Shown here piece after piece: positions 1 to 64,000 of a stretch of DNA of 64,000 bases (positions within the stretch are counted from its first letter, which is position 1; each line of letters opens with the position of its first letter). Source of the stretch: DASRDR01 sp963812945 [NCBI: uncultured Candidatus Rokubacteria bacterium] (GTDB lineage Bacteria; Methylomirabilota; Methylomirabilia; Rokubacteriales); NCBI GenBank assembly GCA_963812945.1, contig CAWEXD010000008.1, positions 3,162,001-3,226,000 of the forward strand. The letters run 5' to 3'. The notes beneath the pieces are model-generated. The model ran no database searches. It saw only the letters and a program-made list of their open reading frames with translations, and had not been told where the DNA came from. Made by a program: the position numbers and the translations under genes.

Positions 1-58
1 GCCAGGCCCGCGCCGTCCGGTTCCCTGATCGAGCCGCGGTCGGCCGCCCCCGGCGAGC

Positions 59-2302
59 CTACGAGAGCGCGTTCAGCGCCGACCCGGCGCGGAACCAGCC
101 GATGTGCTCCTCGGTCAGGCTGTGGCGGGTCTGGAGCGTGACGGTGCGGCCGTCCGGCTTCGAGATCCGGACCTCGACGGGCCGGCCGGGCGCCAGGGCC
201 GAGAGGCCCACGACGCTGACGCGGTCCGCCTGCTCGAACAGGTCGTAGTCCTTGGGATCCGTGAATGTCAGGGGCAGGATCCCCTGCTTCTTCAGGTTCG
301 TCTCGTGGATGCGCGCGAAGCTCTTCACCAGCACCATCTTCGCGCCGAGGTACCGCGGAGACATGGCCGCGTGCTCGCGGCTCGACCCTTCGCCGTAGTT
401 CTCGTCGCCGATCACGACCCAGCTCACGCCCTTGGCTTTCCAGTCCCGGGCGATCTTCGTGAACGGCACCCCCGCCTCGGCGGTCAGCACGTTCACGCCC
501 TTGCCGGTCTCCCCGGTGAAGGCGTTCGAGGCGCCCAGGAACATGTTGTCGCTGATCCGGTCGAGGTGACCGCGGAAGCGCAGCCACGCGCCGGCCGGCG
601 AGATGTGGTCGGTCGTCGTCTTGCCCTTGGTCTTGACCAGGATGGGCAGGCGCTCGAAGTCCTTCCCGTCCCAGCGCGGAAACGGCTCGAGGAGCTGGAG
701 CCGCTCGCTGTCGGGCCGGATGACGACCTGGACGGCGGACCCGTCCGCCGCGGGCGCCTCGAACCCCTCCTCGCCGCGCGCGAAGCCCTGCCGCGGCAGC
801 TCCTCGCCCGCGGGCGGGGTGAAGCGGAAGGCCTTCCCGTCCGGCGTCGTCATGGTGCCGTGGACGGGATCGAACTCGAGGGTGCCCGCGAATGCGAGGG
901 CGGTCACGATCTCGGGGCTCGTCAGGAACGAGAGCGTGGCCTGGCTGCCGTCGTTCCGGCCGGGGAAGTTGCGGTTGAACGACGAGACGATGGTGTTCGC
1001 CTCGTCCTTGCCCACGTCTGACCGCTTCCACTGGCCGATGCAGGGGCCGCACGCGTTGGCGAGCACCGTCCCGCCCATCTGCTCGAATGTCGCCATGATC
1101 CCGTCGCGGCGAATCGTCTGGTAGATCCGCTCCGAGCCCGGGGTGATCAGGAACGGCGTCCGCGCGCGGAGCCCCGCCTTGATGCCCTGCATCGCGACGT
1201 GGGCCGCGCGGCGCATGTCCTCGTACGAGGAGTTGGTGCAGGAGCCGATGAGCGCCGCCTTGATCTCGGCCGGCCAGCTGTTCGCGCGCACCTCGGCCGC
1301 GAGCTTCGACACCGGGCGATCCCGGTCCGGCGAGTGCGGCCCCACGACGTGCGGCTCGAGCGTCGACAGGTCGAGCTCGACGACCTCGTCGTAGCAGTCC
1401 TTGGGGCTCCGCAGGGCCTCGGGGTCGGCGACGAGGTGCTCGCGGTACTGCTCGGCGAGCCGTGCCACGTCGCGCCGGTCGGTGGCCTCCAGGTACACGG
1501 CCATCCGCTCGTCGAAGGGGAACACCGAGGTCGTCGCTCCCAGCTCCGCCCCCATGTTGCAGATGGTGCCCTTGCCCGTCGCGCTGATGGACTCGGCCCC
1601 CGGGCCGAAGTACTCCACGATCTTGTTCGTGCCGCCCTTCACCGTCAGCAGCCCGCACAGGTACGTGATGACGTCCTTCGGCGACGCCCAGCCGGCGAGC
1701 TTGCCCGTGAGGTGCACGCCGATCAGCTTCGGGTGGAGCACCTCCCACGGGAGCCCCGCCATGGTCTCGCCGCAATCGACTCCGCCCACGCCGATGGCCA
1801 GCATGCCGAGACCGCCGCCGTTCGGGGTGTGGGAGTCGGCGCCGATCATCAGCCCGCCCGGGAACGCATAGTTCTCCAGGACGACCTGATGGATGATCCC
1901 CGACCCCGGCTTCCAGAAGCCGATGCCGTACTTCTTCGAGGCCGAGTGGAGAAACTCGTAGACCTCGTTGTTCTCGGTGACGGCGCGCCGCATGTCGTCC
2001 GAGGCGCCGGACTGGGCGCGGATCAGGTGGTCGCAGTGCATCGTGGAGGGCACCGCCACTCGCGCCTTGGCCGCCTGCATGAACTGGAGCAGCGCCATCT
2101 GGCCGGTGGCGTCCTGCATCGCGACGCGGTCGACGCGCAGCCGGAGGGTGGCGCGCCCCCGCTCCCACGCCTGCGCGCCCCAGTCGTGGACGTGGGCGAC
2201 CAGGATCTTCTCGGTCAGAGTGAGGGGCCGCTTCCACTCGCGCCGCGCCCGCGCGAGACGCTCGGGCATCGAGGCGTAGAGGGCGCGGATCGCATCGCTC
2301 AT
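59..2302 (-). CDS. acn: Aconitate hydratase, about 747-residue type
   Basis: Isomerises citrate to isocitrate in the TCA cycle through a cytosolic [4Fe-4S] cluster. The cluster cysteines are visible in IGSCTNSS (Cys about 355) and ACGPCIGQW (Cys about 418 and 421). Substrate-binding motifs DSHT, SFNRNFPGRNDG and GEGSSREHAAMSPR are present, and the swivel domain occupies the C-terminal 200 residues. The length matches the mitochondrial-type aconitases (about 750-780 residues) rather than the 890-residue AcnA type. The start was set at the ATG beginning MSDAIRALY; an upstream in-frame ATG at 2317 would add five residues. The gene stands alone, with no other TCA gene beside it, and the RAYT element begins 98 bp upstream of its start. 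The protein looks complete with no disrupted motif. Confidence 0.96.
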   Translation of the reverse strand: MSDAIRALYASMPERLARARREWKRPLTLTEKILVAHVHDWGAQAWERGRATLRLRVDRVAMQDATGQMALLQFMQAAKARVAVPSTMHCDHLIRAQSGASDDMRRAVTENNEVYEFLHSASKKYGIGFWKPGSGIIHQVVLENYAFPGGLMIGADSHTPNGGGLGMLAIGVGGVDCGETMAGLPWEVLHPKLIGVHLTGKLAGWASPKDVITYLCGLLTVKGGTNKIVEYFGPGAESISATGKGTICNMGAELGATTSVFPFDERMAVYLEATDRRDVARLAEQYREHLVADPEALRSPKDCYDEVVELDLSTLEPHVVGPHSPDRDRPVSKLAAEVRANSWPAEIKAALIGSCTNSSYEDMRRAAHVAMQGIKAGLRARTPFLITPGSERIYQTIRRDGIMATFEQMGGTVLANACGPCIGQWKRSDVGKDEANTIVSSFNRNFPGRNDGSQATLSFLTSPEIVTALAFAGTLEFDPVHGTMTTPDGKAFRFTPPAGEELPRQGFARGEEGFEAPAADGSAVQVVIRPDSERLQLLEPFPRWDGKDFERLPILVKTKGKTTTDHISPAGAWLRFRGHLDRISDNMFLGASNAFTGETGKGVNVLTAEAGVPFTKIARDWKAKGVSWVVIGDENYGEGSSREHAAMSPRYLGAKMVLVKSFARIHETNLKKQGILPLTFTDPKDYDLFEQADRVSVVGLSALAPGRPVEVRISKPDGRTVTLQTRHSLTEEHIGWFRAGSALNALS

Positions 2303-2400
2303 GGCGGGGCCCCCCAAAGTAATCGCCTCCCGCCCGGGCAGACAGGAGGCGCGTTCAACCGCGCCCTCATGCTACCGCCCTCGACGCAGAGTGTCAAACC

Positions 2401-2436
2401 GGGGTCAGACTTTGACTTACGGACAATTCCCCCCGG
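2401..2436 (+). repeat. Left terminal repeat of the RAYT element
   Basis: Starts with GGGGTCAGACTTTGACTT, then ACGGACAATT and a run of C. It is the inverted partner of 3371-3405 and nearly identical to the left arm at 6935. It carries a TTGACT that resembles a -35 box, but no matching -10 box follows at normal spacing. Confidence 0.85.
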
Positions 2437-2468
2437 CCCGGACATAGCCGGCACGCTGGATGCTAGGG

Positions 2469-3401
2469 ATGGCTCGCCGTCCAAGGCTCTTCGCGCCTGG
2501 CCTTCTGTACCACGTCATCGCGCGTGGAAACCACCGCCAGCCCACGTTCCTGGACGACGCCGACTACAGCGCCTATCTCCACCGTCTGGCTCTGTATCGG
2601 GAGCGGTACGGAATGCGCCTCCATGCATACTGCCTGATGCCGAACCACGTACACCTGCTGGTGCGGACCACCGACATGCCGCTCGCCAAGTTCATGCAAG
2701 GACTCCAGCAGTCCTATACCCTGCGGTTCAACCGCGCCTACGGCAAGGTCGGGCACCTATTCCAGGGCCGGTATCGCGCGATCGTCTGTGAGTCCGAGCA
2801 GTACCTGCTCACCCTGGTGCGTTACATCCACCTCAACCCGGTCCGGGCCGGCTTGACGGCGCGCCCTGAGGGATACCCCTACAGCAGCCATCGCGCCTAC
2901 CTGACCGCCCGGGGCACGGCGCTCCTGGATCCCGCCCCGGTGCTGAACCTCCTGGGCGGTTCAGCCGCCTATGCGCGCTTTGTGTCGGATGGGCTGGCGG
3001 AAGGGCATCGGCCCGACTTTTATCCGGTCGAGGGTCAGCCTGTCTTGGGCGACCCGGCGTTTGCGACGGATCTCGCGGAACGGGTCGGTCAGGTCGTCGC
3101 CGCGCGACCGCGCGAGCCGCTGGAGTGGGCCGTCGCCCAGCTTGCCGCCCGGTTGAGAATCGATCCCGCCGACGTTCGGGGACCGGACCGCGGCCGGGCT
3201 CTCGCCGCTTCCCGCGCGCTGCTGGCTTTCGTGCTAGTTCGTCGGCGCGCCTACCGACTCACCGATGTCGCCGCCCTGTTGGGCCGGGACCCGGCCACCC
3301 TGGGCAAGGCCGTCACGCGCCTGGCGGCCAAGGCGCTGCGAGACGACGCGGTGGCGTATCAGCTCCGTGACCTCGGGGATTGTCCCGAAGTCAAAGTCTG
3401 A
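2469..3401 (+). CDS. REP-associated tyrosine transposase (RAYT, Y1_Tnp family)
   Basis: A 310-residue HUH nuclease that cleaves and rejoins single-stranded DNA at REP hairpins through a 5'-phosphotyrosine intermediate. The Y1_Tnp fold covers about residues 5-125. The metal-binding HUH motif is PNHVHLLV (His60 and His62). The catalytic tyrosine is most likely Tyr112 in EQYLLTLVRYIHLNPVRAG. The C-terminal part (LTDVAALLGRDPATLGKAV) looks like a DnaA-type helix-turn-helix. The start at MARRPRLF follows the family pattern; an in-frame ATG at 2460 would add three residues, and neither start has a clear ribosome site. The last codons and the stop are provided by the element's right repeat. All active-site residues are present, so the enzyme may be active. 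Confidence 0.92.
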   Translation: MARRPRLFAPGLLYHVIARGNHRQPTFLDDADYSAYLHRLALYRERYGMRLHAYCLMPNHVHLLVRTTDMPLAKFMQGLQQSYTLRFNRAYGKVGHLFQGRYRAIVCESEQYLLTLVRYIHLNPVRAGLTARPEGYPYSSHRAYLTARGTALLDPAPVLNLLGGSAAYARFVSDGLAEGHRPDFYPVEGQPVLGDPAFATDLAERVGQVVAARPREPLEWAVAQLAARLRIDPADVRGPDRGRALAASRALLAFVLVRRRAYRLTDVAALLGRDPATLGKAVTRLAAKALRDDAVAYQLRDLGDCPEVKV

Positions 3402-3405
3402 CCCC
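3371..3405 (-). repeat. Right terminal repeat of the RAYT element
   Basis: Reads on the minus strand as GGGGTCAGACTTTGACTT, then CGGGACAATCCCC. On the plus strand it encodes the last residues (CPEVKV) and stop of the transposase. On the minus strand it encodes the last residues (GVRL) and stop of the oxidoreductase gene. Confidence 0.85.
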
Positions 3406-6400
3406 AGCGCGCTGCCGCGCGGCGGCGATGCTGCGGAGCTTGATGTCTTCGTAGCCGCGGATCGACTCGGGGAGACGGGCGAGCTCGAGCGCCCGCGCGT
3501 GGCCGCCGGCGCCGGGGCCGTCCAGCGCGCTCGTGACCAGCTCCCGGTACCACGGGATGAGCCGGCGCTCTTCCCGCCGCACGGCGGCGTGCCCGAAGGG
3601 GTCGAGCGCCGTCCCCCGGAGCCGCCGGAGCGCCCGGAGCGCGCGCAGCGCCGGCGCGAACCAGGGGCCGAGTCGGAGCTTCCGGCGTAGCCCGAGCGCG
3701 CGGAGGAACGGCGGGTGGAAGTGCCAGTCGAGCCGCCGCGGCGCGGTGAAGAGCCCGCGCGTCCCCGCCCGGAAGGCGGGCTTCAGGTGAAGCCGCGCGA
3801 CCTCGTACTCGTCCTTGTAGGCCATGAGCTTGTAGAGGTTGCGGATCACCGCGTGGGTGATCTCGCCCCCCCCGGCCGCCATCGCCTCCTCGCGCGCCGC
3901 CACCACGAGCACGAACTCCACGTACGTCGCCGCGTAGCGCGCGTCCTGGTAGTCGATCAGCTCGCCGACGCGGAAGGCGAGCAACCGCCGCGACTCCGGG
4001 TCGAGGTGCCCCACGCGGTCGAGCAGTGACACGTAGGCGCTCGCGTCCCGGCCCGCGAGCCGCTCGAGCGCGGCCGTCCGCTCCGTCTCGAACGACCGCG
4101 CCGGAGGCTCGACGAGCGCCCGGACCCGATCCGGATCGGCAGCCCAGAGCCGGCCGTACCGGAACGCCTGAAGGTTCTGCTCGACCGCGACCCCATTCAG
4201 GCGGACGGCCTCCTCGATGGCCGCGCCCGTGAGCGGCAGGAGCCCGGCCTGGTAGGCGACCCCCAGCACGAGCATGTTGGTCGTCATGTAGTCGCCGAAC
4301 AGGCCCTCGGCCAGGCGTCGGGCGTCGACGGCGACGGTGGCGTCGGCGCGCGTGTAGCGGTCGATCTGCGCGCGGATCGCCTCGACCGGAGGCGTGAAGT
4401 CGACGTTGCGCACCATCTCGCCGCTCGGGAGCACGGACGCGTTCACGACCGCCACCGTCCGCGCCGGGTCGCAGCGGTCCAGGTTCACGCGCGTGCCCGC
4501 GGCCAGGAGGTCGAGGGCGAGGTAGAGGTCAGCCCGGCCGAGCCCGACCTTGTTCGCGGCCATCGCCTGATCGTCCGCGGCGAGGATCAGGCTCGAGAGG
4601 ACCGGCCCCCACTTCTGGGCAGCCCCGGTCTGGTCGTAGCTGAGGACGTGGAGCCCGTCGATGAGCGCCGCCCAGGAGAGCAGCGCGTTCATCGTGATGA
4701 CACCGGTCCCCCCGACGCCCGGGAGATAGACGTGGTAGGGACGGTCGAGCCCCACTCGCGCGGCCGGCTCGGGGACGGCGTCGGCGGCGAGGAGGGGCGG
4801 CGCAAGCTTCCGGTACCCCGTGCCGGGCGCGGCCTCGACCGTCACGAACGACGGGCAATCGCCGCCGAGACACGAGAGATCCTGGTTGCAGGACGACGCG
4901 TGGACGCGCGTCTTCGGCCCGAGGTCCGTCTCCACGCGATGGAGCGACATGCAGTTCGTGAGCGCCCCGCAGTGCCCGCAGCCCTCGCAGACCTCCTCGT
5001 TGATGACCACGAACCGGCTGGCCGAGGGCAGCTGTCCCCGCTTCTGCCGGCGCCGGCGCTCGTTGGCGCAGATGCCGTCGTGGATCAGCACGGTGACGCC
5101 CGGCGTCGCCGCGAGCTCGCGCAGCGCCGCGTCCTGTCGCTCGATGGTCTCCACGCGCACGTTGCCCGCGAGCTCGGCGCCGCGGTAGACGTCGGGGTCC
5201 TTCGTCAGGACCACCGTCGTCCGCACGCCCTCGAGCTCCAGCATCCGCGTGAGCTCGGGGACGGGCTTGCCGCCCACGATCTCCTGGGCGCCCGTGTTCG
5301 CGACGTACCCGTTGTAGAGGATCTTGAACGTGATGTTGGCCCCAGCCGCGACGCAGAACCGGATGTTCAGGAAGGACGAGTGGAACAGGGAGCCGTCGCC
5401 GACGTTCTGCACCATGTGCGGGCGGTCGGTGTACGGCTGGAGCCCGATCCACGGCAGCCCCTCGCCCCCGAGCTGCGTCATCGACACGATGTGCCGCTCG
5501 GGCTGCTCGATGATCGAGGCGAACGAGTGGCAGCCGGGGCTGCCCCACGCGAGCTCGCCCGGCAGGAGCCGCGTGCCGACGTTGTGGGGGCACCCCGAGC
5601 AGTAGTTCGGCGTCCGGCCGGGGTGCACCTCGTACGGCCGCCCGCGCGCCGCCCCGATCTGGTCGAGCCGGCGCCGGATCCGGGCCGCGAGCTCGGGCTG
5701 CCCCTCGGCGAGGCGGAGGAGCCGCGGGCCAAGCCGCTCCGCGACCAGGTCGGAGTCCATCCCGCCCTGGATCGGAAAGAGTGGCGCCCCCGTCTCGTCG
5801 TGCTTCCCGAGGACCGGCACGCCCCGCCGGAGTCCGGCGAGGGCCTCCTTGACCTGGGTCTCGAGGAAGCCGCGCTTCTCCTCGACCACCACGATCTCGT
5901 CGAGGCCGCGGGCGAAGCCCTGGATCGCCTCGGCGTCGAGGGGATAGATGAGGGCCGCGCGCAGGATCCGCACCCCGAGCCGGTGGAGCGCGGCGTCGCC
6001 GAGCCCCAGATCGAGCAGCGCCTGGCGGAGGTCGGCGTACGCCTTGCCCGCCGTCACCAGACCCAGCCGGTCGCCCGCGGCGCCGGTCTCGGCCCGGGTG
6101 AGGCTGTTCGCCCGCGCGTAGGCCACCACCGCCCGGTGGCGCTCGTAGTAGAGCTGGCGCTCCGTCTCGATGTTGAGCCCCGGGAAGAAGGTGAAGTCCG
6201 TCGACTTCCGGAAGGGCTTTCCGTCGATCACGAGCTCCGGCACCACGATCCCCGGCTCGTCCGGCAGCACGTGGACGGTCTCGCCGCCGTCGGCCAGCTG
6301 CCCGACCAGCTTCATCGCGACCCAGCAGCCGGAGAAGCGCGAGAGCGCGATCGCGTGGAGGCCGAGGGTGAGGAACTCCCCCGTCGAGGCCGGGTAGAGG

Positions 6401-6918
6401 ATCGGCATGCCGTGCCCGACGAACGCGTAGTCGTCCTGGTAGGGCATGGTCGAGCTCTTCGCCTCGTGGTCCTCGCCGGAGAGCACGACCACGGCGCCGT
6501 GCTTGCTCGTCCCCGCGAAGTTGCCGTGCTTCAGCGCGTCGCCGCTCCGGTCGACGCCGGGCCCCTTCCCGTACCAGAGGCCGACCACCCCGTCGTAGCG
6601 CGAGTGGGGATAGCGGTCCAGCATCTGGGTGCCGGAGAGCGCCGTGGCCGCGAGCTCCTCGTTCGCGCCGGGCACGTGGCGGATGTCGTGCCGCTCGAGA
6701 AGCGGCCGCGCCTGGCGGAGGGCGAGGTCGTAGCCCCCGAGCGGCGACCCCGGATAGCCGCTGACGAATGTCCCGATCCGGAGGCCCGCGCGGCGGTCCC
6801 GGCGGCTCTGGTCGATCGGCAGGCGCACGAGGGCCTGCATCCCGGAGAGGTAGACCGTGCCCTCCTCCCGGAGGTAGCGGTCGTCGAGCGTCAGGAGAGG
6901 AGCGGCAGGGCCAGCCAT
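3391..6918 (-). CDS. Indolepyruvate:ferredoxin oxidoreductase, fused alpha-beta type
   Basis: Oxidatively decarboxylates aryl-2-oxoacids such as indolepyruvate or phenylpyruvate to aryl-acetyl-CoA, passing electrons to ferredoxin. This 1175-residue protein fuses the subunits found separately in archaeal IorAB. The N-terminal pyrimidine-type domain has GYPGSPLGGYD. PNYCSGCPHN lies near residue 440 and the ThDP motif GDGSLFHSSF near 507. A ferredoxin-like cluster follows: CEGCGHC near 645 and a four-cysteine stretch at about 677-688. The gamma-type domain begins at LPGVGGTGV near 732. The start at MAGPAAPLL agrees with the family; an upstream ATG at 6960 lies inside the miniature repeat element and is disfavoured. 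The last four residues and stop come from the RAYT right repeat. With HpaB/HpaC upstream, aromatic amino-acid catabolism is a reasonable inference. Confidence 0.93.
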   Translation of the reverse strand: MAGPAAPLLTLDDRYLREEGTVYLSGMQALVRLPIDQSRRDRRAGLRIGTFVSGYPGSPLGGYDLALRQARPLLERHDIRHVPGANEELAATALSGTQMLDRYPHSRYDGVVGLWYGKGPGVDRSGDALKHGNFAGTSKHGAVVVLSGEDHEAKSSTMPYQDDYAFVGHGMPILYPASTGEFLTLGLHAIALSRFSGCWVAMKLVGQLADGGETVHVLPDEPGIVVPELVIDGKPFRKSTDFTFFPGLNIETERQLYYERHRAVVAYARANSLTRAETGAAGDRLGLVTAGKAYADLRQALLDLGLGDAALHRLGVRILRAALIYPLDAEAIQGFARGLDEIVVVEEKRGFLETQVKEALAGLRRGVPVLGKHDETGAPLFPIQGGMDSDLVAERLGPRLLRLAEGQPELAARIRRRLDQIGAARGRPYEVHPGRTPNYCSGCPHNVGTRLLPGELAWGSPGCHSFASIIEQPERHIVSMTQLGGEGLPWIGLQPYTDRPHMVQNVGDGSLFHSSFLNIRFCVAAGANITFKILYNGYVANTGAQEIVGGKPVPELTRMLELEGVRTTVVLTKDPDVYRGAELAGNVRVETIERQDAALRELAATPGVTVLIHDGICANERRRRQKRGQLPSASRFVVINEEVCEGCGHCGALTNCMSLHRVETDLGPKTRVHASSCNQDLSCLGGDCPSFVTVEAAPGTGYRKLAPPLLAADAVPEPAARVGLDRPYHVYLPGVGGTGVITMNALLSWAALIDGLHVLSYDQTGAAQKWGPVLSSLILAADDQAMAANKVGLGRADLYLALDLLAAGTRVNLDRCDPARTVAVVNASVLPSGEMVRNVDFTPPVEAIRAQIDRYTRADATVAVDARRLAEGLFGDYMTTNMLVLGVAYQAGLLPLTGAAIEEAVRLNGVAVEQNLQAFRYGRLWAADPDRVRALVEPPARSFETERTAALERLAGRDASAYVSLLDRVGHLDPESRRLLAFRVGELIDYQDARYAATYVEFVLVVAAREEAMAAGGGEITHAVIRNLYKLMAYKDEYEVARLHLKPAFRAGTRGLFTAPRRLDWHFHPPFLRALGLRRKLRLGPWFAPALRALRALRRLRGTALDPFGHAAVRREERRLIPWYRELVTSALDGPGAGGHARALELARLPESIRGYEDIKLRSIAAARQRAGVRL

Positions 6919-6934
6919 GCCGCCATTATCCACC

Positions 6935-7026
6935 GGGGTCAGACTTTGACTTCCGGACAATCCCCCTGCGCCCGCCGGCTGACGTCGCGCGGCGACGGAA
7001 CTGTCCCGAAGTCAAAGTCTGACCCC
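6935..7026. mobile_element. 92-bp miniature RAYT-related inverted-repeat element
   Basis: The left arm (6935-6966) starts GGGGTCAGACTTTGACTT and runs into CCGGACAATCCCCC. The right arm (about 7001-7026) is the near-perfect reverse complement. About 34 bp of unrelated sequence separates them. The arms match the ends of the RAYT element at 2401-3405, but there is no gene inside, so this is best read as a non-autonomous, BIME-like copy mobilised in trans. It fills the whole gap between hpaC (ends 7029) and the oxidoreductase start (6918). It can fold into a long stem, so it may attenuate or terminate read-through or change mRNA stability. Confidence 0.75.
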
Positions 7027-7028
7027 CG

Positions 7029-7553
7029 TTAGAAGAACGAGGGGTACGGCAGAGCGGGGCCGTCCTCGGGCTCGGGGGAGACCTGGAGCATCGCGTACTT
7101 TCCTGCGTAGAAGAGGAGCGGCACGGCGGGGTCGTGGACGGACAGCCGCTCCACCTCCCCGACGTAGAGGGTGTGGTCGCCGCAGCCGTAGCGGTGCTTG
7201 ACCCGGGCCGCGAGGACGACGGCGGCCCGCGCGAGCACCGGGACGCCGGCGAGCGCCGTGAAGGCCGGCGCGAAGCCCGCGACGGTCTGGCCCGCGAAGT
7301 GCCGGCTGGCCGGCTCCTGCGCCTGGTCGAGGACGCTGACGCCGAATCGACGGGCCGTCGCCAGGCGCGCGTGCATGCGCGCATTCTTCCCGACCGACAC
7401 GACCACGAGCGGGGGCGCGAGCGACCCCGACATGAACGCGTTGGCGGTCATGGCGTGGGGCTTCGACCGCGGGCCCGCCGACAGCACGATCACGCCCGTG
7501 GCGAAGCGGCCCAGCGCCGCCCGGAAGGCCCGGTCGTCGAAGGCGCGCGGCAT
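7029..7553 (-). CDS. hpaC: Flavin reductase-like domain protein, HpaC type
   Basis: A 174-residue FMN-binding split-barrel protein expected to supply reduced flavin to the oxygenase encoded just upstream. Family features include the N-terminal FRAALGRFATGV segment, the TANAFMSGSLAPPLVVVSV core, RFGVSVLDQAQ and a C-terminal GCGDHTLYVGEV strand. The ATG overlaps the stop codon of hpaB by one base, pointing to translational coupling and a fixed two-component stoichiometry. The start was chosen from that overlap and the family N-terminus. The gene ends next to the miniature repeat at 6935-7026. The substrate of the pair cannot be read from the sequence; many HpaC homologues act with monooxygenases for phenols other than 4-hydroxyphenylacetate. 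Confidence 0.88.
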   Translation of the reverse strand: MPRAFDDRAFRAALGRFATGVIVLSAGPRSKPHAMTANAFMSGSLAPPLVVVSVGKNARMHARLATARRFGVSVLDQAQEPASRHFAGQTVAGFAPAFTALAGVPVLARAAVVLAARVKHRYGCGDHTLYVGEVERLSVHDPAVPLLFYAGKYAMLQVSPEPEDGPALPYPSFF

Positions 7554-9157
7554 CAGCGCAGCGCGCTGAGGCCGCTGGTGTTGACCAGGTCCTTCGCTTT
7601 CCAGCCGTCGAGGTCGTACTCCGCCATGCAGGTCTCGGCGAACTGCTTCCAGCGGTCGTACTGGCCGGAGGCGAGGGCGCCGAAGAGCGCGTAGCGCCGG
7701 ATCTCCTCGTGGCTGCCGGAGTAGTTGATCTCGTACAGCTCGTGCCGGCCGCCGAACTCGGTCCCGACCGCGTCCCACAGGAGCTTCATGAGCTTGACCC
7801 GCTCGACGGCGTCGACCCCGCCCGAGCCCCGGAGATAGAGGTCGAGGTACTTGCGGAGGTCGGCCGACTTGAAGTCCTTCGCGTGCGAGTTCAGGTAGAT
7901 GAGCCCGCTCGCCACCGTCTTCTCGATGAGGTTCTTGACCTGGACGTAGGCCTCGGGCGCCAGCACCTGGTAGGCGGCGGCCGGCTCCATGCCCGGCAGG
8001 ACGCAGCCGCCGGTCCACGGGTCGGCGGTCTTCGCCATCGCGTCCGACAGGCCCCAGATCATGTTGCGCCAGGCGATGACCTCGCCGATGTTCGCCTCGA
8101 CGCCCCGGAACGCCCGGGCGCCGGTGATCTCGGTCGCCTTGATCAGGAGCCCGGTGATGAAGTCGAGCTTCACGCCGAGGCGCGTGCAGCCGTGGATGAG
8201 GGCGCGCGGGAGAAACCCCGTCCGCGGGAAGAAGTTGTTCGCCTTCTCGACGTCGGCGTGCACGAACACGTCTTCCCAGGGGACGAACACGTTGTCCATC
8301 ACGAAGATGGCGTCGTTCTCGTCCAGGCGGCTGGACAAGGGATAGTCGAAGGGGCTTCCCAGCACGGCGGCCCGCAGCTCGTTCGACACCCGGCAGATGA
8401 GCTTCACGCCCTTCGCGTTCGTCGGCACCATGAACACGATCGCGAAGTTCTTGCCCTGGACGGGGATGAGCCCGTGGTGCGCCACGAACGTGAAGTGCGT
8501 CAGCGCCGAGCCGGTCGCCACCACCTTGGCGCCGGACACGTAGATGCCGGCGTCGGTCTCCTTGGTGACGCGCGCGTAGATGTCGGTGGGGCCGCCGGGC
8601 GCGCCGGGCGCCATGCTCCGGTCGACCGGCGGGTGGATGATGGCGTGGTTGATGAACGGGACGCGCTCCTGCGAGTACCGGTACCAGCGCCGGGCGTTCG
8701 CCTGGTAGGGCGCGTAGAACTCGGCGTTCGCGCCGAGCGTCCCCAGGAACGCCGCCTTGTAGTCGGGCGAGCGCCCGAGCCAGCCGTAGGTGACGCGCGC
8801 CCACGCGGCGATCGCGTCGCGCCCCGCCACCTGCTCCTCCAGGTTCCGGGGGGCCCGGAAGTACCGGTGCGTGAACCCGCCCCACTCGGTGGGCTCGGTG
8901 AGCACGTGCTTGCCGCTCTTGTGGTCGTCGTGGAGCGCGTCGTAGAGGCGCGCGAGCATCCGGGCGCAGTTCTGGAACGCCGGGTGCGTGGTGATCTTCT
9001 TCACGCGCTCGCCGTAGATCCAGACCTCGCGGCCGTCGTCGAGGCTGTCGAGGAACTCCTTGCCCGTGTACGGCAGCGTCGCCGCCTTCGTCGCCGTCGC
9101 GGGCGGGACCGCTCCCTGAGCCCGCTTCGAGGATTTCGCCTTCGCTGGGACAGCCAT
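7553..9157 (-). CDS. hpaB: 4-hydroxyphenylacetate 3-monooxygenase-type oxygenase (HpaB/PvcC family)
   Basis: A 534-residue FADH2-dependent aromatic hydroxylase of the HpaB family, acyl-CoA dehydrogenase fold. Recognisable segments are [20 protein letters not shown] at the N-terminus, the [12 protein letters not shown] loop, [20 protein letters not shown], and a C-terminal helical domain ending near [20 protein letters not shown]. Length is close to family members (480-540). The start at MAVPAKAK has a G-rich ribosome site; a GTG six bases upstream (9163) is possible. It overlaps the flavin-reductase gene by one base. A plausible promoter lies at 9197-9225. The native substrate is likely a phenolic acid; 4-hydroxyphenylacetate fits the neighbouring aryl-2-oxoacid oxidoreductase but is an inference. 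Confidence 0.92.
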
Positions 9158-9196
9158 GCTCACACCCCCGGAAGTTCGATCTGTCCTGAGGCCCGC

Positions 9197-9225
9197 ATTA
9201 ACACGCGGGACGACGATCGGGTCAA
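9197..9225 (-). promoter_or_regulatory. Candidate promoter of hpaBC
   Basis: Minus-strand TTGACC (9220-9225), 17-bp spacer, GTTAAT (9197-9202). It lies about 40 bp upstream of the hpaB start in the 139-bp gap after the ThDP enzyme gene, suggesting hpaBC is a separate transcription unit. Confidence 0.45.
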
Positions 9226-9302
9226 GCGCGAAGATCTGCTGGGGGGCAGCCAGGGCCCGACGGGCCGATCGGGCGACGACCGGAGGCGGGTTGGCGGGAC
9301 GA

Positions 9303-11045
9303 TCACCCCTTGGGCGAGCCGGCCTGGCGCCGGCAGATCACGTTGAGGACGGCCTGGCGACCTTCCTCCTGGACGACCCGGAGCGCGCGGCGAAGCGCCC
9401 GCGGCAATTCGGCCGGGTCCTCGACCCGCTCCCCGTGGCCGCCGAACGCGCGCACGATCTCCTCGTAGTTGGCGGGCGCCAGACCCGACAGGGGGAAGCT
9501 CCGTGTCGTCGCCGCCCAGCCGTCGGGGTGCACGTGGCGCGTGGCGCGCTCGACCGCCTCCCACGCGGCGTTGTTGAAGATCACCGTCAGGAACGGCAGC
9601 TGGTGGAGCTGCGCCGCCAGATGGGCCGCGGACGGGGCCCCGAAGATGTAGGCCCCGTCGCCGACCGTGGCGATGACCGTCTTCTCGGGCGCCCCGAGCT
9701 TCGCGCCGAGCGCGGCGCCCAGCCCCCAGCCGAGCCCCCCGGAGTGCGGCGACCCGAAGCAGGACCCGGGTCCCGGCGGCGGGGCATGGCGGAGGTCCAG
9801 CGGGTACTCGTTGACGACGATCGTGCCGGGGCCGAGCACCTCGCCGACGCAGCGGGACGCCCACTGGAAGCCGATCGGCGTCTGCGCCTCCTCCGCCAGG
9901 GCGGCCCGGGCCCAGGCCTCGCGGCGGGCGCGGTGCGACTCGGCGAGCTCGGCCTGCCGCGCCGCGGCGCGGACCGGGTCGATCCGGCGCCGGACCGCCT
10001 CCGCGAGGAGCGGAAGCGCGACGGCCGGCTCGGCAGCGATCGGAACGTCGCACGGGTAGGAGCGCATCGGGTACCGCGAGTAGAACGGGTCCACGGCGAG
10101 CTGGATGACCGTGGCGTCGTCGGCGGGCCGCGACCGCGACGGGAACCAGGGCACGTCGCAGTCCGCCACCAGCACGACGTCGGCAGCCGCCATCCCCGGG
10201 TAGTCCTGGCTCCCGAAGACCCAGCCCGCGTGGCACGGGTGGGCCGCCGGGAAGTTCACGCACACCGGGCTCGACTCCAGCACCGGGAAGCCCCCGGCGT
10301 CCGCGAGGGCGACCAGCCCGTCCATCGCGCCGGGGGCGCCGCCCAGCGCCGACGTGACGATGAGGGGGTTCCGCGCGTGGGCGAGCCGCTCCGCCGCTTC
10401 CTCGATCCGCGCCGGATCGGGGAAGCGCCGGGTCTGGACCTCCCGCCGCGCCGGCGACGTGATGGTCAGCTCGCCGAGGGGCTGCGCCAGCACCTCCCGG
10501 GGCAGCGAGAGGTAGACGGGCCCGCGCGGCTCGGCCATCGCCAGCTCGAGGGCCCGATCCACGACGGCCTCGAGCTGGACGGGCAGCCGGAGCTCGTAGT
10601 CCCACTTGACGTACTCGCGGAGCATCCCGGCCTGGTCGAAGGATTCCTGGGCCCAGTGGATGTGCGTGTCGCGCACGCCCGGCAGCCCGCCCGCCTCGGT
10701 GATCGGAGTGCGCCCGGCCGTGAAGAGCACGGGGACCTGGGCGCGCGCGGCGTTGATGATGGCGCCGATCCCGTTCGCCGTCCCGACCGTGACGTGCACC
10801 ATCACGACCTGGGGCCGCCCGGTGACCAGGTAGTAGCCGTGGGCCATGGACACCGCGACGAACTCGTGCGGCACCGCGATCGGCCGCGGCGTCGCCTTCC
10901 CCTCCGCGGCGAAGCGCGCGAAGGCGTCGACGATGGAGGCGAAGTCGGTCCCGGCGTTGGCGAAGAAGCAGTCGACGCCCCGGTCCTGCAAGAGCTCGAG
11001 ATAGGCCTGGGCCACCGTCTCGACGCTCAGGGTCTTGGTCGCCAT
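9303..11045 (-). CDS. ThDP-dependent enzyme, acetolactate synthase-like
   Basis: A 580-residue protein with the three-domain thiamine diphosphate layout: N-terminal PYR domain, central domain and C-terminal PP domain. The cofactor-activating glutamate is Glu61 in VPHEFVAV. The metal/diphosphate motif starts [10 protein letters not shown] at residue 462 and ends FNN near 490. Family relatives are usually labelled thiamine pyrophosphate-requiring protein or acetolactate synthase, but substrate is unknown. It is last in a run of ComA-like, TauE/SafE and YeiH-like genes (49-bp gap after yeiH). A role on sulfopyruvate, sulfoacetaldehyde or a related 2-oxoacid is therefore worth testing. The N-terminal active-site segment does not look like the Xsc sulfoacetaldehyde acetyltransferases. 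Aromatic 2-oxoacid decarboxylation is the other option, given hpaBC downstream. Confidence 0.88.
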
Positions 11046-11094
11046 CGCTAGCGCGGGACCACGGGGCGCGGCGCGAACGTCGTCGCGTCGGTCA

Positions 11095-12165
11095 TCATGG
11101 ACGCACCGTCGCCATCCCCAGCGTGAGGATCGCCAAGAGGCTCAGCGTGGCCAGGAGGGCCGCCGTCCCCACGCCGAGAAAGAACGGTGTCGCGCCCACC
11201 GCGCGCATGTCCTGGAGCTTCGTCTGGAGCCCGATCCCCGCCAGCGCGACCAGGATGCACGCCTTCGAGACCTCGTCGAGCGGCCGCAGCAGCCCGGCGG
11301 GGATCAGCCCGACGCTGCGCAGGAGCGTCATGCCGAGGAACAGCAGGACGAACGGCGGGACCGCCTTCAGCCAGCTGCCGCTCGACGTCGCGCCCTGCTC
11401 GGCAGCGTTCCGGCTCCACCACCACGCGATCAGCATGATGAGCGGCGCCATGAAGGCGTTGCGCACCAGCTTGACGACGGTCGCCACGTCCCGCGCCACC
11501 ACGGAGTAGGCGGCGCTGGTCGCCACCACCTGGCTCGTGTCGTTCACGGCGACGCCGCTCCAGACGCCGAACGCGGCGTCGCTGAGCTCGAGCATGTGGC
11601 CGATCAGCGGGTACAGGAACAACGCCACCGTGCCGGTGAAGGTGATGGTGCCGACCGCGAACCCGACCTCGCGCTCGTTGGCCTTGATCACCGGGGCGGT
11701 GGCCACGATGGCCGAGTTTCCGCAGACCGCGGTGCCGACCCCGATGAGCAGCGCGAGCCGCGGCGGCAGGCCGAGCCGCCGGCCGACCAGGAGCGCGAAG
11801 GCCAGCGCCACGGTCATGCAGAGCAGGACGAGCCCGATGGCGCCGCCGCCGATCCGGGCGACGTCGGCCAGGTAGAGCCGCGCGCCGAGGAGGACGATGC
11901 CCGCCCGGAGCACGCGCTGCACGACGAAGCGGAGCCCCGGGCTCGAGGCCGGCGGAAGCGCCCACACGTTGGAGATCAGCAGGCCCAGCAGGATCGCGAT
12001 GAGGATCTCGCTCACCACCGCCGGGAGCAGCCCGCTCACCAGCCGGGCCACCGCCGCCACCAGGACGGCCAGGAGCAGGCCCGGGAGCATCTTCCGGCTC
12101 CAGGCGATCACGGACGCCCCCGGCTCACGAGCATCGACGTGGACGGCGCGAGGTCGACCACGCAT
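11095..12165 (-). CDS. yeiH: YeiH/UPF0324-family putative sulfate exporter
   Basis: A 356-residue inner-membrane protein with about ten hydrophobic segments starting near residue 27. It carries the family landmarks GIVLLGARLYLADV, IGVGTAVCGNSAIVATAPVI and WSGVAVNDTSQVVA. The family (Cons_hypoth698) has been proposed to export sulfate or sulfite in sulfonate-degrading bacteria; direct transport evidence is limited. The first 20 residues are hydrophilic and the true start could be a GTG near VIAWSRKM. The gene sits 23 bp after the TauE/SafE gene and 49 bp before the ThDP-enzyme gene, so the three are probably co-transcribed. Two unrelated candidate sulfur-anion exporters side by side is a strong contextual sign of sulfite or sulfate release. 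Confidence 0.88.
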   Translation of the reverse strand: MRGRPRAVHVDAREPGASVIAWSRKMLPGLLLAVLVAAVARLVSGLLPAVVSEILIAILLGLLISNVWALPPASSPGLRFVVQRVLRAGIVLLGARLYLADVARIGGGAIGLVLLCMTVALAFALLVGRRLGLPPRLALLIGVGTAVCGNSAIVATAPVIKANEREVGFAVGTITFTGTVALFLYPLIGHMLELSDAAFGVWSGVAVNDTSQVVATSAAYSVVARDVATVVKLVRNAFMAPLIMLIAWWWSRNAAEQGATSSGSWLKAVPPFVLLFLGMTLLRSVGLIPAGLLRPLDEVSKACILVALAGIGLQTKLQDMRAVGATPFFLGVGTAALLATLSLLAILTLGMATVRP

Positions 12166-12188
12166 TCATGGCGCACAGGCAATCCCTT

Positions 12189-12974
12189 CTAGCGAGAGAG
12201 CACGTCGGCCCAGACACGCAGGGTCACGAGCGCGATCAGGCCGCCCAGAACCGCGCGGAGCAGCCGCGTCGGCGCCCGGTGGCTGAGGCGCGCGCCGATC
12301 AGCGCGCCGACGACGCTTCCGCCGGCCACCGCCACCGTCGGCCAGAGCGGCACCTGTCCGGTCAGGAGCTTCCCGACGAAGCCCGTGAGCGCCGCGACCC
12401 CGGCGATCGCCAGGGATGTGCCGATGCTCAGCCGGAGCGGGATCCGCATCATTCCCACGAGCACGGGCACCAGGAGGAATGCGCCCCCGGCGCCCACGAG
12501 CCCGCTCATGAGCCCGATCGTCGCCGGATAGGCGATCGCCGCCCACCGATCGAACGCCAGGTCCCCGCCCAGGGGTTCGACGGGACCGCCGGGCGGCGGG
12601 AGCAGCACGAGGAGTAGCGCGAGCACCCCCATCACGCCGAACACCGCGAGGAGCGTCCTGCCGCTGACGTAGCGAGACGCCACGGCGCCGGCCAGGGACG
12701 CGGCGGCCATCGAGGGCCCGGCGACCACGGCCAGCGGCCGGTGCACCGCGCCCGCGCCGCGGTGGACGGCCACGCCCACCGCGGTGGCGGCCACCACCTG
12801 TGCCATCGTCACGCCGGACACGGCCTTGATGTCGAGGACGCCCACACCGAGCCAGGGCGGGACGTAGTAGAGCAGCGGGATCACGACGACGGCGCCCCCG
12901 ACCCCGACGAGGCCGCTCAAGAACGCGCCGACGAACCCCAGCCCGGCCAGCGTGCCGAGGAAGGCGCCGGTCAT
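12189..12974 (-). CDS. TauE/SafE-family anion exporter
   Basis: A 261-residue inner-membrane protein of the TauE/SafE (DUF81) family with two homologous halves. Each half opens with the glycine-rich family motif: GFVGAFLSGLVGVGGAVVVIP at the N-terminus and a second copy, IGLMSGLVGAGGAFLLVPVL, around residue 150. About eight membrane helices are visible. Members export sulfite, sulfoacetate or other organosulfonates, though many are uncharacterised. It lies between the ComA-like gene (46-bp gap) and yeiH (23-bp gap) on the same strand. In this position export of sulfite, the substrate of ComA, or of a sulfonate product is the simplest inference. Confidence 0.9.
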   Translation of the reverse strand: MTGAFLGTLAGLGFVGAFLSGLVGVGGAVVVIPLLYYVPPWLGVGVLDIKAVSGVTMAQVVAATAVGVAVHRGAGAVHRPLAVVAGPSMAAASLAGAVASRYVSGRTLLAVFGVMGVLALLLVLLPPPGGPVEPLGGDLAFDRWAAIAYPATIGLMSGLVGAGGAFLLVPVLVGMMRIPLRLSIGTSLAIAGVAALTGFVGKLLTGQVPLWPTVAVAGGSVVGALIGARLSHRAPTRLLRAVLGGLIALVTLRVWADVLSR

Positions 12975-13020
12975 CCCCCGCCCCCCGACGGCCGGGCTCC
13001 GCCGTCCGGCGCCGCCGTCA

Positions 13021-13863
13021 TCAGGCGGGGCCGCCGGCGGCGCGGTCCCGGGAGGCGTGCCACGCGCGCTTGAGCGTGTCCCCCCGGAGCCCGCACCGGA
13101 GCGCCTCGAGGGCCAGGACGTCCTCGGGCGCGACGTTCCCCAGGTTGACGTTCGGACCGAACCGGATCACGAGATACCGCTGCTGGGGCCCGAGCGGCGC
13201 CTCCCAGAGAACCCGGCCGGGATCGCGCACGCCCCGGAGGAACGCTTCGATGTCGGCCTCCTTCGGGAGCCCCGAGGCGTCGTAGATGCCCACGCCCCTC
13301 CCCGCCTCGCGCGCCTCCATGATGACCATGAACGCGCCGCCGGCGAGGTCGGCGTTGACGATCTCGGCGAGCGCCGCCATCGGCTGCGCGTCGCTCGGAT
13401 CCTTCTTCCCCACCTCCGACAACACGCGGAAGCCAGCCTTCACCGCCTTCGCGATCGTCTCGGCCCGCGTCCCGAGGTCCATCTCGATCGTGCCGTCCGA
13501 GACCTCGATCGCGTTGAAGCCAAGCTCGCGGGCGCGCTCGAGATAGCGGTCGACCGCGCCCTGCCAGACGGCGACCTCCTGGAGGGTCCCGCCCGGCATG
13601 CAGTAGACGCCGTGGGCCGTGACCGTCCGTACCTTCTCCTTGAGGACGTCGTGCCTGAAGAACGCCGAGGTCCCGAAGGTGAGCTTCAGCACGTCGATCG
13701 ACGGCGCCGCGACCTGCATCAGATCGTCGATCGCGTTGAGGCCGAGCCCCTTGTCGATGACCATCGTCCAGCCGCTCTCGCGGGGCTTCCGGAGCCGCTC
13801 GGCGACCGGCGGCGCGACGACGCCGTCCCAGGCAGGGCGTGCGGCCTTGTCCCGGTCAGTCAT
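13021..13863 (-). CDS. comA: ComA-like phosphosulfolactate synthase
   Basis: A 280-residue TIM-barrel protein of the phosphosulfolactate synthase family, which adds sulfite to phosphoenolpyruvate to give (R)-phosphosulfolactate. That is the first step of archaeal coenzyme M synthesis, and bacterial homologues occur. Conserved blocks appear in order: VIDKGLG, FGTSAFF, MPGGTLQEV, IEVSDGTIEM, LSEVGKKDP, EAREAGRGVG, FGPNVNLGNV and LRGDTLKRAW. Most blocks carry the charged residues expected in the active site. The ATG overlaps the stop of the upstream P-loop gene by eight bases, indicating translational coupling, and sulfur-anion exporter genes follow. No phosphosulfolactate phosphatase or sulfolactate dehydrogenase gene lies nearby, so the pathway product is open. 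Confidence 0.9.
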   Translation of the reverse strand: MTDRDKAARPAWDGVVAPPVAERLRKPRESGWTMVIDKGLGLNAIDDLMQVAAPSIDVLKLTFGTSAFFRHDVLKEKVRTVTAHGVYCMPGGTLQEVAVWQGAVDRYLERARELGFNAIEVSDGTIEMDLGTRAETIAKAVKAGFRVLSEVGKKDPSDAQPMAALAEIVNADLAGGAFMVIMEAREAGRGVGIYDASGLPKEADIEAFLRGVRDPGRVLWEAPLGPQQRYLVIRFGPNVNLGNVAPEDVLALEALRCGLRGDTLKRAWHASRDRAAGGPA

Positions 13864-14863
13864 CGACGAGACCCTCCATGCAGTTGCGGGCGCCGCAGAG
13901 CGTGCTGCGAGCGCTCTTGATCGTCGCCCGGTCCACCAGGCCGTGCATGCCCCGAAGCCGGCCGGCCATGAGGGCCGGGGTGTCGAGCGATGGCAGGGGG
14001 AGCCGGTCGTAGAGGAGCACGGTGCCACCGTGCTTCTCGGTGGCGTTGTCGAACAGGAGCTTGACGAGCTTCTCTCGGCGCTCGATTCGCGTGACGACCG
14101 CCCGGTCCCGGCCCGACTCGACCTTCGGGCTCACGATCCTGAGCGACGGGCTCACCAGGACGTCGGAGGGCGCCTGCACGTGGCCCAGGTCGAGCGCGAT
14201 CTTCGAGCCCCAGGGGTCCGGAGACGGCGGCAGCGTGAGCCCGAGGCGGTCGGCGACCGCGGGGAAGTCGTAGAGGAGCGTTCCCAGGCGGATGTTGTCG
14301 AACAGGGAGCCCTTGTAGAACTCGTAGCCCCCGTTCGTCAGGCGAAGGTGGGTCATCTCCGTCGAGAAGATGGTCCAGCCTCGCTGCAGCCCCTCGAGCA
14401 GGAACACCGTCTTGCCCGCGCCCGCGCCGCCCGGAATGAGCCAGAGATCGCCCTTGTCGTCGACCATGGCGCTCGCGTGGAAGGACCACGTGTCGTGGTA
14501 ACGCTCCAGCGCGTGAATCGCGTATCGGAAGACGAACCCCAGGTTCCCGAACAGGGAGTAGCGCCGGTCCGAGTTGGCGGCTTCCAGCGCGGTCCAGTCC
14601 CCCACCGCCAGCACGCGGTCGGGCTCGAGCGTGATCGCGGGGTCGAGGCCCGGCGTGTCGATGATTCGGATCTCGGCGTCGACACCCAGGGGGCCCGACA
14701 CCGCCCCGTCCCACGGCACGTCCTCGATGCGATGGTAGTCGGTCAGGAGCGACTGCGGCACGCGGTCGGCGAAGTACTCCGAGCGCGTGAGGAGCTCCCG
14801 GTTGTTCGAGACGAGACCGAGGCGGGTGCGGACGATCCGGATCGCGCGGCGGTGGAGGTTCAT
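13856..14863 (-). CDS. P-loop protein resembling HPr kinase/phosphorylase
   Basis: A 335-residue soluble protein of uncertain function. The Walker A motif GGAGAGKT is at residues 145-152, placed as in HprK-fold proteins: a lead-in (FHASAMVDDKGDLWLIP), then the P-loop, then a helix and GWTIFSTEM. The N-terminal 120 residues have no recognised domain. A C-terminal CGARNCMEGLVDD tail contains two cysteines. Its stop codon overlaps the comA start by eight bases, so the two proteins are probably made together. Possible roles are a small-molecule or protein kinase acting in the same pathway, or a regulatory ATPase. HPr itself is not encoded here, so classical carbon-catabolite signalling is not supported. 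A candidate promoter lies at 14896-14925. Confidence 0.7.
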   Translation of the reverse strand: MNLHRRAIRIVRTRLGLVSNNRELLTRSEYFADRVPQSLLTDYHRIEDVPWDGAVSGPLGVDAEIRIIDTPGLDPAITLEPDRVLAVGDWTALEAANSDRRYSLFGNLGFVFRYAIHALERYHDTWSFHASAMVDDKGDLWLIPGGAGAGKTVFLLEGLQRGWTIFSTEMTHLRLTNGGYEFYKGSLFDNIRLGTLLYDFPAVADRLGLTLPPSPDPWGSKIALDLGHVQAPSDVLVSPSLRIVSPKVESGRDRAVVTRIERREKLVKLLFDNATEKHGGTVLLYDRLPLPSLDTPALMAGRLRGMHGLVDRATIKSARSTLCGARNCMEGLVDD

Positions 14864-14895
14864 GGTCCTGGTCCGGCCGGGAGTGGAGCCTAGCC

Positions 14896-14925
14896 ACTCT
14901 CCCAGACGGACCGCGACCGTGTCAA
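14896..14925 (-). promoter_or_regulatory. Candidate promoter of the ComA operon
   Basis: Minus-strand TTGACA (14920-14925), 18-bp spacer, GAGAGT (14896-14901), about 32 bp upstream of the P-loop gene. The -35 box overlaps the end of gspB. The -10 match is weak; an alternative -10 is TAGGCT at 14887-14892. Confidence 0.3.
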
Positions 14926-15863
14926 GGCGACCCGGGACGCGCGTACGGGTTGAGCTTCGGCCGCAGCAGGATCCGCTGGTCCGCGCGCCGGAGGATCGCG
15001 CCGTCCGGCGTGATCTGCTCGACCACGACGTCCCCGGTCACCGCCTGCCCCTCGACGTACTTCCGCCCGTTGATGAAGACGAGCCGCTCCGCCGGAAGCT
15101 CCGAGTAGACCAGCACGTCCAGCGCGAGCGCCGCCGAGTCGGCGGGCCCAGCCGGGGCCACCCGGCCCGGGCCGGCGGCGGGCGGCGACGGCGCGGGAGC
15201 GAGGGCGAGCGCCGGGGCCGCCCCCGGGGCGGGAGGGGCGGCAGGCGCGGCCGGAGCGCCGGGGGCGGGGGGGACCGGTTTTAGGGCGATCGCGCTCTCG
15301 CCGGGAGCTTCCGCGAGCGGGGAACGCGCGCGGCCCATCGCTGGCGTCCTGGGCTCGGCGCCCTCGCCGAGCCCGTCTCGCGGCAACCCCGCTCGGGCGG
15401 CATCCGCGACCCGTGGGGCATCCGGCGTCCTCGCCGGAGCCGGGAGCGGGGCGACGCCCACGGGCGGCGCGATGGGCTCGGGAGCGACGGCCGGACCTAG
15501 CGCGGGCGCGACCGGCACCTGACCGGCCCCCTGGTCAGCGCGCGCCGACGAAAGCGAAACCTGAGGGCTCGCCGGGACCGGACCGGCTTTCGCGGGTGAT
15601 TCGAGACCGGCGACCCGGGGAGCCGGCGCCAGGACCTGCCGGACCGGCTCCGGAGGACCGGACACCCAAGAGCCCCTCAGCCCCACTGGACCCCATAGGC
15701 CGTAGATGGCGACCGCGCTCACGGCGAGCGCGCCGACGAGCGCCCAGGGCCACACCGGCCGACGTGCCGGCGCGGGGCCCTCATGCGCGGCGTCGAGGGT
15801 CGGAACCGGTGAGACCCGGCGCTCGCGTTCCGCCTTCCGGAGGGCGTCCAGGATGTAGGACAC
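14922..15863 (-). CDS. gspB: GspB-like general secretion pathway protein B
   Basis: A 313-residue bitopic inner-membrane protein. It starts with the family signature MSYILDALRKAERER, has one membrane helix at about residues 37-58, then a long proline/alanine-rich periplasmic linker. The C-terminal T2SS-B domain (LDVLVYSELPAERLVFINGRKY through LLRPKLNPYA) is intact. GspB/ExeB partners the ATPase GspA/ExeA in placing the type II secretin in the outer membrane through peptidoglycan. The gene follows gspA after 21 bp on the same strand, the usual order. No other gsp genes are in the window, so the secretin and assembly platform must be encoded elsewhere, or the pair serves another envelope machine. 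Confidence 0.88.
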   Translation of the reverse strand: MSYILDALRKAERERRVSPVPTLDAAHEGPAPARRPVWPWALVGALAVSAVAIYGLWGPVGLRGSWVSGPPEPVRQVLAPAPRVAGLESPAKAGPVPASPQVSLSSARADQGAGQVPVAPALGPAVAPEPIAPPVGVAPLPAPARTPDAPRVADAARAGLPRDGLGEGAEPRTPAMGRARSPLAEAPGESAIALKPVPPAPGAPAAPAAPPAPGAAPALALAPAPSPPAAGPGRVAPAGPADSAALALDVLVYSELPAERLVFINGRKYVEGQAVTGDVVVEQITPDGAILRRADQRILLRPKLNPYARPGSP

Positions 15864-15884
15864 AGTCCTTCGCCTCGGTGGCCT

Positions 15885-17552
15885 CTATGGAGTCTCGGCC
15901 GAGAGCCGTGGCTCGTCAGACCCGCGCGCGGCGCCCTGGAGGAGGATGGCCGTCTCCTGCCCGACCACGCCGTCGGGCTCGATGGCGCGGGCCTGCTGGA
16001 ACGCGACGACCCGCTTCCACAAGGCCTGGTCGTACGGCCGGCCGGCCTCGACCGGCCGCCCCGTGCCATCGGCGCGCCGCATCCGCTCCCGAAGCCAATC
16101 CGCCGCGGGACCGCGAGCCCCAAGGCGCACCGGCAGCGCGCCCGGCGGCGGCCGCCAGAGGACGACGAAGGCACCGTCCCAGAAGGGCTCCACCTCCGCC
16201 AGCGGCGCCGTGATCACGCGGCTCCCGAGGCTGAGCGTTGCCTCCGACGGCGTGAGCCTGCTGAGCGCGGCGTAGCGCCGCTCGCCGCCGGAGCCTACCA
16301 GCTCGAGCACGGCCGGCAGGTCCAGCCGGCGGAGCTTCCGCCAGGTCCCGACCGTCTCCAGGCACTCGAGCGCCCCAGGCGGCGGCACTTGACAGTCAGG
16401 GGGGGTACCCCCGGACTTGAGGCCCCAGAGGCCGAGGAGCGCGACGAACGCATCCTCCTTCGTCGCGGCCAGCGCGGGATCCAGGAGGACCTCGGCGAAG
16501 CGCGGCGGCGCGTGAGGCTCCGGCGCTCCCACTGGCGCCGCATCCACGGCCGTCGCAGGAACGCTGACCGCGGTGGCCACGCCGGCCAGCGCCGGGCTGG
16601 AGGGCCCCGGCGTCATGCGCTCGACCCGGAGCCCCTCCCGGCCGAGCTCGCCCGGGGCGAAGAAGACGAGGGCGGCGCCGCCGATCATCGCGACGAGCGC
16701 CGCCACGGCGGCCCGGCGCCCCCACCGCGACCACCAGCCGCCGGATCGCCCCAGCACCTCGTCCGCCGCACGTCGCACCGTGCGGGCCTCGACGCGCGGG
16801 CGCCCCTGCGTGAAGGCGCCGAGCAGCGCCCGGTCGGCGATGGCGTTGATGAGGCGCGGGATGCCGAACGACTGCTGGTACACGGCGCGCAGGGCCGCCT
16901 CGGGGAACACGGCGTCGGCGCGCCCCGCGACCGCCAGGCGATGGCGGACGTACGCCCGGGTCTCCGCCGGCGACAGCGGCTCGAGATGGTAGCGAGCCGT
17001 GACCCGCTGGGCGAGCTGGCGGAGCTTCGGCTGCTCGAGGATCGCCGCCAGCTCCGGCTGGCCGATGAGGATCACCTGGAGGAGCTTCTGGCTGGCCGTC
17101 TCGAGATTCGTGAGGAGCCGCACCTCTTCGAGCACCTCGGCCGCCAGGTTCTGGGCCTCGTCGATGATGAGGACCGTGCGCCGGCCACGGCCGTGGGCGT
17201 CGAGGAGGTGGGCGTAGAGCCGGTCCACGAGGGCCTTCGCGCTCGCGGTGCCGGCCGGGTACGCGATTCTCAGCTCGTCGCACACGAGGGCGAGGAGCTC
17301 GACGGGACTGAGCCTCGGGTTGAGGACGAGCGCGACGTCGACGTGGGACGGGAGCTGCTCGAGAAGGCAGCGGCAGACGCTCGTCTTGCCGGTCCCGACC
17401 TCGCCGGTGAGCTGGACGAAGCCGCCGTGCTCGCCCACCCCGTAGACGAGGTGCGCCAGTGCCTCTCGGTGCCGGGCGCTCATGTAGAGGAAGCGCGGGT
17501 CCGGCGTGATCGAGAACGGGGGCTCGCGTAGGCCGAAGTGCGAGAGATACAT
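15885..17552 (-). CDS. gspA: GspA/ExeA-like AAA ATPase with peptidoglycan-binding domain
   Basis: A 555-residue protein. The cytoplasmic AAA domain opens with MYLSHFGLREPPFSITPDPR, has Walker A GEVGTGKT at residues 50-57, Walker B LIIDEAQNL and the sensor stretch LIGQPEL. A membrane helix follows near residues 280-300. The periplasmic part has a C39-peptidase-like region and a C-terminal peptidoglycan-binding motif (AFQQARAIEPDGVVGQETAILL region). This is the ExeA architecture: the protein binds peptidoglycan and works with GspB in secretin assembly. It is the first gene of the gspAB pair. Its upstream spacer (17553-17703) has only a weak minus-strand TATGCT. Confidence 0.92.
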   Translation of the reverse strand: MYLSHFGLREPPFSITPDPRFLYMSARHREALAHLVYGVGEHGGFVQLTGEVGTGKTSVCRCLLEQLPSHVDVALVLNPRLSPVELLALVCDELRIAYPAGTASAKALVDRLYAHLLDAHGRGRRTVLIIDEAQNLAAEVLEEVRLLTNLETASQKLLQVILIGQPELAAILEQPKLRQLAQRVTARYHLEPLSPAETRAYVRHRLAVAGRADAVFPEAALRAVYQQSFGIPRLINAIADRALLGAFTQGRPRVEARTVRRAADEVLGRSGGWWSRWGRRAAVAALVAMIGGAALVFFAPGELGREGLRVERMTPGPSSPALAGVATAVSVPATAVDAAPVGAPEPHAPPRFAEVLLDPALAATKEDAFVALLGLWGLKSGGTPPDCQVPPPGALECLETVGTWRKLRRLDLPAVLELVGSGGERRYAALSRLTPSEATLSLGSRVITAPLAEVEPFWDGAFVVLWRPPPGALPVRLGARGPAADWLRERMRRADGTGRPVEAGRPYDQALWKRVVAFQQARAIEPDGVVGQETAILLQGAARGSDEPRLSAETP

Positions 17553-17703
17553 GGCTCCCCTCGGCCGGGTCGGCCGTTACGAGGAGCATAGCGCGGGCGT
17601 TTCGCGAGGCCGCCATGAATTGCGGGCGCCGGGGTTCAGGCGCCTCGCGCGCCGGGGCGCCGGCGGTGACCGATTCTCGGACACGTCAGGAGCGTCGAAC
17701 TCT

Positions 17704-17733
17704 TTGACAAGCCGGCGGAGGCCTGCGTACCGT
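17704..17733 (+). promoter_or_regulatory. Candidate promoter of the receiver-protein gene
   Basis: TTGACA (17704-17709), 18-bp spacer, TACCGT (17728-17733), then 7 nt to the ATG at 17741. This geometry would give a transcript starting at or next to the start codon. Confidence 0.4.
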
Positions 17734-17740
17734 GTGCGTT

Positions 17741-18175
17741 ATGGCGTCACCGGGCAGCTCGTCCTCCAAGACCACGCCGCGAAAGTGGGTCCTCGTCGTG
17801 GACGACAACGCCCGGCTCCGGGCCCTCTGGCTGGAAGTGCTGGAGGAGGCTGGCTACAAGGGCATCGGGTCGGAGGACGGCCTGGCCGCGGCGGATCTCA
17901 TCCGGGATCTCTTCCCGGATCTGATCCTGCTCGACCTCCGGATGCCGCGCGCCTCGGGGTGGGACTTCCTCGAGAACGTCCGCGCGAATCCCCGGTGGCA
18001 CACGATTCCAGTGGTGATCGTCTCCGCTCACCTCGAGGAAGGGCCGGACCTGGCCGCCGACTCGGGGCTCAACATCGTGGGGCAGCTCTCCAAGCCGGTG
18101 TCGGTCGGGGATCTCCTGGCCAAGGTCGAGCAGATCATCGGCCCGGCCCACTCCCGATCGGACGGGCCGACCTGA
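17741..18175 (+). CDS. Single-domain response regulator
   Basis: A 144-residue stand-alone receiver (CheY/Spo0F-like), with no DNA-binding output domain. The acidic pair is Asp21-Asp22, the phospho-acceptor Asp65 (LLDLRMP), the switch Ser95 (VIVSAH) and the conserved Lys118 (QLSKPV). The N-terminal 14 residues are a short polar extension. The start at ATG 17741 is preferred because the promoter -10 box ends seven bases before it; a GTG at 17732 overlaps that box. No histidine kinase lies next to it. The partner could be an orphan kinase, or the protein may act as a phosphate relay or a shuttle to an unlinked effector. It converges on the EF-G-like gene. Confidence 0.9.
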   Translation: MASPGSSSSKTTPRKWVLVVDDNARLRALWLEVLEEAGYKGIGSEDGLAAADLIRDLFPDLILLDLRMPRASGWDFLENVRANPRWHTIPVVIVSAHLEEGPDLAADSGLNIVGQLSKPVSVGDLLAKVEQIIGPAHSRSDGPT

Positions 18176-18226
18176 CGGGAGCCGCGCCGGGGCCGCCGCG
18201 CGGAGGGGTGGAGCGGCCCGGCTGGC

Positions 18227-20323
18227 TCAGTGCTTCTCAGCCGCGCGCGCCTCCCGCTCCTTCTTCGCCTCGGTCACGACCTTCTCCGCCAGCATCCCGG
18301 GCAGCTCCTCGTAGTGGGAGAACTCCATCGAGTAGCTGCCGCGGCCGCCCGACATCGAGCGGAGGTGCGGCTCGTAGTTGAGCATCTCCGACATCGGGAC
18401 CTGGGCGCGCACAACCGACATCTCGTCGCCCGGCTCCATCCCCGCGATCTTGCCGCGGCGGCTGTTGAGGTCGCCGATGACGTCGCCCGCGATGCCGGAG
18501 GGTGCGGTCACCTCGACGTCCATGACCGGCTCGAGGAGCGTCGGGCGCGCCTCCTGCACCGCCTTCTCCGCGGCGATTTGACCCGCCAGCTGGAACGCGA
18601 TGTCCGACGAGTCGACCGAGTGGTAGGAGCCGTCGTAGAGCGTGACGCGCACGTCGACCACCTGAAACCCCGCGATGACGCCCCGCTCGAGGCGGGCCCG
18701 CACGCCCTTCTCGACCGACGGGATGAAGTTCCGGGGGATCGAGCCGCCGAAGATCTTGTCGACGAACTCGAGCCCGCTGCCGCGTGAGAGCGGCTCGATC
18801 TCGACCCAGCAGTCGCCGAACTGACCACGGCCGCCGGTCTGCTTCTTGTGCCGGCCCTGGACCTGGGCGCGGCCCTTGACGGTCTCCTTGTAGGGGACCC
18901 GCGGGGGAAGCAGCACGACCTCGGCGTTGAACTTTCGCTTCATGCGCTCGAGGGTGACCTCGATGTGGAGCTGGCCGACGCCCGAGATCAGGAGCTGCTT
19001 GGTCTCGGGATCGTAGTGGTACCGGAGAGTCGGATCTTCCTCGGCCAGCCGGGCGAGCGCGTTCGAGATCTTGTCCTCGTCCCCCTTCGCCTTCGGCTGG
19101 AGCGCGAACGAGATGGACGGCTCCCCGAACTGGATCCGGGGGAGCACGATCGGGGCGTTCTCCGCGCACAGCGTGTCCCCGGTGAGGGTCTCGCGGAGCT
19201 TCAGGACGACGCCGATCTCGCCCGGCCCGAACGCGTCGACCCCCTTGTGCTCCCGCCCCTGCAGCAGCGCCACCTGACCCACGCGCTCGCGGATTTCCCG
19301 CGAGGCGTTGTATGCCTGCGAGTTCCCCGCCAGAGTCCCCGAGAAGACCCGGAAGAGCGTGAGCTTGCCGACGTGGGGATCGGTGAGGGTCTTGAAGACC
19401 AGGGCGGCAAACGGGTCCTTCGGGCTCGGCGCCCGGGTCACGGGCTCCTTCGTCCGGGGATCGGTCCCCTCGACCGGCGGCCGGTCGGCCGGAGACGGGA
19501 AGGAGTCGATCACGATGTCCAGCAGGGAGCGGACGCCGATCGCCTTCGTCGCCGACCCCAGGATCACCGGCACCAGCTTGCCGTCGGCGATGGCGGCCCG
19601 GAGCGCCTTGATGACGTCGGCCTCGTCGAGGGTGCCCTCCTCGAGGTAGCGGGCGAGAAGATCGTCGTCCGTCTCGGCCACGGCCTCGACGAGCTTCTCG
19701 CGAGTGGCCTGCACCGTCTCGACGAGGTCGGCCGGGATGTCCGTCTCCACGATCTTGCCCGGAACGTCGCCCACGATGGAGCCCTTCATCCGGATCACGT
19801 CCACGAGCCCGCGGAACCCGGACTCCTGGCCGATCGGCACGTGGAGCGGGACGAAGCGGCCCTTGAGCCGCCGCTGGATCGACTCCAGCGTGCGGTTGAA
19901 GTCGGCGCGCTCCCTGTCCATCCGGTTGACGAAGACCAGCCGCGGGAGCCCGTACTCCTGGGCGAACTTCGAGACCTTCTCCGTCTGGACCTCGACCCCG
20001 GCCACCGCGTCCACGACCAGCACGGCGCCCTCGACGACGCGGAGCCCCGCCCGCGCCTCGGCGATGAAATCGCCGTACCCGGGCATGTCGACCAGGTGGA
20101 ACCGGTGGTCGCGATAGTCGCAGTGCGCGACGCCGATGTTGATGGAGATCTTGCGCTTGACTTCCTCGGGGTCGAAGTCGGTCGTGGCCGTGCCGTCGTC
20201 CACCCGCCCGAGGCGCGACGTCATGCCGTTCCGGAAGAGGATCGCTTCCACCAGCGACGTCTTGCCGACGCCGCCGTGACCGACGAAGCCGATGTTGCGG
20301 ATGCGCGAGATGTCGATGGCCAT
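18227..20323 (-). CDS. fusA: Elongation factor G-like GTPase (EF-G2/FusA2 type)
   Basis: A 698-residue translational GTPase with the full EF-G domain order. G1 is GHGGVGKT (15-22), in place of the AHIDAGKT of canonical EF-G. G3 is DMPGYGDF (79-86) and G4 NRMD. Domain II, the domain IV translocation arm and the C-terminal domain V (ending MLAEKVVTEAKKEREARAA) follow. The altered G1 places it with the EF-G2/EF-G-like subfamily, whose role in translocation or ribosome recycling is unsettled. The start at MAIDISRI has a good GGGAGG ribosome site eight bases upstream. No str-operon genes flank it, unlike canonical fusA, which is presumably elsewhere. Confidence 0.92.
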   Translation of the reverse strand: MAIDISRIRNIGFVGHGGVGKTSLVEAILFRNGMTSRLGRVDDGTATTDFDPEEVKRKISINIGVAHCDYRDHRFHLVDMPGYGDFIAEARAGLRVVEGAVLVVDAVAGVEVQTEKVSKFAQEYGLPRLVFVNRMDRERADFNRTLESIQRRLKGRFVPLHVPIGQESGFRGLVDVIRMKGSIVGDVPGKIVETDIPADLVETVQATREKLVEAVAETDDDLLARYLEEGTLDEADVIKALRAAIADGKLVPVILGSATKAIGVRSLLDIVIDSFPSPADRPPVEGTDPRTKEPVTRAPSPKDPFAALVFKTLTDPHVGKLTLFRVFSGTLAGNSQAYNASREIRERVGQVALLQGREHKGVDAFGPGEIGVVLKLRETLTGDTLCAENAPIVLPRIQFGEPSISFALQPKAKGDEDKISNALARLAEEDPTLRYHYDPETKQLLISGVGQLHIEVTLERMKRKFNAEVVLLPPRVPYKETVKGRAQVQGRHKKQTGGRGQFGDCWVEIEPLSRGSGLEFVDKIFGGSIPRNFIPSVEKGVRARLERGVIAGFQVVDVRVTLYDGSYHSVDSSDIAFQLAGQIAAEKAVQEARPTLLEPVMDVEVTAPSGIAGDVIGDLNSRRGKIAGMEPGDEMSVVRAQVPMSEMLNYEPHLRSMSGGRGSYSMEFSHYEELPGMLAEKVVTEAKKEREARAAEKH

Positions 20324-20391
20324 GATGCCTCCCGGGGGATCGTCACGGGCGGAAGCCAGCCGAGCCCGGCCGTTCCGGCCGTCGCAGCGGA

Positions 20392-20400
20392 ATCCTAGCA
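20392..20400 (-). promoter_or_regulatory. Candidate extended -10 for the EF-G-like gene
   Basis: Minus-strand TGCTAGGAT, an extended -10 form (TGn then TAGGAT), about 70 bp upstream of the start codon. No good -35 box is seen. Confidence 0.3.
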
Positions 20401-20464
20401 CGGCTCTCGCGCCGCCGCCCAGGGGGTCAGCCCGATGCCGACCGGATGCCGGCCGGAGACGGGC

Positions 20465-21397
20465 TCAGGAACAGCGGCCGGGCGGCGTCAGCGTGTAGCC
20501 GAGATCGATCGGAGGCAGGCGCCCGTCCTCGGGGTCGGGGGCGAGTCGAAGCCGGCGCAGCACCTCCTGCCGAACGTCCGCGCGATCGGCCCAGCGATAG
20601 CCCCGCTCGAAGGCGCACCATGCCTCGGTCACGCGCCCCGCGTAGAGCGAGTGCAGGAGGATGCTCAGGATGGCCCGCCGGCTACCCCGCGCGTCCCGCG
20701 CCCGCTCCGCCTCCGCGAGCCGCCGCCGCTCCTGGTTCATCCGGAACTGATAGACCTGGGGGAAGCGCCGGTTGTCCGCCGCGTAGGCGCGGTCGCGGAA
20801 CGTGTAGACCACGGGCACGAGAGGGGACTCGGCGAAGGGAAGGTCGAACGCGTAGGCGAACCGGGGGTCGCACGCGATCAGCTCGTGGGCGCCGTCCTGG
20901 TCGAGATCCGCCACCCGGAGGCTGCAGTCCCCTCCACGGATCGTCCCCTCGCGCCGGACCTGGGTGCCCTGGACGTGAAACACGTGGTAGTCGAAGCAGC
21001 AGTGCGCGCCGCCCGACCAGTCCTGGACGATGACGTGATGGCCGGGACCGGGGCGGATCGGCTGCCTCGCCTGGTTGTAGAACGCAAGGCGCCAGCCTTC
21101 GAGGACGACGTGCTCCCAGCCGGACGACTCCTTGGCGACCAGCGCCTCGGACTGATCGGGGCGCCGCACGCGGACCAGCGTCACATCCTCGATCGCCAGC
21201 CGGTCCCGATCGAGGTAGGCCTGGAACTCGGGGTGCGGGACGTAGACCTCGCGGAGCTGGACCTCGTCGTCGTCCTCGCTCGGCGACTCGGCGGCCCCGA
21301 CGGGTCGCGGCCCCGCGACCATCACGAGGCAGACGGATACCAGGAAGGCGGCCAGGAGGAGCGGCCGAGCCGCACGGGCCTTCCGCTCCCGGATCAC
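20465..21397 (-). CDS. Exported protein of unknown function
   Basis: A 310-residue protein not assigned to a family. An N-terminal signal peptide is clear: basic start (MIRERKARAARP), hydrophobic core (LLLAAFLVSVCLVMVAG) and probable cleavage after PVGA. The mature part has a beta-rich segment with SGGAHCCFDYHVFHV and a short VADLDQDGAHELIACD stretch resembling an FG-GAP/integrin-type calcium loop. The C-terminal third is helical. Four or more cysteines could form periplasmic disulfides. The gene follows uvrA after 60 bp on the same strand, but a functional link is doubtful. It may be a periplasmic or outer-membrane-associated protein. Confidence 0.75.
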   Translation of the reverse strand: MIRERKARAARPLLLAAFLVSVCLVMVAGPRPVGAAESPSEDDDEVQLREVYVPHPEFQAYLDRDRLAIEDVTLVRVRRPDQSEALVAKESSGWEHVVLEGWRLAFYNQARQPIRPGPGHHVIVQDWSGGAHCCFDYHVFHVQGTQVRREGTIRGGDCSLRVADLDQDGAHELIACDPRFAYAFDLPFAESPLVPVVYTFRDRAYAADNRRFPQVYQFRMNQERRRLAEAERARDARGSRRAILSILLHSLYAGRVTEAWCAFERGYRWADRADVRQEVLRRLRLAPDPEDGRLPPIDLGYTLTPPGRCS

Positions 21398-21457
21398 GTG
21401 CGCGACCCGGTCCCGGCCGGGCCAGTGGCGCAGGCGGCCGAGACGTCACCGGACACG

Positions 21458-24235
21458 TCAGCCCCGAAGGGCGTGCGCCAGGTAGCGGCCGGTATGCGAC
21501 ACGCCGGCCTGGGCCGCCAGCTGCTCGGGCGTTCCCGCCGCGACCACGCGTCCTCCCTCGTCGCCACCCTCGGGTCCAAGGTCGACGATGTGATCGGCGG
21601 TCTTCACGACGTCGAGGTTGTGCTCGATGACGACGACGGTGTTCCCCTGCACGACGAGCTGGTTCAGGACGTCGAGGAGACGCTGGATGTCGGCGAAGTG
21701 GAGGCCCGTGGTCGGCTCGTCGAGGATGTAGAGCGTGCGGCCGGTGGCCCGCCGGGAGAGCTCCGTCGACAGCTTCACCCGCTGCGCCTCGCCGCCGGAC
21801 AGGGTCGTCGCCGCTTGCCCGAGCCGGATGTAGTCGAGCCCCACGTCGTGGAGCGTCTGGAGCTTCTGCCGCACCGGCGGCACCGGCTCGAAGAACGCGA
21901 GCGCCTCGCGGACGGTCATCTCCAGGACCTCGGCGATGTTCCGGCCCTTGTACCGGATCTCCAGCGTCTCGCGATTGTAGCGCTTGGCCCTGCACACCTC
22001 GCACGTCACGTAGACATCGGGGAGGAAGTGCATCTCGATCTTCACCAGCCCGTCGCCCTGGCAAGCCTCGCACCGGCCGCCCTTGACGTTGAACGAGAAG
22101 CGCCCCGGGGCGTAGCCGCGCGCCCGCGCGTCTGGCGTCCGGGCGAAGAGAGCCCGGATGAACGCGAACACGCCCGTGTACGTCGCGGGGTTCGAGCGCG
22201 GAGTCCGCCCGATCGGCGACTGGTCGATGTTGATGACCTTGTCGAGATGCTGCAGCCCTTCGATCCGGTCGTGCCCGCCCGGCTTCTCCTGCGCCCGGTG
22301 GAAGACCTGGGCCAGGGCCCGGTACAGGATGTCGTTGACGAGCGTGGACTTCCCCGAGCCCGAGACCCCGGTGATGCACGTGAACGTCCCGAGCGGGATC
22401 CGGACCGGCATCTCCTTGAGGTTGTGCTCCCGGGCGCCGTGAACCGTCAGCGTCTTGCCCGTGCCGGCGCGGCGGGTGCCGGGCACCGGGATCGTCAGCT
22501 CGCGCGCCAGGTAGCGCCCCGTCAGGGACTTCGGATCCGCGATGACCTCCTCGGGCGTGCCGGTGGCGACCACGTAGCCCCCGAGCTCGCCGGCGCCGGG
22601 CCCGAGGTCGATCACGTGGTCGGCGGCCCGGATCGTCTCCTCGTCGTGCTCGACCACGAGCACCGTGTTCCCCAGGTCGCGCAGCCGGAGCAGCGTCTCG
22701 AGGAGCCGCCGGTTGTCCCGCTGGTGGAGCCCGATCGACGGCTCGTCGAGGATGTAGAGCACCCCGACCAGGCTCGACCCGATCTGCGTCGCGAGGCGGA
22801 TCCGCTGCCCCTCGCCTCCGGACAGCGAGCCCGCCGCCCGCTCGAGCGTGAGGTACTCGAGACCCACGTTCGAGAGGAAGCCGAGCCGCTCGCGGATCTC
22901 CTTGAGGACGCGCCGGGCGATCGTCTGCTCGCGCTCGCCCAGCGTGAGCGCGTCGAAGAAGGCGCCGGCCTCCTTGATCGTCAGGGCGCAGACCTGGTGG
23001 ATCGCGCGGCCGCCCACGCGCACGGCGAGGCTCTCAGGCCGGAGCCGGCCGCCCCCGCACGCGGGGCACGGACGCTCGGACATGTAGCGCTCGATCTCAA
23101 GGCGCGTGTCCTCGGAGGACGTCTCCTTGTAGCGCCGCTCGAGACCTCCCAGCACGCCGTCGAACCCGCCCTCCTCGCCGGCGCCCCGGAGGATCACGTC
23201 CCGCGTGGCCTTCGACAGATCCTTCCAGGGGGTGTCGAGACTGAAGCGGCGCTTTCGCGCGAGCACCGCGAGTGTCTGCCGGAAGTAGACCGACTCCCGG
23301 CCGGCCCACGGGGCGAGCGCGCCCCTGGCCAGCGACTTCCGAGGGTCCGGCACCACGAGGTCGGGATCGAGCTCGAGCCGGGTGCCGAGCCCCCCGCAGG
23401 GGGGGCACGCCCCGTACGGGTTGTTGAAGGAGAACATCCGGGGCGAGACCTCCGGGAAGGACACGCCGCAGCGCACGCAGGCCAGACGCTCCGAGAACAC
23501 CCACGCCTGCCCGCCGTCCGGCACCTCGACCACGACCACGCCCTCGGCCAGGCGGAGCGCCGTCTCGAGGGAGTCGGCCAGGCGCGCGGCGCCGGTGTCC
23601 CGGACGACCAGGCGATCGACCACGACGTCGATCGTGTGCTTGCGCTTCTTGTCGAGCTCGATCTCCTCGGCGAGGTCCCGCACCGTCCCGTTCACCCGGA
23701 CGCGCCCGAAGCCCTGGCGGCGAAGCTCGAAGAGCAGCTTCCGGTACTCGCCCTTGCGCCCCCGTACGACCGGGGCGAGGACGACCACGCGGGTCCCGGC
23801 CGGCAGGGTCCGCACGCGGTCGACCATCTGCTGCACGGTCTGCGCGGCGATGACCTGGCCGCACTGCGGGCAGTGGGGCGTCCCGACGCGCGCGTAGAGG
23901 ACGCGGAGATAGTCGTAGATCTCGGTGACCGTGCCCACGGTCGAGCGCGGGTTCCGCGACGTCGTCTTCTGCTCGATCGAGATCGCCGGCGAGAGCCCCT
24001 CGATGGAGTCGACGTCGGGCTTCTCCATCTGCTCGAGGAACTGCCGGGCGTACGCCGACAGGCTCTCGACGTAGCGGCGCTGCCCCTCGGCGTAGATCGT
24101 GTCGAACGCGAGGGTGGACTTGCCGGAGCCCGACAGTCCGGTGATGACGACCAGCCGGTCCCGGGGGATCTCGAGGTCGATGTTCTTGAGGTTGTGCTCG
24201 CGAGCCCCGCGGATGACGATCCGGTCACTGGCCAT
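21458..24235 (-). CDS. uvrA: Excinuclease ABC subunit A
   Basis: A 925-residue damage-recognition ATPase of nucleotide excision repair, working with UvrB in the cytosol. Two ABC ATPase halves are complete. First half: Walker [11 protein letters not shown] near residue 35, and a zinc finger with CVRC ... CPPC. Second half: [10 protein letters not shown] near residue 625, and a zinc finger with CEAC ... CEVC. ABC signatures LSGGEGQR and LSGGEAQR and both Walker B motifs ([18 protein letters not shown]) are present. Length is normal for the family. The start ATG gives [19 protein letters not shown], the expected N-terminus. It lies in a same-strand run downstream of an IclR gene and a membrane-protein gene, with a promoter candidate of its own at 24250-24278. 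Confidence 0.97.
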
Positions 24236-24249
24236 GGCGATGACGATCC

Positions 24250-24278
24250 ATTCTTGCCGACGCTCCGCGCGAACGCAA
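24250..24278 (-). promoter_or_regulatory. Candidate promoter of uvrA
   Basis: Minus-strand TTGCGT (24273-24278), 17-bp spacer, AAGAAT (24250-24255), about 14 bp before the uvrA ATG. No LexA-like operator was recognised. Confidence 0.35.
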
Positions 24279-24310
24279 CCGCGCGGAGCCCGGTGACGGC
24301 GCTCCCGGCG

Positions 24311-26224
24311 TCAGCGCCCGCGCGACCCCGCCGGCATCGGAGCTGAAGGCCCCCCGAGAACGGGGGGAAGCGAGTGCCGGGGCGAGGGTGTCCCCCGGGT
24401 GCGGAGAAGCCAGGCGGCGACGAGGTGCGCGGGCACGGCCAGCGCCGCCGGCGCCGAGGCGGCGGCACTCACCCAGCCCTCCGCCGGGCCAGCGACGCTC
24501 GCGATGCCGGCGAGGGTCAGGCCGAGGAACGCCCCGAGCCCGACCATCGCGCCCGTCGCCACGCTCCGCGCGGTGGCGCGCTCGCTCCAGCAGGCCAGCA
24601 CCGCGGCCGGCGCGAGCGCGGATGCGGCAAGCCCCAGGGCAGCGAGGAGCAGGGCCCAGGCCCCCAGCGGGACCATGCACGCCAGGAGGCCGGCGCCCGA
24701 CACGAGAAGGAGCGTGGGGAGCCGGCGCCGCCCCAGGCCGCCCGCGCCGATCATCGAGCCGGGCGCGTCCGGGAGACCTTGGAGGCCGACCAGCGCGGCC
24801 GCCGCGCCGCCGGCCGTCAGGGCGCCGAGGGCAAGCCAGGCCAGGATGGGTCCCCACGCTCCGAGCCCCGGCACGCCGGCGGGCAGGAAATAGACCTCGG
24901 CGCCGCTGACGCCACCCACGTACACCTCGGGCGTCAGCCAGGCGGCGTAGAGGCTCCAGCCCACGGCGAGCACCACGCCCAGTGTCACCAGGGCGGCGGT
25001 CAGCGGGGCGCCACGTCCCGGGGGCAGTCGCCCCGCACGCAGGGCGGCGATCCCCGCGGGGAGCCCGAGCGCGCCCAGCAGACCCGTCACCCCGAGAGCC
25101 AGGAGCGCGAGCCAACCGGATCGCCGCGCCGAGGGCTCCACCCATTCGGGCCCGGAATCCGGGGCGTCCGGGACGCGCCGGCCGGGCTCGAACCGGAGCG
25201 GGAGGCCGCCGGGGACGACGAGCCGGTCCCCGGGATGCAGCACCACTTCCTCGCCGGCCTCGACGTCGCGAGCGAAGCGCGCCCCCTCTCGGGGCTCGAC
25301 GTGAACGGTTCCGCCTCCGCGAAACGACACACGCTGGTCGTCGGCGAACCTCATGGTGGCGATCGCCGCCGGCCCTCGCACGGCCTCGCCCTCCTGGGTG
25401 AAGCGGCTGCCCTCGCCGAACGCGACCCGGCCGCGGGAGGCGACCGCGTTCCACACGAAGGACCACGTCGTCGTGGTGCCGAGCGCGATCAGCGCCAGCG
25501 GCACGGCCAGGCCCAGGAGCGCGAGGCCTCCGCCCAGCGCCGCCAGCCGAACCCGGGGCCGTTCGGGCAGGAGCACGGCCGCGAGGATGACCAGTGTCAC
25601 CCCGATCACCGCGGCCCGAGGCCAGCCCCCGAGCGTGCCGATCTCGCGCGCGGCCGCGAGCTGAGCCCAGACGAACAGGCCCGTCACGACCACCTCCGTC
25701 CATGCGAGAAGCGCCCCGCAACCCCGGGCGCCCGGCCAGCGCGCGCGCGCGAGCGCCGAGGCCGTCGCCACGAGACTCCCCGTGCGCGTGGTGACCGTCC
25801 CGAGGAGGACCAGCGCGATCGCGGCACCGCCGACGATCACCGCGGGCGGCCAGAGTCCGCGCGTCCCATCGGCCAGCAGCAGGGGCGGCAGACCGAGCCA
25901 GAGCGCGGGCGAGCTCCAGACGACCGCGAGGGCGAGAGGCGTGACCCGCGACATGCCCGGCCGCGACCCGCCACGTCCGGTGACCGCGAAGCCTCGGCTC
26001 ACGGCCACGAGGAGCACGATGGCAACCGCCCCTGCGGCCCACCACGCCAGCCCGAGCTCGCCCAGACGGAGGCTCGCGAGCCGGTTCGGCGCGAGGAGAA
26101 GCGCCGCGAGCGTCGCCAGCGCGCCCACGGTCATGCCGGCCGCCCCGAGGACCCGGCGGCGGTAGCGGAGGAATTGGCGGCGGTCGTCGCGGGCGGTGGG
26201 GGCGGCGGGCTCCGTCACCGCCAC
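24311..26224 (-). CDS. Multi-spanning membrane protein, divergent sodium:solute symporter-like
   Basis: A 637-residue protein with about 13 hydrophobic segments. The C-terminal third (LGLAASALAPAAVLACWSER followed by TARSVATGAMVGLGAFLGL) resembles the corresponding region of SSS-family symporters, where a helix end, a WxRxT-like turn and a glycine-rich helix occur. The N-terminal half is too divergent to assign. A soluble stretch of about 90 residues (from RFADDQRVSFRGGGTVHVEP to EWVEPSARR) interrupts the helices. It looks like a small beta or cupin-like domain with the phrase VVLHPGDRLVVPGG. The start is a GTG 25 bp after the IclR gene, so the two are probably co-transcribed. Substrate and transport activity are unknown. 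Confidence 0.65.
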   Translation of the reverse strand: MAVTEPAAPTARDDRRQFLRYRRRVLGAAGMTVGALATLAALLLAPNRLASLRLGELGLAWWAAGAVAIVLLVAVSRGFAVTGRGGSRPGMSRVTPLALAVVWSSPALWLGLPPLLLADGTRGLWPPAVIVGGAAIALVLLGTVTTRTGSLVATASALARARWPGARGCGALLAWTEVVVTGLFVWAQLAAAREIGTLGGWPRAAVIGVTLVILAAVLLPERPRVRLAALGGGLALLGLAVPLALIALGTTTTWSFVWNAVASRGRVAFGEGSRFTQEGEAVRGPAAIATMRFADDQRVSFRGGGTVHVEPREGARFARDVEAGEEVVLHPGDRLVVPGGLPLRFEPGRRVPDAPDSGPEWVEPSARRSGWLALLALGVTGLLGALGLPAGIAALRAGRLPPGRGAPLTAALVTLGVVLAVGWSLYAAWLTPEVYVGGVSGAEVYFLPAGVPGLGAWGPILAWLALGALTAGGAAAALVGLQGLPDAPGSMIGAGGLGRRRLPTLLLVSGAGLLACMVPLGAWALLLAALGLAASALAPAAVLACWSERATARSVATGAMVGLGAFLGLTLAGIASVAGPAEGWVSAAASAPAALAVPAHLVAAWLLRTRGTPSPRHSLPPVLGGPSAPMPAGSRGR

Positions 26225-26249
26225 CCGCTCGCGCCCGGCGCCGCGGCGT

Positions 26250-27065
26250 TCAATCAGCGTTGGCAGCGTCGGCTACGTTGGCGCCGATGACGGCGAAACC
26301 GAGACGCTTGGACACGTCCCGGGCGGCGGCGCGGACGCGCGGCACGAGCTCGGTCTCGATGCGCTCGAGCGGCAGGCGGAACGCCGGCCCGCGGACGCCG
26401 ATGGCGCCCACGACGCGCCTGGCGTAGTCGCGGATCGGCGCGGCCAGCCCCCGGACCCCCGGCTCGAGCTCCTCGTCCTCCAGCGCCCACTCGCGCTCGG
26501 CCACCCGGGCCAGCTCCTCGTCGAGCCGCAACGGGTCGACGAGGGTGCGACCCGTCACGCTGGCAGGCGTCTGGAGCTTCCACATCTCCTCGCGCTCCTC
26601 GCGGGAGCGGAAGGCCAGCTGAGCCTTGCCGAGCGCCGCCGCGTGGGCGGCCACGCGCCGGCCGAGGTGCGTGACGACCCGGACGGGCTGGGCGGTGTCC
26701 ACCATGTCGACGCTCACGACCGAGGGCCCGTCCAGGACGCCGAGATAGGCGGCCTCGCCGGTCCCCTGAGCGAGATGCACGAGAACGGATCGCGCCTGGC
26801 GGACGAGGCCCAGGTGGTGCGTGAAGACGCTCGCCACCTCGAAGGTCTTCATGCCGAGGCGATAGCTACCGCTCTCCTTGTCCTGCTCGACGTAGCCCCG
26901 CGTCTCGAGTGTCGCGAGCAGACGGAACACGTTGTTCTTGTGGAGCTTGAGACGGCGCGACAGCTCGGTGACCCCGAGCTCGCCCTCGGTCGCCGTGAAG
27001 GCCTCGAGGATGTCGAGCGCCCGGCTGACGGACTGGATCAGGTAGTCGGCCTTGGCTTTCTTCAT
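26250..27065 (-). CDS. IclR-family transcriptional regulator
   Basis: A 271-residue regulator. The N-terminal winged helix-turn-helix covers about residues 8-70 (IQSVSRALDILEAF; VTELSRRLKLHKNNVFRLLATLE; GYVEQDKESGSYRLG). The C-terminal IclR effector domain contains AYLGVLDGPSVVSVDMV, PVRVVTHLGRRVAAHAAALG and APIRDYARRVVGAIGVRGP. IclR proteins usually control the adjacent catabolic or transport operon and respond to small acids. The gene directly downstream encodes the membrane protein at 24311-26224, a plausible target. A promoter is visible at 27091-27120. Confidence 0.92.
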   Translation of the reverse strand: MKKAKADYLIQSVSRALDILEAFTATEGELGVTELSRRLKLHKNNVFRLLATLETRGYVEQDKESGSYRLGMKTFEVASVFTHHLGLVRQARSVLVHLAQGTGEAAYLGVLDGPSVVSVDMVDTAQPVRVVTHLGRRVAAHAAALGKAQLAFRSREEREEMWKLQTPASVTGRTLVDPLRLDEELARVAEREWALEDEELEPGVRGLAAPIRDYARRVVGAIGVRGPAFRLPLERIETELVPRVRAAARDVSKRLGFAVIGANVADAANAD

Positions 27066-27090
27066 ATGACCAAACAGAAGTCGAGCATCT

Positions 27091-27120
27091 AGAGTAAACC
27101 ACGGTTATACCCATCGTCAA
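27091..27120 (-). promoter_or_regulatory. Promoter and possible operator of the IclR gene
   Basis: Minus-strand TTGACG (27115-27120), 18-bp spacer, TACTCT (27091-27096), about 25 bp before the start codon. The spacer holds the dyad AACCACGGTT, a candidate autoregulatory operator. The stretch is AT-rich compared with its surroundings. Confidence 0.45.
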
Positions 27121-27215
27121 GAAATCGCTACGGGCGAGACCGTTTCGACAAGCCGGAAGGGGCTTTGCCGCCCAGGTTGGGGCCCCGCCGGCCCACCCCG
27201 GGCGGCGGGCGCCGG

Positions 27216-28313
27216 TCAGCTGCGGGCAGGCTTCTCGCCCAGGCCGAGGCGCTCCCGCCCGTATCGGTCGCCGAGGACGGCCTCGCACCAGGCGCGGTGC
27301 TCGAGGTACCAGGCGACGGTGGTCCGGAGACCATCCTCCAGCCGATGGGCCGGGCGCCAGTCGAGCTCGGCCCGGACCCGCGTCGCGTCGACCGCGTAGC
27401 GACGGTCGTGACCGGGGCGATCCGCGACGAAGGTCCGGAGGTCTCCGTAGCGGGCGATTCCCCGCGCGGCGAGCGCGGCGTTCCCCGTCGCGGGCCGGAG
27501 GGACTCGAGGGCCGCGCAGATCGCGTCCACGATCTCGAGGTTCGTCCGCTCCTCCCCCGCGCCCACGTTGTAGCGGGCGCCGGGAGCCCCGCGCCGCAAG
27601 ATCAGGAGCAGCGCCGCGCAGTGATCCTCGACGTGCAGCCAGTCGCGCACGTTTCCCCCGTCGCCGTAGACGGGCAGCGGCCGGCCGTCGGCCGCGTTGA
27701 GAATCATGAGCGGGATCAGCTTCTCCGGATACTGGTAGGGCCCGTAGTTGTTCGAGCAGTTGGTGACGAGCGCCGGCACGCCGTACGTCTCGTGGTAGGC
27801 CCGGACGAGGTGGTCGGCGCCCGCCTTGGACGCCGCGTACGGCGAGTTCGGGGCGTACGGGCTCGCCTCCGCGAACCGGCCCTCCGGGCCGAGCGAGCCG
27901 TACACCTCGTCGGTCGAGACGTGGAGGATCCGGAAGCGCGCCCGGCGCTCGGGCGCGAGGCCCTCGAGGTGCCGGCGCGTCGCTTCCAGCAGCTCGAACG
28001 TGCCGACCACGTTGGTCTCGACGAACGCGCGCGGTCCGTCGATCGAGCGATCGACGTGGGTCTCGGCGGCGAGGTTGACCACCGCGTCCGGACGGTGCTC
28101 CCGGAGCAGGCTCTCGACCATCGCCCGATCCCGGATGTCGCCCTGCACGAACACGAAGCGGGGGTGCCGGGCGACGTCGGCCAGGCTCGCCAGGTTGCCG
28201 GCGTACGTGAGGCGGTCCAGCACGACGACGCGCGCGTCCGTTCGCGCGAGCGCCAGCCGCACGAAGTTCGAGCCGATGAATCCGGCCCCGCCCGCGACGA
28301 GAAGCGATTCCAT
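27216..28313 (-). CDS. rfbB: dTDP-glucose 4,6-dehydratase
   Basis: A 365-residue extended short-chain dehydrogenase that converts dTDP-glucose to dTDP-4-keto-6-deoxyglucose, a step toward rhamnose and other deoxysugars. The NAD-binding GGAGFIGSNFVR motif is at the N-terminus. The dehydratase signature STDEVYGSLG and the catalytic YAASKAG (YxxxK) follow. NNYGPYQYPEKLIPLMI and GNVRDWLHVEDHC are also conserved. Length matches RmlB (about 350-360). The other dTDP-rhamnose genes (rmlA, rmlC, rmlD) are not adjacent, so it is isolated. It diverges from the PIG-L deacetylase gene across 176 bp. Confidence 0.95.
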   Translation of the reverse strand: MESLLVAGGAGFIGSNFVRLALARTDARVVVLDRLTYAGNLASLADVARHPRFVFVQGDIRDRAMVESLLREHRPDAVVNLAAETHVDRSIDGPRAFVETNVVGTFELLEATRRHLEGLAPERRARFRILHVSTDEVYGSLGPEGRFAEASPYAPNSPYAASKAGADHLVRAYHETYGVPALVTNCSNNYGPYQYPEKLIPLMILNAADGRPLPVYGDGGNVRDWLHVEDHCAALLLILRRGAPGARYNVGAGEERTNLEIVDAICAALESLRPATGNAALAARGIARYGDLRTFVADRPGHDRRYAVDATRVRAELDWRPAHRLEDGLRTTVAWYLEHRAWCEAVLGDRYGRERLGLGEKPARS

Positions 28314-28489
28314 CCGGGTCGGATACCCTCCCGTGAACGACCACGCCGGCCACGCCTGCCTTCGGACGGTCTCGAGCCGGGCGCGCGACCGGGCCCAGTG
28401 TACCGCGCGGCGCGGCGCCGCGAGCGGGGCCTCGACGCCCGCGTGGTAGAGTGTCCCGCAGCGGCATATCGCACGTACAGGGAGCGCTC

Positions 28490-29188
28490 ATGGCCGACGT
28501 CCGGCGGATCCTGGTGGTGGTGGCCCATCCCGATGACGCGGAGTTCGGCTGCGCGGGCAGCGTCGCGCGCTGGGTCGCGGACGGGTGCGAGGTCTTCTAC
28601 TGTCTCCTCACCAGCGGCAATCGCGGCTCCGACGACCCCGCGATGACGCCGGAGCGCCTCGCCACGGTGCGAGAGGCGGAGCAGCGCGCGGCCGCGCAGG
28701 TTCTCGGCGTGAAGGACGTCGCGTTCCTCCGCTACCCGGACGGCGAGGTCGAGGACACGCGCGAGGCGCGGCGCGACGTGATCCGTGAGATCCGGCGCGC
28801 GCGGCCGGACCGGATCGTCACCCAGAACCCCTTCCCCAGCCTCAACCCCTACTCGGGCCACCGCGACCACCGCCACGCCGGGCGTCTGGCGCTCGACGCC
28901 GTCTACCCGTACGCGCGCGACCGCATGCACTTCCCCGAGCTGTTCGCCGAGGGATTCGAGCCTCACAAGGTGCGCGAGGTGTATCTCATGGGTCACGCCG
29001 AGCCGGACGTGGTGCTCGACATCACGGCGACCATGGACCGGAAGCTCGAGGCGCTCCGCTGCCACGCGAGCCAGCTCCGGGACTTCGCGGGGGCCGAGGC
29101 TCGCGTCCGCGAGCGCGCGGCCGACCTGGGCAAGCCCAGTGGGTACACGTACGCCGAGGCCTTCCGGAGCATCGATCTGCCACGATAG
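28490..29188 (+). CDS. PIG-L (LmbE-like) family deacetylase
   Basis: A 232-residue zinc-dependent N-acetylglucosaminide-type deacetylase. The metal motif HPDD sits at residues 13-16 (VVAHPDDAEFGC), and the later histidine motif is SGHRDHRHAG. Relatives include MshB and BshB, which act in mycothiol and bacillithiol synthesis, and antibiotic-sugar deacetylases. Which substrate applies here cannot be read from sequence. The start at MADVRRI was set by the GGGAG ribosome site and the family N-terminus. A -10-like TAGAGT lies 39 bp upstream. The gene overlaps or abuts the M28 peptidase gene. Confidence 0.9.
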   Translation: MADVRRILVVVAHPDDAEFGCAGSVARWVADGCEVFYCLLTSGNRGSDDPAMTPERLATVREAEQRAAAQVLGVKDVAFLRYPDGEVEDTREARRDVIREIRRARPDRIVTQNPFPSLNPYSGHRDHRHAGRLALDAVYPYARDRMHFPELFAEGFEPHKVREVYLMGHAEPDVVLDITATMDRKLEALRCHASQLRDFAGAEARVRERAADLGKPSGYTYAEAFRSIDLPR

Positions 29189-31022
29189 CGCAGCCGGACC
29201 CGGCCGGCGCGCGCTCCTCGCTCTGGCACTTCTCATCGCGGCGTGCGGTCTCGGCGCCGCCTCGCTCGCCCGCGGCGCCGACCCCATCCCCGAGGCGTCG
29301 AGACTCCTCGGCTGGGTCCGGGATCTGAGCGGCCCCGCGATGGAGGGCCGGGCGGCCGGGACGCCCGGGGCCGATCGCGCCGCCGCCTACCTGGCGGCCG
29401 AGTTCCGCCGGCTCGGGCTCAGGCCCGCCGGCGACGCGGGCGGCTTCCTCCAGCGCTTCGAGGTCCTCACGGGCGTGCGGCTCGCCCCGGCCGCCGGGAT
29501 CGAGGTGACCGCACCGGGGATCGCGCCCCGCTCGTTTGCCGGAGAGCAGGCCTTTCTCCCGTTCACCTTCTCGGACGACGGCGACGTCTCGGCCGAGGCG
29601 GCGTTCGCCGGCTACGGGATCACCGCGTCGCCGCTCGGCTACGACGACTACGCCGGACTCGACGTGCGGGGCAAGGCCGTCCTGGTCATGACCGGTGAGC
29701 CGCGCGAGACCGACCCCCACGGGCCGTTTCGCCCCGCCGAGCACTTCCACTACACGGAGCTCCGCCACAAGGTCCTGAACGCGCGGGAGCACGGGGCCGC
29801 CGCCGTCATCGTGGTCGAGCATCCGGGGCGCGCGGACCGGCTAGCGGCGCTCCGCGGCACGACGCCCTCGTGGGGGCTCGTCGCGGTCTCGGCCCGCCGC
29901 GAGATTGCCGCCGCGCTCCTGGCCCCGGCGTCCCTCGATCTGGCCGACCTGCGCGCCCGGATCGAGCGCGCGGGGGCACCCGCGTCGCGCCCCCTGCCCG
30001 GCGTGCGGGCGCGGATCCGGGCGACGCTACTCCGTGACCGCGGCAGCACCGCGAACGTCGTCGGCATCCTGCCGGGCTCGGATCCGGCCCTCGCCGCCGA
30101 GGCCGTCGTGGTCGGCGCCCACTACGACCACTTGGGGCGCGGTAGTCCATTCTCCCTCGCGCCCGAGCGCGGCGACGCGATTCACCCGGGCGCCGACGAC
30201 AACGCCTCGGGGACGGCTGCCCTCCTCGGGCTCGCGGAAGCCGCGACACGCGCCACCCCGGGGCGCCGCAGCGTGGTCTTCGTGGCGTTCGGCGCCGAGG
30301 AGCTCGGGCTTCTCGGCTCGACGCATTACGTGAATCACCCCGCGGTGCCGCTCGAGCGTACGGTCGCGATGGTCAACCTCGACAGCGTGGGCCGGCTTCG
30401 CGACGGGCGGCTCCACGCGATGGGCGTGGACACGGGCCAGGGGCTCCGCGCGCTCGTGGAGCAGGCGGCCCAGGGCCTGCCGGCGCGGCTGGCCATGCGT
30501 GGCGATGGCGTCGGTCCCTCGGACCACACGGCGTTCCTCAACCGGGAGCGCCCGGTCGTGTTCTTCTTCACGGGCCCGCACGCCGACTACCACCGCCCGA
30601 GCGACACCTGGGACACGATCGACGCCGACGGGCTCCGCACCGTGACCACCGTCGCCTACCGGGTCCTCCGCGCGCTGGCCGATCAGCCCCAGGGACCCGC
30701 GTTCGCCCGCGTGCCCGGCGGGCCGCCGCGCGCCGGCGCCGGTGGCACCGGCTACGGGCCGTACTTCGGCGCCGTCCCCGACTTCGGCGAATCGCCCCGG
30801 CCCGGAGTGCGCCTCGGCGGCGTCCGGCCCGGCAGCCCCGCGGACCGGGCCGGGCTACAGGCGGGCGATGTCATCGTGCGGTTCGCCGGGGTGGCCGTCC
30901 GGACGCTGGACGACCTGGTCTTCGCCCTCCGGGGCCGCCGCCCGGGCGACGCCATCGAGGTGACCTACGTCCGCGACGGCGCCGAGCGCGCCGTCCAGGC
31001 CGTCCTGGAGGAGCGACGCTGA
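29139..31022 (+). CDS. M28-family metallopeptidase with PA and PDZ domains, lipoprotein-like
   Basis: About 627 residues if started at GTG 29139, which overlaps the deacetylase gene by 50 bases. The exact start is uncertain because no ATG precedes the signal. The N-terminus has a hydrophobic stretch ending LLIAACG, a lipobox-like sequence, so the protein is probably an envelope lipoprotein. Domains in order: an M28 lead-in, a PA-like insert (GYDDYAGLDVRGKAVLVM), then the di-zinc peptidase core. Ligands are visible in GAHYDHLG, GADDNASG, FGAEELGL, MVNLDSVG and DYHRPSDTWD. A C-terminal PDZ domain (VRPGSPADRAGLQAGDVIVR) closes the protein. It is likely an aminopeptidase that releases N-terminal residues from extracytoplasmic peptides. 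Confidence 0.88.
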   Translation: MGTRTPRPSGASICHDSAAGPGRRALLALALLIAACGLGAASLARGADPIPEASRLLGWVRDLSGPAMEGRAAGTPGADRAAAYLAAEFRRLGLRPAGDAGGFLQRFEVLTGVRLAPAAGIEVTAPGIAPRSFAGEQAFLPFTFSDDGDVSAEAAFAGYGITASPLGYDDYAGLDVRGKAVLVMTGEPRETDPHGPFRPAEHFHYTELRHKVLNAREHGAAAVIVVEHPGRADRLAALRGTTPSWGLVAVSARREIAAALLAPASLDLADLRARIERAGAPASRPLPGVRARIRATLLRDRGSTANVVGILPGSDPALAAEAVVVGAHYDHLGRGSPFSLAPERGDAIHPGADDNASGTAALLGLAEAATRATPGRRSVVFVAFGAEELGLLGSTHYVNHPAVPLERTVAMVNLDSVGRLRDGRLHAMGVDTGQGLRALVEQAAQGLPARLAMRGDGVGPSDHTAFLNRERPVVFFFTGPHADYHRPSDTWDTIDADGLRTVTTVAYRVLRALADQPQGPAFARVPGGPPRAGAGGTGYGPYFGAVPDFGESPRPGVRLGGVRPGSPADRAGLQAGDVIVRFAGVAVRTLDDLVFALRGRRPGDAIEVTYVRDGAERAVQAVLEERR

Positions 31023-31053
31023 CCCGCGCGGGACCGCGCGGCACGGGCCCCGT

Positions 31054-32139
31054 GTGCTGAGCCGGGCCCTCGATCGCCGCACGGTGCTGCGCCTCGGGCT
31101 CGCCGGGGCGGCCGCCGCACTCCGCGAGCACGTGGGCGCCCGGCGAGCGTGTGCCCAGAGCACGCGCGGCGCCGCGCCGCTCGACCCGCGCGAGCGCCAC
31201 CTCGGCGGCCTCCGCCAGCTCACCTTCGGGGGCCAGAACGCCGAGGCGTACTGGGACCGGAGCGGCACGCGGCTCGTCTTCCAGTCGACGCGCGCGCCGT
31301 TCGGCTGCGATCAGATCTTCACGATGGGCGCGGACGGACGCGACGTGCGCCTGGTGTCCACCGGCCGCGGCCGGACGACCTGCGCGTTCTTCACCCCCGA
31401 CGGCGGGCGCGTGCTGTACGCCTCGACCCACCACGCGCAGCCCGACTGCCCGCCCCCGCCGGACCGCTCGCGCGGCTACGCGTGGCCGCTTCTCGACTAC
31501 GACCTCCACACGTGCGCCCTCGACGGGAGCGATCTCCGGCGGCTCGCTCCCTCCCCCGGCTACGACGCCGAGGCCACGATCGCGCCCGACGGCCGGATCG
31601 TCTTCACCTCGATGCGCGGCGGCGACCTCGACCTCTACGTCTCGGACGCCGACGGCGGGGGCGTGCGGCGGCTCACCGACCGGCCCGGCTACGACGGCGG
31701 CCCCTTCGTCTCGTGGGACGGCCAGCAGATCGTCTGGCGCGCCTGGCACCCGGGTGATCCCGCCGAGCTCGCCGAGTACCGAGCGCTCCTCGGTCAAGGC
31801 CTGGTCCGCCCGAACCGGGCCGAGCTGTTCGTGATGGGCGCCGACGGCACCGGCGCGCGCCAGGTCACGGCCAACGGGGCGGCGAACTGGGCGCCCTGCC
31901 TCCACCCCGACGGCGAGCGGATCGTCTTCTCGTCGAACCTCCACGAGCCCGGACGGTTCGACTTCGCGCTCTATCTCGTCCAGAAGGACGGCCGCGGGCT
32001 CGAGCGGCTCACCTACGGGGAGTCGTTCGCCTCGTTCCCGATGTTCTCCCCGGACGGGCGCCGCCTGGTCTTCTGCTCGAGCCGCGGCGCCGGCGCCCCC
32101 CGCGAATTCAACGTCTTCGTCGCCGACTGGGTGGCGTAG
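31054..32139 (+). CDS. TolB-like WD40/PD40 beta-propeller protein, exported
   Basis: A 361-residue periplasmic-type protein. The N-terminus DRRTVLRLGLAGAAAAL fits a Tat signal peptide (twin arginine, hydrophobic core). The rest is a six-blade propeller built of PD40 repeats such as SGTRLVFQSTRAP, DGRIVFTSMRGGDLDLY, DGERIVFSSNLHEP and DGRRLVFCSSRGAG. Each blade carries the D-G-x-x-hydrophobic motif of the TolB family. It is shorter than TolB itself and lacks the TolB N-terminal domain, so it is more likely a free-standing propeller. The GTG start lies 32 bp after the M28 peptidase gene, so a two-gene envelope unit is likely. Confidence 0.85.
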   Translation: MLSRALDRRTVLRLGLAGAAAALREHVGARRACAQSTRGAAPLDPRERHLGGLRQLTFGGQNAEAYWDRSGTRLVFQSTRAPFGCDQIFTMGADGRDVRLVSTGRGRTTCAFFTPDGGRVLYASTHHAQPDCPPPPDRSRGYAWPLLDYDLHTCALDGSDLRRLAPSPGYDAEATIAPDGRIVFTSMRGGDLDLYVSDADGGGVRRLTDRPGYDGGPFVSWDGQQIVWRAWHPGDPAELAEYRALLGQGLVRPNRAELFVMGADGTGARQVTANGAANWAPCLHPDGERIVFSSNLHEPGRFDFALYLVQKDGRGLERLTYGESFASFPMFSPDGRRLVFCSSRGAGAPREFNVFVADWVA

Positions 32140-32154
32140 CGGCCGGACGCCGGC

Positions 32155-34713
32155 TCAGTTCTTCACGGTGATGGCCTGGCTGCCCGTGAAGTGGTTGCAG
32201 TTGATCGGCGACGGCGGCTGGAGTGGGTTGCAGAAGCTCGCCGCGTTGAGCACCGCCACCGTGTCCCCCACCTGGAGCTCCAGCTCGTCGACGTTCACGT
32301 TGCACTCGAGATCGGGCAGGGTGTCGTGATTCACGTCCTTCGTTGCGCACTGGAACTTGCCGCTCTTCCCGGCGAGGCGGACGGACGCCCCGGCGAGGCG
32401 GATCGTCTCCGGGTCGATGCTGAGCGGCGCGGCGAAGGTGGAGCCGCTCAGGATCGCGACCGGGAGCACCCCATGGCCCTTGGTGTGCACCTTGTCCTTG
32501 ACGTCGATCTCGATGACCGTCGACACGGTGCCGCCAGTCGAGACGGTCGTCGGAACCTGGCTCGCGGCACCCGACGTCTGGACGCCGACTGCGCCGCTCG
32601 ACGCCGTCACCACTTCCACGAGCGGCGTGCCCGCACCTTCGATGAGCGTGAAGGTCTGACCCGGCGCCGGGGGGTTTACCGGATCGACCACGACGCTGAT
32701 CGACGCGCCCGGGCCGAACTGGACCGCCCCCGTGACCTGCATCGTGTCATGGCCCGCCCCGGAGACCTCGAGGACGAGCTGGCTGCCGGGTCCGCCGAAG
32801 TAGCTGCCGTTGATCGTGAGCAGTCCGGGTGACAATCCGGGCAGGACGACCCCGCCGAAGCTCTCGACGTTCGCGTTGATGACGCCGTTTCCCTTGAGGA
32901 TGTCGCCCGACCCCAGCCGGAGAATGCCCGAGCCGTCCGGGCTGACCCGCACGGTTCCCCCGTTCGCCACGGTGAGGACGGCGCTGCCACCCTGGTCGGC
33001 CAGCACCGGCGGGGCGTTGCTGTTTCGCAGCCCGAGAGTCAGGATTCCGGGGACTTCGAGCAACGACCCCGCCCCGTCCACGGTGACGGCGGCAAAGCTC
33101 CCGGGATCCCGGGCCAGCCTGCCGTTGCCGCCACTATCCGTGTCGACCAGGACGAGGCTCCCGCCGCTACCGACGTTCACGGTTCCCCGGCTGTTGGCCT
33201 CCCGTCCCACGATGAACACCGGCGCCGGGCCCGATACAGTGATGCTGGCGCCGTTGAGCACGGTCAGGTCCCCGGTGGAGCCGTCGCGCCCGACCTGGAC
33301 GCCGCCCGCGACCACTGCGGTCTGGATGTCCACCTGGCTCCCGGTGCCCGCGACGATGGCCGAGCCGACGCTCGTAACACCGAGACCGAACGCCGCGCCG
33401 ACTCGCAGCCGCGAGCCGGTGACCAGGTTGGGGTCCCCCGGCCCTGGCAGGCCCGTGGTATCCATCTCGATCCGGCCGCCGCCCGTCACCATCAGCGAGC
33501 CCCGCGCGCCAGCATTGCCGACGGTGAGCTGGGCGCCGGAGCCCGGATTGGCCGGGTCCTCGCCGGTGAGGCGGACGAGCGCCCCGCTGCCCTGGACGAC
33601 GAGGGAGCCGGACGCGGGCTGGCCGTTCTGCGCCGAGCCGACGTCGACCCTGCGGGCACTGACCTTCCCGCCGTCCTGGACGCTCACGTGCCCGCTGGCG
33701 GTCCCGACGGACGAGACGCCGATGGCCAGGTTGTGGTTGACGTTGAGCTCGGAGCCGGCGCCCTTGACCAGAGCGGTCCCGTGGGCGCCGGGGCCGCTGA
33801 ACGAGGCACCCACGAACGTCGCGCTGTTGTCGGCGTTCTGTGTCGTGACCTTGCCGCCATCGAGGATGGTCAGGCCTCCGGTTCCGCCCGGGCCGACGCG
33901 AAGGTGGGTGTCGAGGGTCATGCTGGACGTGTTGCCCGAGAGGCTGACGTGGCCGCTCGCGCCCGGATTCGCGCCCGCGACGAGCGCCGCCAACGGGCTG
34001 GCCGTGGTGGACACTGATCCTCCGACGACCGAGAGCGATCCGATGGAGCCAGCGTCGAGGCCGACGAAGATCAGGCTGTTCGAGGCCGAGAGGGCGCCCC
34101 CATCCCGAAGGATCACCGTGGCCGACGCCGGGGCCCCGGCGACGCCGAAGCCGGGATTCCCGTTCGCGATCGTGAGTCCGTTAGAACCGGTGTACCGAAG
34201 CTCGGACCCCGACCCGACGATGTTGACGACCGCCGCGGACCCCGACCCGTTGCCGAGCGAGACGGTTCCGGGGAAGCCGCCGCCGAACGGGTCGAGGCCG
34301 CCGAGCACCTCCACAACCGCGCCATCGGTGATGTCGATCCGGCCCGTGCCGACCTGCACCGTGAGGCCGCTGTCTATGGTGAGGGTCGTACCCGTACCGG
34401 TCACGCTCAGGATCCCGTTGGACTCGAAGCTGGAACTGGCCACGTCGACCCCGGCGCGGGTCACCACGCCCGTCACGTCGCAGCGCCCGTCCGTCGAGCC
34501 CGCCCCAATGTCTCCGATGAAAAGCGTGAAGGGCCCCGCGCCTCCGCCCCCGTGGTCGAACTCGATTGTCCCCCCGGTGCAGATCACCGCGGCCTGAGCA
34601 GGCCACGAGCCGGCCAGTGCTGCCGCCACGATCACGGCCGGAAGGCACCGAAGACCACGGGCCCACGATCCGCGCGGGGCCGCCTGGGATGACCGGCGGG
34701 GGTGCTGGGTCAT
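32155..34713 (-). CDS. Large secreted repeat protein, autotransporter-passenger-like without a barrel
   Basis: An 852-residue protein of unknown function. A signal peptide is visible ([22 protein letters not shown]). Residues about 45-700 are a glycine-, serine- and valine-rich solenoid. Its repeats have the form G-x-L-x-V-x-x-G-x-x-V, typical of beta-helical passenger domains. No C-terminal 12-strand barrel or PEP-CTERM tail follows. The last 130 residues form a domain with [22 protein letters not shown] and [14 protein letters not shown], seen at the C-terminus of various secreted proteins. The start has a strong AAGGAG ribosome site. The AT-rich sequence just upstream (34790-34815) probably holds its promoter. 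Likely roles are surface adhesion or matrix formation. Confidence 0.75.
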
Positions 34714-34975
34714 TTCGAGGGCTCCTTTCGCTCAGGGGGTGGCGCGGTAAACGCGAGAGAAAGAGCAACTGGGACGCCAACTTGTCGTCTCTTATTTATC
34801 AAATATTTAGGAAGCATCGATCCCTGGCACCGATGGAAAACTGCCCGTTTCTGGCCACTTCTGCCCAGGTCTTGCCGTGGCAACTCCTCCTCCGAGGGAT
34901 CATCCGGAGGCCGCCGAAGGCGATCGATGTCACGGGGGGCGCCTGCGCTACGATCCCCGCCGGCCCCGTCCGGCA

Positions 34976-35365
34976 CGGACACGGATTCGCTGGCCGACCT
35001 GCTCCGGCCAGCCCCGCGATCGCCACGGTCCGCGAGCAGGTCCGTCGGCTCGTCAACCGGCAGACCTCCGCACGCCGACCGCCGCCGGTCCTCGTCCACG
35101 GTGAGACCGGAACCGGCAAGGGCTTGCTCGCCGGTGCTCTCCATCGCACGAGCGTTTGGAGGCACGGCCCGTTCGTCGCCATCAACTGCGCGGCGATCCC
35201 CGAAGCCCTACTGGAAGCCGAGCTGTTCGGCTTGGAGCGGGGCGCGTTCACCGACGCCCACCGGCCCAAGGCCGGCCTCATGAGGTCGCGGACCTCGGCA
35301 CCCTGTTCCTGGACGAGGTCGTGAGCCGCCTCGGGCTGAGCCAGCCCCGGGCGCCAGGACGGTAG
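34976..35365 (+). pseudogene. Decayed NtrC-type sigma-54 AAA+ regulator fragment
   Basis: A broken reading frame with clear AAA+ homology. The frame carrying [12 protein letters not shown], the Walker [19 protein letters not shown], the [22 protein letters not shown] stretch (split as [11 protein letters not shown] and LLEAELFG) and [15 protein letters not shown] is continuous. The expected preceding words ([11 protein letters not shown]) lie in a second frame. The following [13 protein letters not shown] (Walker B) is in a third frame. The rest of the ATPase and any HTH domain are missing; the frame ends at 35365 after a short RLGLSQP stretch. Two frameshifts and loss of the remainder indicate a dead remnant. 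Together with the upstream spacer, it accounts for the 34714-35429 gap between functional genes. Confidence 0.75.
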
Positions 35366-35408
35366 CGCGAACGGGCCAGCCGGCGACTCGGAGCCCCGGG
35401 GAGCCGGG

Positions 35409-35417
35409 TGCTAGAAT
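35409..35417 (+). promoter_or_regulatory. Candidate extended -10 for the acyl-AMP ligase gene
   Basis: TGCTAGAAT, an extended -10 form, 12 bp before the GTG start at 35430. No convincing -35 box is seen. The leader would be only a few nucleotides long. Confidence 0.35.
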
Positions 35418-35429
35418 TGGCCAAGACCC

Positions 35430-37109
35430 GTGCGCAGCGACCGGACACCTGCCTGGAAGCCCGAGAATTGCGCAACGCTCACCGACCTGGTCGCCAGGCG
35501 CGCGGCGGCCGAGCCGGACGGCGTCTACTTCACGCTGTTCGGTACCCCCCTGACGGCCGCGCGGCTCCACGCGACGAGCCTCCGCTATGCCGGGGCCTTC
35601 CGCGCGCGCGGCATCGGGCCCGGCGACAAGGTGGCGATCGTCCTCCCGACCTGCGAGGAGTTCTTCTTCACGTTCTTCGGCGCCCTGGCGATCGGCGCCG
35701 TCCCGGTGCCCCTGTACCCGACCCTCGAGCCCGAGCTGAAGGCCCGGGTCTTCCGGAACTGCGAGGCCCGGGCGGTCGTGACCATCGACTGGTTCCGCGC
35801 CGACGTCGAAGCCGCCCAGGCGGGAGCGCCGGATCTCCGGGATCTGGTGACCCCGGACGTCCTGGACGCGGGACACCCCGTGGCCGCCACGGTCCGGGCC
35901 GGCGACGACGACCTCTGCTTCCTCCAGTACACCTCCGGCAGTACCTCCGTTCCCCGTGGTGTCGCGCTCACCCACCGGAACGTGATGGCCACCGTCCGGA
36001 TGATGGTCGACGTGGTGGCGGTGACGCCCGCTGACAGGCTGGTGAGCTGGCTCCCGCTCTACCACGACATGGGGCTCATCGGTCTCGCCTTCGGGGCCTT
36101 GTACACGGGCGCCGCCCTCATGCTCCTCCCGCCCGACCTCCGCAATCCTCGCGTGTGGCTCGAGGCGATCACCGAGCACCGGGCGTCCGTCACGGTGTCC
36201 CCGGACTTCGGCTATCGCAACTGCGTCCGTAACATCCACGACACCGCCGGCCTCGACCTCTCGAGCTTGCGCATGGCGCTCTCGGGCGCGGAGCCCGTCC
36301 GGCTCTCGACGATCCGGGCGTTCCAGCAGCGCTTCGGGGTGGGCGACATCATCGCGCCGGCCTACGGGCTGGCCGAGGCCACGCTGGCTGTGGCCGTCTG
36401 GCCGCACGGGCAGCCGGTGCGCGTCGATGCCTCGGGGCGCTTCGTCTCGGTGGGGCGCCCATGCCCGGGCGTACGGGTGGAGATCGCCGGGCCCGACGGC
36501 GCCGGCCGCGCGCGGCCGGGCGTGGTCGGCGAGATCCTGGTCCAGAGCCCCGGAGTGATGCAGGGCTACCATCGCGACCCCGAGGCCACGGCCCGAGTCC
36601 TGCGGGACGGGTGGCTCCACACCGGCGACCTGGGATTCGTCGACGCCGAGGGTCACCTGTTCGTCACCGGCCGCATCCGGGACGTCATCATCGTGCGCGG
36701 CCAGAACGTCGTCCCGGGTGACATCGAAGACGCCGTGGACGATGTCGTCGGCGTCCGCTACTCCGCGGCCGTCGGGATCGAGAGCGAGCGCACCGGCACC
36801 CAGCGCCTGCACGTGGTCGCGGAGGTGCGGGGCGACGCGCCGACGGAAGACGAGCTCGCGCGCATCGCGCACGACGTCACCCAGGCCGTCCGGCGGCGGA
36901 GCGGGCTCAGGCCCGCGCGCATCCTCCTGGTCCGGCCGCAAACGATCCCCAAGACGTCGAGCGGCAAGATCCAGCGCGCGGCGCTCGTCACGATGGTCGT
37001 CGAGGGGCGGGTGGAGGGCCGGGTCCTCCACCAGACGGGGGCCGCGGGTCACGAGTCGGACGCCGCCATCGGCGACCGCCCCATCGGCGACCGCCCCGTC
37101 CGCCATTGA
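35430..37109 (+). CDS. Fatty acyl-AMP ligase (adenylate-forming enzyme)
   Basis: A 559-residue member of the acyl-adenylate family. It activates a fatty or other acid with ATP, usually passing it to an acyl carrier protein or polyketide/peptide synthase. Motifs: phosphate loop YTSGSTSVPRGVAL, LPLYHDMGLIG, GAEPVRLSTI, AYGLAEATLAV, GWLHTGDLGF, GQNVVPGDIEDAV and the catalytic lysine in KTSSGKIQR. The LYHDMGL motif and the GLAEATL core point to fatty acyl-AMP ligases more than acyl-CoA synthetases. No carrier protein or megasynthase gene lies nearby. The C-terminus ends with a short duplicated IGDRPIGDRP tail. The GTG start lacks a strong ribosome site. The lemA gene begins 19 bp downstream. Confidence 0.9.
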   Translation: MRSDRTPAWKPENCATLTDLVARRAAAEPDGVYFTLFGTPLTAARLHATSLRYAGAFRARGIGPGDKVAIVLPTCEEFFFTFFGALAIGAVPVPLYPTLEPELKARVFRNCEARAVVTIDWFRADVEAAQAGAPDLRDLVTPDVLDAGHPVAATVRAGDDDLCFLQYTSGSTSVPRGVALTHRNVMATVRMMVDVVAVTPADRLVSWLPLYHDMGLIGLAFGALYTGAALMLLPPDLRNPRVWLEAITEHRASVTVSPDFGYRNCVRNIHDTAGLDLSSLRMALSGAEPVRLSTIRAFQQRFGVGDIIAPAYGLAEATLAVAVWPHGQPVRVDASGRFVSVGRPCPGVRVEIAGPDGAGRARPGVVGEILVQSPGVMQGYHRDPEATARVLRDGWLHTGDLGFVDAEGHLFVTGRIRDVIIVRGQNVVPGDIEDAVDDVVGVRYSAAVGIESERTGTQRLHVVAEVRGDAPTEDELARIAHDVTQAVRRRSGLRPARILLVRPQTIPKTSSGKIQRAALVTMVVEGRVEGRVLHQTGAAGHESDAAIGDRPIGDRPVRH

Positions 37110-37128
37110 ACGGCGCCGTGCCAGAAGG

Positions 37129-37686
37129 ATGAGCGGCGTCATCGCCCTCGCCCTGGTCGCCGTCGTCGTGGGCGCGGGAATCTGGCTCTACAACAGTCTC
37201 GTGGGGCTCCGGAACCAGGTCCGGAGCGCGTGGGCCCAGATCGACGTCCAGCTCAAGCGCCGCCACGACCTCGTCCCCAACCTGGTCGCGGCCGTCGAGG
37301 GCTACCTCCGGCACGAGCGGGAGCTCTTCGAGCGCATCGCGGCCGCGCGGACGCGCGCGCTCGCGGCCACCGGAGCCGGGGCGATCGGCGCCGCGGAGGG
37401 AGCGCTCAGCCAGGCGGTCGGCGGGCTGCTCGCCGTGATGGAGCGCTACCCCGACCTCAAGGCGAACCAGAACGTCCTCGCGCTGCAGGAGGAGCTCGTC
37501 ACGACCGAGAACCGGATCGGCTTCGCACGGCAGCTCTACAACGACCTGGCCGCTCGCTTCAACACGCGGCAGCAGATCTTCCCGGCCAATCTCGTGGCCG
37601 GCGCGCTGGGCTTCCAGCCGGCCGAGTTCTTCCAGGCGGACGCGACGGAGCGCCAGCTCACAAAGATCGCCTTCGGCTCGCGGTGA
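37129..37686 (+). CDS. lemA: LemA family membrane protein
   Basis: A 185-residue protein with one N-terminal membrane anchor (VIALALVAVVVGAGIWLY) and a LemA coiled-helical domain. Typical phrases are VGLRNQVRSAWAQIDVQLKRR, DLVPNLV and ENRIGFARQLYND. The function of LemA proteins is poorly understood; the helical domain is thought to face the periplasm or outside. An AGAAGG ribosome site supports this ATG. Its stop codon overlaps a GTG and lies just before the ATG of the M48 protease gene, the usual LemA-HtpX pairing. This points to a membrane-quality or envelope-stress function. Confidence 0.92.
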   Translation: MSGVIALALVAVVVGAGIWLYNSLVGLRNQVRSAWAQIDVQLKRRHDLVPNLVAAVEGYLRHERELFERIAAARTRALAATGAGAIGAAEGALSQAVGGLLAVMERYPDLKANQNVLALQEELVTTENRIGFARQLYNDLAARFNTRQQIFPANLVAGALGFQPAEFFQADATERQLTKIAFGSR

Positions 37687-37691
37687 CGGCG

Positions 37692-38765
37692 ATGGCCGAG
37701 GACGATCGGCCGCCCGCCGCGTCATCGGGTGGCCCCGCGCGCCCGGCGGCCGCCGGCAACCTCTTCGACGAGCAGCGGCGGAACCGGCGCGACACCTGGC
37801 TCCTCATCGGGGGCTTCGTCCTGCTCCTGGCCTTCGTCGGATTCGGCTTCGATCTCTTCGTCATCGGCGCGCGCGGCGCCGCCAACGCCGGCGGCGTGCC
37901 GGTCCCCTTCCCGTACGCGGCCAGCGCGGCGGCGCTCTTCGGCGCCGGCTCGGCGTGGGTTGGCTACCGCTTCGGCGACCGCGCCGTGCTCGCGTCAAGC
38001 TTCGCGCGGCCGGTCACCGCCGACGACGCCTCGCCCCAGGTCAAGCGCCTCATGAACGTGGTCGCCGAGATGGCGATCGCGTCCGGGCTCCCCATGCCGC
38101 GCGTCCATCTCATCGACGATCCGGATCCGAACGCGTTCGCCACCGGGCGCGGCCCGGACCACGCGTCCATCGCGGTCACGACCGGGCTCCTGGCGGCGAT
38201 GGACCGGGACGAGCTCCAGGGCGTGGTCGCGCACGAGGTGGCCCACGTCCGGAACTACGACATCCGGAAGATGACCATCGTGGCGGCGCTGCTGGGCGCC
38301 CTGCTCCTCCTGAGCGACTGGGGAACGCGATTCCGGCTCGGCGTGCCCTCCTCCGGGGACTCGGGCCGGGGCTCGGGCGCGAAGCGGCGCGAGGGCGGCA
38401 CGGCGGCCGGGCCTCTCGCGCTCGTCCTGCTCGGGCTCTGGCTGCTGACGGTGCTCCTGGCTCCCCTGATCGGCCGGCTCCTTGCGACGGCGGTCTCGCG
38501 CCGCCGCGAGTACCTGGCCGACGCGTCCGGCGCGGAGCTGACCAGGAACCCCCTCGGTCTCGCCAGCGCGCTCAGGAAGCTCGAGGCGGCGGGCGCGCCG
38601 ACCGTGCGCATCCACCGGGGCACGGCTCACCTCTGCATCGCCGACCCGCTCGGCCGCGCCGTGAACGAGCGCGACGGCTGGCTCGCCGACTTCCTCGGCA
38701 CGCACCCGCCCATCGCCGAGCGCATCGCGCGGCTCCAAGCGATGGGCTACCAGCCCCGCTCCTAG
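37692..38765 (+). CDS. M48-family membrane metalloprotease, HtpX-like
   Basis: A 357-residue zinc metallopeptidase. Two N-terminal membrane helices (WLLIGGFVLLLAFVGFGFDL and the segment near AASAAALFGAGSAW) precede the catalytic domain. Two further helices follow it, near LLGALLLL and LVLLGLWLLTVLLAPLIGRL. The zinc motif is HEVAHVRNYD, with a third ligand expected in RREYLADASGAEL. The family degrades misfolded membrane proteins or processes envelope substrates. The start is ATG 37692 (MAEDDRPP); a GTG at 37683 that overlaps the lemA stop is an alternative. It pairs with lemA as in many bacteria. Confidence 0.9.
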   Translation: MAEDDRPPAASSGGPARPAAAGNLFDEQRRNRRDTWLLIGGFVLLLAFVGFGFDLFVIGARGAANAGGVPVPFPYAASAAALFGAGSAWVGYRFGDRAVLASSFARPVTADDASPQVKRLMNVVAEMAIASGLPMPRVHLIDDPDPNAFATGRGPDHASIAVTTGLLAAMDRDELQGVVAHEVAHVRNYDIRKMTIVAALLGALLLLSDWGTRFRLGVPSSGDSGRGSGAKRREGGTAAGPLALVLLGLWLLTVLLAPLIGRLLATAVSRRREYLADASGAELTRNPLGLASALRKLEAAGAPTVRIHRGTAHLCIADPLGRAVNERDGWLADFLGTHPPIAERIARLQAMGYQPRS

Positions 38766-38824
38766 CCCGGGCCCGATTGGGGTACGCTTCTCGGCGTGAG
38801 CCAGCTCGTCAGGGGGAGGCGTCC

Positions 38825-39847
38825 GTGAAGATCGACGTGGACCTGGCCATCGACGGTCTCGGCGACGTCCCGGCGATCGCCCGGGAGGCGGAAGCCCTGG
38901 GCTTCGAAGGGCTCTGGACGGCGGAGACCCGCCACGACCCCTTCCTGCCGCTGGCGCTGGCCGCCGAGCACACGCGCCGCGTGAGCCTGGGAACGGCGAT
39001 CGCGGTCGCCTTTCCCCGGAGCCCCACCGTGGTCGCGCACACGGCGTGGGATCTCCAAGCGGCATCGGGGGGGCGCCTGATCCTCGGCCTCGGCACCCAG
39101 GTGAAGGGCCACATCGAGCGGCGGTTCTCCGTCAAGTGGACCGCCCCGGGGCCGCGGCTCCGCGAGTACATCCTCGCTCTCCGGGCGATCTGGGACGCGT
39201 GGCAGGCGCGTGGCCCCGTGAATTTCCGGGGCGAGCACTACGCGGTCACGCTGATGACGCCGTTCTTTGCGCCAGGCCCGATCGAGCACCCGCGCATCCC
39301 CATCTACATCGCGGCCGTCAACGCCTACAACCTGCGACTGGCCGGGGAGCTCTGCGACGGGGTGCACCTCCACCCCTTCCACTCGGTCAAGTACCTGCGG
39401 GAGTTCGCGCTGCCCCACATCGAGTCCGGGCTCGCCAAGGCGGGCCGGTCGCGGGAGGCGCTGACGCTGGCGACCTCGGTCTTCATGGTCACGGGCCGGG
39501 ATGGCGCCGAGACGCGGCGCGCCCGCGAGCACGCCCGCACCCAGATCGCCTTCTACGCGTCGACCCGGACGTACGAGCCGGTGCTGGCCGCGCACGGCTG
39601 GCAGGATCTGACGCCGCGGCTCCACCGGAAGTCGGTCGAGGGGGACTGGGCGGGGATGGCGGCGCTGGTCACGGACGAGATGCTCGAGGTCTTCGCGGTC
39701 GAGGCGCCGCTCGACGGCCTCCGGGCCGCGCTCGACGAGCGGTACGCGGGACTCCTCGACCGGATCGGGCCGTACGTCGCCCTCGACCGCCGCACGACCC
39801 CCGAGGAGCTGCGAGGCTTCGCGAAGGCGCTCCGCGTCGGAACCTGA
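38825..39847 (+). CDS. LLM-class F420-dependent oxidoreductase
   Basis: A 340-residue luciferase-like TIM-barrel protein. It resembles the TIGR03617-type F420-dependent oxidoreductases: VDLAIDGLGDVPAIAREAEALGFEGLWTAET at the N-terminus (given here as VDLAIDGLG and AREAEALGFEGLWTAE), then HPFHSVKYLREF and a C-terminal ADERY-like helix. The family uses reduced F420 or FMN on diverse small molecules; the substrate is unknown. The GTG start has an AGGGGGAGG ribosome site five bases upstream, making it the best choice. No F420-biosynthesis gene is nearby. A -10-like TACGCT lies 30-40 bp upstream. Confidence 0.87.
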   Translation: MKIDVDLAIDGLGDVPAIAREAEALGFEGLWTAETRHDPFLPLALAAEHTRRVSLGTAIAVAFPRSPTVVAHTAWDLQAASGGRLILGLGTQVKGHIERRFSVKWTAPGPRLREYILALRAIWDAWQARGPVNFRGEHYAVTLMTPFFAPGPIEHPRIPIYIAAVNAYNLRLAGELCDGVHLHPFHSVKYLREFALPHIESGLAKAGRSREALTLATSVFMVTGRDGAETRRAREHARTQIAFYASTRTYEPVLAAHGWQDLTPRLHRKSVEGDWAGMAALVTDEMLEVFAVEAPLDGLRAALDERYAGLLDRIGPYVALDRRTTPEELRGFAKALRVGT

Positions 39848-39890
39848 CTCCGTCCCGCCGGCGGCGGGTCGGTCACAAGGAGAGAACGGC

Positions 39891-40106
39891 ATGGTCAAGC
39901 TCTTGGGCGTGGCGCTCATCGTGCTGGGGGTGGTCGCGCTGGTCTACGAGGGCATCACCTACACGACCCGCGAGAAGGTCCTGGACATCGGGCCGCTCAA
40001 GGCGGAGGTCAAGCACAAGAAGACGATCCCCCTGTCGCCCGTCGTGGGCGTCGCGGCGCTGGCGGGCGGGGTCGTCCTCCTGCTGGTGGCCGGGCGCCGC
40101 TCCTAG
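39891..40106 (+). CDS. Small conserved membrane protein (DUF3185-like)
   Basis: A 71-residue protein with two predicted membrane helices (LLGVALIVLGVVALVY and SPVVGVAALAGGVVLLLV) joined by a charged segment (TTREKVLDIGPLKAEVKHK). An AAGGAG ribosome site ten bases upstream supports the ATG. Similar small proteins occur in many Gram-negative genomes and are usually annotated as conserved hypothetical. Orientation and function are unknown. It lies 44 bp after the LLM oxidoreductase gene and converges on sthA. Confidence 0.8.
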   Translation: MVKLLGVALIVLGVVALVYEGITYTTREKVLDIGPLKAEVKHKKTIPLSPVVGVAALAGGVVLLLVAGRRS

Positions 40107-40143
40107 CGCGGGCTCGCCGCAGCGGCCGCGAACGGGGGTCGGA

Positions 40144-41514
40144 TCAGGCCGAAAGCTTGTTGGCCGCGTCGAGGGCGGCCACCTTGTAGCACTCCGCGAG
40201 GGTCGGGTAGTTGAAGACGGTGTGCATGAAGTACTCGAGGCCTCCGCCGAGCCCCAGGACGGCCTGGCCGATGTGGATCAGCTCGGTGGCCTGGGTGCCG
40301 ATCGCATGGGCGCCGAGGAGCCGGCGGTCGTCGCGGTGGAACAGCATCTTGAAGAGCCCGCTGTCGTCCCCCAGGATCTGGCCGCGCGCGATCTCGCGGT
40401 ACCGGGCCACGCCGATCTCGTAGGGGATCTTCCCGGCCGTGAGCTCCTGCTCGGTGGCGCCGACCATCGAGATCTCCGGGATGGCGTAGATCCCCACCGG
40501 GAAGTGCGACCCCATCGGCCCGGCGGCGACGCCGAAGGCGTGACACGCGGCGAGCCGCCCCTGCTCGCTCGACGTCGCCGCCAGGCTCGGGTAGCCGATC
40601 ACGTCCCCGGCCGCGTAGATGTGGGGGACCGCCGTGCGGAAGTCCGCGTCGACGGCGAGACGGCCCCGCTCGCCGACGCTGAGGCCGGCGGCGGGGAGGT
40701 TCAGGTCGTCGGTCGCCCCCGTGCGGCCCGCCGAGAAGAGCACGAGGTCGGACACGATGCGCTTCCCCGACTCGAGGAACAGCACGCCGCGCCGGGGCGG
40801 CCCCGCCGACACCTCGAACCGCTCCACCGTCTCGCCGAAGCGGAACGTGACGTTGCGCTTCCGCATCTGGTGGACGAGCTCGTCGACGATCTCGCGGTCG
40901 ACGAAGTCGAGCAGCCGGTCCCGCCGCTCGACGACCGTCACCTCGACGCCGAGGACGGCGAAGATCGACGCGTACTCGATCCCGATGACGCCGCCGCCCA
41001 CCACGGTCATCGCCCGGGGCAGGCGCTTGAGGCCGACGATCTCGTCGCTCGTGATCGCCACCTCGCCGTCGAGGACCGCCCCGGGCGGGGTGACGGCCCG
41101 GGTGCCGACCGCGACCACGATCGAGGCGGCGCGCACCGCCCGGGCCCCGGACTCCGAGCGGACTTCGAGCGTGTGGGGATCCTGGAACCGCGCCTCGCCC
41201 CGGATCACGGTGACGTCGTTCCGGCGGAGCTGGTCGTCCAGGACCTCGATCTCCCGGCGGACGACGTCACTGACGCGCGCGAGGAGCTCCCCGGCGGTCG
41301 GGCGGGCGCCGGGCCCGGGCGTGCGGACCGCCCACACCGCCTCCCGGAACGTCTTGCTCGGGATGGTCCCGGTCTCGACGCAGATGCCGCCCACGCACCG
41401 GTTCTTCTCGATCAGCGCGGCGCGCTTGCCGAGCTTGGCCGCCTGGACGGCGGCCCGCTGACCCGCCGGACCGCTCCCGATCGCCACCAGGTCGAAGTCG
41501 AAGGTCTCGCTCAT
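40144..41514 (-). CDS. sthA: Soluble pyridine nucleotide transhydrogenase-like flavoprotein
   Basis: A 456-residue FAD-dependent oxidoreductase of the lipoamide-dehydrogenase superfamily. SthA equilibrates NADPH and NAD+. The FAD motif is GSGPAGQRAA (13-22), the second nucleotide-binding site VVGGGVIGIEYASIF, and the FAD-binding AAGDVIGYP. The active site reads CVGGICVETGTIPSK: the second cysteine of the usual CxxxxC redox disulfide is replaced by Thr, as expected for SthA and not for lipoamide dehydrogenase. C-terminal dimerisation sequence LGAHAIGTQATELIH is present. A minus-strand -10-like TACAGT at 41524-41529 ends nine bases before the ATG. It follows the SnoaL-like gene region by 62 bp on the same strand only as the next gene in direction of transcription. 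Confidence 0.9.
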   Translation of the reverse strand: MSETFDFDLVAIGSGPAGQRAAVQAAKLGKRAALIEKNRCVGGICVETGTIPSKTFREAVWAVRTPGPGARPTAGELLARVSDVVRREIEVLDDQLRRNDVTVIRGEARFQDPHTLEVRSESGARAVRAASIVVAVGTRAVTPPGAVLDGEVAITSDEIVGLKRLPRAMTVVGGGVIGIEYASIFAVLGVEVTVVERRDRLLDFVDREIVDELVHQMRKRNVTFRFGETVERFEVSAGPPRRGVLFLESGKRIVSDLVLFSAGRTGATDDLNLPAAGLSVGERGRLAVDADFRTAVPHIYAAGDVIGYPSLAATSSEQGRLAACHAFGVAAGPMGSHFPVGIYAIPEISMVGATEQELTAGKIPYEIGVARYREIARGQILGDDSGLFKMLFHRDDRRLLGAHAIGTQATELIHIGQAVLGLGGGLEYFMHTVFNYPTLAECYKVAALDAANKLSA

Positions 41515-41576
41515 CGCGTCTGCACTGTACTCCGAACGGATCGCCGCCGGGGGGCGCGCGCGGGCCGGGCAGTCAC

Positions 41577-41969
41577 TCAGACGGCTCCCAGAGCCGCCTG
41601 CATCGCCGGGACGTCGATGTACACCTCGAGCCGCGCAAGCCGCCCGTCCCGCTCGCTCCAGACGTGGACGACGGCCGCGTCGAAGGCGGCGCCGCTCGCC
41701 CGGATGTGTCCGCGTGTCCGGCCGACCGCCGCCACGTGGTCGCCGGCGTCGATGAGGCGCTCGACGCTCAGCGTGGAGTCGGCCGCGGCGACGAGCCGCC
41801 CGAAGAACTCGCGGGCGCCCTCGTGCCCGCGGTAGTGCCCGCCCCAGGGCACGAGCTCGGTCTGCCGGATCTCGACGTCCGCGTGGAGCAGGGCGAAGAC
41901 GGCCGCGACGTCCCGCCGCGCGTACGCGGCGTACACCTCGCTGACGAGCCGGAGGCTCGAGGCGGCCAC
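41577..41969 (-). CDS. SnoaL/NTF2-like small protein
   Basis: A 130-residue protein with the cone-shaped NTF2-like alpha+beta fold. Features are the N-terminal helix pair (LRLVSEVYAAYARRDVAAVFALL), the strand region ADVEIRQTELVPWGGHYRGH and the final strand pair around FDAAVVHVWSERDGRL. Relatives are annotated nuclear transport factor 2 family or ketosteroid-isomerase-like; many are enzymes or ligand-binding proteins of unknown substrate. It starts 11 bp after the aldolase gene ends, so co-transcription is likely. No catalytic motif is diagnostic. Confidence 0.82.
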   Translation of the reverse strand: MAASSLRLVSEVYAAYARRDVAAVFALLHADVEIRQTELVPWGGHYRGHEGAREFFGRLVAAADSTLSVERLIDAGDHVAAVGRTRGHIRASGAAFDAAVVHVWSERDGRLARLEVYIDVPAMQAALGAV

Positions 41970-41980
41970 CCGCGGCGCGC

Positions 41981-42631
41981 CTACAGGGTCACGCCGGCCT
42001 TCTGCCAGTCCTCGAGGAAGCGCTTGAGCCCGATGTCGGTCAGCGGGTGCTTGATGAGCTGCTGGAAGACGGCGAACGGCAGGGTCGCGACGTCCGCCCC
42101 GGCCAGGGCCGCGTCCACGACGTGGAGCGGGTTCCGAAGGGAGGCCGCGAGGATCTTGGTCTCGAAGCCGTAATTGTCGTAGATCTTCCGGATCGTCCGG
42201 ATCAGGTCCATCCCGACATGGGAGATGTCGTCGAGGCGCCCGAGGAACGGGCTCACGTAGGTCGCCCCGGCCTTCGCGACGAGCAGCGCCTGGCTGGGCG
42301 AGAAGCAGAGCGTCAGGTTCAGCCGGATCCCCTCGCTCCGGAGGATCCGGAGCGCCTTGAGACCCTCCACCGTGGTCGGCAGCTTGACCACGACGTTGGG
42401 CGCGATCTTCGCAAGCTCACGCCCCTGCTGGACCATGCCGTCGCTGTCGGTGGCGACGACCTCGAGGCTCACGGGCCCGTCCACGATCCGGCAGATCTCC
42501 TCGACCAGGTCGCGGAACGGCCGCTTCTCCTTGGCGACCAGCGACGGATTGGTGGTCGCGCCGTCGAGGAGGCCCATCGCGGTCGCCTCCTTGAGCTCGG
42601 TCACGCTGGCGGTGTCGAGGAAGATCTTCAT
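41981..42631 (-). CDS. fsa: Transaldolase-like fructose-6-phosphate aldolase
   Basis: A 216-residue class I aldolase of the short transaldolase family. The Schiff-base lysine is Lys83 (VVVKLPTT). Other landmarks are [48 protein letters not shown] and the C-terminal [11 protein letters not shown]. Members either cleave fructose-6-phosphate or work as transaldolase in the pentose phosphate pathway; sequence alone does not separate the two. A GGGGGGA ribosome site precedes the ATG. The gene starts 16 bp after the cyclophilin-like gene and precedes the SnoaL-like gene by 11 bp, giving a compact three-gene run. Confidence 0.93.
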
Positions 42632-42647
42632 CGCGTCCCCCCAGTCC

Positions 42648-43085
42648 TCATCGGCCTGACCTCCGGCCCGCCTCGGTCCCCGTCGTCGTGTGCTTGGCCG
42701 CGGGTTCTCCCGCCTCCACTCGCTCGAGACGCACCCGCTCGCCGGCCCGCACTACCTTGAACACCTTGGGATCCCCCTCCACCCGCCCGAACACGTTCAC
42801 GGGGCTCGCGGGCCGGCACTCGGTGCCGCGGCTGGCCGGCGTCGGCCCGAAGAAGATGCAGAACGCCCGGCCCGGCGGCCAGTATCCGAGATCGCCCAGG
42901 CCGACCACGGGCTGGGCCTCGTCCTCCGCGAGCGAGACGGGCACCGGGAAGTAGACCTCGTCGCCCCACGTCTGGGCGGCCGCCTCGATGGGGAGCGCGT
43001 CCCAGATCGCCCGCGCCGTGGGCGAGTCGTCGAGCGTCGCCCGCACCGCGAGCGAGCCCGCCACGATCCGGAGCGCCTTCCCCAC
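42648..43085 (-). CDS. Cyclophilin-like fold protein (TM1367/DUF369 type)
   Basis: A 145-residue protein resembling the small cyclophilin-like family that includes TM1367. Visible features are the opening strand [41 protein letters not shown], and the [20 protein letters not shown] motif, which is the family hallmark. The C-terminal tail is charged. Whether these proteins have peptidyl-prolyl isomerase activity is uncertain, because key cyclophilin residues are not all conserved. The GTG start follows a TAGACT -10 box by seven bases and has no ribosome site, so a leaderless message is likely. It heads the aldolase and SnoaL-like genes. Confidence 0.78.
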
Positions 43086-43092
43086 GGGGATC

Positions 43093-43122
43093 AGTCTACC
43101 GCCGCGCCGCGCGCCGCGGCAA
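43093..43122 (-). promoter_or_regulatory. Candidate leaderless-type promoter of the cyclophilin-like gene
   Basis: Minus-strand TTGCCG (43117-43122), 18-bp spacer, TAGACT (43093-43098), then 7 nt to the GTG start at 43085. Confidence 0.4.
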
Positions 43123-43203
43123 CCGGCGCCCCCGGCGCGCGACGTCCGCCGGGCGGCCGCGTGGCCCGGCCGGCGAGACCGCCGATCCGGAGGCGTCCGC
43201 CGG

Positions 43204-43232
43204 TTGACCCTGGTTCGGCGGCCCCCTACCAT
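43204..43232 (+). promoter_or_regulatory. Candidate promoter of the M20 peptidase gene
   Basis: TTGACC (43204-43209), 17-bp spacer, TACCAT (43227-43232), about 43 bp before the ATG at 43276. A GGGGGA ribosome site precedes the ATG. Confidence 0.45.
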
Positions 43233-43275
43233 TGGCTCCAACGAAGCCACCGTCACGCTCCCCGGGGGACATGCC

Positions 43276-44616
43276 ATGCCGCTCGACCAGCTGACCGCGG
43301 AACCCACCGAGCTGCTCCGGACGATGATCCGGAACCACTGCGTCAACGACGACACCATCGGCTCGGGGCAGGAGATCCGGAACGTCCAGGCGCTGGAGGA
43401 TTACTTCGCGGGCTCGGGCCTCACCTGCCGGCGGTTCGAGGCGGCGCCCGGCCGGGCGAGCCTCGTCGCGCGCATCGAGGGCCGGGACCCGGCCGCGCCG
43501 ACGCTCCTCCTCATGGGGCACACCGACGTCGTCCCGGCCAACCCCGCGGGCTGGCGCCGGGATCCGTTCGGCGGGGATCTGGTCGACGACATCGTCTGGG
43601 GCCGCGGCGCCACGGACATGCTCAACCTCACCGCGACGATGGCCGTCGCCACCCGCCGCCTCGCGGTCTCGGGCTTCCGTCCCCGCGGGACGCTCGTGTA
43701 CCTCGCGGTCGCCGACGAGGAGGCCGGGGGCCTCTACGGGGCGCAGCACCTCACCGCGCACGCGCTCGACGCGGTCCGGGCCGACTACGTCATCACGGAG
43801 AGCGGCGGCGTGCCGGTGCCGACGCCGTCCGGCCCCGTCCTGCCGCTCACGGTCGGCGAGAAGGGCGTCAACTGGCGGCGGGTCATCGTCCGGGGCACGC
43901 CCGGCCACGGCTCGCGGCCCTTCCGGTCCGACAACGCGCTCGTCACCGCCGCCGAGGCCGTCCGGCGGATCGCCGCGTACCAGCCGAAGGCGCGCATCCT
44001 CGACGTCTGGCGGCGCTACGTGGACGCCGTCCAGCCCGACCGGGAGCTGGCGGCCGCGCTGACCGACCCCGAGCGCGTGCTGGACGCGGCCCGGCGCATG
44101 GAGAGCCTCGGCCTCGCGCAGATGGCCCACGCCTCCACGCACACCACGTTCTCGCCGAACCTGGTGCGCGGCGGGAGCAAGGTGAACACGGTCCCCGATC
44201 GCATCGAGATCGACGTGGACATCCGGGCGCTCCCCGGCGTGACCCCGGCCGAGGTGGACGCCATGCTCGACCAGGCGCTCGGCGACCTCCGGGGGCGCGT
44301 GACCGTGGAGTCCATCGGCCGCGAGGAAGGCTCGCTCACGTCGCCCGACACCCCTCTGGTCGACACGCTCCGGCGCGTGACGCGGGCGCTGGTCCCCGGC
44401 AGCCACATCGTGCCGCGCCTCACGGTGGGCGCGACCGACGCGCGTTTCTTCCGCATGCACGGCATCCCGGCCTACGGCTTCGGCCTGCACTCCCCGCGCA
44501 TCCCCCACGCGGAGTACCCGCTCATGTTCCACGGCAACGACGAGCGGGTCGACGTCGAGAGCCTCCGGCTCTCGGCCACGATGTGGGAAGCGCTCTGCCG
44601 CGAATTCCTGGGTTGA
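43276..44616 (+). CDS. M20-family metallopeptidase (ArgE/DapE/CPG2-like)
   Basis: A 446-residue dinuclear zinc hydrolase. Metal-binding motifs are LLMGHTDVVP, WGRGATDMLN and ADEEAGG, followed by the lid domain with VIVRGTPGHGSRPF. The C-terminal histidine region is GFGLHSPRIPH. Family members remove N-acyl groups from amino acids or cleave peptides; ArgE and DapE activities cannot be told apart here. The start at MPLDQLTA has a GGGGGA ribosome site, and the upstream promoter supports a monocistronic message. The neighbouring 3' region is a scar-like zone of remnants. Confidence 0.9.
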   Translation: MPLDQLTAEPTELLRTMIRNHCVNDDTIGSGQEIRNVQALEDYFAGSGLTCRRFEAAPGRASLVARIEGRDPAAPTLLLMGHTDVVPANPAGWRRDPFGGDLVDDIVWGRGATDMLNLTATMAVATRRLAVSGFRPRGTLVYLAVADEEAGGLYGAQHLTAHALDAVRADYVITESGGVPVPTPSGPVLPLTVGEKGVNWRRVIVRGTPGHGSRPFRSDNALVTAAEAVRRIAAYQPKARILDVWRRYVDAVQPDRELAAALTDPERVLDAARRMESLGLAQMAHASTHTTFSPNLVRGGSKVNTVPDRIEIDVDIRALPGVTPAEVDAMLDQALGDLRGRVTVESIGREEGSLTSPDTPLVDTLRRVTRALVPGSHIVPRLTVGATDARFFRMHGIPAYGFGLHSPRIPHAEYPLMFHGNDERVDVESLRLSATMWEALCREFLG

Positions 44617-44689
44617 ACGGTCCGCCGGCGACCTCGTGTCCGGCCGGGAAGGATGGTTTGCGTCCATGCCGCAGATTGGCCAGGCACTT

Positions 44690-44704
44690 GGGGACACGGT
44701 CCCC
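44690..44704 (+). repeat. Palindromic GGGGAC...GTCCCC element
   Basis: GGGGAC, three bases, GTCCCC, a 6-bp inverted repeat in the 159-bp spacer between the M20 peptidase gene and the small protein at 44776. It resembles solo REP-like palindromes and, like the RAYT ends, starts with GGGG. It is short and may also be chance. Confidence 0.35.
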
Positions 44705-44775
44705 CCTTCCAGCGTCGCCGCTGTGAGACCTGGGAGCAGCAGAGAACGGCTCGCCTCAATGGAGGAAACCGCGTC

Positions 44776-45120
44776 ATGAGCGAACGCTACGAGGGGGGGC
44801 AGCAGGTCGAGTTCCATTTCGAGTTCGACCCCGGATATCGCCTGATTGCGGCGAATGGCGTTTGGGGTGATCCAACACCACGAGGTGACCTACGTCTTGA
44901 CTTCTTCGTCGAAGCGCCCACTTTTCCTCACCGCATCATGCATGCCATCAGTCCCGAGGGACGCTTGGGACCGGAGCTGCGCCGTGAGCCCGAGCGCACG
45001 TTCACGCGTCGCATTCAGCTGGGCGTTCTGGTCTCGATGGACCACGCAGAGAGCATTGCCAGGTTCATCCAGGACAGGGTCGCTGAATACCGGTCGCGCA
45101 GCGCTGGAGACGAGGCCTGA
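44776..45120 (+). CDS. Conserved hypothetical protein, 114 residues
   Basis: A small soluble protein without recognised domain. The phrase YRLIAANGVWGDPTPRGDLRLDFF is followed by a FVEAPTFPHRIMHAI strand and a C-terminal helix with the pattern VLVSMDHAESIARFIQDRV. The pattern (Y-x-x-x-x-NG-x-x-G-x-x-x-x-GD-L) occurs in small proteins of similar length in other soil bacteria. The start at ATG 44776 has a GGAGG ribosome site; an upstream in-frame ATG at 44653 would add 41 residues of compositionally unlikely sequence. The role is unknown. Confidence 0.6.
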   Translation: MSERYEGGQQVEFHFEFDPGYRLIAANGVWGDPTPRGDLRLDFFVEAPTFPHRIMHAISPEGRLGPELRREPERTFTRRIQLGVLVSMDHAESIARFIQDRVAEYRSRSAGDEA

Positions 45121-45242
45121 GCGCGGCGTCTACCTCACGTCCACCAAGGTCGCTTCGTGCGACCCCCACCTTGACACCCTCGCAGGCGGCGCGGAAGGAT
45201 AACCTGGCGTCGATTTCCGCAGCGAGGAGGTCCGGTCCGCCG

Positions 45243-45332
45243 GTGACCACGTCCAGACTCCGCAGCCAGCGCTGGTTCGGCGGCACCGACCTCAACGGCT
45301 TCCTCCACCGCGCCTGGATGAAGAGCCACTGA
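45243..45332 (+). pseudogene. 5' remnant of an IlvD/Edd-family dehydratase
   Basis: A 29-codon frame starting GTG after a GAGGAGG ribosome site and ending in TGA. Its product includes the phrase RLRSQRWFGG and then FLHRAWMKSH. That is the N-terminal signature of sugar-acid and dihydroxy-acid dehydratases of the IlvD/Edd family, which have a full length near 570-600 residues. Only the first few percent remains; the gamma-glutamyltransferase gene follows 12 bp later. A deletion or insertion that fused the rest of the dehydratase away is the simplest reading. Confidence 0.6.
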
Positions 45333-45344
45333 GGGGAGCTCCGT

Positions 45345-46970
45345 ATGAGTGCACCGCATGGAAGAGCGTTTCGGCCGACGGTCATGGGACGGCGGGGCTG
45401 CGTGGCGGCCGCCCACCCGCTCGCGGCCATGGCGGGGATCGAGGTCCTGCTCCAGGGCGGGTCGGCCGTCGACGCGGCGGTGGCGACGTCCTTCGCTCTT
45501 CACGTCGTCGAGCCCTACATGTCGGGCCCGGGTGGCGTGGCGACTCTGCTCGTCTTCCACCGGGGCCGGCGCGAGGCGGTCGTGTCGGCTGGCCGGATGC
45601 CGGCCGCCGCGGACCCGGCCGGCGTGACCGCGGAGGATCTCAAGGGCGGCCCCCGGTCCATCGGCGTGCCCGGGCTGGTCGCCGCCACCCTCGGCCTCCA
45701 CGAGCGGCACGGCAGCCTGCCGCGCGCGACCGTGATGGCGCCGGCGATCCGGCTCGCGGAGGACGGCTTTCCCCTGACGGCCAAGAACGTCGAGTTCCTC
45801 GCGAAGGCGCGCCCGCAGCTCGCCTACTCGGCGGACGCCGAGCGGACGTTCCTGGTCGGCGGCGACATCCCCCGCGCGGGAACGGTGCTCGTGCAGAAGG
45901 ACCTCGGCGCCACGCTGAGACAGATCGCCGAGGGCGGCGCCGAGGCGTTCTACCGGGGGCCGATCGCCCGGGCGGTCGCGCGGGCGCTGGAGGCCCAGGG
46001 CGGCTGGGTGACGGAGGCGGACCTCGCCGGCTATCGGCCGACGTGGGGCACGCCCTTGGCCGCCACCTTCCGCGGCCACGAGGTGTGCGTGCCGCCCCCG
46101 CCCACCAACGCGCTCCAGGCCGTACAGACGCTCCAGATCCTGGAGGCGTTCGACCTCAAGGGCATGGGGCACAACTCCGTCGAGTACCTCCACCACTTCC
46201 TCGAGGCGGCCAAGATCGCCTCGGCCGACCGCGTCGGGCTCGACGTCATGGTGCCGGGCGCGCCGATCGCCGGCCTCCTCTCGCCCCGCTACGCCGCCGA
46301 GCGCCGCAAGCTGCTCGACCCGCGCCGCGCCGGCATCTCCGGCGGCGAGCGCTGGAGCGCGGAGCGCCTCGCGGACGAGATCCTGCCTGGCCATCCCGCG
46401 GACTTCGCCAAGGAAAACACCACGCACTTCGCGGTGGCCGATGGGCACGGCACGGTGGTCACGGTCACCCAGACGCTCGGGAGCGTGTTCGGCTCCGGTG
46501 TGATGGTCCCCGGCACGGGGATGCTCCTCAACAACCTCCTCATGTGGGCGGACCTCGAGCCGGGGAGCCCCGCCGCCCTCCGCGGGGGCGCGGCGATGCA
46601 GACGCGCATGGCGCCGACCCAGGTCTTCCGTGACGGGACGTTCCTCCTGTCGATCGGCACGCCCGGCTCGTACGGCATCCTCCAGACGACGCCGCAGATG
46701 CTGCTCAACGTGGTCGAGTTCGGCATGGCCGTCCAGGAGGCGATCGAGGCCCCCCGCGTGCGCGCCTACCGGGACCGCCTGGTGGACGTCGAGGGCCGCG
46801 TTCCGGTGGCCGTGCGCGAGGGCCTCCAGGCGCGGGGCCACGAGGTCAACGTGATCGAGGACTGGTCGTGGGTCGTCGGCGGCGGCCAGGGCATCCGGCG
46901 CGACCCCGAGTCCGGCGCCCTCCAAGGCGGCGCCGACCCGCGCCGCGACGGCTACGCGCTCGCCATCTGA
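45345..46970 (+). CDS. ggt: Gamma-glutamyltransferase family protein
   Basis: A 541-residue N-terminal nucleophile hydrolase homologue. The autoprocessing site ENTTHFAVAD places the nucleophile threonine near residue 360. The large-subunit opening (HPLAAMAGIEVLLQGGSAVD), the PYMSGPGGVATLL segment and the small-subunit GTGMLLNNLLMWAD motif are clear. There is no signal peptide, so the enzyme is probably cytosolic, unlike classical periplasmic GGTs. Such homologues may act on glutathione or on other gamma-linked substrates or acylated amino acids. The ATG has a GGGGAG ribosome site. It follows the dehydratase remnant by 12 bp. Confidence 0.9.
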   Translation: MSAPHGRAFRPTVMGRRGCVAAAHPLAAMAGIEVLLQGGSAVDAAVATSFALHVVEPYMSGPGGVATLLVFHRGRREAVVSAGRMPAAADPAGVTAEDLKGGPRSIGVPGLVAATLGLHERHGSLPRATVMAPAIRLAEDGFPLTAKNVEFLAKARPQLAYSADAERTFLVGGDIPRAGTVLVQKDLGATLRQIAEGGAEAFYRGPIARAVARALEAQGGWVTEADLAGYRPTWGTPLAATFRGHEVCVPPPPTNALQAVQTLQILEAFDLKGMGHNSVEYLHHFLEAAKIASADRVGLDVMVPGAPIAGLLSPRYAAERRKLLDPRRAGISGGERWSAERLADEILPGHPADFAKENTTHFAVADGHGTVVTVTQTLGSVFGSGVMVPGTGMLLNNLLMWADLEPGSPAALRGGAAMQTRMAPTQVFRDGTFLLSIGTPGSYGILQTTPQMLLNVVEFGMAVQEAIEAPRVRAYRDRLVDVEGRVPVAVREGLQARGHEVNVIEDWSWVVGGGQGIRRDPESGALQGGADPRRDGYALAI

Positions 46971-47044
46971 CCGCGATCGCCGGGGCGGAACGTCGGTCCT
47001 GCCCGGGATGACCGGCGGCGCCGGGTGAGGCGGGACCGCCGCCC

Positions 47045-48259
47045 GTGAGCCGGCTCCTCGTCCTCGGGGCGGGCCTGATGGGCCCGGCCGCGGCGGCAGA
47101 GGCCATGGCCGACCCCGCGGTCACCGAGGTGGGCCTCTGCGACGCCAGCGCGACCCAGCTCGACGCCGCGCTGGCCGACCTCGCCCGGCGCCCGGGAGCG
47201 GCCAAGATCCGGCCCGCGCGCCTGGACCTCGCGGACCGTGCGGGGGCGGTCACGCTCCTGCGAGGCCACGACGTGGCCGTCGACGCGCTCCCCGCGCGCG
47301 CGAGCCCGCTCGCCATTCACGCCGCGCTCGAGGCGGGCACCCCGGTCGTCACCCTGTCGGCGCGCGGGGCGGCGACGATCCCCGACCTCGCGGAGGAGGC
47401 GACGCGGCGCGGGGGGCTGGTCGTGCTGGGTTGCGGCCTCGAGCCCGGGCTCACCGAGATCCTGGCGCGGCGGCTGGCCGAGCGGCTCGATCGGGTCGAC
47501 GAGCTTCACATCCAGTGCGGCGGCGTCCCGGAGCGGCCCGCGCCGCCCCTCGGCTACAAGATCGTCTTCGGGGGCCGGGCGCTCCCCCTCCGGGAGGCGC
47601 CGGCCCTGGCCATCCAGGATGGTCGCGTCATCTCGGTGCCCCGGTACTCGGGCGTGGAGACGGTGATCGTTCCGGGCGTGGGCGAGCTCGAGGCCTGGCA
47701 CGAGGGCTTCGCGACGTCGCTCCTCGAGATCCCTGCCCTCCGGGAGCTCGGGATCGGAACCCAGAAGACGCTCAGGTGGCCAGGGTACGCGGCCAAGGTG
47801 AGCGTGCTCCGGGACCTGGGCCTGCTCTCGGAGTCGCCGGTGGCCGTCGACGGCTCGCCGGTGATCCCCAAGCATCTGCTCGATGCGGTCCTCTACCCGC
47901 GGGTGCGGCTCGATCCCGGCGAGCGCGATCTCGCGCTGCTCCGCGTGGAAGCGATCGGTGAGCGGGCCGGACGGCCTTCGCGCGCCCAGGCCGAGATGGT
48001 CGACCGCTGGACCGATGGCTTCACGGCCATGGCGAGAACGACCAGCTTCACGGCGTCGATCGTGGCGCGCATGATCGCCCGGGGCGAGGTGGCGGCGCGC
48101 GGCGCCCAGCGCCCGGAGACGATCGTCGCCGGCGCGCTGGTCGACCGCCTCCTCCGCGAGCTCCGCGCTCACGGCATTCGCGTCACCCTGTCCGAGGAGC
48201 CCTCCGGGCCCGCGCGCGGGGCAGGAACCCCGCGCGCGACCCCGGACCCGTCGCGCTAG
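47045..48259 (+). CDS. Saccharopine dehydrogenase-like NAD(P)-binding protein
   Basis: A 404-residue Rossmann protein. It opens with LVLGAGLMGPAAAA, and follows the saccharopine dehydrogenase layout: an N-terminal dinucleotide fold, DVAVDALPARASPLAIHAAL and TPVVTLSARG, then a C-terminal catalytic domain. Members of this family also include carboxynorspermidine synthases and various unassigned dehydrogenases; the substrate is not determined. The GTG start (MSRLLVLG) has no strong ribosome site. The stop codon overlaps the stop of the convergent small exported protein by four bases. A link to amino-acid metabolism fits the GGT neighbour. Confidence 0.82.
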   Translation: MSRLLVLGAGLMGPAAAAEAMADPAVTEVGLCDASATQLDAALADLARRPGAAKIRPARLDLADRAGAVTLLRGHDVAVDALPARASPLAIHAALEAGTPVVTLSARGAATIPDLAEEATRRGGLVVLGCGLEPGLTEILARRLAERLDRVDELHIQCGGVPERPAPPLGYKIVFGGRALPLREAPALAIQDGRVISVPRYSGVETVIVPGVGELEAWHEGFATSLLEIPALRELGIGTQKTLRWPGYAAKVSVLRDLGLLSESPVAVDGSPVIPKHLLDAVLYPRVRLDPGERDLALLRVEAIGERAGRPSRAQAEMVDRWTDGFTAMARTTSFTASIVARMIARGEVAARGAQRPETIVAGALVDRLLRELRAHGIRVTLSEEPSGPARGAGTPRATPDPSR

Positions 48260-48675
48260 CGGGGCTGGGCCGGCGGCGCGCCGGCAGTCGACCCGCCGAA
48301 GCGCAGCCACACGCGGCTGGCAACGGCCTTGTCACCGCGCATCTGGTAGCCGACCGTCACCGCGTCACCCACTCGCAGGTCTTTCGGGGCGAGCGCCCGC
48401 CCCAGCCGCTGGATCTGTGTCTGACCATCCAGCACGAACGCGCTGGGGCCGGCGCCCGGCCCCGCGCCGGCCGGCCCGAGGTCGATGACGAGACGCGTGT
48501 CGGCGACCGCCTTCACCATCCCGCGGGCGATGCTGAGCGGCACGCGGGCGGGCGCCTGGGTGGTCTCCTGCGCGGGCCGCGCCGGCGGCGCGGCCGGAGA
48601 CTGGGCGGACGCGACCGGCGCGGCGAGTGCCACGCCGATCAGCACGGGAACGAGACGAGCCTGAACGAAGCGCAT
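48256..48675 (-). CDS. Small exported protein of unknown function
   Basis: A 139-residue protein with a signal peptide (LVPVLIGVALAAPVASA) and a proline/alanine-rich linker. The C-terminal domain (GMVKAVADTRLVIDLG ... VLDGQTQIQRLGRAL ... DLRVGDAVTVGYQM) looks like a small beta-barrel, as in DUF5666-type secreted proteins. The start at MRFVQARL has a GGAGG ribosome site eight bases upstream. No catalytic residues are apparent. It is likely a periplasmic or secreted binding protein. Confidence 0.7.
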   Translation of the reverse strand: MRFVQARLVPVLIGVALAAPVASAQSPAAPPARPAQETTQAPARVPLSIARGMVKAVADTRLVIDLGPAGAGPGAGPSAFVLDGQTQIQRLGRALAPKDLRVGDAVTVGYQMRGDKAVASRVWLRFGGSTAGAPPAQPR

Positions 48676-49060
48676 CGGGCACCTCCATCTGTGAGGGTTC
48701 ACCGCTGCGCCGGAACAGTGCGACGCTCGTGCCAGTCCGCGAGGGGCCGGCGCGCTCCCGTGCCGCGTCGAGGCCTCGCGGACGATCTGGGCGATTTCCC
48801 GCGGGGTTTCCGCGGATCATGCGGGCATGACGTGATCGGCGGGCCCCGCGCGAGGCCGTCGTCCTGCCGTCTCCTCCCGCGCACCCTTCGTATCCTGCGA
48901 TGCACGGCACCGGGCGCTCGGCCGAGCCGGGAGGGCGCCCGAGGTCAGGCGGGGGAGCGCCTCCGAGGGTTCCACCGGCCGAACGGGCCATGACGCCGAC
49001 GCGCGCCTCGCCGCAGGGATGCGGCGCCGGCGCGCCCGTCAGGCCCCGGTGGCGCGGGGG
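48676..49060. other. Intergenic spacer without recognised genes
   Basis: About 385 bp between two divergently facing ends. No reading frame has family features. It contains CCGCGG, GGTTT, CCGCGG around 48800, and a longer structured stretch near 48925-48950 (GGGCGC ... GCGCCC around an internal CTCGGCCGAG). These could be small RNA or terminator-like hairpins, but nothing decisive supports a function. Confidence 0.5.
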
Positions 49061-50170
49061 TCACAGCTTGTAGAGCCGCGCGCAGTTGTCCCACAGGATC
49101 TTCCGCTGGCTGTCCCGCGAGAGATGCCCGAGCTCGAGAAAGCCGTCGATGGCGTGCGGGAACCGCGAATCGTCGTGCGGCCAGTCCGTCGAGAGCACCA
49201 GGTTGTCGTCCCCCAGCTCGGTCACGACGTGCTTCGCGAGCTCCTCCTCCGGCTCCACGGAGACGAAGCACTGGCGGCGGAAGAGCTCCGAGGGCATGGC
49301 GTCCTGACCGAAGAGCTCGTGGTCGCCCCAGGCCTCCCAGCGCTCGTCGAGCGCCCAGAGCCACCAGGGCAGCCAGCTGCAGTTGCCCTCCAGGAACGCC
49401 ATGCGGAGCCCCGGGAAGCGCGACAGGACGCCGCCCGTCACCACCGCGCCGAGCGACAGCATCATCTCCACGGGCTGGCCGCACGCGTGGCTCAGCACCA
49501 GGTTGTCCAGGTAGCGCCGGGCCAGGTGATCCGCGTACGCGGCGTGGTTCCCGTGGAAGGACACCGCGACGTCCATCTCCTGTGCCGCGGCCCACAAGGG
49601 GTCGTAGTACCGGTCGTACAGGGGCCGGCCGTTGATGAGGTGGGACGGAAGCACCAGCGTGATGGCCCCCAGCGAGCGGACCGCGAAGCGCGCCTCCTCG
49701 ACCGCCAGGTCGATGTCCTGGAGTGGGACCAGCGCCGACGCCTTGAACCGCTCGGGGTGCTCCTGGCAGAAGTCGGCGATCCACCGATTCCACGCGCGGC
49801 TCATGGCGGCGGCGAACGCCGGCTCCAGGCCGTCGATGTTGATGGCGTGGGTCGCCCACGTGCGGAACAGGATGCCCACGTCGATCCCCTCGACGTCCAT
49901 CGCCTCCAGCACGGCCTTCGGCGGCGTGCTCCGGCTGATGCGCTGCCACGCGGGCGCGCGCGTCCGGAACGACCACGCGCGGTCTCGCTCCGGCCGGCCC
50001 GCGTAGGGCGGCAGCACCTTGCCGTCCACGTGCGCCCGCATCTGCCCGTCGCTGGCCGGCATCGTCTCGATCCGGCCCCGGAACTTCGGGTCGAGGTACT
50101 CCTTCCAGAGATCCTGGGGCTCGATCACGTGGAGGTCGCTGTCCATGACGCGGAGCCCTTGCTTGGCCAT
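49061..50170 (-). CDS. Amidohydrolase-2 family metal-dependent hydrolase
   Basis: A 369-residue TIM-barrel hydrolase of the ACMSD-like amidohydrolase-2 family. The N-terminal metal motif is MDSDLHVIEP. Later barrel elements are VSFHGNHAAYADH, LPSHLINGRPLYD, FLEGNCSWLPW and the C-terminal STDWPHDDSRFP, where a metal-binding aspartate is expected. Members decarboxylate or hydrolyse aromatic or heterocyclic acids; the substrate is not evident. It precedes the DinB-like gene by 21 bp and may be co-transcribed with it and the methyltransferase gene. Confidence 0.88.
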   Translation of the reverse strand: MAKQGLRVMDSDLHVIEPQDLWKEYLDPKFRGRIETMPASDGQMRAHVDGKVLPPYAGRPERDRAWSFRTRAPAWQRISRSTPPKAVLEAMDVEGIDVGILFRTWATHAINIDGLEPAFAAAMSRAWNRWIADFCQEHPERFKASALVPLQDIDLAVEEARFAVRSLGAITLVLPSHLINGRPLYDRYYDPLWAAAQEMDVAVSFHGNHAAYADHLARRYLDNLVLSHACGQPVEMMLSLGAVVTGGVLSRFPGLRMAFLEGNCSWLPWWLWALDERWEAWGDHELFGQDAMPSELFRRQCFVSVEPEEELAKHVVTELGDDNLVLSTDWPHDDSRFPHAIDGFLELGHLSRDSQRKILWDNCARLYKL

Positions 50171-50191
50171 CTCTTCCTCCTTGCCGGCCGC

Positions 50192-50806
50192 TCACATGCC
50201 GACGCTGCGGCCCGCCAGCCCCCGGATCGTCACCGCTTCTCCGATGTGCACCGCGTTGTGGCGAACCGCGCCGCCGGAGAGCCGGGCCGCCCGGGACTGG
50301 TCCTGCCATGCCCTGAAGCCGACGCCGTCCACCCAGGCGGTGTTCGGCCCGAAGGCGCCGGCCGCCGCCGCGCGGGTCGTGTCGGCGACCGTCACGGGCT
50401 CTTCCCAGGCCTTCGCCGGAAGGCCCCCGACGACCTCTCGCGTGCGACGAGCCACGGCGCTCCGGTACGCGCGCACCGCCGCCAGGTCGGCCCGGAGGGT
50501 CAGCTCCGACACCTCGGCGTCGGTCATGCCCGTGCCGATGTGGCGGCAGTCCACGCCGAGCCGGCGGATCCACGTGTCGTCCAGGACCTGCCGGCCATTC
50601 GTGACGACGACCAGGTTCACGGAGGCGTCCTCGGTCCGCGCCATGTGCCAGAGGAGCCAGACGATGGAGTTGACGCCCTTGGCCGGCCGCGCCCGCATGT
50701 CGGCCTCGCTCAGGCCGTCCATGGCCCGGTCGAAGTAGGACGGCTCGCCGCCCTCCGAGGCATGCACGCCCGCGTGCTGCATGAGGAAGAAGGTCACGGC
50801 ATCCAT
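50192..50806 (-). CDS. DinB-like four-helix protein
   Basis: A 204-residue putative metal-dependent enzyme of the DinB/DUF664 superfamily, four-helix bundle. Histidines expected to bind metal occur in VWLLWHMARTED and in RHNAVHIGEAV near the C-terminus. Related proteins act as thiol-dependent transferases or have no known activity. The start at MDAVTFFLM is backed by a GGAGG ribosome site; a longer N-terminal extension is not supported. The gene lies between the amidohydrolase and methyltransferase genes on the same strand. Confidence 0.78.
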   Translation of the reverse strand: MDAVTFFLMQHAGVHASEGGEPSYFDRAMDGLSEADMRARPAKGVNSIVWLLWHMARTEDASVNLVVVTNGRQVLDDTWIRRLGVDCRHIGTGMTDAEVSELTLRADLAAVRAYRSAVARRTREVVGGLPAKAWEEPVTVADTTRAAAAGAFGPNTAWVDGVGFRAWQDQSRAARLSGGAVRHNAVHIGEAVTIRGLAGRSVGM

Positions 50807-50843
50807 GGCCACCTCCGGAGGCGCCGCGTGTGGAGACCGGTCG

Positions 50844-51785
50844 TCACCGAGTCTGCCCGAGCCGCGCCGGCAGCCGCTCTCGCAGCAGCCGGATGTGCTC
50901 CGGACCGAGACCGCAACAGCCGCCCAGGATCTGCACGCCCTGCCCCAGCCAGCGCTCGGCATGGGCCACGAGGTCCCCGGGGGCGATGACGTCGACGAAC
51001 TGCCAGCTCGGCATCTCGAAGTAGCCGCTTTCCGGATACGCGGCGAGCGGTCCCTTCCAGTGCCCCTTCGCGACCTCGATGGCCGGTCCGGTGTCTCCGA
51101 CCTCGCTGTGCATGACGGCGAGCACCGAACCGCCGCGCGCCATGACGGGGCCGATGACGTCCGCGAAGGGCAGGTCGTCCCCGAACCCGCTGAACATGCG
51201 CACGGTGCCGTCGGAACCCCGCCGGCAGGAGAACCCGACCCAGACGGGGAGCCCGGTCGCCCGCGCCGCGTCGACGGCGCCCGTCGCGTAGTCCACGTCG
51301 CGCATCATCTCCAGCACGATCAGGTCGGCGCCGCCGCGGGCGAGGAAGTCGGCCTGCTCGTAGAGCATCTCGGTCAGACGAGCGACCGGCGGCCGGCGCG
51401 CCGGGTCACTGCCCGGCGCCATCGTCGAGATCGAGCCCGCCACCCACACGTCCCGGCCACCCGCCGCCCGGTCGCGGGCCTCTCGGGCGAGCTCGACCGC
51501 ACGCCGGTTCACCTCGGCCACGCGCTCACCCAGCCCCGCCGGCTCCAGGTGGCAGCGCGCGGTGGCGAAGGTGTTGGTGATGACGACGTCCGCGCCGGCC
51601 CGGATGTAGTCCTCGTGGACGCGACGCACGACCTCGGGGTGCGTGACGACCGCGGTGCCGCTCCACGCCTGCCCGTCCATCGGCACGCCGCGGCGCTCGA
51701 GCTCGGTGCCCGTGCCACCGTCGAGAACGACGACGTCGCCGCGCGCGAGGCGCTCCTCGATTCTGCCTGCGCTCCCTGCGCTCAT
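50844..51785 (-). CDS. mmuM: Homocysteine S-methyltransferase family protein
   Basis: A 313-residue TIM-barrel zinc enzyme. The N-terminal substrate loop is LDGGTGTELERRGV. Zinc-binding cysteines are in GFSCRRG and in the C-terminal GGCCGLGPEH. Members transfer a methyl group from S-methylmethionine or betaine to homocysteine to make methionine. Which donor applies here is unknown, since MmuM, BHMT and related proteins share these motifs. The ATG is preceded by GGAGG. A promoter candidate lies at 51805-51833. It diverges from the Liv importer operon. Confidence 0.85.
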   Translation of the reverse strand: MSAGSAGRIEERLARGDVVVLDGGTGTELERRGVPMDGQAWSGTAVVTHPEVVRRVHEDYIRAGADVVITNTFATARCHLEPAGLGERVAEVNRRAVELAREARDRAAGGRDVWVAGSISTMAPGSDPARRPPVARLTEMLYEQADFLARGGADLIVLEMMRDVDYATGAVDAARATGLPVWVGFSCRRGSDGTVRMFSGFGDDLPFADVIGPVMARGGSVLAVMHSEVGDTGPAIEVAKGHWKGPLAAYPESGYFEMPSWQFVDVIAPGDLVAHAERWLGQGVQILGGCCGLGPEHIRLLRERLPARLGQTR

Positions 51786-51804
51786 GGTCCTCCGGTCCAC
51801 CCCG

Positions 51805-51833
51805 AGCCTAGCCGGGTGCCGCCCGCGTGTCGA
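51805..51833 (-). promoter_or_regulatory. Candidate promoter of the homocysteine methyltransferase gene
   Basis: Minus-strand TCGACA (51828-51833), 17-bp spacer, TAGGCT (51805-51810), about 20 bp before the start codon. Confidence 0.35.
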
Positions 51834-51878
51834 GCGCGTCCTCCTGGCTGCGCCCGAGCCACACCCCCCACGTGCGTC

Positions 51879-51908
51879 TTGACTCCGGCCGGACGGCCAG
51901 CGCAGCAT
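51879..51908 (+). promoter_or_regulatory. Candidate promoter of the Liv importer operon
   Basis: TTGACT (51879-51884), 18-bp spacer, CAGCAT (51903-51908). The -10 match is weak; the ATG is about 95 bp downstream. It would drive the five-gene operon starting at 52004. Confidence 0.3.
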
Positions 51909-52003
51909 TGGGGTGTCGTAACCGGTCCGTCGTCACCAAGCCCGACCCATTCGGACGAACCGCCTCGAGCCCAGAGGGCCATCCCGAATCAGGGGGACTG
52001 ACG

Positions 52004-53206
52004 ATGACGAGGAGACGCGCAGCCCAGATTCTCGCCGCCACGTGCGGGACCCTTCTCATGATCGCCGCGGGCCCGGCGGGGGCCGGTCACCGGCCGAGCA
52101 ACGAGGTGCTGCTCGGCGGGGCCATCTCCCTGACCGGGCAGTACGCCGAGCCCGCGGGCCGTCAGGTCAACGCGCTCAAGCTGTGGGCGGACGAGGTCAA
52201 CGCCCGCGGCGGCCTGCTCGGGCACAAGGTCGCGCTCCGGCTTCTCGACGACAAGTCCGACACCCAGACGAGCATCAAGCTCTACGAGAAGCTGATCACC
52301 GAGGACAAGGTCGATCTCCTGCTCGCCCCGTACTCGAGCGGCATCACCGAGGCCGTCGCCAACGTCAACGAGCGCTACAAGATGCCCTTCGTCGCCTACG
52401 GGGCGTCGTCGACGCCCATCTGGGAGAAGGGCCGCCGCTACATCTTCAACATCGTGGCGGTCGCCGAGGATTACCAGAAAGGGGCGATCCACCTCGCCCA
52501 GCAGATCGGCGTCAAGAAGCTGGCCATCATCGGCCAGGACAGCCTCTTCCCCCGCCAGGCGGGCAAGGGCGCCAAGGACTGGGCCCAGAAGCTCGGGATC
52601 GAGGTCGTCCTCGAGGAGAACTACCCGGCGAAGCAGACCGACTTCACCGCACTGCTCCAGAAGATCAAGGGCGCGGGGGCCGAGGCGATCATCTCGAACA
52701 GCTACTTCGCCGACGCCGCCGCCCAGCTCCGGCAGATGCGCGAGCTGAACGTCAACGTCAAGCTCTTCTCGAGCACGGTCGGACCCTCCCTGCCCAACTT
52801 CCCGGAGCAGGTCGGCGCCTCGGCCGAGTACATCCTCGGCTACAGCCAGTGGGAGCCGCTCCCGGAGATCCTGAAGCATCCCGGCATGAAGGAGTTCGTC
52901 GAGGCGTACGAGAGGCGGTACGGCGAGAAGCCGAACTATCACGCGGGGAACGCCTACGGCGCGCTCCAGGTCACGGAGGCCGCCCTGAAGAAGGTTGGGA
53001 GCTTCGACAACGAGAAGCTCCGCGACGCGCTGGCCACGATCGACGTCCACTCCACCTTCGGACGCTACAAGGTCGACGCGAAGGGCCTGAACTCCCACGA
53101 GGGGCTGACTTTCCAGATCCTCCGGGGTCAGCGCAAGGTCGTGTGGCCGGAGAAGTGGGCCGAGACCAAGGCCGAGCTGCCGATGCCGGAGTGGTCGAGG
53201 CGGTAG
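52004..53206 (+). CDS. livK: ABC transporter substrate-binding protein, Leu/Ile/Val type
   Basis: A 400-residue periplasmic-binding protein. The signal peptide is clear (ILAATCGTLLMIAAGPAGAG). The mature sequence follows the LIV-BP/type-1 fold: LLGGAISLTGQYAEPAGRQVNAL, VDLLLAPYSSGITEAVANVNE, KFAIIG-like KKLAIIGQDSLFPRQ and NYHAGNAYGALQVTEAALKK. The ligand could be a branched-chain amino acid, an amide or another small acid; the family is used for many compounds. The ATG follows a G-rich ribosome site. It is the first gene of a complete five-gene import operon. Confidence 0.93.
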   Translation: MTRRRAAQILAATCGTLLMIAAGPAGAGHRPSNEVLLGGAISLTGQYAEPAGRQVNALKLWADEVNARGGLLGHKVALRLLDDKSDTQTSIKLYEKLITEDKVDLLLAPYSSGITEAVANVNERYKMPFVAYGASSTPIWEKGRRYIFNIVAVAEDYQKGAIHLAQQIGVKKLAIIGQDSLFPRQAGKGAKDWAQKLGIEVVLEENYPAKQTDFTALLQKIKGAGAEAIISNSYFADAAAQLRQMRELNVNVKLFSSTVGPSLPNFPEQVGASAEYILGYSQWEPLPEILKHPGMKEFVEAYERRYGEKPNYHAGNAYGALQVTEAALKKVGSFDNEKLRDALATIDVHSTFGRYKVDAKGLNSHEGLTFQILRGQRKVVWPEKWAETKAELPMPEWSRR

Positions 53207-53340
53207 GGCCCGGGCCGGTCGATCCCTCCGCGAGTGGGGCCGGGAGTCGCGCACACGCTCCCGGCCCTTGCGCGTCCGCCACATCCGGGAAATCGACCGG
53301 CTCGCCGGACGCGCCCGCCATGAGCCCCTGAGAGCCGCGC

Positions 53341-54327
53341 ATGGAGCGGAGCGACGTCCGCAGCCTCTACCGGCTGGCCGCCTTTCTGGTCGTCGCCTAC
53401 GCCGTGCCGTTCGTGGTGGGGGCGTGGGCCGGCACCGTCCGCCTCGAGCGCGCGTGGCTCGACAACCTGGCCACCGTGGTCGTCGGCGGCATCATGCAGG
53501 GCGGGATCTACGCGATGTTCGCGGTCGGGCTCACGCTGATCTTCGGCGTGATGCGCATCATCAACGCCGCGCACGGCGAGATGGTGATGATGGGCGCGTA
53601 CCTCTCGTGGGTCGCCTTCTTCTACCTGGGCGTCGACCCCTTGCTGGCCCTGGTCGCCACGCTCCCCCTCACCTTCCTGTTCGGCATGGCCGTCCAGAAG
53701 CTCCTGCTGAACGCCGCCGTCGGGCAGCCCGAGCTGACCGGGCTCCTCATCACGTTCGGACTCGGTCTCGTGATGATCTACGTGGTGGAGCTGCTCTTCA
53801 CGACCGATTTCCGGACGATCCCGTACGCTCCCGGCACGGTCCATCTCACGAGCGGGATCGCGGTTGGCCGGAGCCGCGTGATCAGCTTCGTGATCGCCGT
53901 GGTGATCTCCGTCGCCGTCTATCTGTTCCTCAAGCGCTCCCGTCTCGGCAAGGCCGTTCGCGCCACCGCGCTGAACGCGGAGGTGGCGATGGTATGCGGG
54001 ATCGACGTGCGCCGGATCTACCTCATCACGACCGGCCTCGGCGCGGCGCTGGCGGTGGCGGGCGGCGCGCTCGTGTCCATCCAGTTCGGCTTCAACCCCG
54101 AGACGGGCGTCCTCTACACCCTCCAGGCCTTCGCCATCATCATCCTGGGCGGACGGGGCCACTACCTGGGCGCCCTGATCGGCGGCCTCATGCTGGCGGT
54201 GCTCGAGAACCTGGTCTCGCTGATGGTCCCCAACGGCACGGCCATGGTCGAGCTCGCCGCCTACGGCCTGATGATCTTCGTGCTCCTGATCCGCCCGGGC
54301 GGGCTCATGGGCGTCCGCGAGGCATGA
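53341..54327 (+). CDS. livH: Branched-chain amino-acid-type ABC permease, LivH family
   Basis: A 328-residue inner-membrane permease with about eight to nine helices. Family landmarks are LDNLATVVVGGIMQGGIYAM, FGVMRIINAAHGEMVMMGAYLS, RLGKAVRATALNAEVAMVCGI, and the glycine-rich IILGGRGHYLGALIGG near the C-terminus. It forms the translocation channel with LivM. The gene follows the binding-protein gene after 134 bp. The next gene, livM, starts 30 bp later. Confidence 0.93.
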   Translation: MERSDVRSLYRLAAFLVVAYAVPFVVGAWAGTVRLERAWLDNLATVVVGGIMQGGIYAMFAVGLTLIFGVMRIINAAHGEMVMMGAYLSWVAFFYLGVDPLLALVATLPLTFLFGMAVQKLLLNAAVGQPELTGLLITFGLGLVMIYVVELLFTTDFRTIPYAPGTVHLTSGIAVGRSRVISFVIAVVISVAVYLFLKRSRLGKAVRATALNAEVAMVCGIDVRRIYLITTGLGAALAVAGGALVSIQFGFNPETGVLYTLQAFAIIILGGRGHYLGALIGGLMLAVLENLVSLMVPNGTAMVELAAYGLMIFVLLIRPGGLMGVREA

Positions 54328-54357
54328 GCCGGCCGTGACCAGTCCCATGACCCGACC

Positions 54358-55296
54358 ATGACCCGAAAAGAGCACGTCCGGAACCTGGCCGTCCTGGGCG
54401 CATGCGCGGCAGCTCTCGCGATGCTCCCTCCGTTCTTGACCGTGTACCTCCGCTCGTTCGCGCTCTTCACGATGATGTACGTGGTTCTGGCCCTCTCCTG
54501 GAACATCATCAGCGGCTTCACCGGCTACACGTCCTTCGGCCACGTGGCCTTCTACGGCATCGGCGCCTACGCGTGCGCGATCCTCGTCGCCGACTACGGC
54601 TGGCACTGGATCCCCACCCTCGGCGTCGGCGCGGTGGCGGCCGCGGTCGTGGGCGTCGCGATCGGCTACCCGGTGCTGCGCCTCAAGGGGCCCTACTTCG
54701 CCATCGCCATGCTGGGCGCGGCGGAGGGCACCCGCGTCGTGGCCACGGTGTGGGACCGCCTCACCCACGGCGGCGTCGGGATCAGCCTGCCGAGCGCCGA
54801 GACGTCGCTGCAGACGTACTACGCCATGCTGGCGCTCATGGTCCTGACGATCGTGGTCGCCTACGCCATCGGCCATTCCCGCTTCGGGGTCCGCCTCAAC
54901 GCGATCCGCGAGGACGAGGTCGCGGCCGAGGCGCTCGGGATCGACGCCACGCGCTACAAGCTCTCGGCCTTCGTCCTCTCGGCGGTGTTCCCGGCCGTGG
55001 CCGGCGGCATCCAGGCCTACAAGGTCCTCTACATCGACCCCCCGTCGGTGTTCTTCGTCCAGATCACGATCGCCATGGCGCTCATGTCCATGCTGGGCGG
55101 CAAGGGCACCGTCATCGGCCCCATCGTGGGGGCGGTGCTCCTCTACACGGCGCAGGAGCTGACCTGGGTCAACTTCCCCACCGCCCACCTGATCGCGTAC
55201 GGGCTCTTCATCGTCGTCATCGCGCGCTTCATGCCCCGGGGCCTCATGGGCTTCGCCGTCGATCGAGGCTGGGTGCGCAAGGGCATGGTCCACTGA
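54358..55296 (+). CDS. livM: Branched-chain amino-acid-type ABC permease, LivM family
   Basis: A 312-residue inner-membrane permease with about ten helices. Landmarks are MYVVLALSWNIISGFTGYTS, FGHVAFYGIGAYACAIL, RLNAIREDEVAAEALGID, and GGKGTVIGPIVGAVLLY. It is the second transmembrane subunit of the importer. The stop codon shares one base with the start of livG (TGATG), so translation of the two is probably coupled. Confidence 0.93.
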   Translation: MTRKEHVRNLAVLGACAAALAMLPPFLTVYLRSFALFTMMYVVLALSWNIISGFTGYTSFGHVAFYGIGAYACAILVADYGWHWIPTLGVGAVAAAVVGVAIGYPVLRLKGPYFAIAMLGAAEGTRVVATVWDRLTHGGVGISLPSAETSLQTYYAMLALMVLTIVVAYAIGHSRFGVRLNAIREDEVAAEALGIDATRYKLSAFVLSAVFPAVAGGIQAYKVLYIDPPSVFFVQITIAMALMSMLGGKGTVIGPIVGAVLLYTAQELTWVNFPTAHLIAYGLFIVVIARFMPRGLMGFAVDRGWVRKGMVH

Positions 55297-56030
55297 TGGG
55301 CCCCGCCCCCGGCGAGACCGTCCTCGAGGCGCGGGACCTCCGGAAGGCCTTTGGCGGGGTGCGCGCGGTGGACGGGTGCAGCTTCGCGGTCGCCCGCGGG
55401 GCGATCTCGGGACTCATCGGGCCCAACGGCTCCGGCAAGACGACGACCTTCAACCTGCTCACGGGGCTCCTCCAGCCCGACAGCGGGCAGGTGGTCTACA
55501 AGGGGCAAGCGCTCGGCGGCCTGAAGCCCCACCAGATCTTCGGCAAGGGCATCACGCGGACGTTCCAGGTCACCCGCATCTTCCGGGAGATGACGGTCCT
55601 CGAGAACATGCTCTCGGTGACCGGGCTCGGTGTGCCCGACCGGCTCGCCCGCGAGCGGGCGGAGGAGCTCATCGCGTTCGTCAACCTCACGGGCCTCCGC
55701 GCCGAGTACGGCGGGCGCCTCTCCTACGGGCAGCAGAAGCTGCTCGAGTTCGCGCGGGCGCTCATGACCGACCCCGACGTCATTCTGCTCGACGAGCCAG
55801 CGGCCGGCGTCAACCGGACCCTGCTCGGGCACCTGCTCGACCACATCCACCGGCTCCGGGACGCGGGCAAGACGATCCTCATCGTCGAGCACGACATGCA
55901 CGTGATCATGAACCACTGCGAGCGGATCTTCGTGATGGACCACGGGGTGAAGATCGCCGAGGGCCCGCCGGCCGTGATCCAGACGGACGAGCGGGTCATC
56001 CAGGCCTACTTCGGCCGCCGGCGCGCGTGA
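55296..56030 (+). CDS. livG: ABC transporter ATP-binding protein, LivG family
   Basis: A 244-residue cytoplasmic ATPase. Walker A is GPNGSGKTTTF, the Q-loop region is GITRTFQVTRIFREMTVLEN, the signature LSYGQQKLLEFARAL, and Walker B VILLDEPAAGVN. The LSYGQQ signature and the ITRTFQ phrase are typical of LivG. It starts at an ATG overlapping the livM stop by one base and ends overlapping the livF start by one base, giving a tight livMGF block. Confidence 0.94.
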   Translation: MGPAPGETVLEARDLRKAFGGVRAVDGCSFAVARGAISGLIGPNGSGKTTTFNLLTGLLQPDSGQVVYKGQALGGLKPHQIFGKGITRTFQVTRIFREMTVLENMLSVTGLGVPDRLARERAEELIAFVNLTGLRAEYGGRLSYGQQKLLEFARALMTDPDVILLDEPAAGVNRTLLGHLLDHIHRLRDAGKTILIVEHDMHVIMNHCERIFVMDHGVKIAEGPPAVIQTDERVIQAYFGRRRA

Positions 56031-56767
56031 TGGCGCTCCTCGAGCTCTCGGGCGTCGAGGCCGGCTACGGGTCGATCCAGATCCTTCACGGCGTGTCGCT
56101 CCACGTGAACGCCGGCGAGGTGGTCGCGGTGATCGGTCCCAACGGCGCCGGGAAGTCGACCACCTTCAAGGTCATCATGGGCTTCATCACCCACCTGGGC
56201 GGCGAGATCGCGTTCGACGGGCGGAGCCTGGTCGGCGCGCGCCCGGACAGGATCCTCGCCCTCGGGCTCGGCTACGTCCCCCAGGGACGGGTCGTCTTCG
56301 GCCAGATGACCGTGCGGGAGAACCTCGAGATGGGCGCCTACCTGGAGCGCGACCAGGGCGCTATCAGGACGTCCATGGAGCGGGTGTTCTCCCTGTTCCC
56401 CCGGCTGGCGGAGCGGCGGCGCCAGATGGCCGGCTCGCTGAGCGGCGGCGAGCAGCAGATGCTCGCCATGGGGCGCGCGCTCATGATGCAGCCGAAGATG
56501 CTCATGCTGGACGAGCCGTCGCTCGGGCTGTCCCCGCGTCTCGTCGACGAGGTCTTCGACAAGACCGTCGAGATGGTGCGAGCCGGCCTCACCGTCATGC
56601 TGGTGGAGCAGAACGCGGCGCGGGCGCTCGAGATCGCGGATCGCGGCTACGTCCTCGAGCTCGGGAAGAACCGCTTCGAGGGCGCCGGCCGCGAGCTCCT
56701 GGAGAACCCGGAAGTGAGCCGGCTCTACCTCGGCGGCGAGACCCGCCCCCAGACTGCCGGCGGCTAG
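56030..56767 (+). CDS. livF: ABC transporter ATP-binding protein, LivF family
   Basis: A 245-residue cytoplasmic ATPase that pairs with LivG. Walker A is GPNGAGKSTTF, the signature LSGGEQQMLAMGRALM, Walker B LMLDEPSLGLSP, and the H-loop LVEQNAARALEIADRGYVL. YVPQGRVVFGQMTVRENL is typical of LivF. It is the last gene of the operon and overlaps the M48 protease gene tail-to-tail by four bases. Confidence 0.94.
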   Translation: MALLELSGVEAGYGSIQILHGVSLHVNAGEVVAVIGPNGAGKSTTFKVIMGFITHLGGEIAFDGRSLVGARPDRILALGLGYVPQGRVVFGQMTVRENLEMGAYLERDQGAIRTSMERVFSLFPRLAERRRQMAGSLSGGEQQMLAMGRALMMQPKMLMLDEPSLGLSPRLVDEVFDKTVEMVRAGLTVMLVEQNAARALEIADRGYVLELGKNRFEGAGRELLENPEVSRLYLGGETRPQTAGG

Positions 56768-57957
56768 CTGCGGATCTGCGCGAGAGCCCGGAGGGCCGGC
56801 TGGTAGCCCGGGAACAGCGTGACCGCGCGGTTGAACGCGCTCCGCGCCTCTCCCTTGCGCCCCGTCACGGCGAGGAGGTACCCCTGGAGGGTGGCGAACT
56901 GGGCCTGGTCGGCGAGCTGGATGGCCGCCTCGATCTCGCGCTGGGACTCGGCGAGCTTCTGCCTGACGACCGCGCTCTGCTTCTGCTCATTGGCCTGGAC
57001 CGCCTGCGCGAACGCCAGGCGCGCGCGATCGTACCGCGCGTACGCGGGCGCCAGGCGCCGGACCGGCTCGGTCTGGCGCAGCCAGCGGTCGGCGTGAAGC
57101 CCATCGCCCTGGATCCGGACCTCGGACGGGGGGAGGGCTTTGATGTAGGTCTGGAGCTCCGCGACGCGCTCCTCGTGTCGCGGGTGGGTCGACAGGATCG
57201 CCGACATGGCCGACGGATCCTCCCGGCGCTTCCCGAGGTTTGCGAGGTGGGCGTCGATGGCGCGGTTCAGCACCTCGTGGGAGCGCACGGCCTGGCGGGG
57301 ATCGTAGCCGGCGCGAGCCATGTAGAGCGCTCCGAGCTGGTCGGCCTCGAGTTCCTGGTCGCGGTCGTAGCTCAAGAGAAGCAGCTGGGTGCCGGCGCCG
57401 ACGGCGCCCACGGCGAGGCCGCCGACCGCTCCGAGTCCCAGAACCTCCGAGGCGACCCCGAGGATGCCGACCCCCGCGCTCCCGAGCGTCGCCCGGCTCT
57501 GGCGCGCGGCGCTGTGCCGCGCCGAGACGTGCCCCATCTCGTGGCCCATCACGAACGCGAACTGGGCCTCGTTCTCGAGATGCTGGAGGAGGCCGCGGTT
57601 CATGGCGGTGTGCCCGGGAATGGCCCACGCGTTCGGCTCGGACGCGCTCTGGAGGGTGAAATCCACGGGGAGATTCGGCCGGTGGGACACCTGGTGGAGC
57701 TCCCGCACGATCCCCTCCAGGTAGCCGCGCGTCGCCGGATCGGTCCGGAGCGGCCCGCCCTGCTGCCACTCCAGCTGGGCGAACGCATCCTTGCCGAGCT
57801 GAATCTCCTCGTCCTCGGAGAGCAGCATCATCTGGGACTTGCCCGTGACGGGATTGGTCGCGCACCCGACGAGACCGGCGAATGCGGAGGCCCCGAGCCC
57901 CCGTAGGAGGCAGCGCCGGGACAGCTCGATCCCCGAGTCGTGGGCCGGTGGCGCCAT
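56764..57957 (-). CDS. M48-family metalloprotease with TPR-like C-terminus, exported lipoprotein
   Basis: A 397-residue BepA-like protease. The N-terminus has a twin-arginine and lipobox-like sequence (SRRCLLRGLGAS, then AGLVGCATNPV), so it is probably a Tat-exported lipoprotein. The zinc motif is HEMGHVSARHS, with the third ligand in YDRDQELEADQLGA. Helical TPR-like repeats fill the C-terminal half (VRQKLAESQREIEAAIQLA, ATLQGYLLAVTGRKGEARSAF, TLFPGYQPALRALAQI). BepA homologues degrade or assist assembly of outer-membrane proteins. ATG 57957 is chosen over GTG 57960 because a -10-like box ends six bases before it. It is convergent with livF. Confidence 0.9.
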   Translation of the reverse strand: MAPPAHDSGIELSRRCLLRGLGASAFAGLVGCATNPVTGKSQMMLLSEDEEIQLGKDAFAQLEWQQGGPLRTDPATRGYLEGIVRELHQVSHRPNLPVDFTLQSASEPNAWAIPGHTAMNRGLLQHLENEAQFAFVMGHEMGHVSARHSAARQSRATLGSAGVGILGVASEVLGLGAVGGLAVGAVGAGTQLLLLSYDRDQELEADQLGALYMARAGYDPRQAVRSHEVLNRAIDAHLANLGKRREDPSAMSAILSTHPRHEERVAELQTYIKALPPSEVRIQGDGLHADRWLRQTEPVRRLAPAYARYDRARLAFAQAVQANEQKQSAVVRQKLAESQREIEAAIQLADQAQFATLQGYLLAVTGRKGEARSAFNRAVTLFPGYQPALRALAQIRS

Positions 57958-57963
57958 CACTCA

Positions 57964-57993
57964 ATCTGTCCGCGGTTTGGGCCGCCGTGTCAA
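57964..57993 (-). promoter_or_regulatory. Candidate leaderless-type promoter of the M48 protease gene
   Basis: Minus-strand TTGACA (57988-57993), 18-bp spacer, ACAGAT (57964-57969), then 6 nt to the ATG at 57957. The -35 is consensus; the -10 is weak. Confidence 0.35.
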
Positions 57994-58041
57994 GCCAATC
58001 GGGGCGAGCACCGAGCGATCTGGCGCGGCCCTCCCGGCGGC

Positions 58042-58070
58042 TTCCAGCGCCTCGACCCGCGGGCTAGACT
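58042..58070 (+). promoter_or_regulatory. Candidate promoter of the aldehyde dehydrogenase gene
   Basis: TTCCAG (58042-58047), 17-bp spacer, TAGACT (58065-58070), about 65 bp before the ATG at 58136, which has its own AGGAGG ribosome site. Confidence 0.25.
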
Positions 58071-58135
58071 GGAGTCACACCGTCAGCCCGCGACGCCCGG
58101 CCCTCCCGGGCTCCCGATCCGATCAGGAGGCAGTC

Positions 58136-59581
58136 ATGCACACGAGCGAGATCTTCGTCGGCGGCCAGTGGCGGCCGCCCGCGTCGGGCGAGACGTACAC
58201 GACGATCAACCCGGCCACGGAGGAGGTGAGCGCCCACGTCGCGAAGGGTGACGAGCGGGACGTCGACGCGGCGGTCCAGGCCGCCCGCCGCGCCTTCGAT
58301 CAGGGCCCCTGGCCCCGGATGGCCGCCGCCGATCGGGCGCGGGTGCTGTGGAAGCTCGCCGACCTGATCAACGCCAACCTCGACGAGATGGCGCGGCTCG
58401 AGAGCGTCAACACCGGGAAGACGCTCTTCGACTCCGGGAAGGTGGAGCTCCCGTTCGCGGCGGAGGTGTTCCGCTACTACGCCGGCTGGACGACGAAGAT
58501 CCACGGGGAGACGCTCAACCTTCGCGACGGGGCCTTCACCTTCACGCTCCGGCAGCCGGTGGGCGTCGTCGGCGCGATCGTCCCCTGGAACTTCCCGTTC
58601 CTGCTCGCCTCGTGGAAGATCGCCCCCGCGCTGGCGGCCGGGAACACGGTCGTCCTGAAACCCGCCTCGCTCACGCCCTTGACCGCGCTCCGCTTCGCCG
58701 AGCTGACGCAGGAGGCGGGGCTCCCCGAGGGCGTGTTCAACGTGGTGACGGGGCCGGGCGGGAAGGTCGGGATGGCGCTCGTCCGGCATGCGGGCGTCGA
58801 CAAGGTTGCGTTCACGGGCTCGACCGACGTCGGCAAGGGCATCATGAAGGAGGCCGCCGGGTCGCTGAAGCGCGTCTCCCTCGAGCTCGGCGGGAAGTCG
58901 CCCAACGTCGTCTTCGCGGACGCGGACCTGGAAGCGGCGCTCCGGGGCGCCCTGACCGGGATCTTCTACAACAAGGGCGAGGTCTGCGCCGCCGGCTCCC
59001 GGCTCCTCGTGGAGCAGCGCGTCCACGACGAGTTCGTCGAGAAGCTGGTCGACCGGGTCAAGGGGCTGAAGGTCGGCGACCCGATGGACAAGGGGACGCG
59101 GATGGGTCCCGTGGTCTCCGCCCAGCAGCTCGAGACCGTGCTCTCCTACGTCGACGCCGGCCGGCGCGAGGGCGCCACGCTGGCGGCCGGCGGCGGGCGG
59201 GTGCGGGTCGGCGACGGGCGCGGCTACTTCGTGCAGCCGACCGTCTTCACGGGCGTGTCGAACGCCATGCGGATCGCCCGCGAGGAGATCTTCGGGCCGG
59301 TCCTCTCGGTCATCCCGTTCAAGGACGCCGAGGACGCGGTGGCGCAGGGCAACGAGACGTTCTACGGCCTCGCCGCCGCCGTCTGGACGCGCGACGTCGG
59401 CAAGGCGCTGCGCGTCGCCCGGGCGCTCCGGGCGGGCACCGTCTGGGTCAACGCCTACAACCTCTACGACGCCGCCCTGCCCTTCGGCGGCTTCAAGGAG
59501 TCCGGGTTCGGACGCGAGCTCGGCCAGGCCGGCCTCGACCTCTACACGGAGGTCAAGAGCGTCTGGGTGGACTTGTCGTAG
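58136..59581 (+). CDS. NAD(P)-dependent aldehyde dehydrogenase
   Basis: A 481-residue enzyme of the ALDH superfamily that oxidises an aldehyde to its acid. The substrate-binding region is VPWNFPFLLASWKIAPALAAG (spelled across two segments: PWNFPFLLASWK and APALAAGNTVVLK), the cofactor site FTGSTDVGKGI, the general-base glutamate LELGGKSPN, and the nucleophile cysteine in NKGEVCAAGSRLLV. The closing PFGGFKESGFGRELG motif is intact. Length is typical. The ATG has an AGGAGG site five bases upstream. The substrate is unknown; the gene is not close to a specific pathway. Confidence 0.94.
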   Translation: MHTSEIFVGGQWRPPASGETYTTINPATEEVSAHVAKGDERDVDAAVQAARRAFDQGPWPRMAAADRARVLWKLADLINANLDEMARLESVNTGKTLFDSGKVELPFAAEVFRYYAGWTTKIHGETLNLRDGAFTFTLRQPVGVVGAIVPWNFPFLLASWKIAPALAAGNTVVLKPASLTPLTALRFAELTQEAGLPEGVFNVVTGPGGKVGMALVRHAGVDKVAFTGSTDVGKGIMKEAAGSLKRVSLELGGKSPNVVFADADLEAALRGALTGIFYNKGEVCAAGSRLLVEQRVHDEFVEKLVDRVKGLKVGDPMDKGTRMGPVVSAQQLETVLSYVDAGRREGATLAAGGGRVRVGDGRGYFVQPTVFTGVSNAMRIAREEIFGPVLSVIPFKDAEDAVAQGNETFYGLAAAVWTRDVGKALRVARALRAGTVWVNAYNLYDAALPFGGFKESGFGRELGQAGLDLYTEVKSVWVDLS

Positions 59582-59720
59582 CCACACGGGGCGCGGGCCC
59601 TTCTTCCTGACAACCGCGAGTGTGCCGCGGGTCCTGGACCTCGCGCGGCCCGACGGTCGGTCAGGGTGGCGGCCACGCGGCCCGGCGACGTAGAAAACTC
59701 GGGACTCGGCGCCTCTGCCC

Positions 59721-59726
59721 TAGAAT
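59721..59726 (+). promoter_or_regulatory. Candidate leaderless-type -10 box
   Basis: TAGAAT, six bases before the GTG start at 59733. No clear -35 box. No ribosome site precedes the GTG. Confidence 0.35.
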
Positions 59727-59732
59727 GCGGGC

Positions 59733-60185
59733 GTGACGCGTGCGGCGGCCGGGCCCTACGCCCTGATCCTCTGGGGCCTCGCGGCGCTCTTCCTGCTCCG
59801 GGTGCTCGGTCAGGCGCTTGTCGCCATGGCCGGGGTGACGTGGCTCCCTCCGATGGCGGCGTGGCAATCGGGGCTCCTGCCCTATCCCGTCCTGCTCGCG
59901 AGCCAGATCGCCATCCTCGCGCTCCTGGCCTGGATCGCCCTCGACGTGACGCGCGGCCACGGGCGCTTCGCCCGGCGACGCCCCCCGGTGGGGCGCGCGC
60001 TCCGGTGGATCAGCTACGCCTACGCCGGGGCGATGGCCGGTCGCTACGTGCTGACCGTGGCCCTCCGCCCGGAACGCCGGTGGCTGGGCGGCACGATCCC
60101 GATCGTCTTCCACTGGGTGCTGGCCGCCTACCTCTTCACGCTGGGCCGGTGTCACGAGGACCGCGCCGAGGACGCGCGCCGGTGA
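59733..60185 (+). CDS. Four-helix membrane protein of unknown function
   Basis: A 150-residue protein with four hydrophobic segments (LILWGLAALFLLRVLGQALVAM, LLASQIAILALLAWIALDV, ISYAYAGAMAGRYVLTVAL and IPIVFHWVLAAYLFTLG). The loop after the second helix is basic. It has a GTG start with no ribosome site but a -10 box six bases upstream. Its stop overlaps the next gene's start by four bases. The pair with the following membrane protein and the FAD-dependent oxidoreductase suggests a membrane-linked redox system; the function is not assigned. Confidence 0.65.
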   Translation: MTRAAAGPYALILWGLAALFLLRVLGQALVAMAGVTWLPPMAAWQSGLLPYPVLLASQIAILALLAWIALDVTRGHGRFARRRPPVGRALRWISYAYAGAMAGRYVLTVALRPERRWLGGTIPIVFHWVLAAYLFTLGRCHEDRAEDARR

Positions 60186-60832
60186 CCGAGCCCGACGTCG
60201 CGCTCACCGACTACGCCCTGGCCGCCCAGTGCGGCGTCCTGGCCGGCCGGCTCGGCCGGGTCGCGCCTCCTTCTCCGCTCCGGCGCGCGTTCCTCGCGTA
60301 CCTCGTGAGCCTGGGCCTCGCCGCCCTGGCCGGCGGGACCGTCCACGGCTTCTTCCTCGACCCGGTGAGCCTCGGCGCTCGGCTCCTCTGGCCCGGGACG
60401 CTCGTCGTGCTCGGCGTGTCGGCGTGGGCCTCGTGGGCGATCGGGGCGCGGCTCCTCGCCGCCCCGAGGATGGCGCAGCGCATTACCGCGCTCGCCGGCG
60501 TCGTATGGGCCGGCTATGCAGTGACGGTGGTGGCGGGCGCGCACACCTTCGCCGTGGCGGTCCTCCACGCCCTGCCGGCGGCGCTCTTTCTCCTGGTCGC
60601 CTTCCTCCGCCAGGTGCGCGGCCCCGCGGGCGGAGCGGCGGGATTCGGTGCCCTCGGCGTGGGCGTCTCGCTGCTGGCGGCGGGCGGCCAGCAGGCCGGC
60701 ATCGGTCTCCACCCGACCCTGCTCTCGCCCAACGCCCTCGCCCACGTGGTCCAAGGCGTCGCCGTGCTCCTCGTGTACTGGGCGGCGCGGGGGCTCACGC
60801 GGGACGCCCGGGCGACCGAGGACCCATGCTGA
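60182..60832 (+). CDS. Multi-spanning membrane protein of unknown function (DUF6962-like)
   Basis: A 216-residue protein with about seven hydrophobic segments, such as YLVSLGLAALAGGTVHGFF, LVVLGVSAWASWAIGARLL, FAVAVLHALPAALFLLVAFL and LAHVVQGVAVLLVYWAARGL. Histidines in the helices (GTVHGFF, AGAHTFAVAVLHAL, LAHVVQG) recall heme or quinone binding, but that is speculation. The GTG start overlaps the stop of the preceding gene by four bases, and its own stop overlaps the oxidoreductase start by seven bases. The three genes are almost certainly co-transcribed. Confidence 0.65.
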   Translation: MTEPDVALTDYALAAQCGVLAGRLGRVAPPSPLRRAFLAYLVSLGLAALAGGTVHGFFLDPVSLGARLLWPGTLVVLGVSAWASWAIGARLLAAPRMAQRITALAGVVWAGYAVTVVAGAHTFAVAVLHALPAALFLLVAFLRQVRGPAGGAAGFGALGVGVSLLAAGGQQAGIGLHPTLLSPNALAHVVQGVAVLLVYWAARGLTRDARATEDPC

Positions 60833-62307
60833 CACGACGGCGCTTCCTCCAGACCGGGGCGGCGATCGGCGCGACGGCCTGCGCCCCGCGGTCGCGCCGG
60901 ACCGACGACGCGGTCTGGGTCAACGACGTCCACGCCCAGCTCGCGGCCACCCGCGTCGCCCGCGTCGAGCGGGTCGACTCGCTGGAGGCCGTCGTCCAGG
61001 CCGTCCGCGCCGCGCGGGCCGAGGGTCGCGCCGTTTCCATCGCCGGCGGGCGCCACGCCATGGGCGGGCAGGCGTTCGGGACCGACACCGTGCTCCTGGA
61101 CACGACCGCGCTCGGCCGTGTCCTCGGCTTCGACCGGGAGCGCGGGCTCGTCGAGGTCGAGGCCGGAATCCAGTGGCCGGCGCTCATCGATTTCCTCGTG
61201 AGGACGCAGGACGGCCAGGCGCGCCAGTGGGGGATCGTCCAGAAGCAGACCGGTGCGGACCGCCTCTCCCTCGGCGGGGCCGTGGCCGCCAACGTCCACG
61301 GGCGCGGCCTCCGTTTCCCCCCGATCGTCGGCGACCTCGAGGCGCTCGTCCTGGTCGACGCCGGGGGCGCGGTGCGGCGGGTGAGCCGGACGGAGGAGCC
61401 GGACCTCTTCCGGCTCGTGGTCGGGGGCTACGGGCTCTTCGGCGTGGTCGTCTCGGTGACGCTCCGGCTAGCGCCCCGGCGGAAGCTCCGCCGGGTGGTC
61501 GAGGTACTCGACATCGAGCGCCTCGGGCCCGCGCTCGAGCGGCGCCTGGCCGACGGCTTTCTCTTCGGGGATTTCCAGTACGCGACGGACCCCGCCTCGG
61601 ACGACTTCCTGAGCCGCGGCGTCTTCTCCTGCTACCAGCCCGTCGACGACGCGACCCCGATGCCACCGGCCCAGAAGGAGCTGTCGACGGCCGACTGGGA
61701 CCGCCTCCTCTACCTCTCCCACGCCGACAAGCGCCGCGCGTTCCAGGAGTACGCCGGGTACTACCTCACGACCTCGGGGCAGCTCTACTGGTCGGATCTC
61801 CACCAGCTCAGCGTGTACGTCGACGACTATCACCGGGCGCTCGACGCCCGCCTCGGCGCCCATGATCGCGCGACGGAGATGATCACCGAGGTGTACGTGC
61901 CCCGCCCCGCTCTGGCCCGCTTCCTGGCCGACGTCCGCGAGGACTTCCGGGCCAACCGGGTCGACGTGATCTATGGCACCATCCGCCTGATCGAGCGGGA
62001 CGACGAGAGCGTGCTGGCCTGGGCGCGCGAGCCCTGGGCCTGCGTGATCTTCAACCTGCACGTCGTCCACACGCCGGCCGGCCTCGAGCGCTCCGCGGCG
62101 GACTTCCGCCGGTTGATCGACCACGGCCTGCGCTACGGGGGGAGCTACTTCCTGACCTATCATCGCTGGGCGACCCGTCAGCAGGTCGAGGCCGCGCACC
62201 CGCGCTTCGTCGAGTTCCTCCGCGCCAAGCGTCGCCACGACCCGGCCGAGCGCTTTCAAAGCGACTGGTACCGGCACTACCGGACGATGTTCGCCGACGC
62301 CCTCTGA
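60826..62307 (+). CDS. Tat-exported FAD-binding oxidoreductase (PCMH/VAO family)
   Basis: A 493-residue flavoprotein. The N-terminus LTRRRFLQTGAAIGATACAP is a Tat signal with a cysteine suited to lipid attachment. The PCMH-type FAD domain follows: VQAVRAARAEGRAVSIAGGRHAMGG, with His77 as a possible covalent FAD site, and LGGAVAANVHGRGL. The C-terminal part carries a substrate-binding domain with YGGSYFLTYHRWATR. Members oxidise sugars, lactones or alcohols. Which substrate applies is unknown. The preceding two membrane genes overlap it and may transfer electrons. Confidence 0.85.
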   Translation: MLTRRRFLQTGAAIGATACAPRSRRTDDAVWVNDVHAQLAATRVARVERVDSLEAVVQAVRAARAEGRAVSIAGGRHAMGGQAFGTDTVLLDTTALGRVLGFDRERGLVEVEAGIQWPALIDFLVRTQDGQARQWGIVQKQTGADRLSLGGAVAANVHGRGLRFPPIVGDLEALVLVDAGGAVRRVSRTEEPDLFRLVVGGYGLFGVVVSVTLRLAPRRKLRRVVEVLDIERLGPALERRLADGFLFGDFQYATDPASDDFLSRGVFSCYQPVDDATPMPPAQKELSTADWDRLLYLSHADKRRAFQEYAGYYLTTSGQLYWSDLHQLSVYVDDYHRALDARLGAHDRATEMITEVYVPRPALARFLADVREDFRANRVDVIYGTIRLIERDDESVLAWAREPWACVIFNLHVVHTPAGLERSAADFRRLIDHGLRYGGSYFLTYHRWATRQQVEAAHPRFVEFLRAKRRHDPAERFQSDWYRHYRTMFADAL

Positions 62308-62473
62308 GCTGGAGACGGTCGCGCCCCGATGCGCTGAGTGGGGTCGCGGGCCGGAGCGCCGGAGCTCAGCCCTCGACGACGCCGCGCGGCCGTCGGAGGA
62401 GGTCGAGCGGAGGGCGCTCGGCGACAGCCGGGCGACCCCCGGTAGCCCCTACCCGACCTGGGAAACTTCAATC

Positions 62474-62502
62474 TTGACAATTCCGATGAAGATAGGTAGT
62501 TT
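62474..62502 (+). promoter_or_regulatory. Strong leaderless-type promoter of the zinc-ribbon gene
   Basis: Consensus TTGACA (62474-62479), 17-bp spacer, TAGTTT (62497-62502), then 6 nt to the ATG at 62509. The region is AT-rich for this window. Confidence 0.6.
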
Positions 62503-62508
62503 CCCCTC

Positions 62509-62715
62509 ATGGCCGACGGGAACCTGATCAAGGTCCTGGCGGGGGCCGAGGCCCGGCGCTGCCCCACGTGCCGGACGAAGATCGTCGTGCCCGAGCCCGA
62601 CGGCCTCGTCGTGAAGAACGCGGTTCTCCGTGTCAGTGGCAAGACCGGCCGCGCCGCGGCCAAGTGTCCCCGCTGCAAGGGTTGGGTGGAGGTGCCGCTG
62701 AACTACCGGGAGTGA
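62509..62715 (+). CDS. Small zinc-ribbon protein
   Basis: A 68-residue protein with two CxxC knuckles: Cys18 and Cys21 (RRCPTCRTK), Cys53 and Cys56 (AKCPRCKGW). This is a zinc-ribbon layout with a 31-residue spacer. The N-terminal ten residues are helical. It resembles small zinc-binding regulators such as the Com-type translational activators in overall size, but that is not established. It has no ribosome site; a strong promoter ends six bases before its ATG, so the transcript is probably leaderless. A hairpin follows at 62762-62810. Confidence 0.78.
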   Translation: MADGNLIKVLAGAEARRCPTCRTKIVVPEPDGLVVKNAVLRVSGKTGRAAAKCPRCKGWVEVPLNYRE

Positions 62716-62761
62716 TCCGGACCCACGCACCAGCCAGCACGGCGTAAGTCGCACACGAAGA

Positions 62762-62810
62762 CGAAAGCCGAGCGGCGCGGGCCCCCGATGGCCCCTGCCC
62801 TCGGCTTTCG
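62762..62810 (+). terminator. Probable intrinsic-type hairpin terminator
   Basis: Arms CGAAAGCCGAG (62762-62772) and CTCGGCTTTCG (62800-62810) pair over 11 bp, with a shorter GC stem inside. The hairpin is followed by CATTTCC, so the T-run is weak. It separates the zinc-ribbon gene from the carbonic anhydrase gene. Confidence 0.55.
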
Positions 62811-62863
62811 CATTTCCAGGCGCCGCGGCCCCTCGAGGGAGCCCGGCAGGAGGAGGACCCGAG

Positions 62864-63355
62864 ATGAGCGTCACGGACCAGCTGCTGCGGAACAACGAGC
62901 ACTACGCCGGCTCCTTCACCAAGGGCGAGCTGCCGCTCCCGCCGGCCAAGGGGGTGGCCGTCGTGGCGTGCATGGACGCGCGGCTCGACCTCCACGAGCT
63001 CCTCGGGCTCGACGAGGGCGACGCCCACGTGATCCGGAACGCCGGCGGCGCGATCACCGAGGACGCAATCCGCTCGCTCGTGATCTCGCAGCGGCTCCTG
63101 GGCACGCGCGAGATCATCCTGATCCACCACTCGGACTGCGGGATGCTGACGTTCGCCGACGAGGCGCTGAAGCGCGACATCCAGGCGGAGACCGGGATCC
63201 GGCCCGCGTTCGCCTTCGAGCCCTTCCCCGATCTCGACGAGGACGTCCGCCAGTCGCTCGCCCGGGTGCGGACGAACCCATTCATTCCCCACCGCAACGA
63301 GGTGCGCGGCTTCGTCTACGACGTGCGGACGGGGCGGCTCCGCGAGGTGAAGTAG
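62864..63355 (+). CDS. Beta-class carbonic anhydrase
   Basis: A 163-residue zinc enzyme that interconverts CO2 and bicarbonate. The zinc and catalytic residues are Cys36, Asp38 and Arg40 (ACMDARLD), and His89 with Cys92 (IHHSDCGM). The spacing fits the short, plant-type-like beta-CAs of prokaryotes. Typical phrases AGGAITEDAIRSLVIS and RGFVYDVRTGRL are present. A ribosome site (GGAGG) precedes the ATG. A strong hairpin follows the stop, and a degenerate partial copy of the 3' end lies 280 bp downstream. Confidence 0.95.
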   Translation: MSVTDQLLRNNEHYAGSFTKGELPLPPAKGVAVVACMDARLDLHELLGLDEGDAHVIRNAGGAITEDAIRSLVISQRLLGTREIILIHHSDCGMLTFADEALKRDIQAETGIRPAFAFEPFPDLDEDVRQSLARVRTNPFIPHRNEVRGFVYDVRTGRLREVK

Positions 63356-63365
63356 CCCCGGACCG

Positions 63366-63415
63366 GGCGAGAGTCCGAGGGGGGTCTGCTCCCCGGCTCC
63401 CCTCGGACTCTCGCC
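63366..63415 (+). terminator. Strong hairpin terminator after carbonic anhydrase
   Basis: A 17-bp perfect stem: GGCGAGAGTCCGAGGGG (63366-63382) and its reverse complement (63399-63415), with a 16-base loop. No T-run follows, so it may be a Rho-independent terminator with weak tail or an mRNA-protecting hairpin. It lies between the intact gene and its remnant. Confidence 0.6.
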
Positions 63416-63524
63416 GGCGGGGCTGTTGACCTGCGGTGTCGGCCCCGCGCACTGGCTCGAACAGGCCGACGCGAGCCCCGGAAATTGCCGCCGGCCCGTG
63501 GAAGCGCCCGCGGACAATCCTCAG

Positions 63525-63635
63525 GTCCGCCAGTCGCTCGCGCGGGTCCGGGCGAACCCGTTCATCCCGCAACGGGACGCAGTGCGCGGCTTCGTCTACG
63601 ACGTCCGGACGGGGCGGCTCGGTGAGGTGAAGTAG
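63525..63635 (+). pseudogene. 3' remnant of a second beta-carbonic anhydrase gene
   Basis: These 111 bases align without gaps to the last 111 bases of the intact gene (63245-63355), exactly 280 bp away. A hand count gives 14 mismatches (about 87% identity). Both end with the same EVK and TAG. About half of the changes are silent third-position substitutions. The catalytic cysteines and all upstream parts are missing; the sequence before 63525 is unrelated. A 70-codon frame from 63426 runs through it but has no family N-terminus. This looks like the tail of a former tandem paralogue. The rest of 63636-63862 holds no recognised gene. Confidence 0.7.
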
Positions 63636-63862
63636 CCCCACCGCAGGACACTCCGGCCGGAGGGGGTCTCGACACGGGACCGCGAGCCGGACCGGATACG
63701 ATCAGGTCCTTTTCCAGACACTCGGCTCCACGGCGAAGCACGGCCGAAGTTGCGACAGCGGGCATTTACGCCCGGCGGCGGTCTGGCCTCGTCCTTGCTC
63801 TTTCTTGATCCGATGAAGTCCTCCCGACGCACAGTCGCTGGGCTCGTTCCCCGCCCCTCACG

Positions 63863-63892
63863 TTGACCCGGCGCTTGCGTGGATCCTACAAT
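63863..63892 (+). promoter_or_regulatory. Leaderless-type promoter of the Uma2-family gene
   Basis: TTGACC (63863-63868), 18-bp spacer, TACAAT (63887-63892), then 6 nt to the GTG start at 63899. Same geometry as the promoter at 62474-62502. Confidence 0.6.
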
Positions 63893-63898
63893 CCCGAT

Positions 63899-64000
63899 GT
63901 GAGCGGCGAGCGAGCGGTCCTGACGTACCGTGACTACGAGGCGCTCCCGGCCAACGGCCGGCGGTACGAGCTCCACGACGGCGAGCTCTCCGTGACGCCC
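63899..64000 (+). CDS. Uma2-family (DUF820) putative endonuclease, truncated by window end
   Basis: Only the first 34 codons are in the window. They read as the Uma2/DUF820 N-terminus: YRDYEALPANGRRYELHDGELSVTP, quoted in part as RDYEALPANGRRYELHDGEL. This segment normally precedes the PD-(D/E)XK-like core found in this large, mostly uncharacterised family, which expands in cyanobacteria and other taxa. The GTG start is inferred from the family start and a -10 box six bases upstream; no ribosome site is present. The catalytic core lies beyond the window. Confidence 0.75.
   Translation, partial: MSGERAVLTYRDYEALPANGRRYELHDGELSVTP

Follow-up and report, generated by a model that had tools for sequence, protein, structure and literature searches.

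What does a bacterial ComA homolog do when it is encoded beside two candidate sulfite exporters, and which of its neighbors belong with it? The question is raised by five genes within a 64,000-nucleotide stretch of DNA (the window) from an uncultured Candidatus Rokubacteria bacterium of the Methylomirabilota. The initial annotation read them as one possible sulfite or sulfonate operon. The five reading frames are:

13856..14863, minus strand: HprK-like P-loop protein of 335 aa, an ORF adjoining ComA, placed in the HprK/PEPCK superfamily by profile and model
13021..13863, minus strand: ComA, phosphosulfolactate synthase family, 280 aa (TIGR03849, 317.9 bits against a cut-off of 280)
12189..12974, minus strand: TauE/SafE-family membrane protein, candidate sulfite exporter (PF01925, 128 bits)
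11095..12165, minus strand: YeiH/SuyZ (PSE)-family membrane protein, candidate sulfite exporter (PF03601, Cons_hypoth698, 264.6 bits)
9303..11045, minus strand: ThDP-dependent enzyme, family PRK08327, an optional partner (NF006203, 685.7 bits against a cut-off of 456)

As first described, the genes share one strand and are tightly packed. With the ComA start at 13863, the ComA and HprK-like genes share 8 bp; intergenic gaps of 46, 23, and 49 bp follow, and 139 bp lie between the ThDP gene and the next one, HpaB. The first family calls for ComA, TauE/SafE, and YeiH are borne out by Pfam, with 286 bits for ComA (PF02679, cut-off 25.2) and the scores listed for the two membrane proteins; against TIGR00698 the YeiH protein scored 168.5, under its cut-off of 232.6. 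The reported lack of a ComB gene nearby agrees with tblastn, in which a single ComB query (from the genome G096) found no match in the window. Inspection by eye recognized no sulfolactate importer or sulfosugar enzyme in the window.

Among 95 Methylomirabilota genomes, six carry the HprK-like gene (G001, G005, G020, G022, G086, and G096), and exactly these six carry the close ComA clade. The two genes adjoin each other in the window, in all six carriers, and in one further genome, G246, from a second phylum; in plasmids, HprK-like proteins were not found. The other three genes do not follow this pattern. TauE was seen after ComA in the window only, and neither TauE nor YeiH was found after ComA in the relatives within the sequence available past that gene (more than 2 kb in G020, G022, and G086, 1.1 kb in G096, and less than 0.3 kb in G001 and G005). 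When the window TauE protein was run by tblastn against the fetched loci, nothing matched at 1e-5, but two of these loci carry annotated TauE/SafE genes, so little can be read from this. YeiH is present in 22 of the 95 genomes; three carriers have it, each on a contig other than that of ComA. The ThDP enzyme is found in 52 of the 95 genomes, but in two of the six carriers (E 1e-120). TauE, YeiH, and the ThDP gene were not found after ComA in the six relatives within the sequence fetched, where several contigs end soon past ComA; a five-gene operon as the conserved unit is therefore unsupported, and so, given the distribution of these genes, is a single five-gene pathway. Conservation of gene order is seen for the HprK-like gene and ComA, whereas the order of all five was not met elsewhere. 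The conserved unit is the first two genes, and the HprK-like gene, to which the initial annotation gave too little weight, is the sole constant partner of ComA.

At E 0.001, neither Pfam nor NCBIfam had a family matching the window HprK-like protein; among seven HprK-like members the best family matches were PEPCK_ATP (E 0.13) and HprK_rel_A (E 0.0013). Profile comparison with hhalign gave a probability of 95.7 across 62 columns to 11 HprK-related proteins and low values elsewhere (1.1 to four true HprK, 27.9 to five PEPCK). The alignment with the HprK-related proteins covers His129, the Walker A motif, and stretches of the C-terminal half; the acidic pair is altered, reading S-T-E versus S-D-D or S-D-E in the HprK-related kinases. 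An AlphaFold model of moderate quality (mean pLDDT 68.5 from a 16-row alignment with HprK-related rows added; an earlier 7-row alignment gave 38.5) has ATP-PEPCK structures as its leading Foldseek PDB matches, at low TM-scores of about 0.4 by query length. In VIA-align, the PEPCK 2pc9_B scored Z 11.3 across 253 residues, and HprK/P 1ko7_A scored Z 9.9, with an rmsd of 2.8 over 123. Among the PEPCK structures listed, some are bound to beta-sulfopyruvate, which is sulfolactate's 2-oxo analogue. An identity as HPr kinase or PEP carboxykinase proper is not supported, as no family model cut-off was reached. Membership in the HprK/PEPCK P-loop superfamily is supported by the His and Walker A residues and by the common fold of the model, in line with the P-loop call made at first sight.

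The window ComA is 48% identical over 277 of 280 residues to Xaut_5052 of Xanthobacter autotrophicus Py2, which we take to be XcbB1. Across nine motif blocks it keeps the motifs common to M. jannaschii ComA and XcbB1, except that RES-G has become REA-G. The REA-G form occurs in 7/7 HprK-linked Methylomirabilota-type ComA members, and the HprK-linked proteins form a clade in the tree (96/99). Seven plasmid ComA matches were included in this tree, and other Nocardioides, haloarchaeal, and further plasmid matches were left out. A 35% ComA copy of G096 with an internal stop (L023) and a partial copy of G086 (L025) were omitted from both A2 and the tree; the G246 ComA, found later, stands outside it.

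The suggested theme of sulfite or a C3 sulfonate is retained, now centered on the pair. The genes near it point to sulfite in three loci: the window, with TauE and YeiH, and G086 and G022, with a Soe-like molybdoenzyme. In G086, the genes for a fused FeS-NrfD protein and a Mo subunit begin 13 bp past ComA; in G022, the same two genes lie upstream of pyruvate kinase-HprK-ComA. Neighbors of this type are found in only two of the six Methylomirabilota relatives. The closest solved relative of the Mo subunit is PsrA (2vpw), and RR-x-F-[LI], sought as the mark of a Tat signal, is absent from the first 80 residues of two such proteins, one of which has an unsure start. Six plasmid records hold relatives of this subunit: two have sulfur-type neighbors, two of 53-61% identity have no clear ones, and two distant relatives (32-37%) are not decisive. 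Near plasmid YeiH genes, no sulfo-lyase was seen in the four annotated neighborhoods of five, one being without annotation. In the parts of the cited papers available, sulfite resistance in Salmonella is attributed mainly to YeiH (PMC12880088), and a TauE homolog is the proposed sulfite exporter of sulfofucose catabolism (PMC12421959).

Elsewhere the pair has other company. The closest relative, G096, has a CitM/ArsB-type gene divergent to its pair, with no exporter or molybdoenzyme beside it and no YeiH match in the genome. A pyruvate kinase gene adjoins the pair in three related genomes, G022 included; as these are close relatives, this may be one event. Aldehyde oxidoreductase genes lie upstream in G005 and G022.

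In G246, the pair is part of a co-directional run of LarA, HprK-like, ComA, two transketolase halves, an aldehyde oxidoreductase, an epimerase, a sulfoquinovose-isomerase-like protein, and ABC transporter genes. For the isomerase-like protein, NF048012 was the sole NCBIfam match at 1e-10 (E 3.9e-70), with a score of 236.8 under the cut-off of 700. The ComA of this locus is divergent (37%; TIGR03849 255.5 versus a cut-off of 280), with the RES-G motif partly changed. The locus is a single case, found in 1/149 and 1/398 sampled genomes, and its match in the search with A5, the HprK-like profile, is by construction, because A5 holds G246's own sequence.

On these observations (gene families, adjacency, clade structure, and a predicted fold) we base a reading in which every substrate, the direction of the reaction, and what the ThDP enzyme does are inferred. 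We see about an even chance that the HprK-like protein and ComA break down 3-sulfolactate through a kinase step, ComA in reverse, and pyruvate kinase, followed by export or oxidation of sulfite. The HprK-like enzyme would use ATP to phosphorylate the C2 hydroxyl of (R)-3-sulfolactate, giving 2-phospho-3-sulfolactate (PSL). ComA, running backwards, would eliminate sulfite from PSL to leave PEP, and pyruvate kinase would convert PEP to pyruvate with recovery of ATP. Sulfite could then exit via TauE and YeiH in the window; in G086 and G022, a Soe-like molybdoenzyme, putatively cytoplasmic, could oxidize it. In G246, sulfolactate might be derived from a sulfosugar through the isomerase, the transketolase, and the aldehyde oxidoreductase, together with a racemase of the LarA type. 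The net reaction, sulfolactate to pyruvate and sulfite, would equal that of SuyAB. That this constitutes a new route of C-S cleavage in a major sulfonate of nature, primed by a kinase of the PEP-carboxykinase/HprK type acting on sulfolactate and completed by ComA working backwards to PEP and sulfite, we consider slightly short of an even chance. In the available parts of three papers (PMC12890257, PMC9826295, PMC12421959), sulfolactate figures as a spore component and as a product of sulfoquinovose breakdown, and no direct sulfolactate lyase other than SuyAB is named. Among the literature matches listed, there was no mention of a phosphorylation of sulfolactate, and one listed paper contains both PSL and sulfoquinovose, the former only in a reference title.

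The opposite direction is the strongest competitor, if an unlikely one: ComA would join sulfite and PEP, and the HprK-like protein would remove the phosphate, yielding sulfolactate as a sulfite sink or solute. The exporters and the Soe-like enzyme would then be parallel means of sulfite removal. To our knowledge, ComA is known only in the forward, sulfite-adding direction, in which the characterized enzymes run, and the matched portions of the literature searched contained no report of its reversal. HPr kinase/phosphorylase works both ways, and all sulfite-related neighbors are compatible with sulfite detoxification. ComB (PF04029) is found in 73 of the 95 genomes and absent in four of the six HprK-ComA genomes (G001, G005, G020, and G022), which would allow the HprK-like protein to take its place. 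However, ComB-family genes are present in G096 and G086, on other contigs than ComA, and the genomes without ComB are related assemblies of unknown completeness. Moreover, a sulfite sink has no need of the transporter and sugar-cleaving genes of the G246 run.

It is less probable still that the HprK-like protein acts on no sulfonate at all, instead regulating ComA as a protein kinase or NTPase, or making PEP for it as PEPCK does. Classical HprK acts on a protein, and the best Foldseek matches being PEPCK fits the second variant. PEPCK_ATP exceeded its cut-off in 5 of 60 sampled genomes and in none of the five carriers among them (the sixth, G020, lay outside the sample), which might create a need for a PEP-making enzyme. 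On the other hand, the protein has 335 aa versus 511-535 residues in the matched PEPCK chains and reaches no PEPCK threshold, and no candidate target protein accompanies the pair in all loci.

The ThDP enzyme had at one point been viewed as unrelated to the unit, a view revised because of its position in G096 and G086. In G096 its gene directly follows a Soe-like Mo gene, and it does so in G086 too, where the contig concerned may be contiguous with the one bearing HprK-ComA. Xsc (sulfoacetaldehyde acetyltransferase) was rejected as its identity (TIGR03457, 151.2 against a cut-off of 676.4). A pathway in which this enzyme, as a sulfopyruvate decarboxylase or Xsc-like protein, cleaves a C3 sulfonate made by ComA while the exporters remove the product is very improbable: it would suit the position after ComA-TauE-YeiH in the window and after the Mo gene in G096 and G086, but four of the six HprK-ComA genomes lack a match (E 1e-120), the enzyme is widespread beyond them and far under the Xsc cut-off, and elsewhere it sits beside other catabolic and transport genes (about a dozen loci, by eye).

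If cleavage of phosphorylated sulfolactate is the true function, a bacterial ComA annotation would cease to be a sign of coenzyme M or sulfonate synthesis, the carriers would rank among the sulfonate degraders, and a protein family without annotation would gain a testable function. The pair would then be a phosphorylating counterpart of the sulfolactate sulfo-lyase SuyAB.

Of the known systems, the Xcb pathway of X. autotrophicus Py2 shares ComA, with the same motifs but for one residue. The gene upstream of Xaut_5052, in contrast, has no Walker A motif and no match to the HprK-like protein. When six Xanthobacter proteins, including those of the Xaut_5052 neighbors and 2-hydroxypropyl-CoM lyase, were compared by tblastn (E 1e-3) with the window and the loci of 15 relatives, the ComA protein alone gave a match. 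The X. autotrophicus proteins have been studied in vitro according to the available part of the source (PMC11507031). It is unlikely that the genes serve coenzyme M synthesis of the Xcb kind. The HprK-like protein shares His129 and Walker A with the HprK-related kinases, and its model resembles PEPCK and HPr kinase/phosphorylase, but it differs in its family-specific N-terminal half, its altered acidic pair, and its place beside ComA in every case found. The G246 locus resembles the Sulfo-TK pathway of sulfoquinovose breakdown in its sulfoquinovose-isomerase-like protein, split transketolase, and epimerase-like protein; compared with that pathway as described in the part of the source available, LarA, the HprK-like protein, ComA, and the aldehyde ferredoxin oxidoreductase are extras (PMC12890257). 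The nearest functional parallel is SuyAB of Paracoccus pantotrophus with its exporter SuyZ, a YeiH-family protein that forms part of sulfolactate breakdown in the available text (PMC11582611, PMC12890257): the proposed net reaction is the same and an exporter of the YeiH/SuyZ family adjoins, whereas here a P-loop kinase-type protein and ComA would achieve the cleavage via a phosphorylated intermediate.

An initial annotation of this region had described five one-strand genes with short gaps and one overlap, and the ORF coordinates bear this out:

Window 9303-14863, minus strand: five same-direction genes, in order an HprK-like P-loop protein, ComA, TauE/SafE, a YeiH/SuyZ-family protein and a ThDP enzyme
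Window 13863, minus strand: start of ComA, overlapping the HprK-like gene by 8 bp
Window 14922-17552: GspB-like and PEP-CTERM-type ATPase genes, adjoining the upstream end of the HprK-like gene (gap 58 bp), with no evident link to it

The gaps after ComA are, in order, 46, 23 and 49 bp, followed by 139 bp between the ThDP and HpaB genes. ComA, TauE, YeiH and the ThDP enzyme have Pfam matches; the HprK-like protein matched no Pfam or NCBIfam family. Sequence score and motifs place the window's ComA in the phosphosulfolactate synthase family. A bacterial coenzyme M (Xcb) cluster was rejected, as the other Xcb-type genes were unmatched in the window and in the loci of 15 relatives. The ThDP enzyme is assigned to PRK08327, a family with a model that carries no functional name, and its identification as sulfoacetaldehyde acetyltransferase (Xsc) was rejected on family score.

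ComA turned up at five loci in a scan of genome contigs: two from Methylomirabilota, at 65-67% identity, and three from Bacillota, at 46-50%. ComA-type proteins occur in 8/95 Methylomirabilota genomes, and the close clade (66-83%) in 6/95; a separate search placed the HprK-like protein in 6/95, exactly the carriers of the close clade, with the two genes adjoining in all six. The chance coincidence of two independent 6/95 sets is approximately 1e-9, which makes the case look stronger than it is, since the set includes several related genomes. In a tree of 24 ComA proteins the seven HprK-linked members form one clade (support 96/99). Of the five-gene order, only the HprK-ComA pair was seen elsewhere: within the sequence available, neither TauE nor YeiH was found downstream of ComA in the six carrier loci, nor ThDP on the ComA contig. 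This is a limited test, as the contigs extend past ComA by 2.5 kb in G020, 5.1 kb in G022, 2.1 kb in G086 and 1.1 kb in G096, but by <0.3 kb in either of G001 and G005. ThDP is present in 52/95 genomes (E 1e-120), only two of which carry the pair, and YeiH in 22/95, including three carriers.

The HprK-like protein aligned by hhalign with HprK-related proteins of Methylomirabilota (probability 95.7, 62 columns) and weakly with PEPCK, with no link to true HprK. In a 16-row alignment, His129, the Walker A motif and parts of the C-terminal half are common to HprK-like and HprK-related proteins, whereas S-T-E replaces S-D-D or S-D-E. The structure predicted from this alignment (pLDDT 68.5, pTM 0.73; blocks 121-260 at 75-94) matches ATP-PEPCK (Z 11.3, rmsd 5.1, 253 residues; Foldseek TM ~0.4) and HprK/P (Z 9.9, rmsd 2.8, 123 residues). 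In PEPCK the phosphate acceptor is the C2 oxygen of enolpyruvate, and some PDB entries in the match list contain beta-sulfopyruvate; by analogy, the C2 hydroxyl of sulfolactate is therefore a natural guess for the substrate site. What is observed is which genes are present, their order, the ComA clade and the predicted fold; for the substrates and the reaction direction we infer the following: sulfolactate and ATP would give 2-phospho-3-sulfolactate (PSL), PSL would be cleaved by ComA to PEP and sulfite, and PEP and ADP would yield pyruvate and ATP.

The neighbours of the pair point to sulfite in three loci (the window, G086 and G022). In G086 a fused FeS-NrfD protein begins 13 bp past ComA, and after it a molybdoenzyme (Mo) subunit is cut off by the contig end at residue 178; a second contig terminates in a stretch that matches this subunit from residue 494 onward and runs directly into a ThDP gene (63% identity to that of the window). 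HprK-ComA-FeS/NrfD-Mo-ThDP, spanning the two contigs, would be the parsimonious order. Both the window and G086 have an EF-G gene upstream, so these two loci look orthologous, TauE-YeiH being found in the former and the molybdoenzyme in the latter. G096 has the same FeS/NrfD and Mo genes ahead of ThDP, with HprK-ComA on another contig, and the order in G022 is FeS/NrfD-Mo-pyruvate kinase-HprK-ComA. As the Mo subunit occurs in 40/95 Methylomirabilota genomes, its presence is ordinary and its adjacency to the pair is the evidence. Non-sulfite neighbours are found in G001 (gamma-glutamyltransferase), G096 (a CitM/ArsB-type gene) and G020 (pyruvate kinase, kinase-like and CitE-like genes).

Six neighbourhoods of plasmid relatives of the Mo subunit were inspected. 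In Rhodococcus jostii (L132, pRHL3) TusA, DsrE and MBL-fold genes adjoin, likely a persulfide/sulfite oxidation set, and in a haloarchaeon rhodanese and TauE/SafE; the Thermomicrobium and Natrinema relatives had no clear sulfur-type neighbour. No Tat motif was found in the first 80 residues of two Mo subunit proteins, one of them with an unsure start; SoeA of sulfite:quinone oxidoreductase (Soe) is likewise described as having none (PMC6620896). A Soe-type sulfite role is our inference, with a Psr/Phs-type role as a possible alternative. By eye, PRK08327-type ThDP genes in three loci (L061, L151 and L138, from G086 and G085) are followed by flavoprotein and tripartite-tricarboxylate-transporter-type genes, which from gene content would be a recurrent catabolic set; G086 also has AcnX-like genes near its ThDP gene.

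The HprK-like profile matched 1/149 Bacillota genomes (G246), and a profile including the G246 sequence gave no further case among 398 genomes of that phylum. As in Methylomirabilota, the G246 HprK-like gene (29% identity) is directly upstream of ComA (37%). The same-direction run comprises LarA, HprK-like, ComA, two transketolase halves, aldehyde ferredoxin oxidoreductase, an epimerase, a sulfoquinovose-isomerase-like protein, two permeases (one family-scanned) and a solute-binding protein, with gaps of <=74 bp as far as the permeases, start sites being picked by eye. The isomerase, racemase and transketolase matches fall under NCBIfam cut-offs. The run looks like a catabolic one acting on a sugar-like compound, most probably a sulfosugar. 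In G005 and G022, too, an aldehyde oxidoreductase is encoded upstream of the pair; these two proteins share 88% identity with one another and 33% with that of G246.

Other ComA-like genes (30-32% identity) lie on plasmids of Chelativorans, Bradyrhizobium, Arthrobacter and Natrinema (L147-L150), surrounded by genes for transporters, PrpD/PrpF, hydrolases or dehydrogenases; the Natrinema one has a TauE/SafE gene two genes upstream. A catabolic role is possible for many bacterial 'phosphosulfolactate synthases'. On a plasmid of Legionella lytica, the C-terminal part of a 970-residue protein (L071:3874-6786) matches ComA, and its gene is immediately followed by one for a 2-phosphosulfolactate phosphatase. 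A third type (27% identity) in G029 and G096 (L022:9545-10288, L024:4103-4846) is without the EVGKK lysines and several ComA motifs, and probably catalyses another reaction.

The strongest objections to the proposed sulfolactate breakdown are that ComA enzymes are, to our knowledge, known in the forward direction, that the best case for catabolism is one diverged genome (G246), and that no sulfonate source could be recognised in the window. For export, passages of the respective sources describe YeiH-driven sulfite resistance in Salmonella (PMC12880088), a TauE homologue proposed as sulfite exporter in sulfofucose breakdown (PMC12421959), and SuyZ, of the YeiH family, as the exporter of the Suy system (PMC11582611). 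The three proposed steps sum to the reaction of SuyAB, the sulfolactate sulfo-lyase, which is known to proceed (PMC12890257). If this reading is right, the locus would work in the same way as SuyAB-SuyZ, although with enzymes unrelated to SuyAB.
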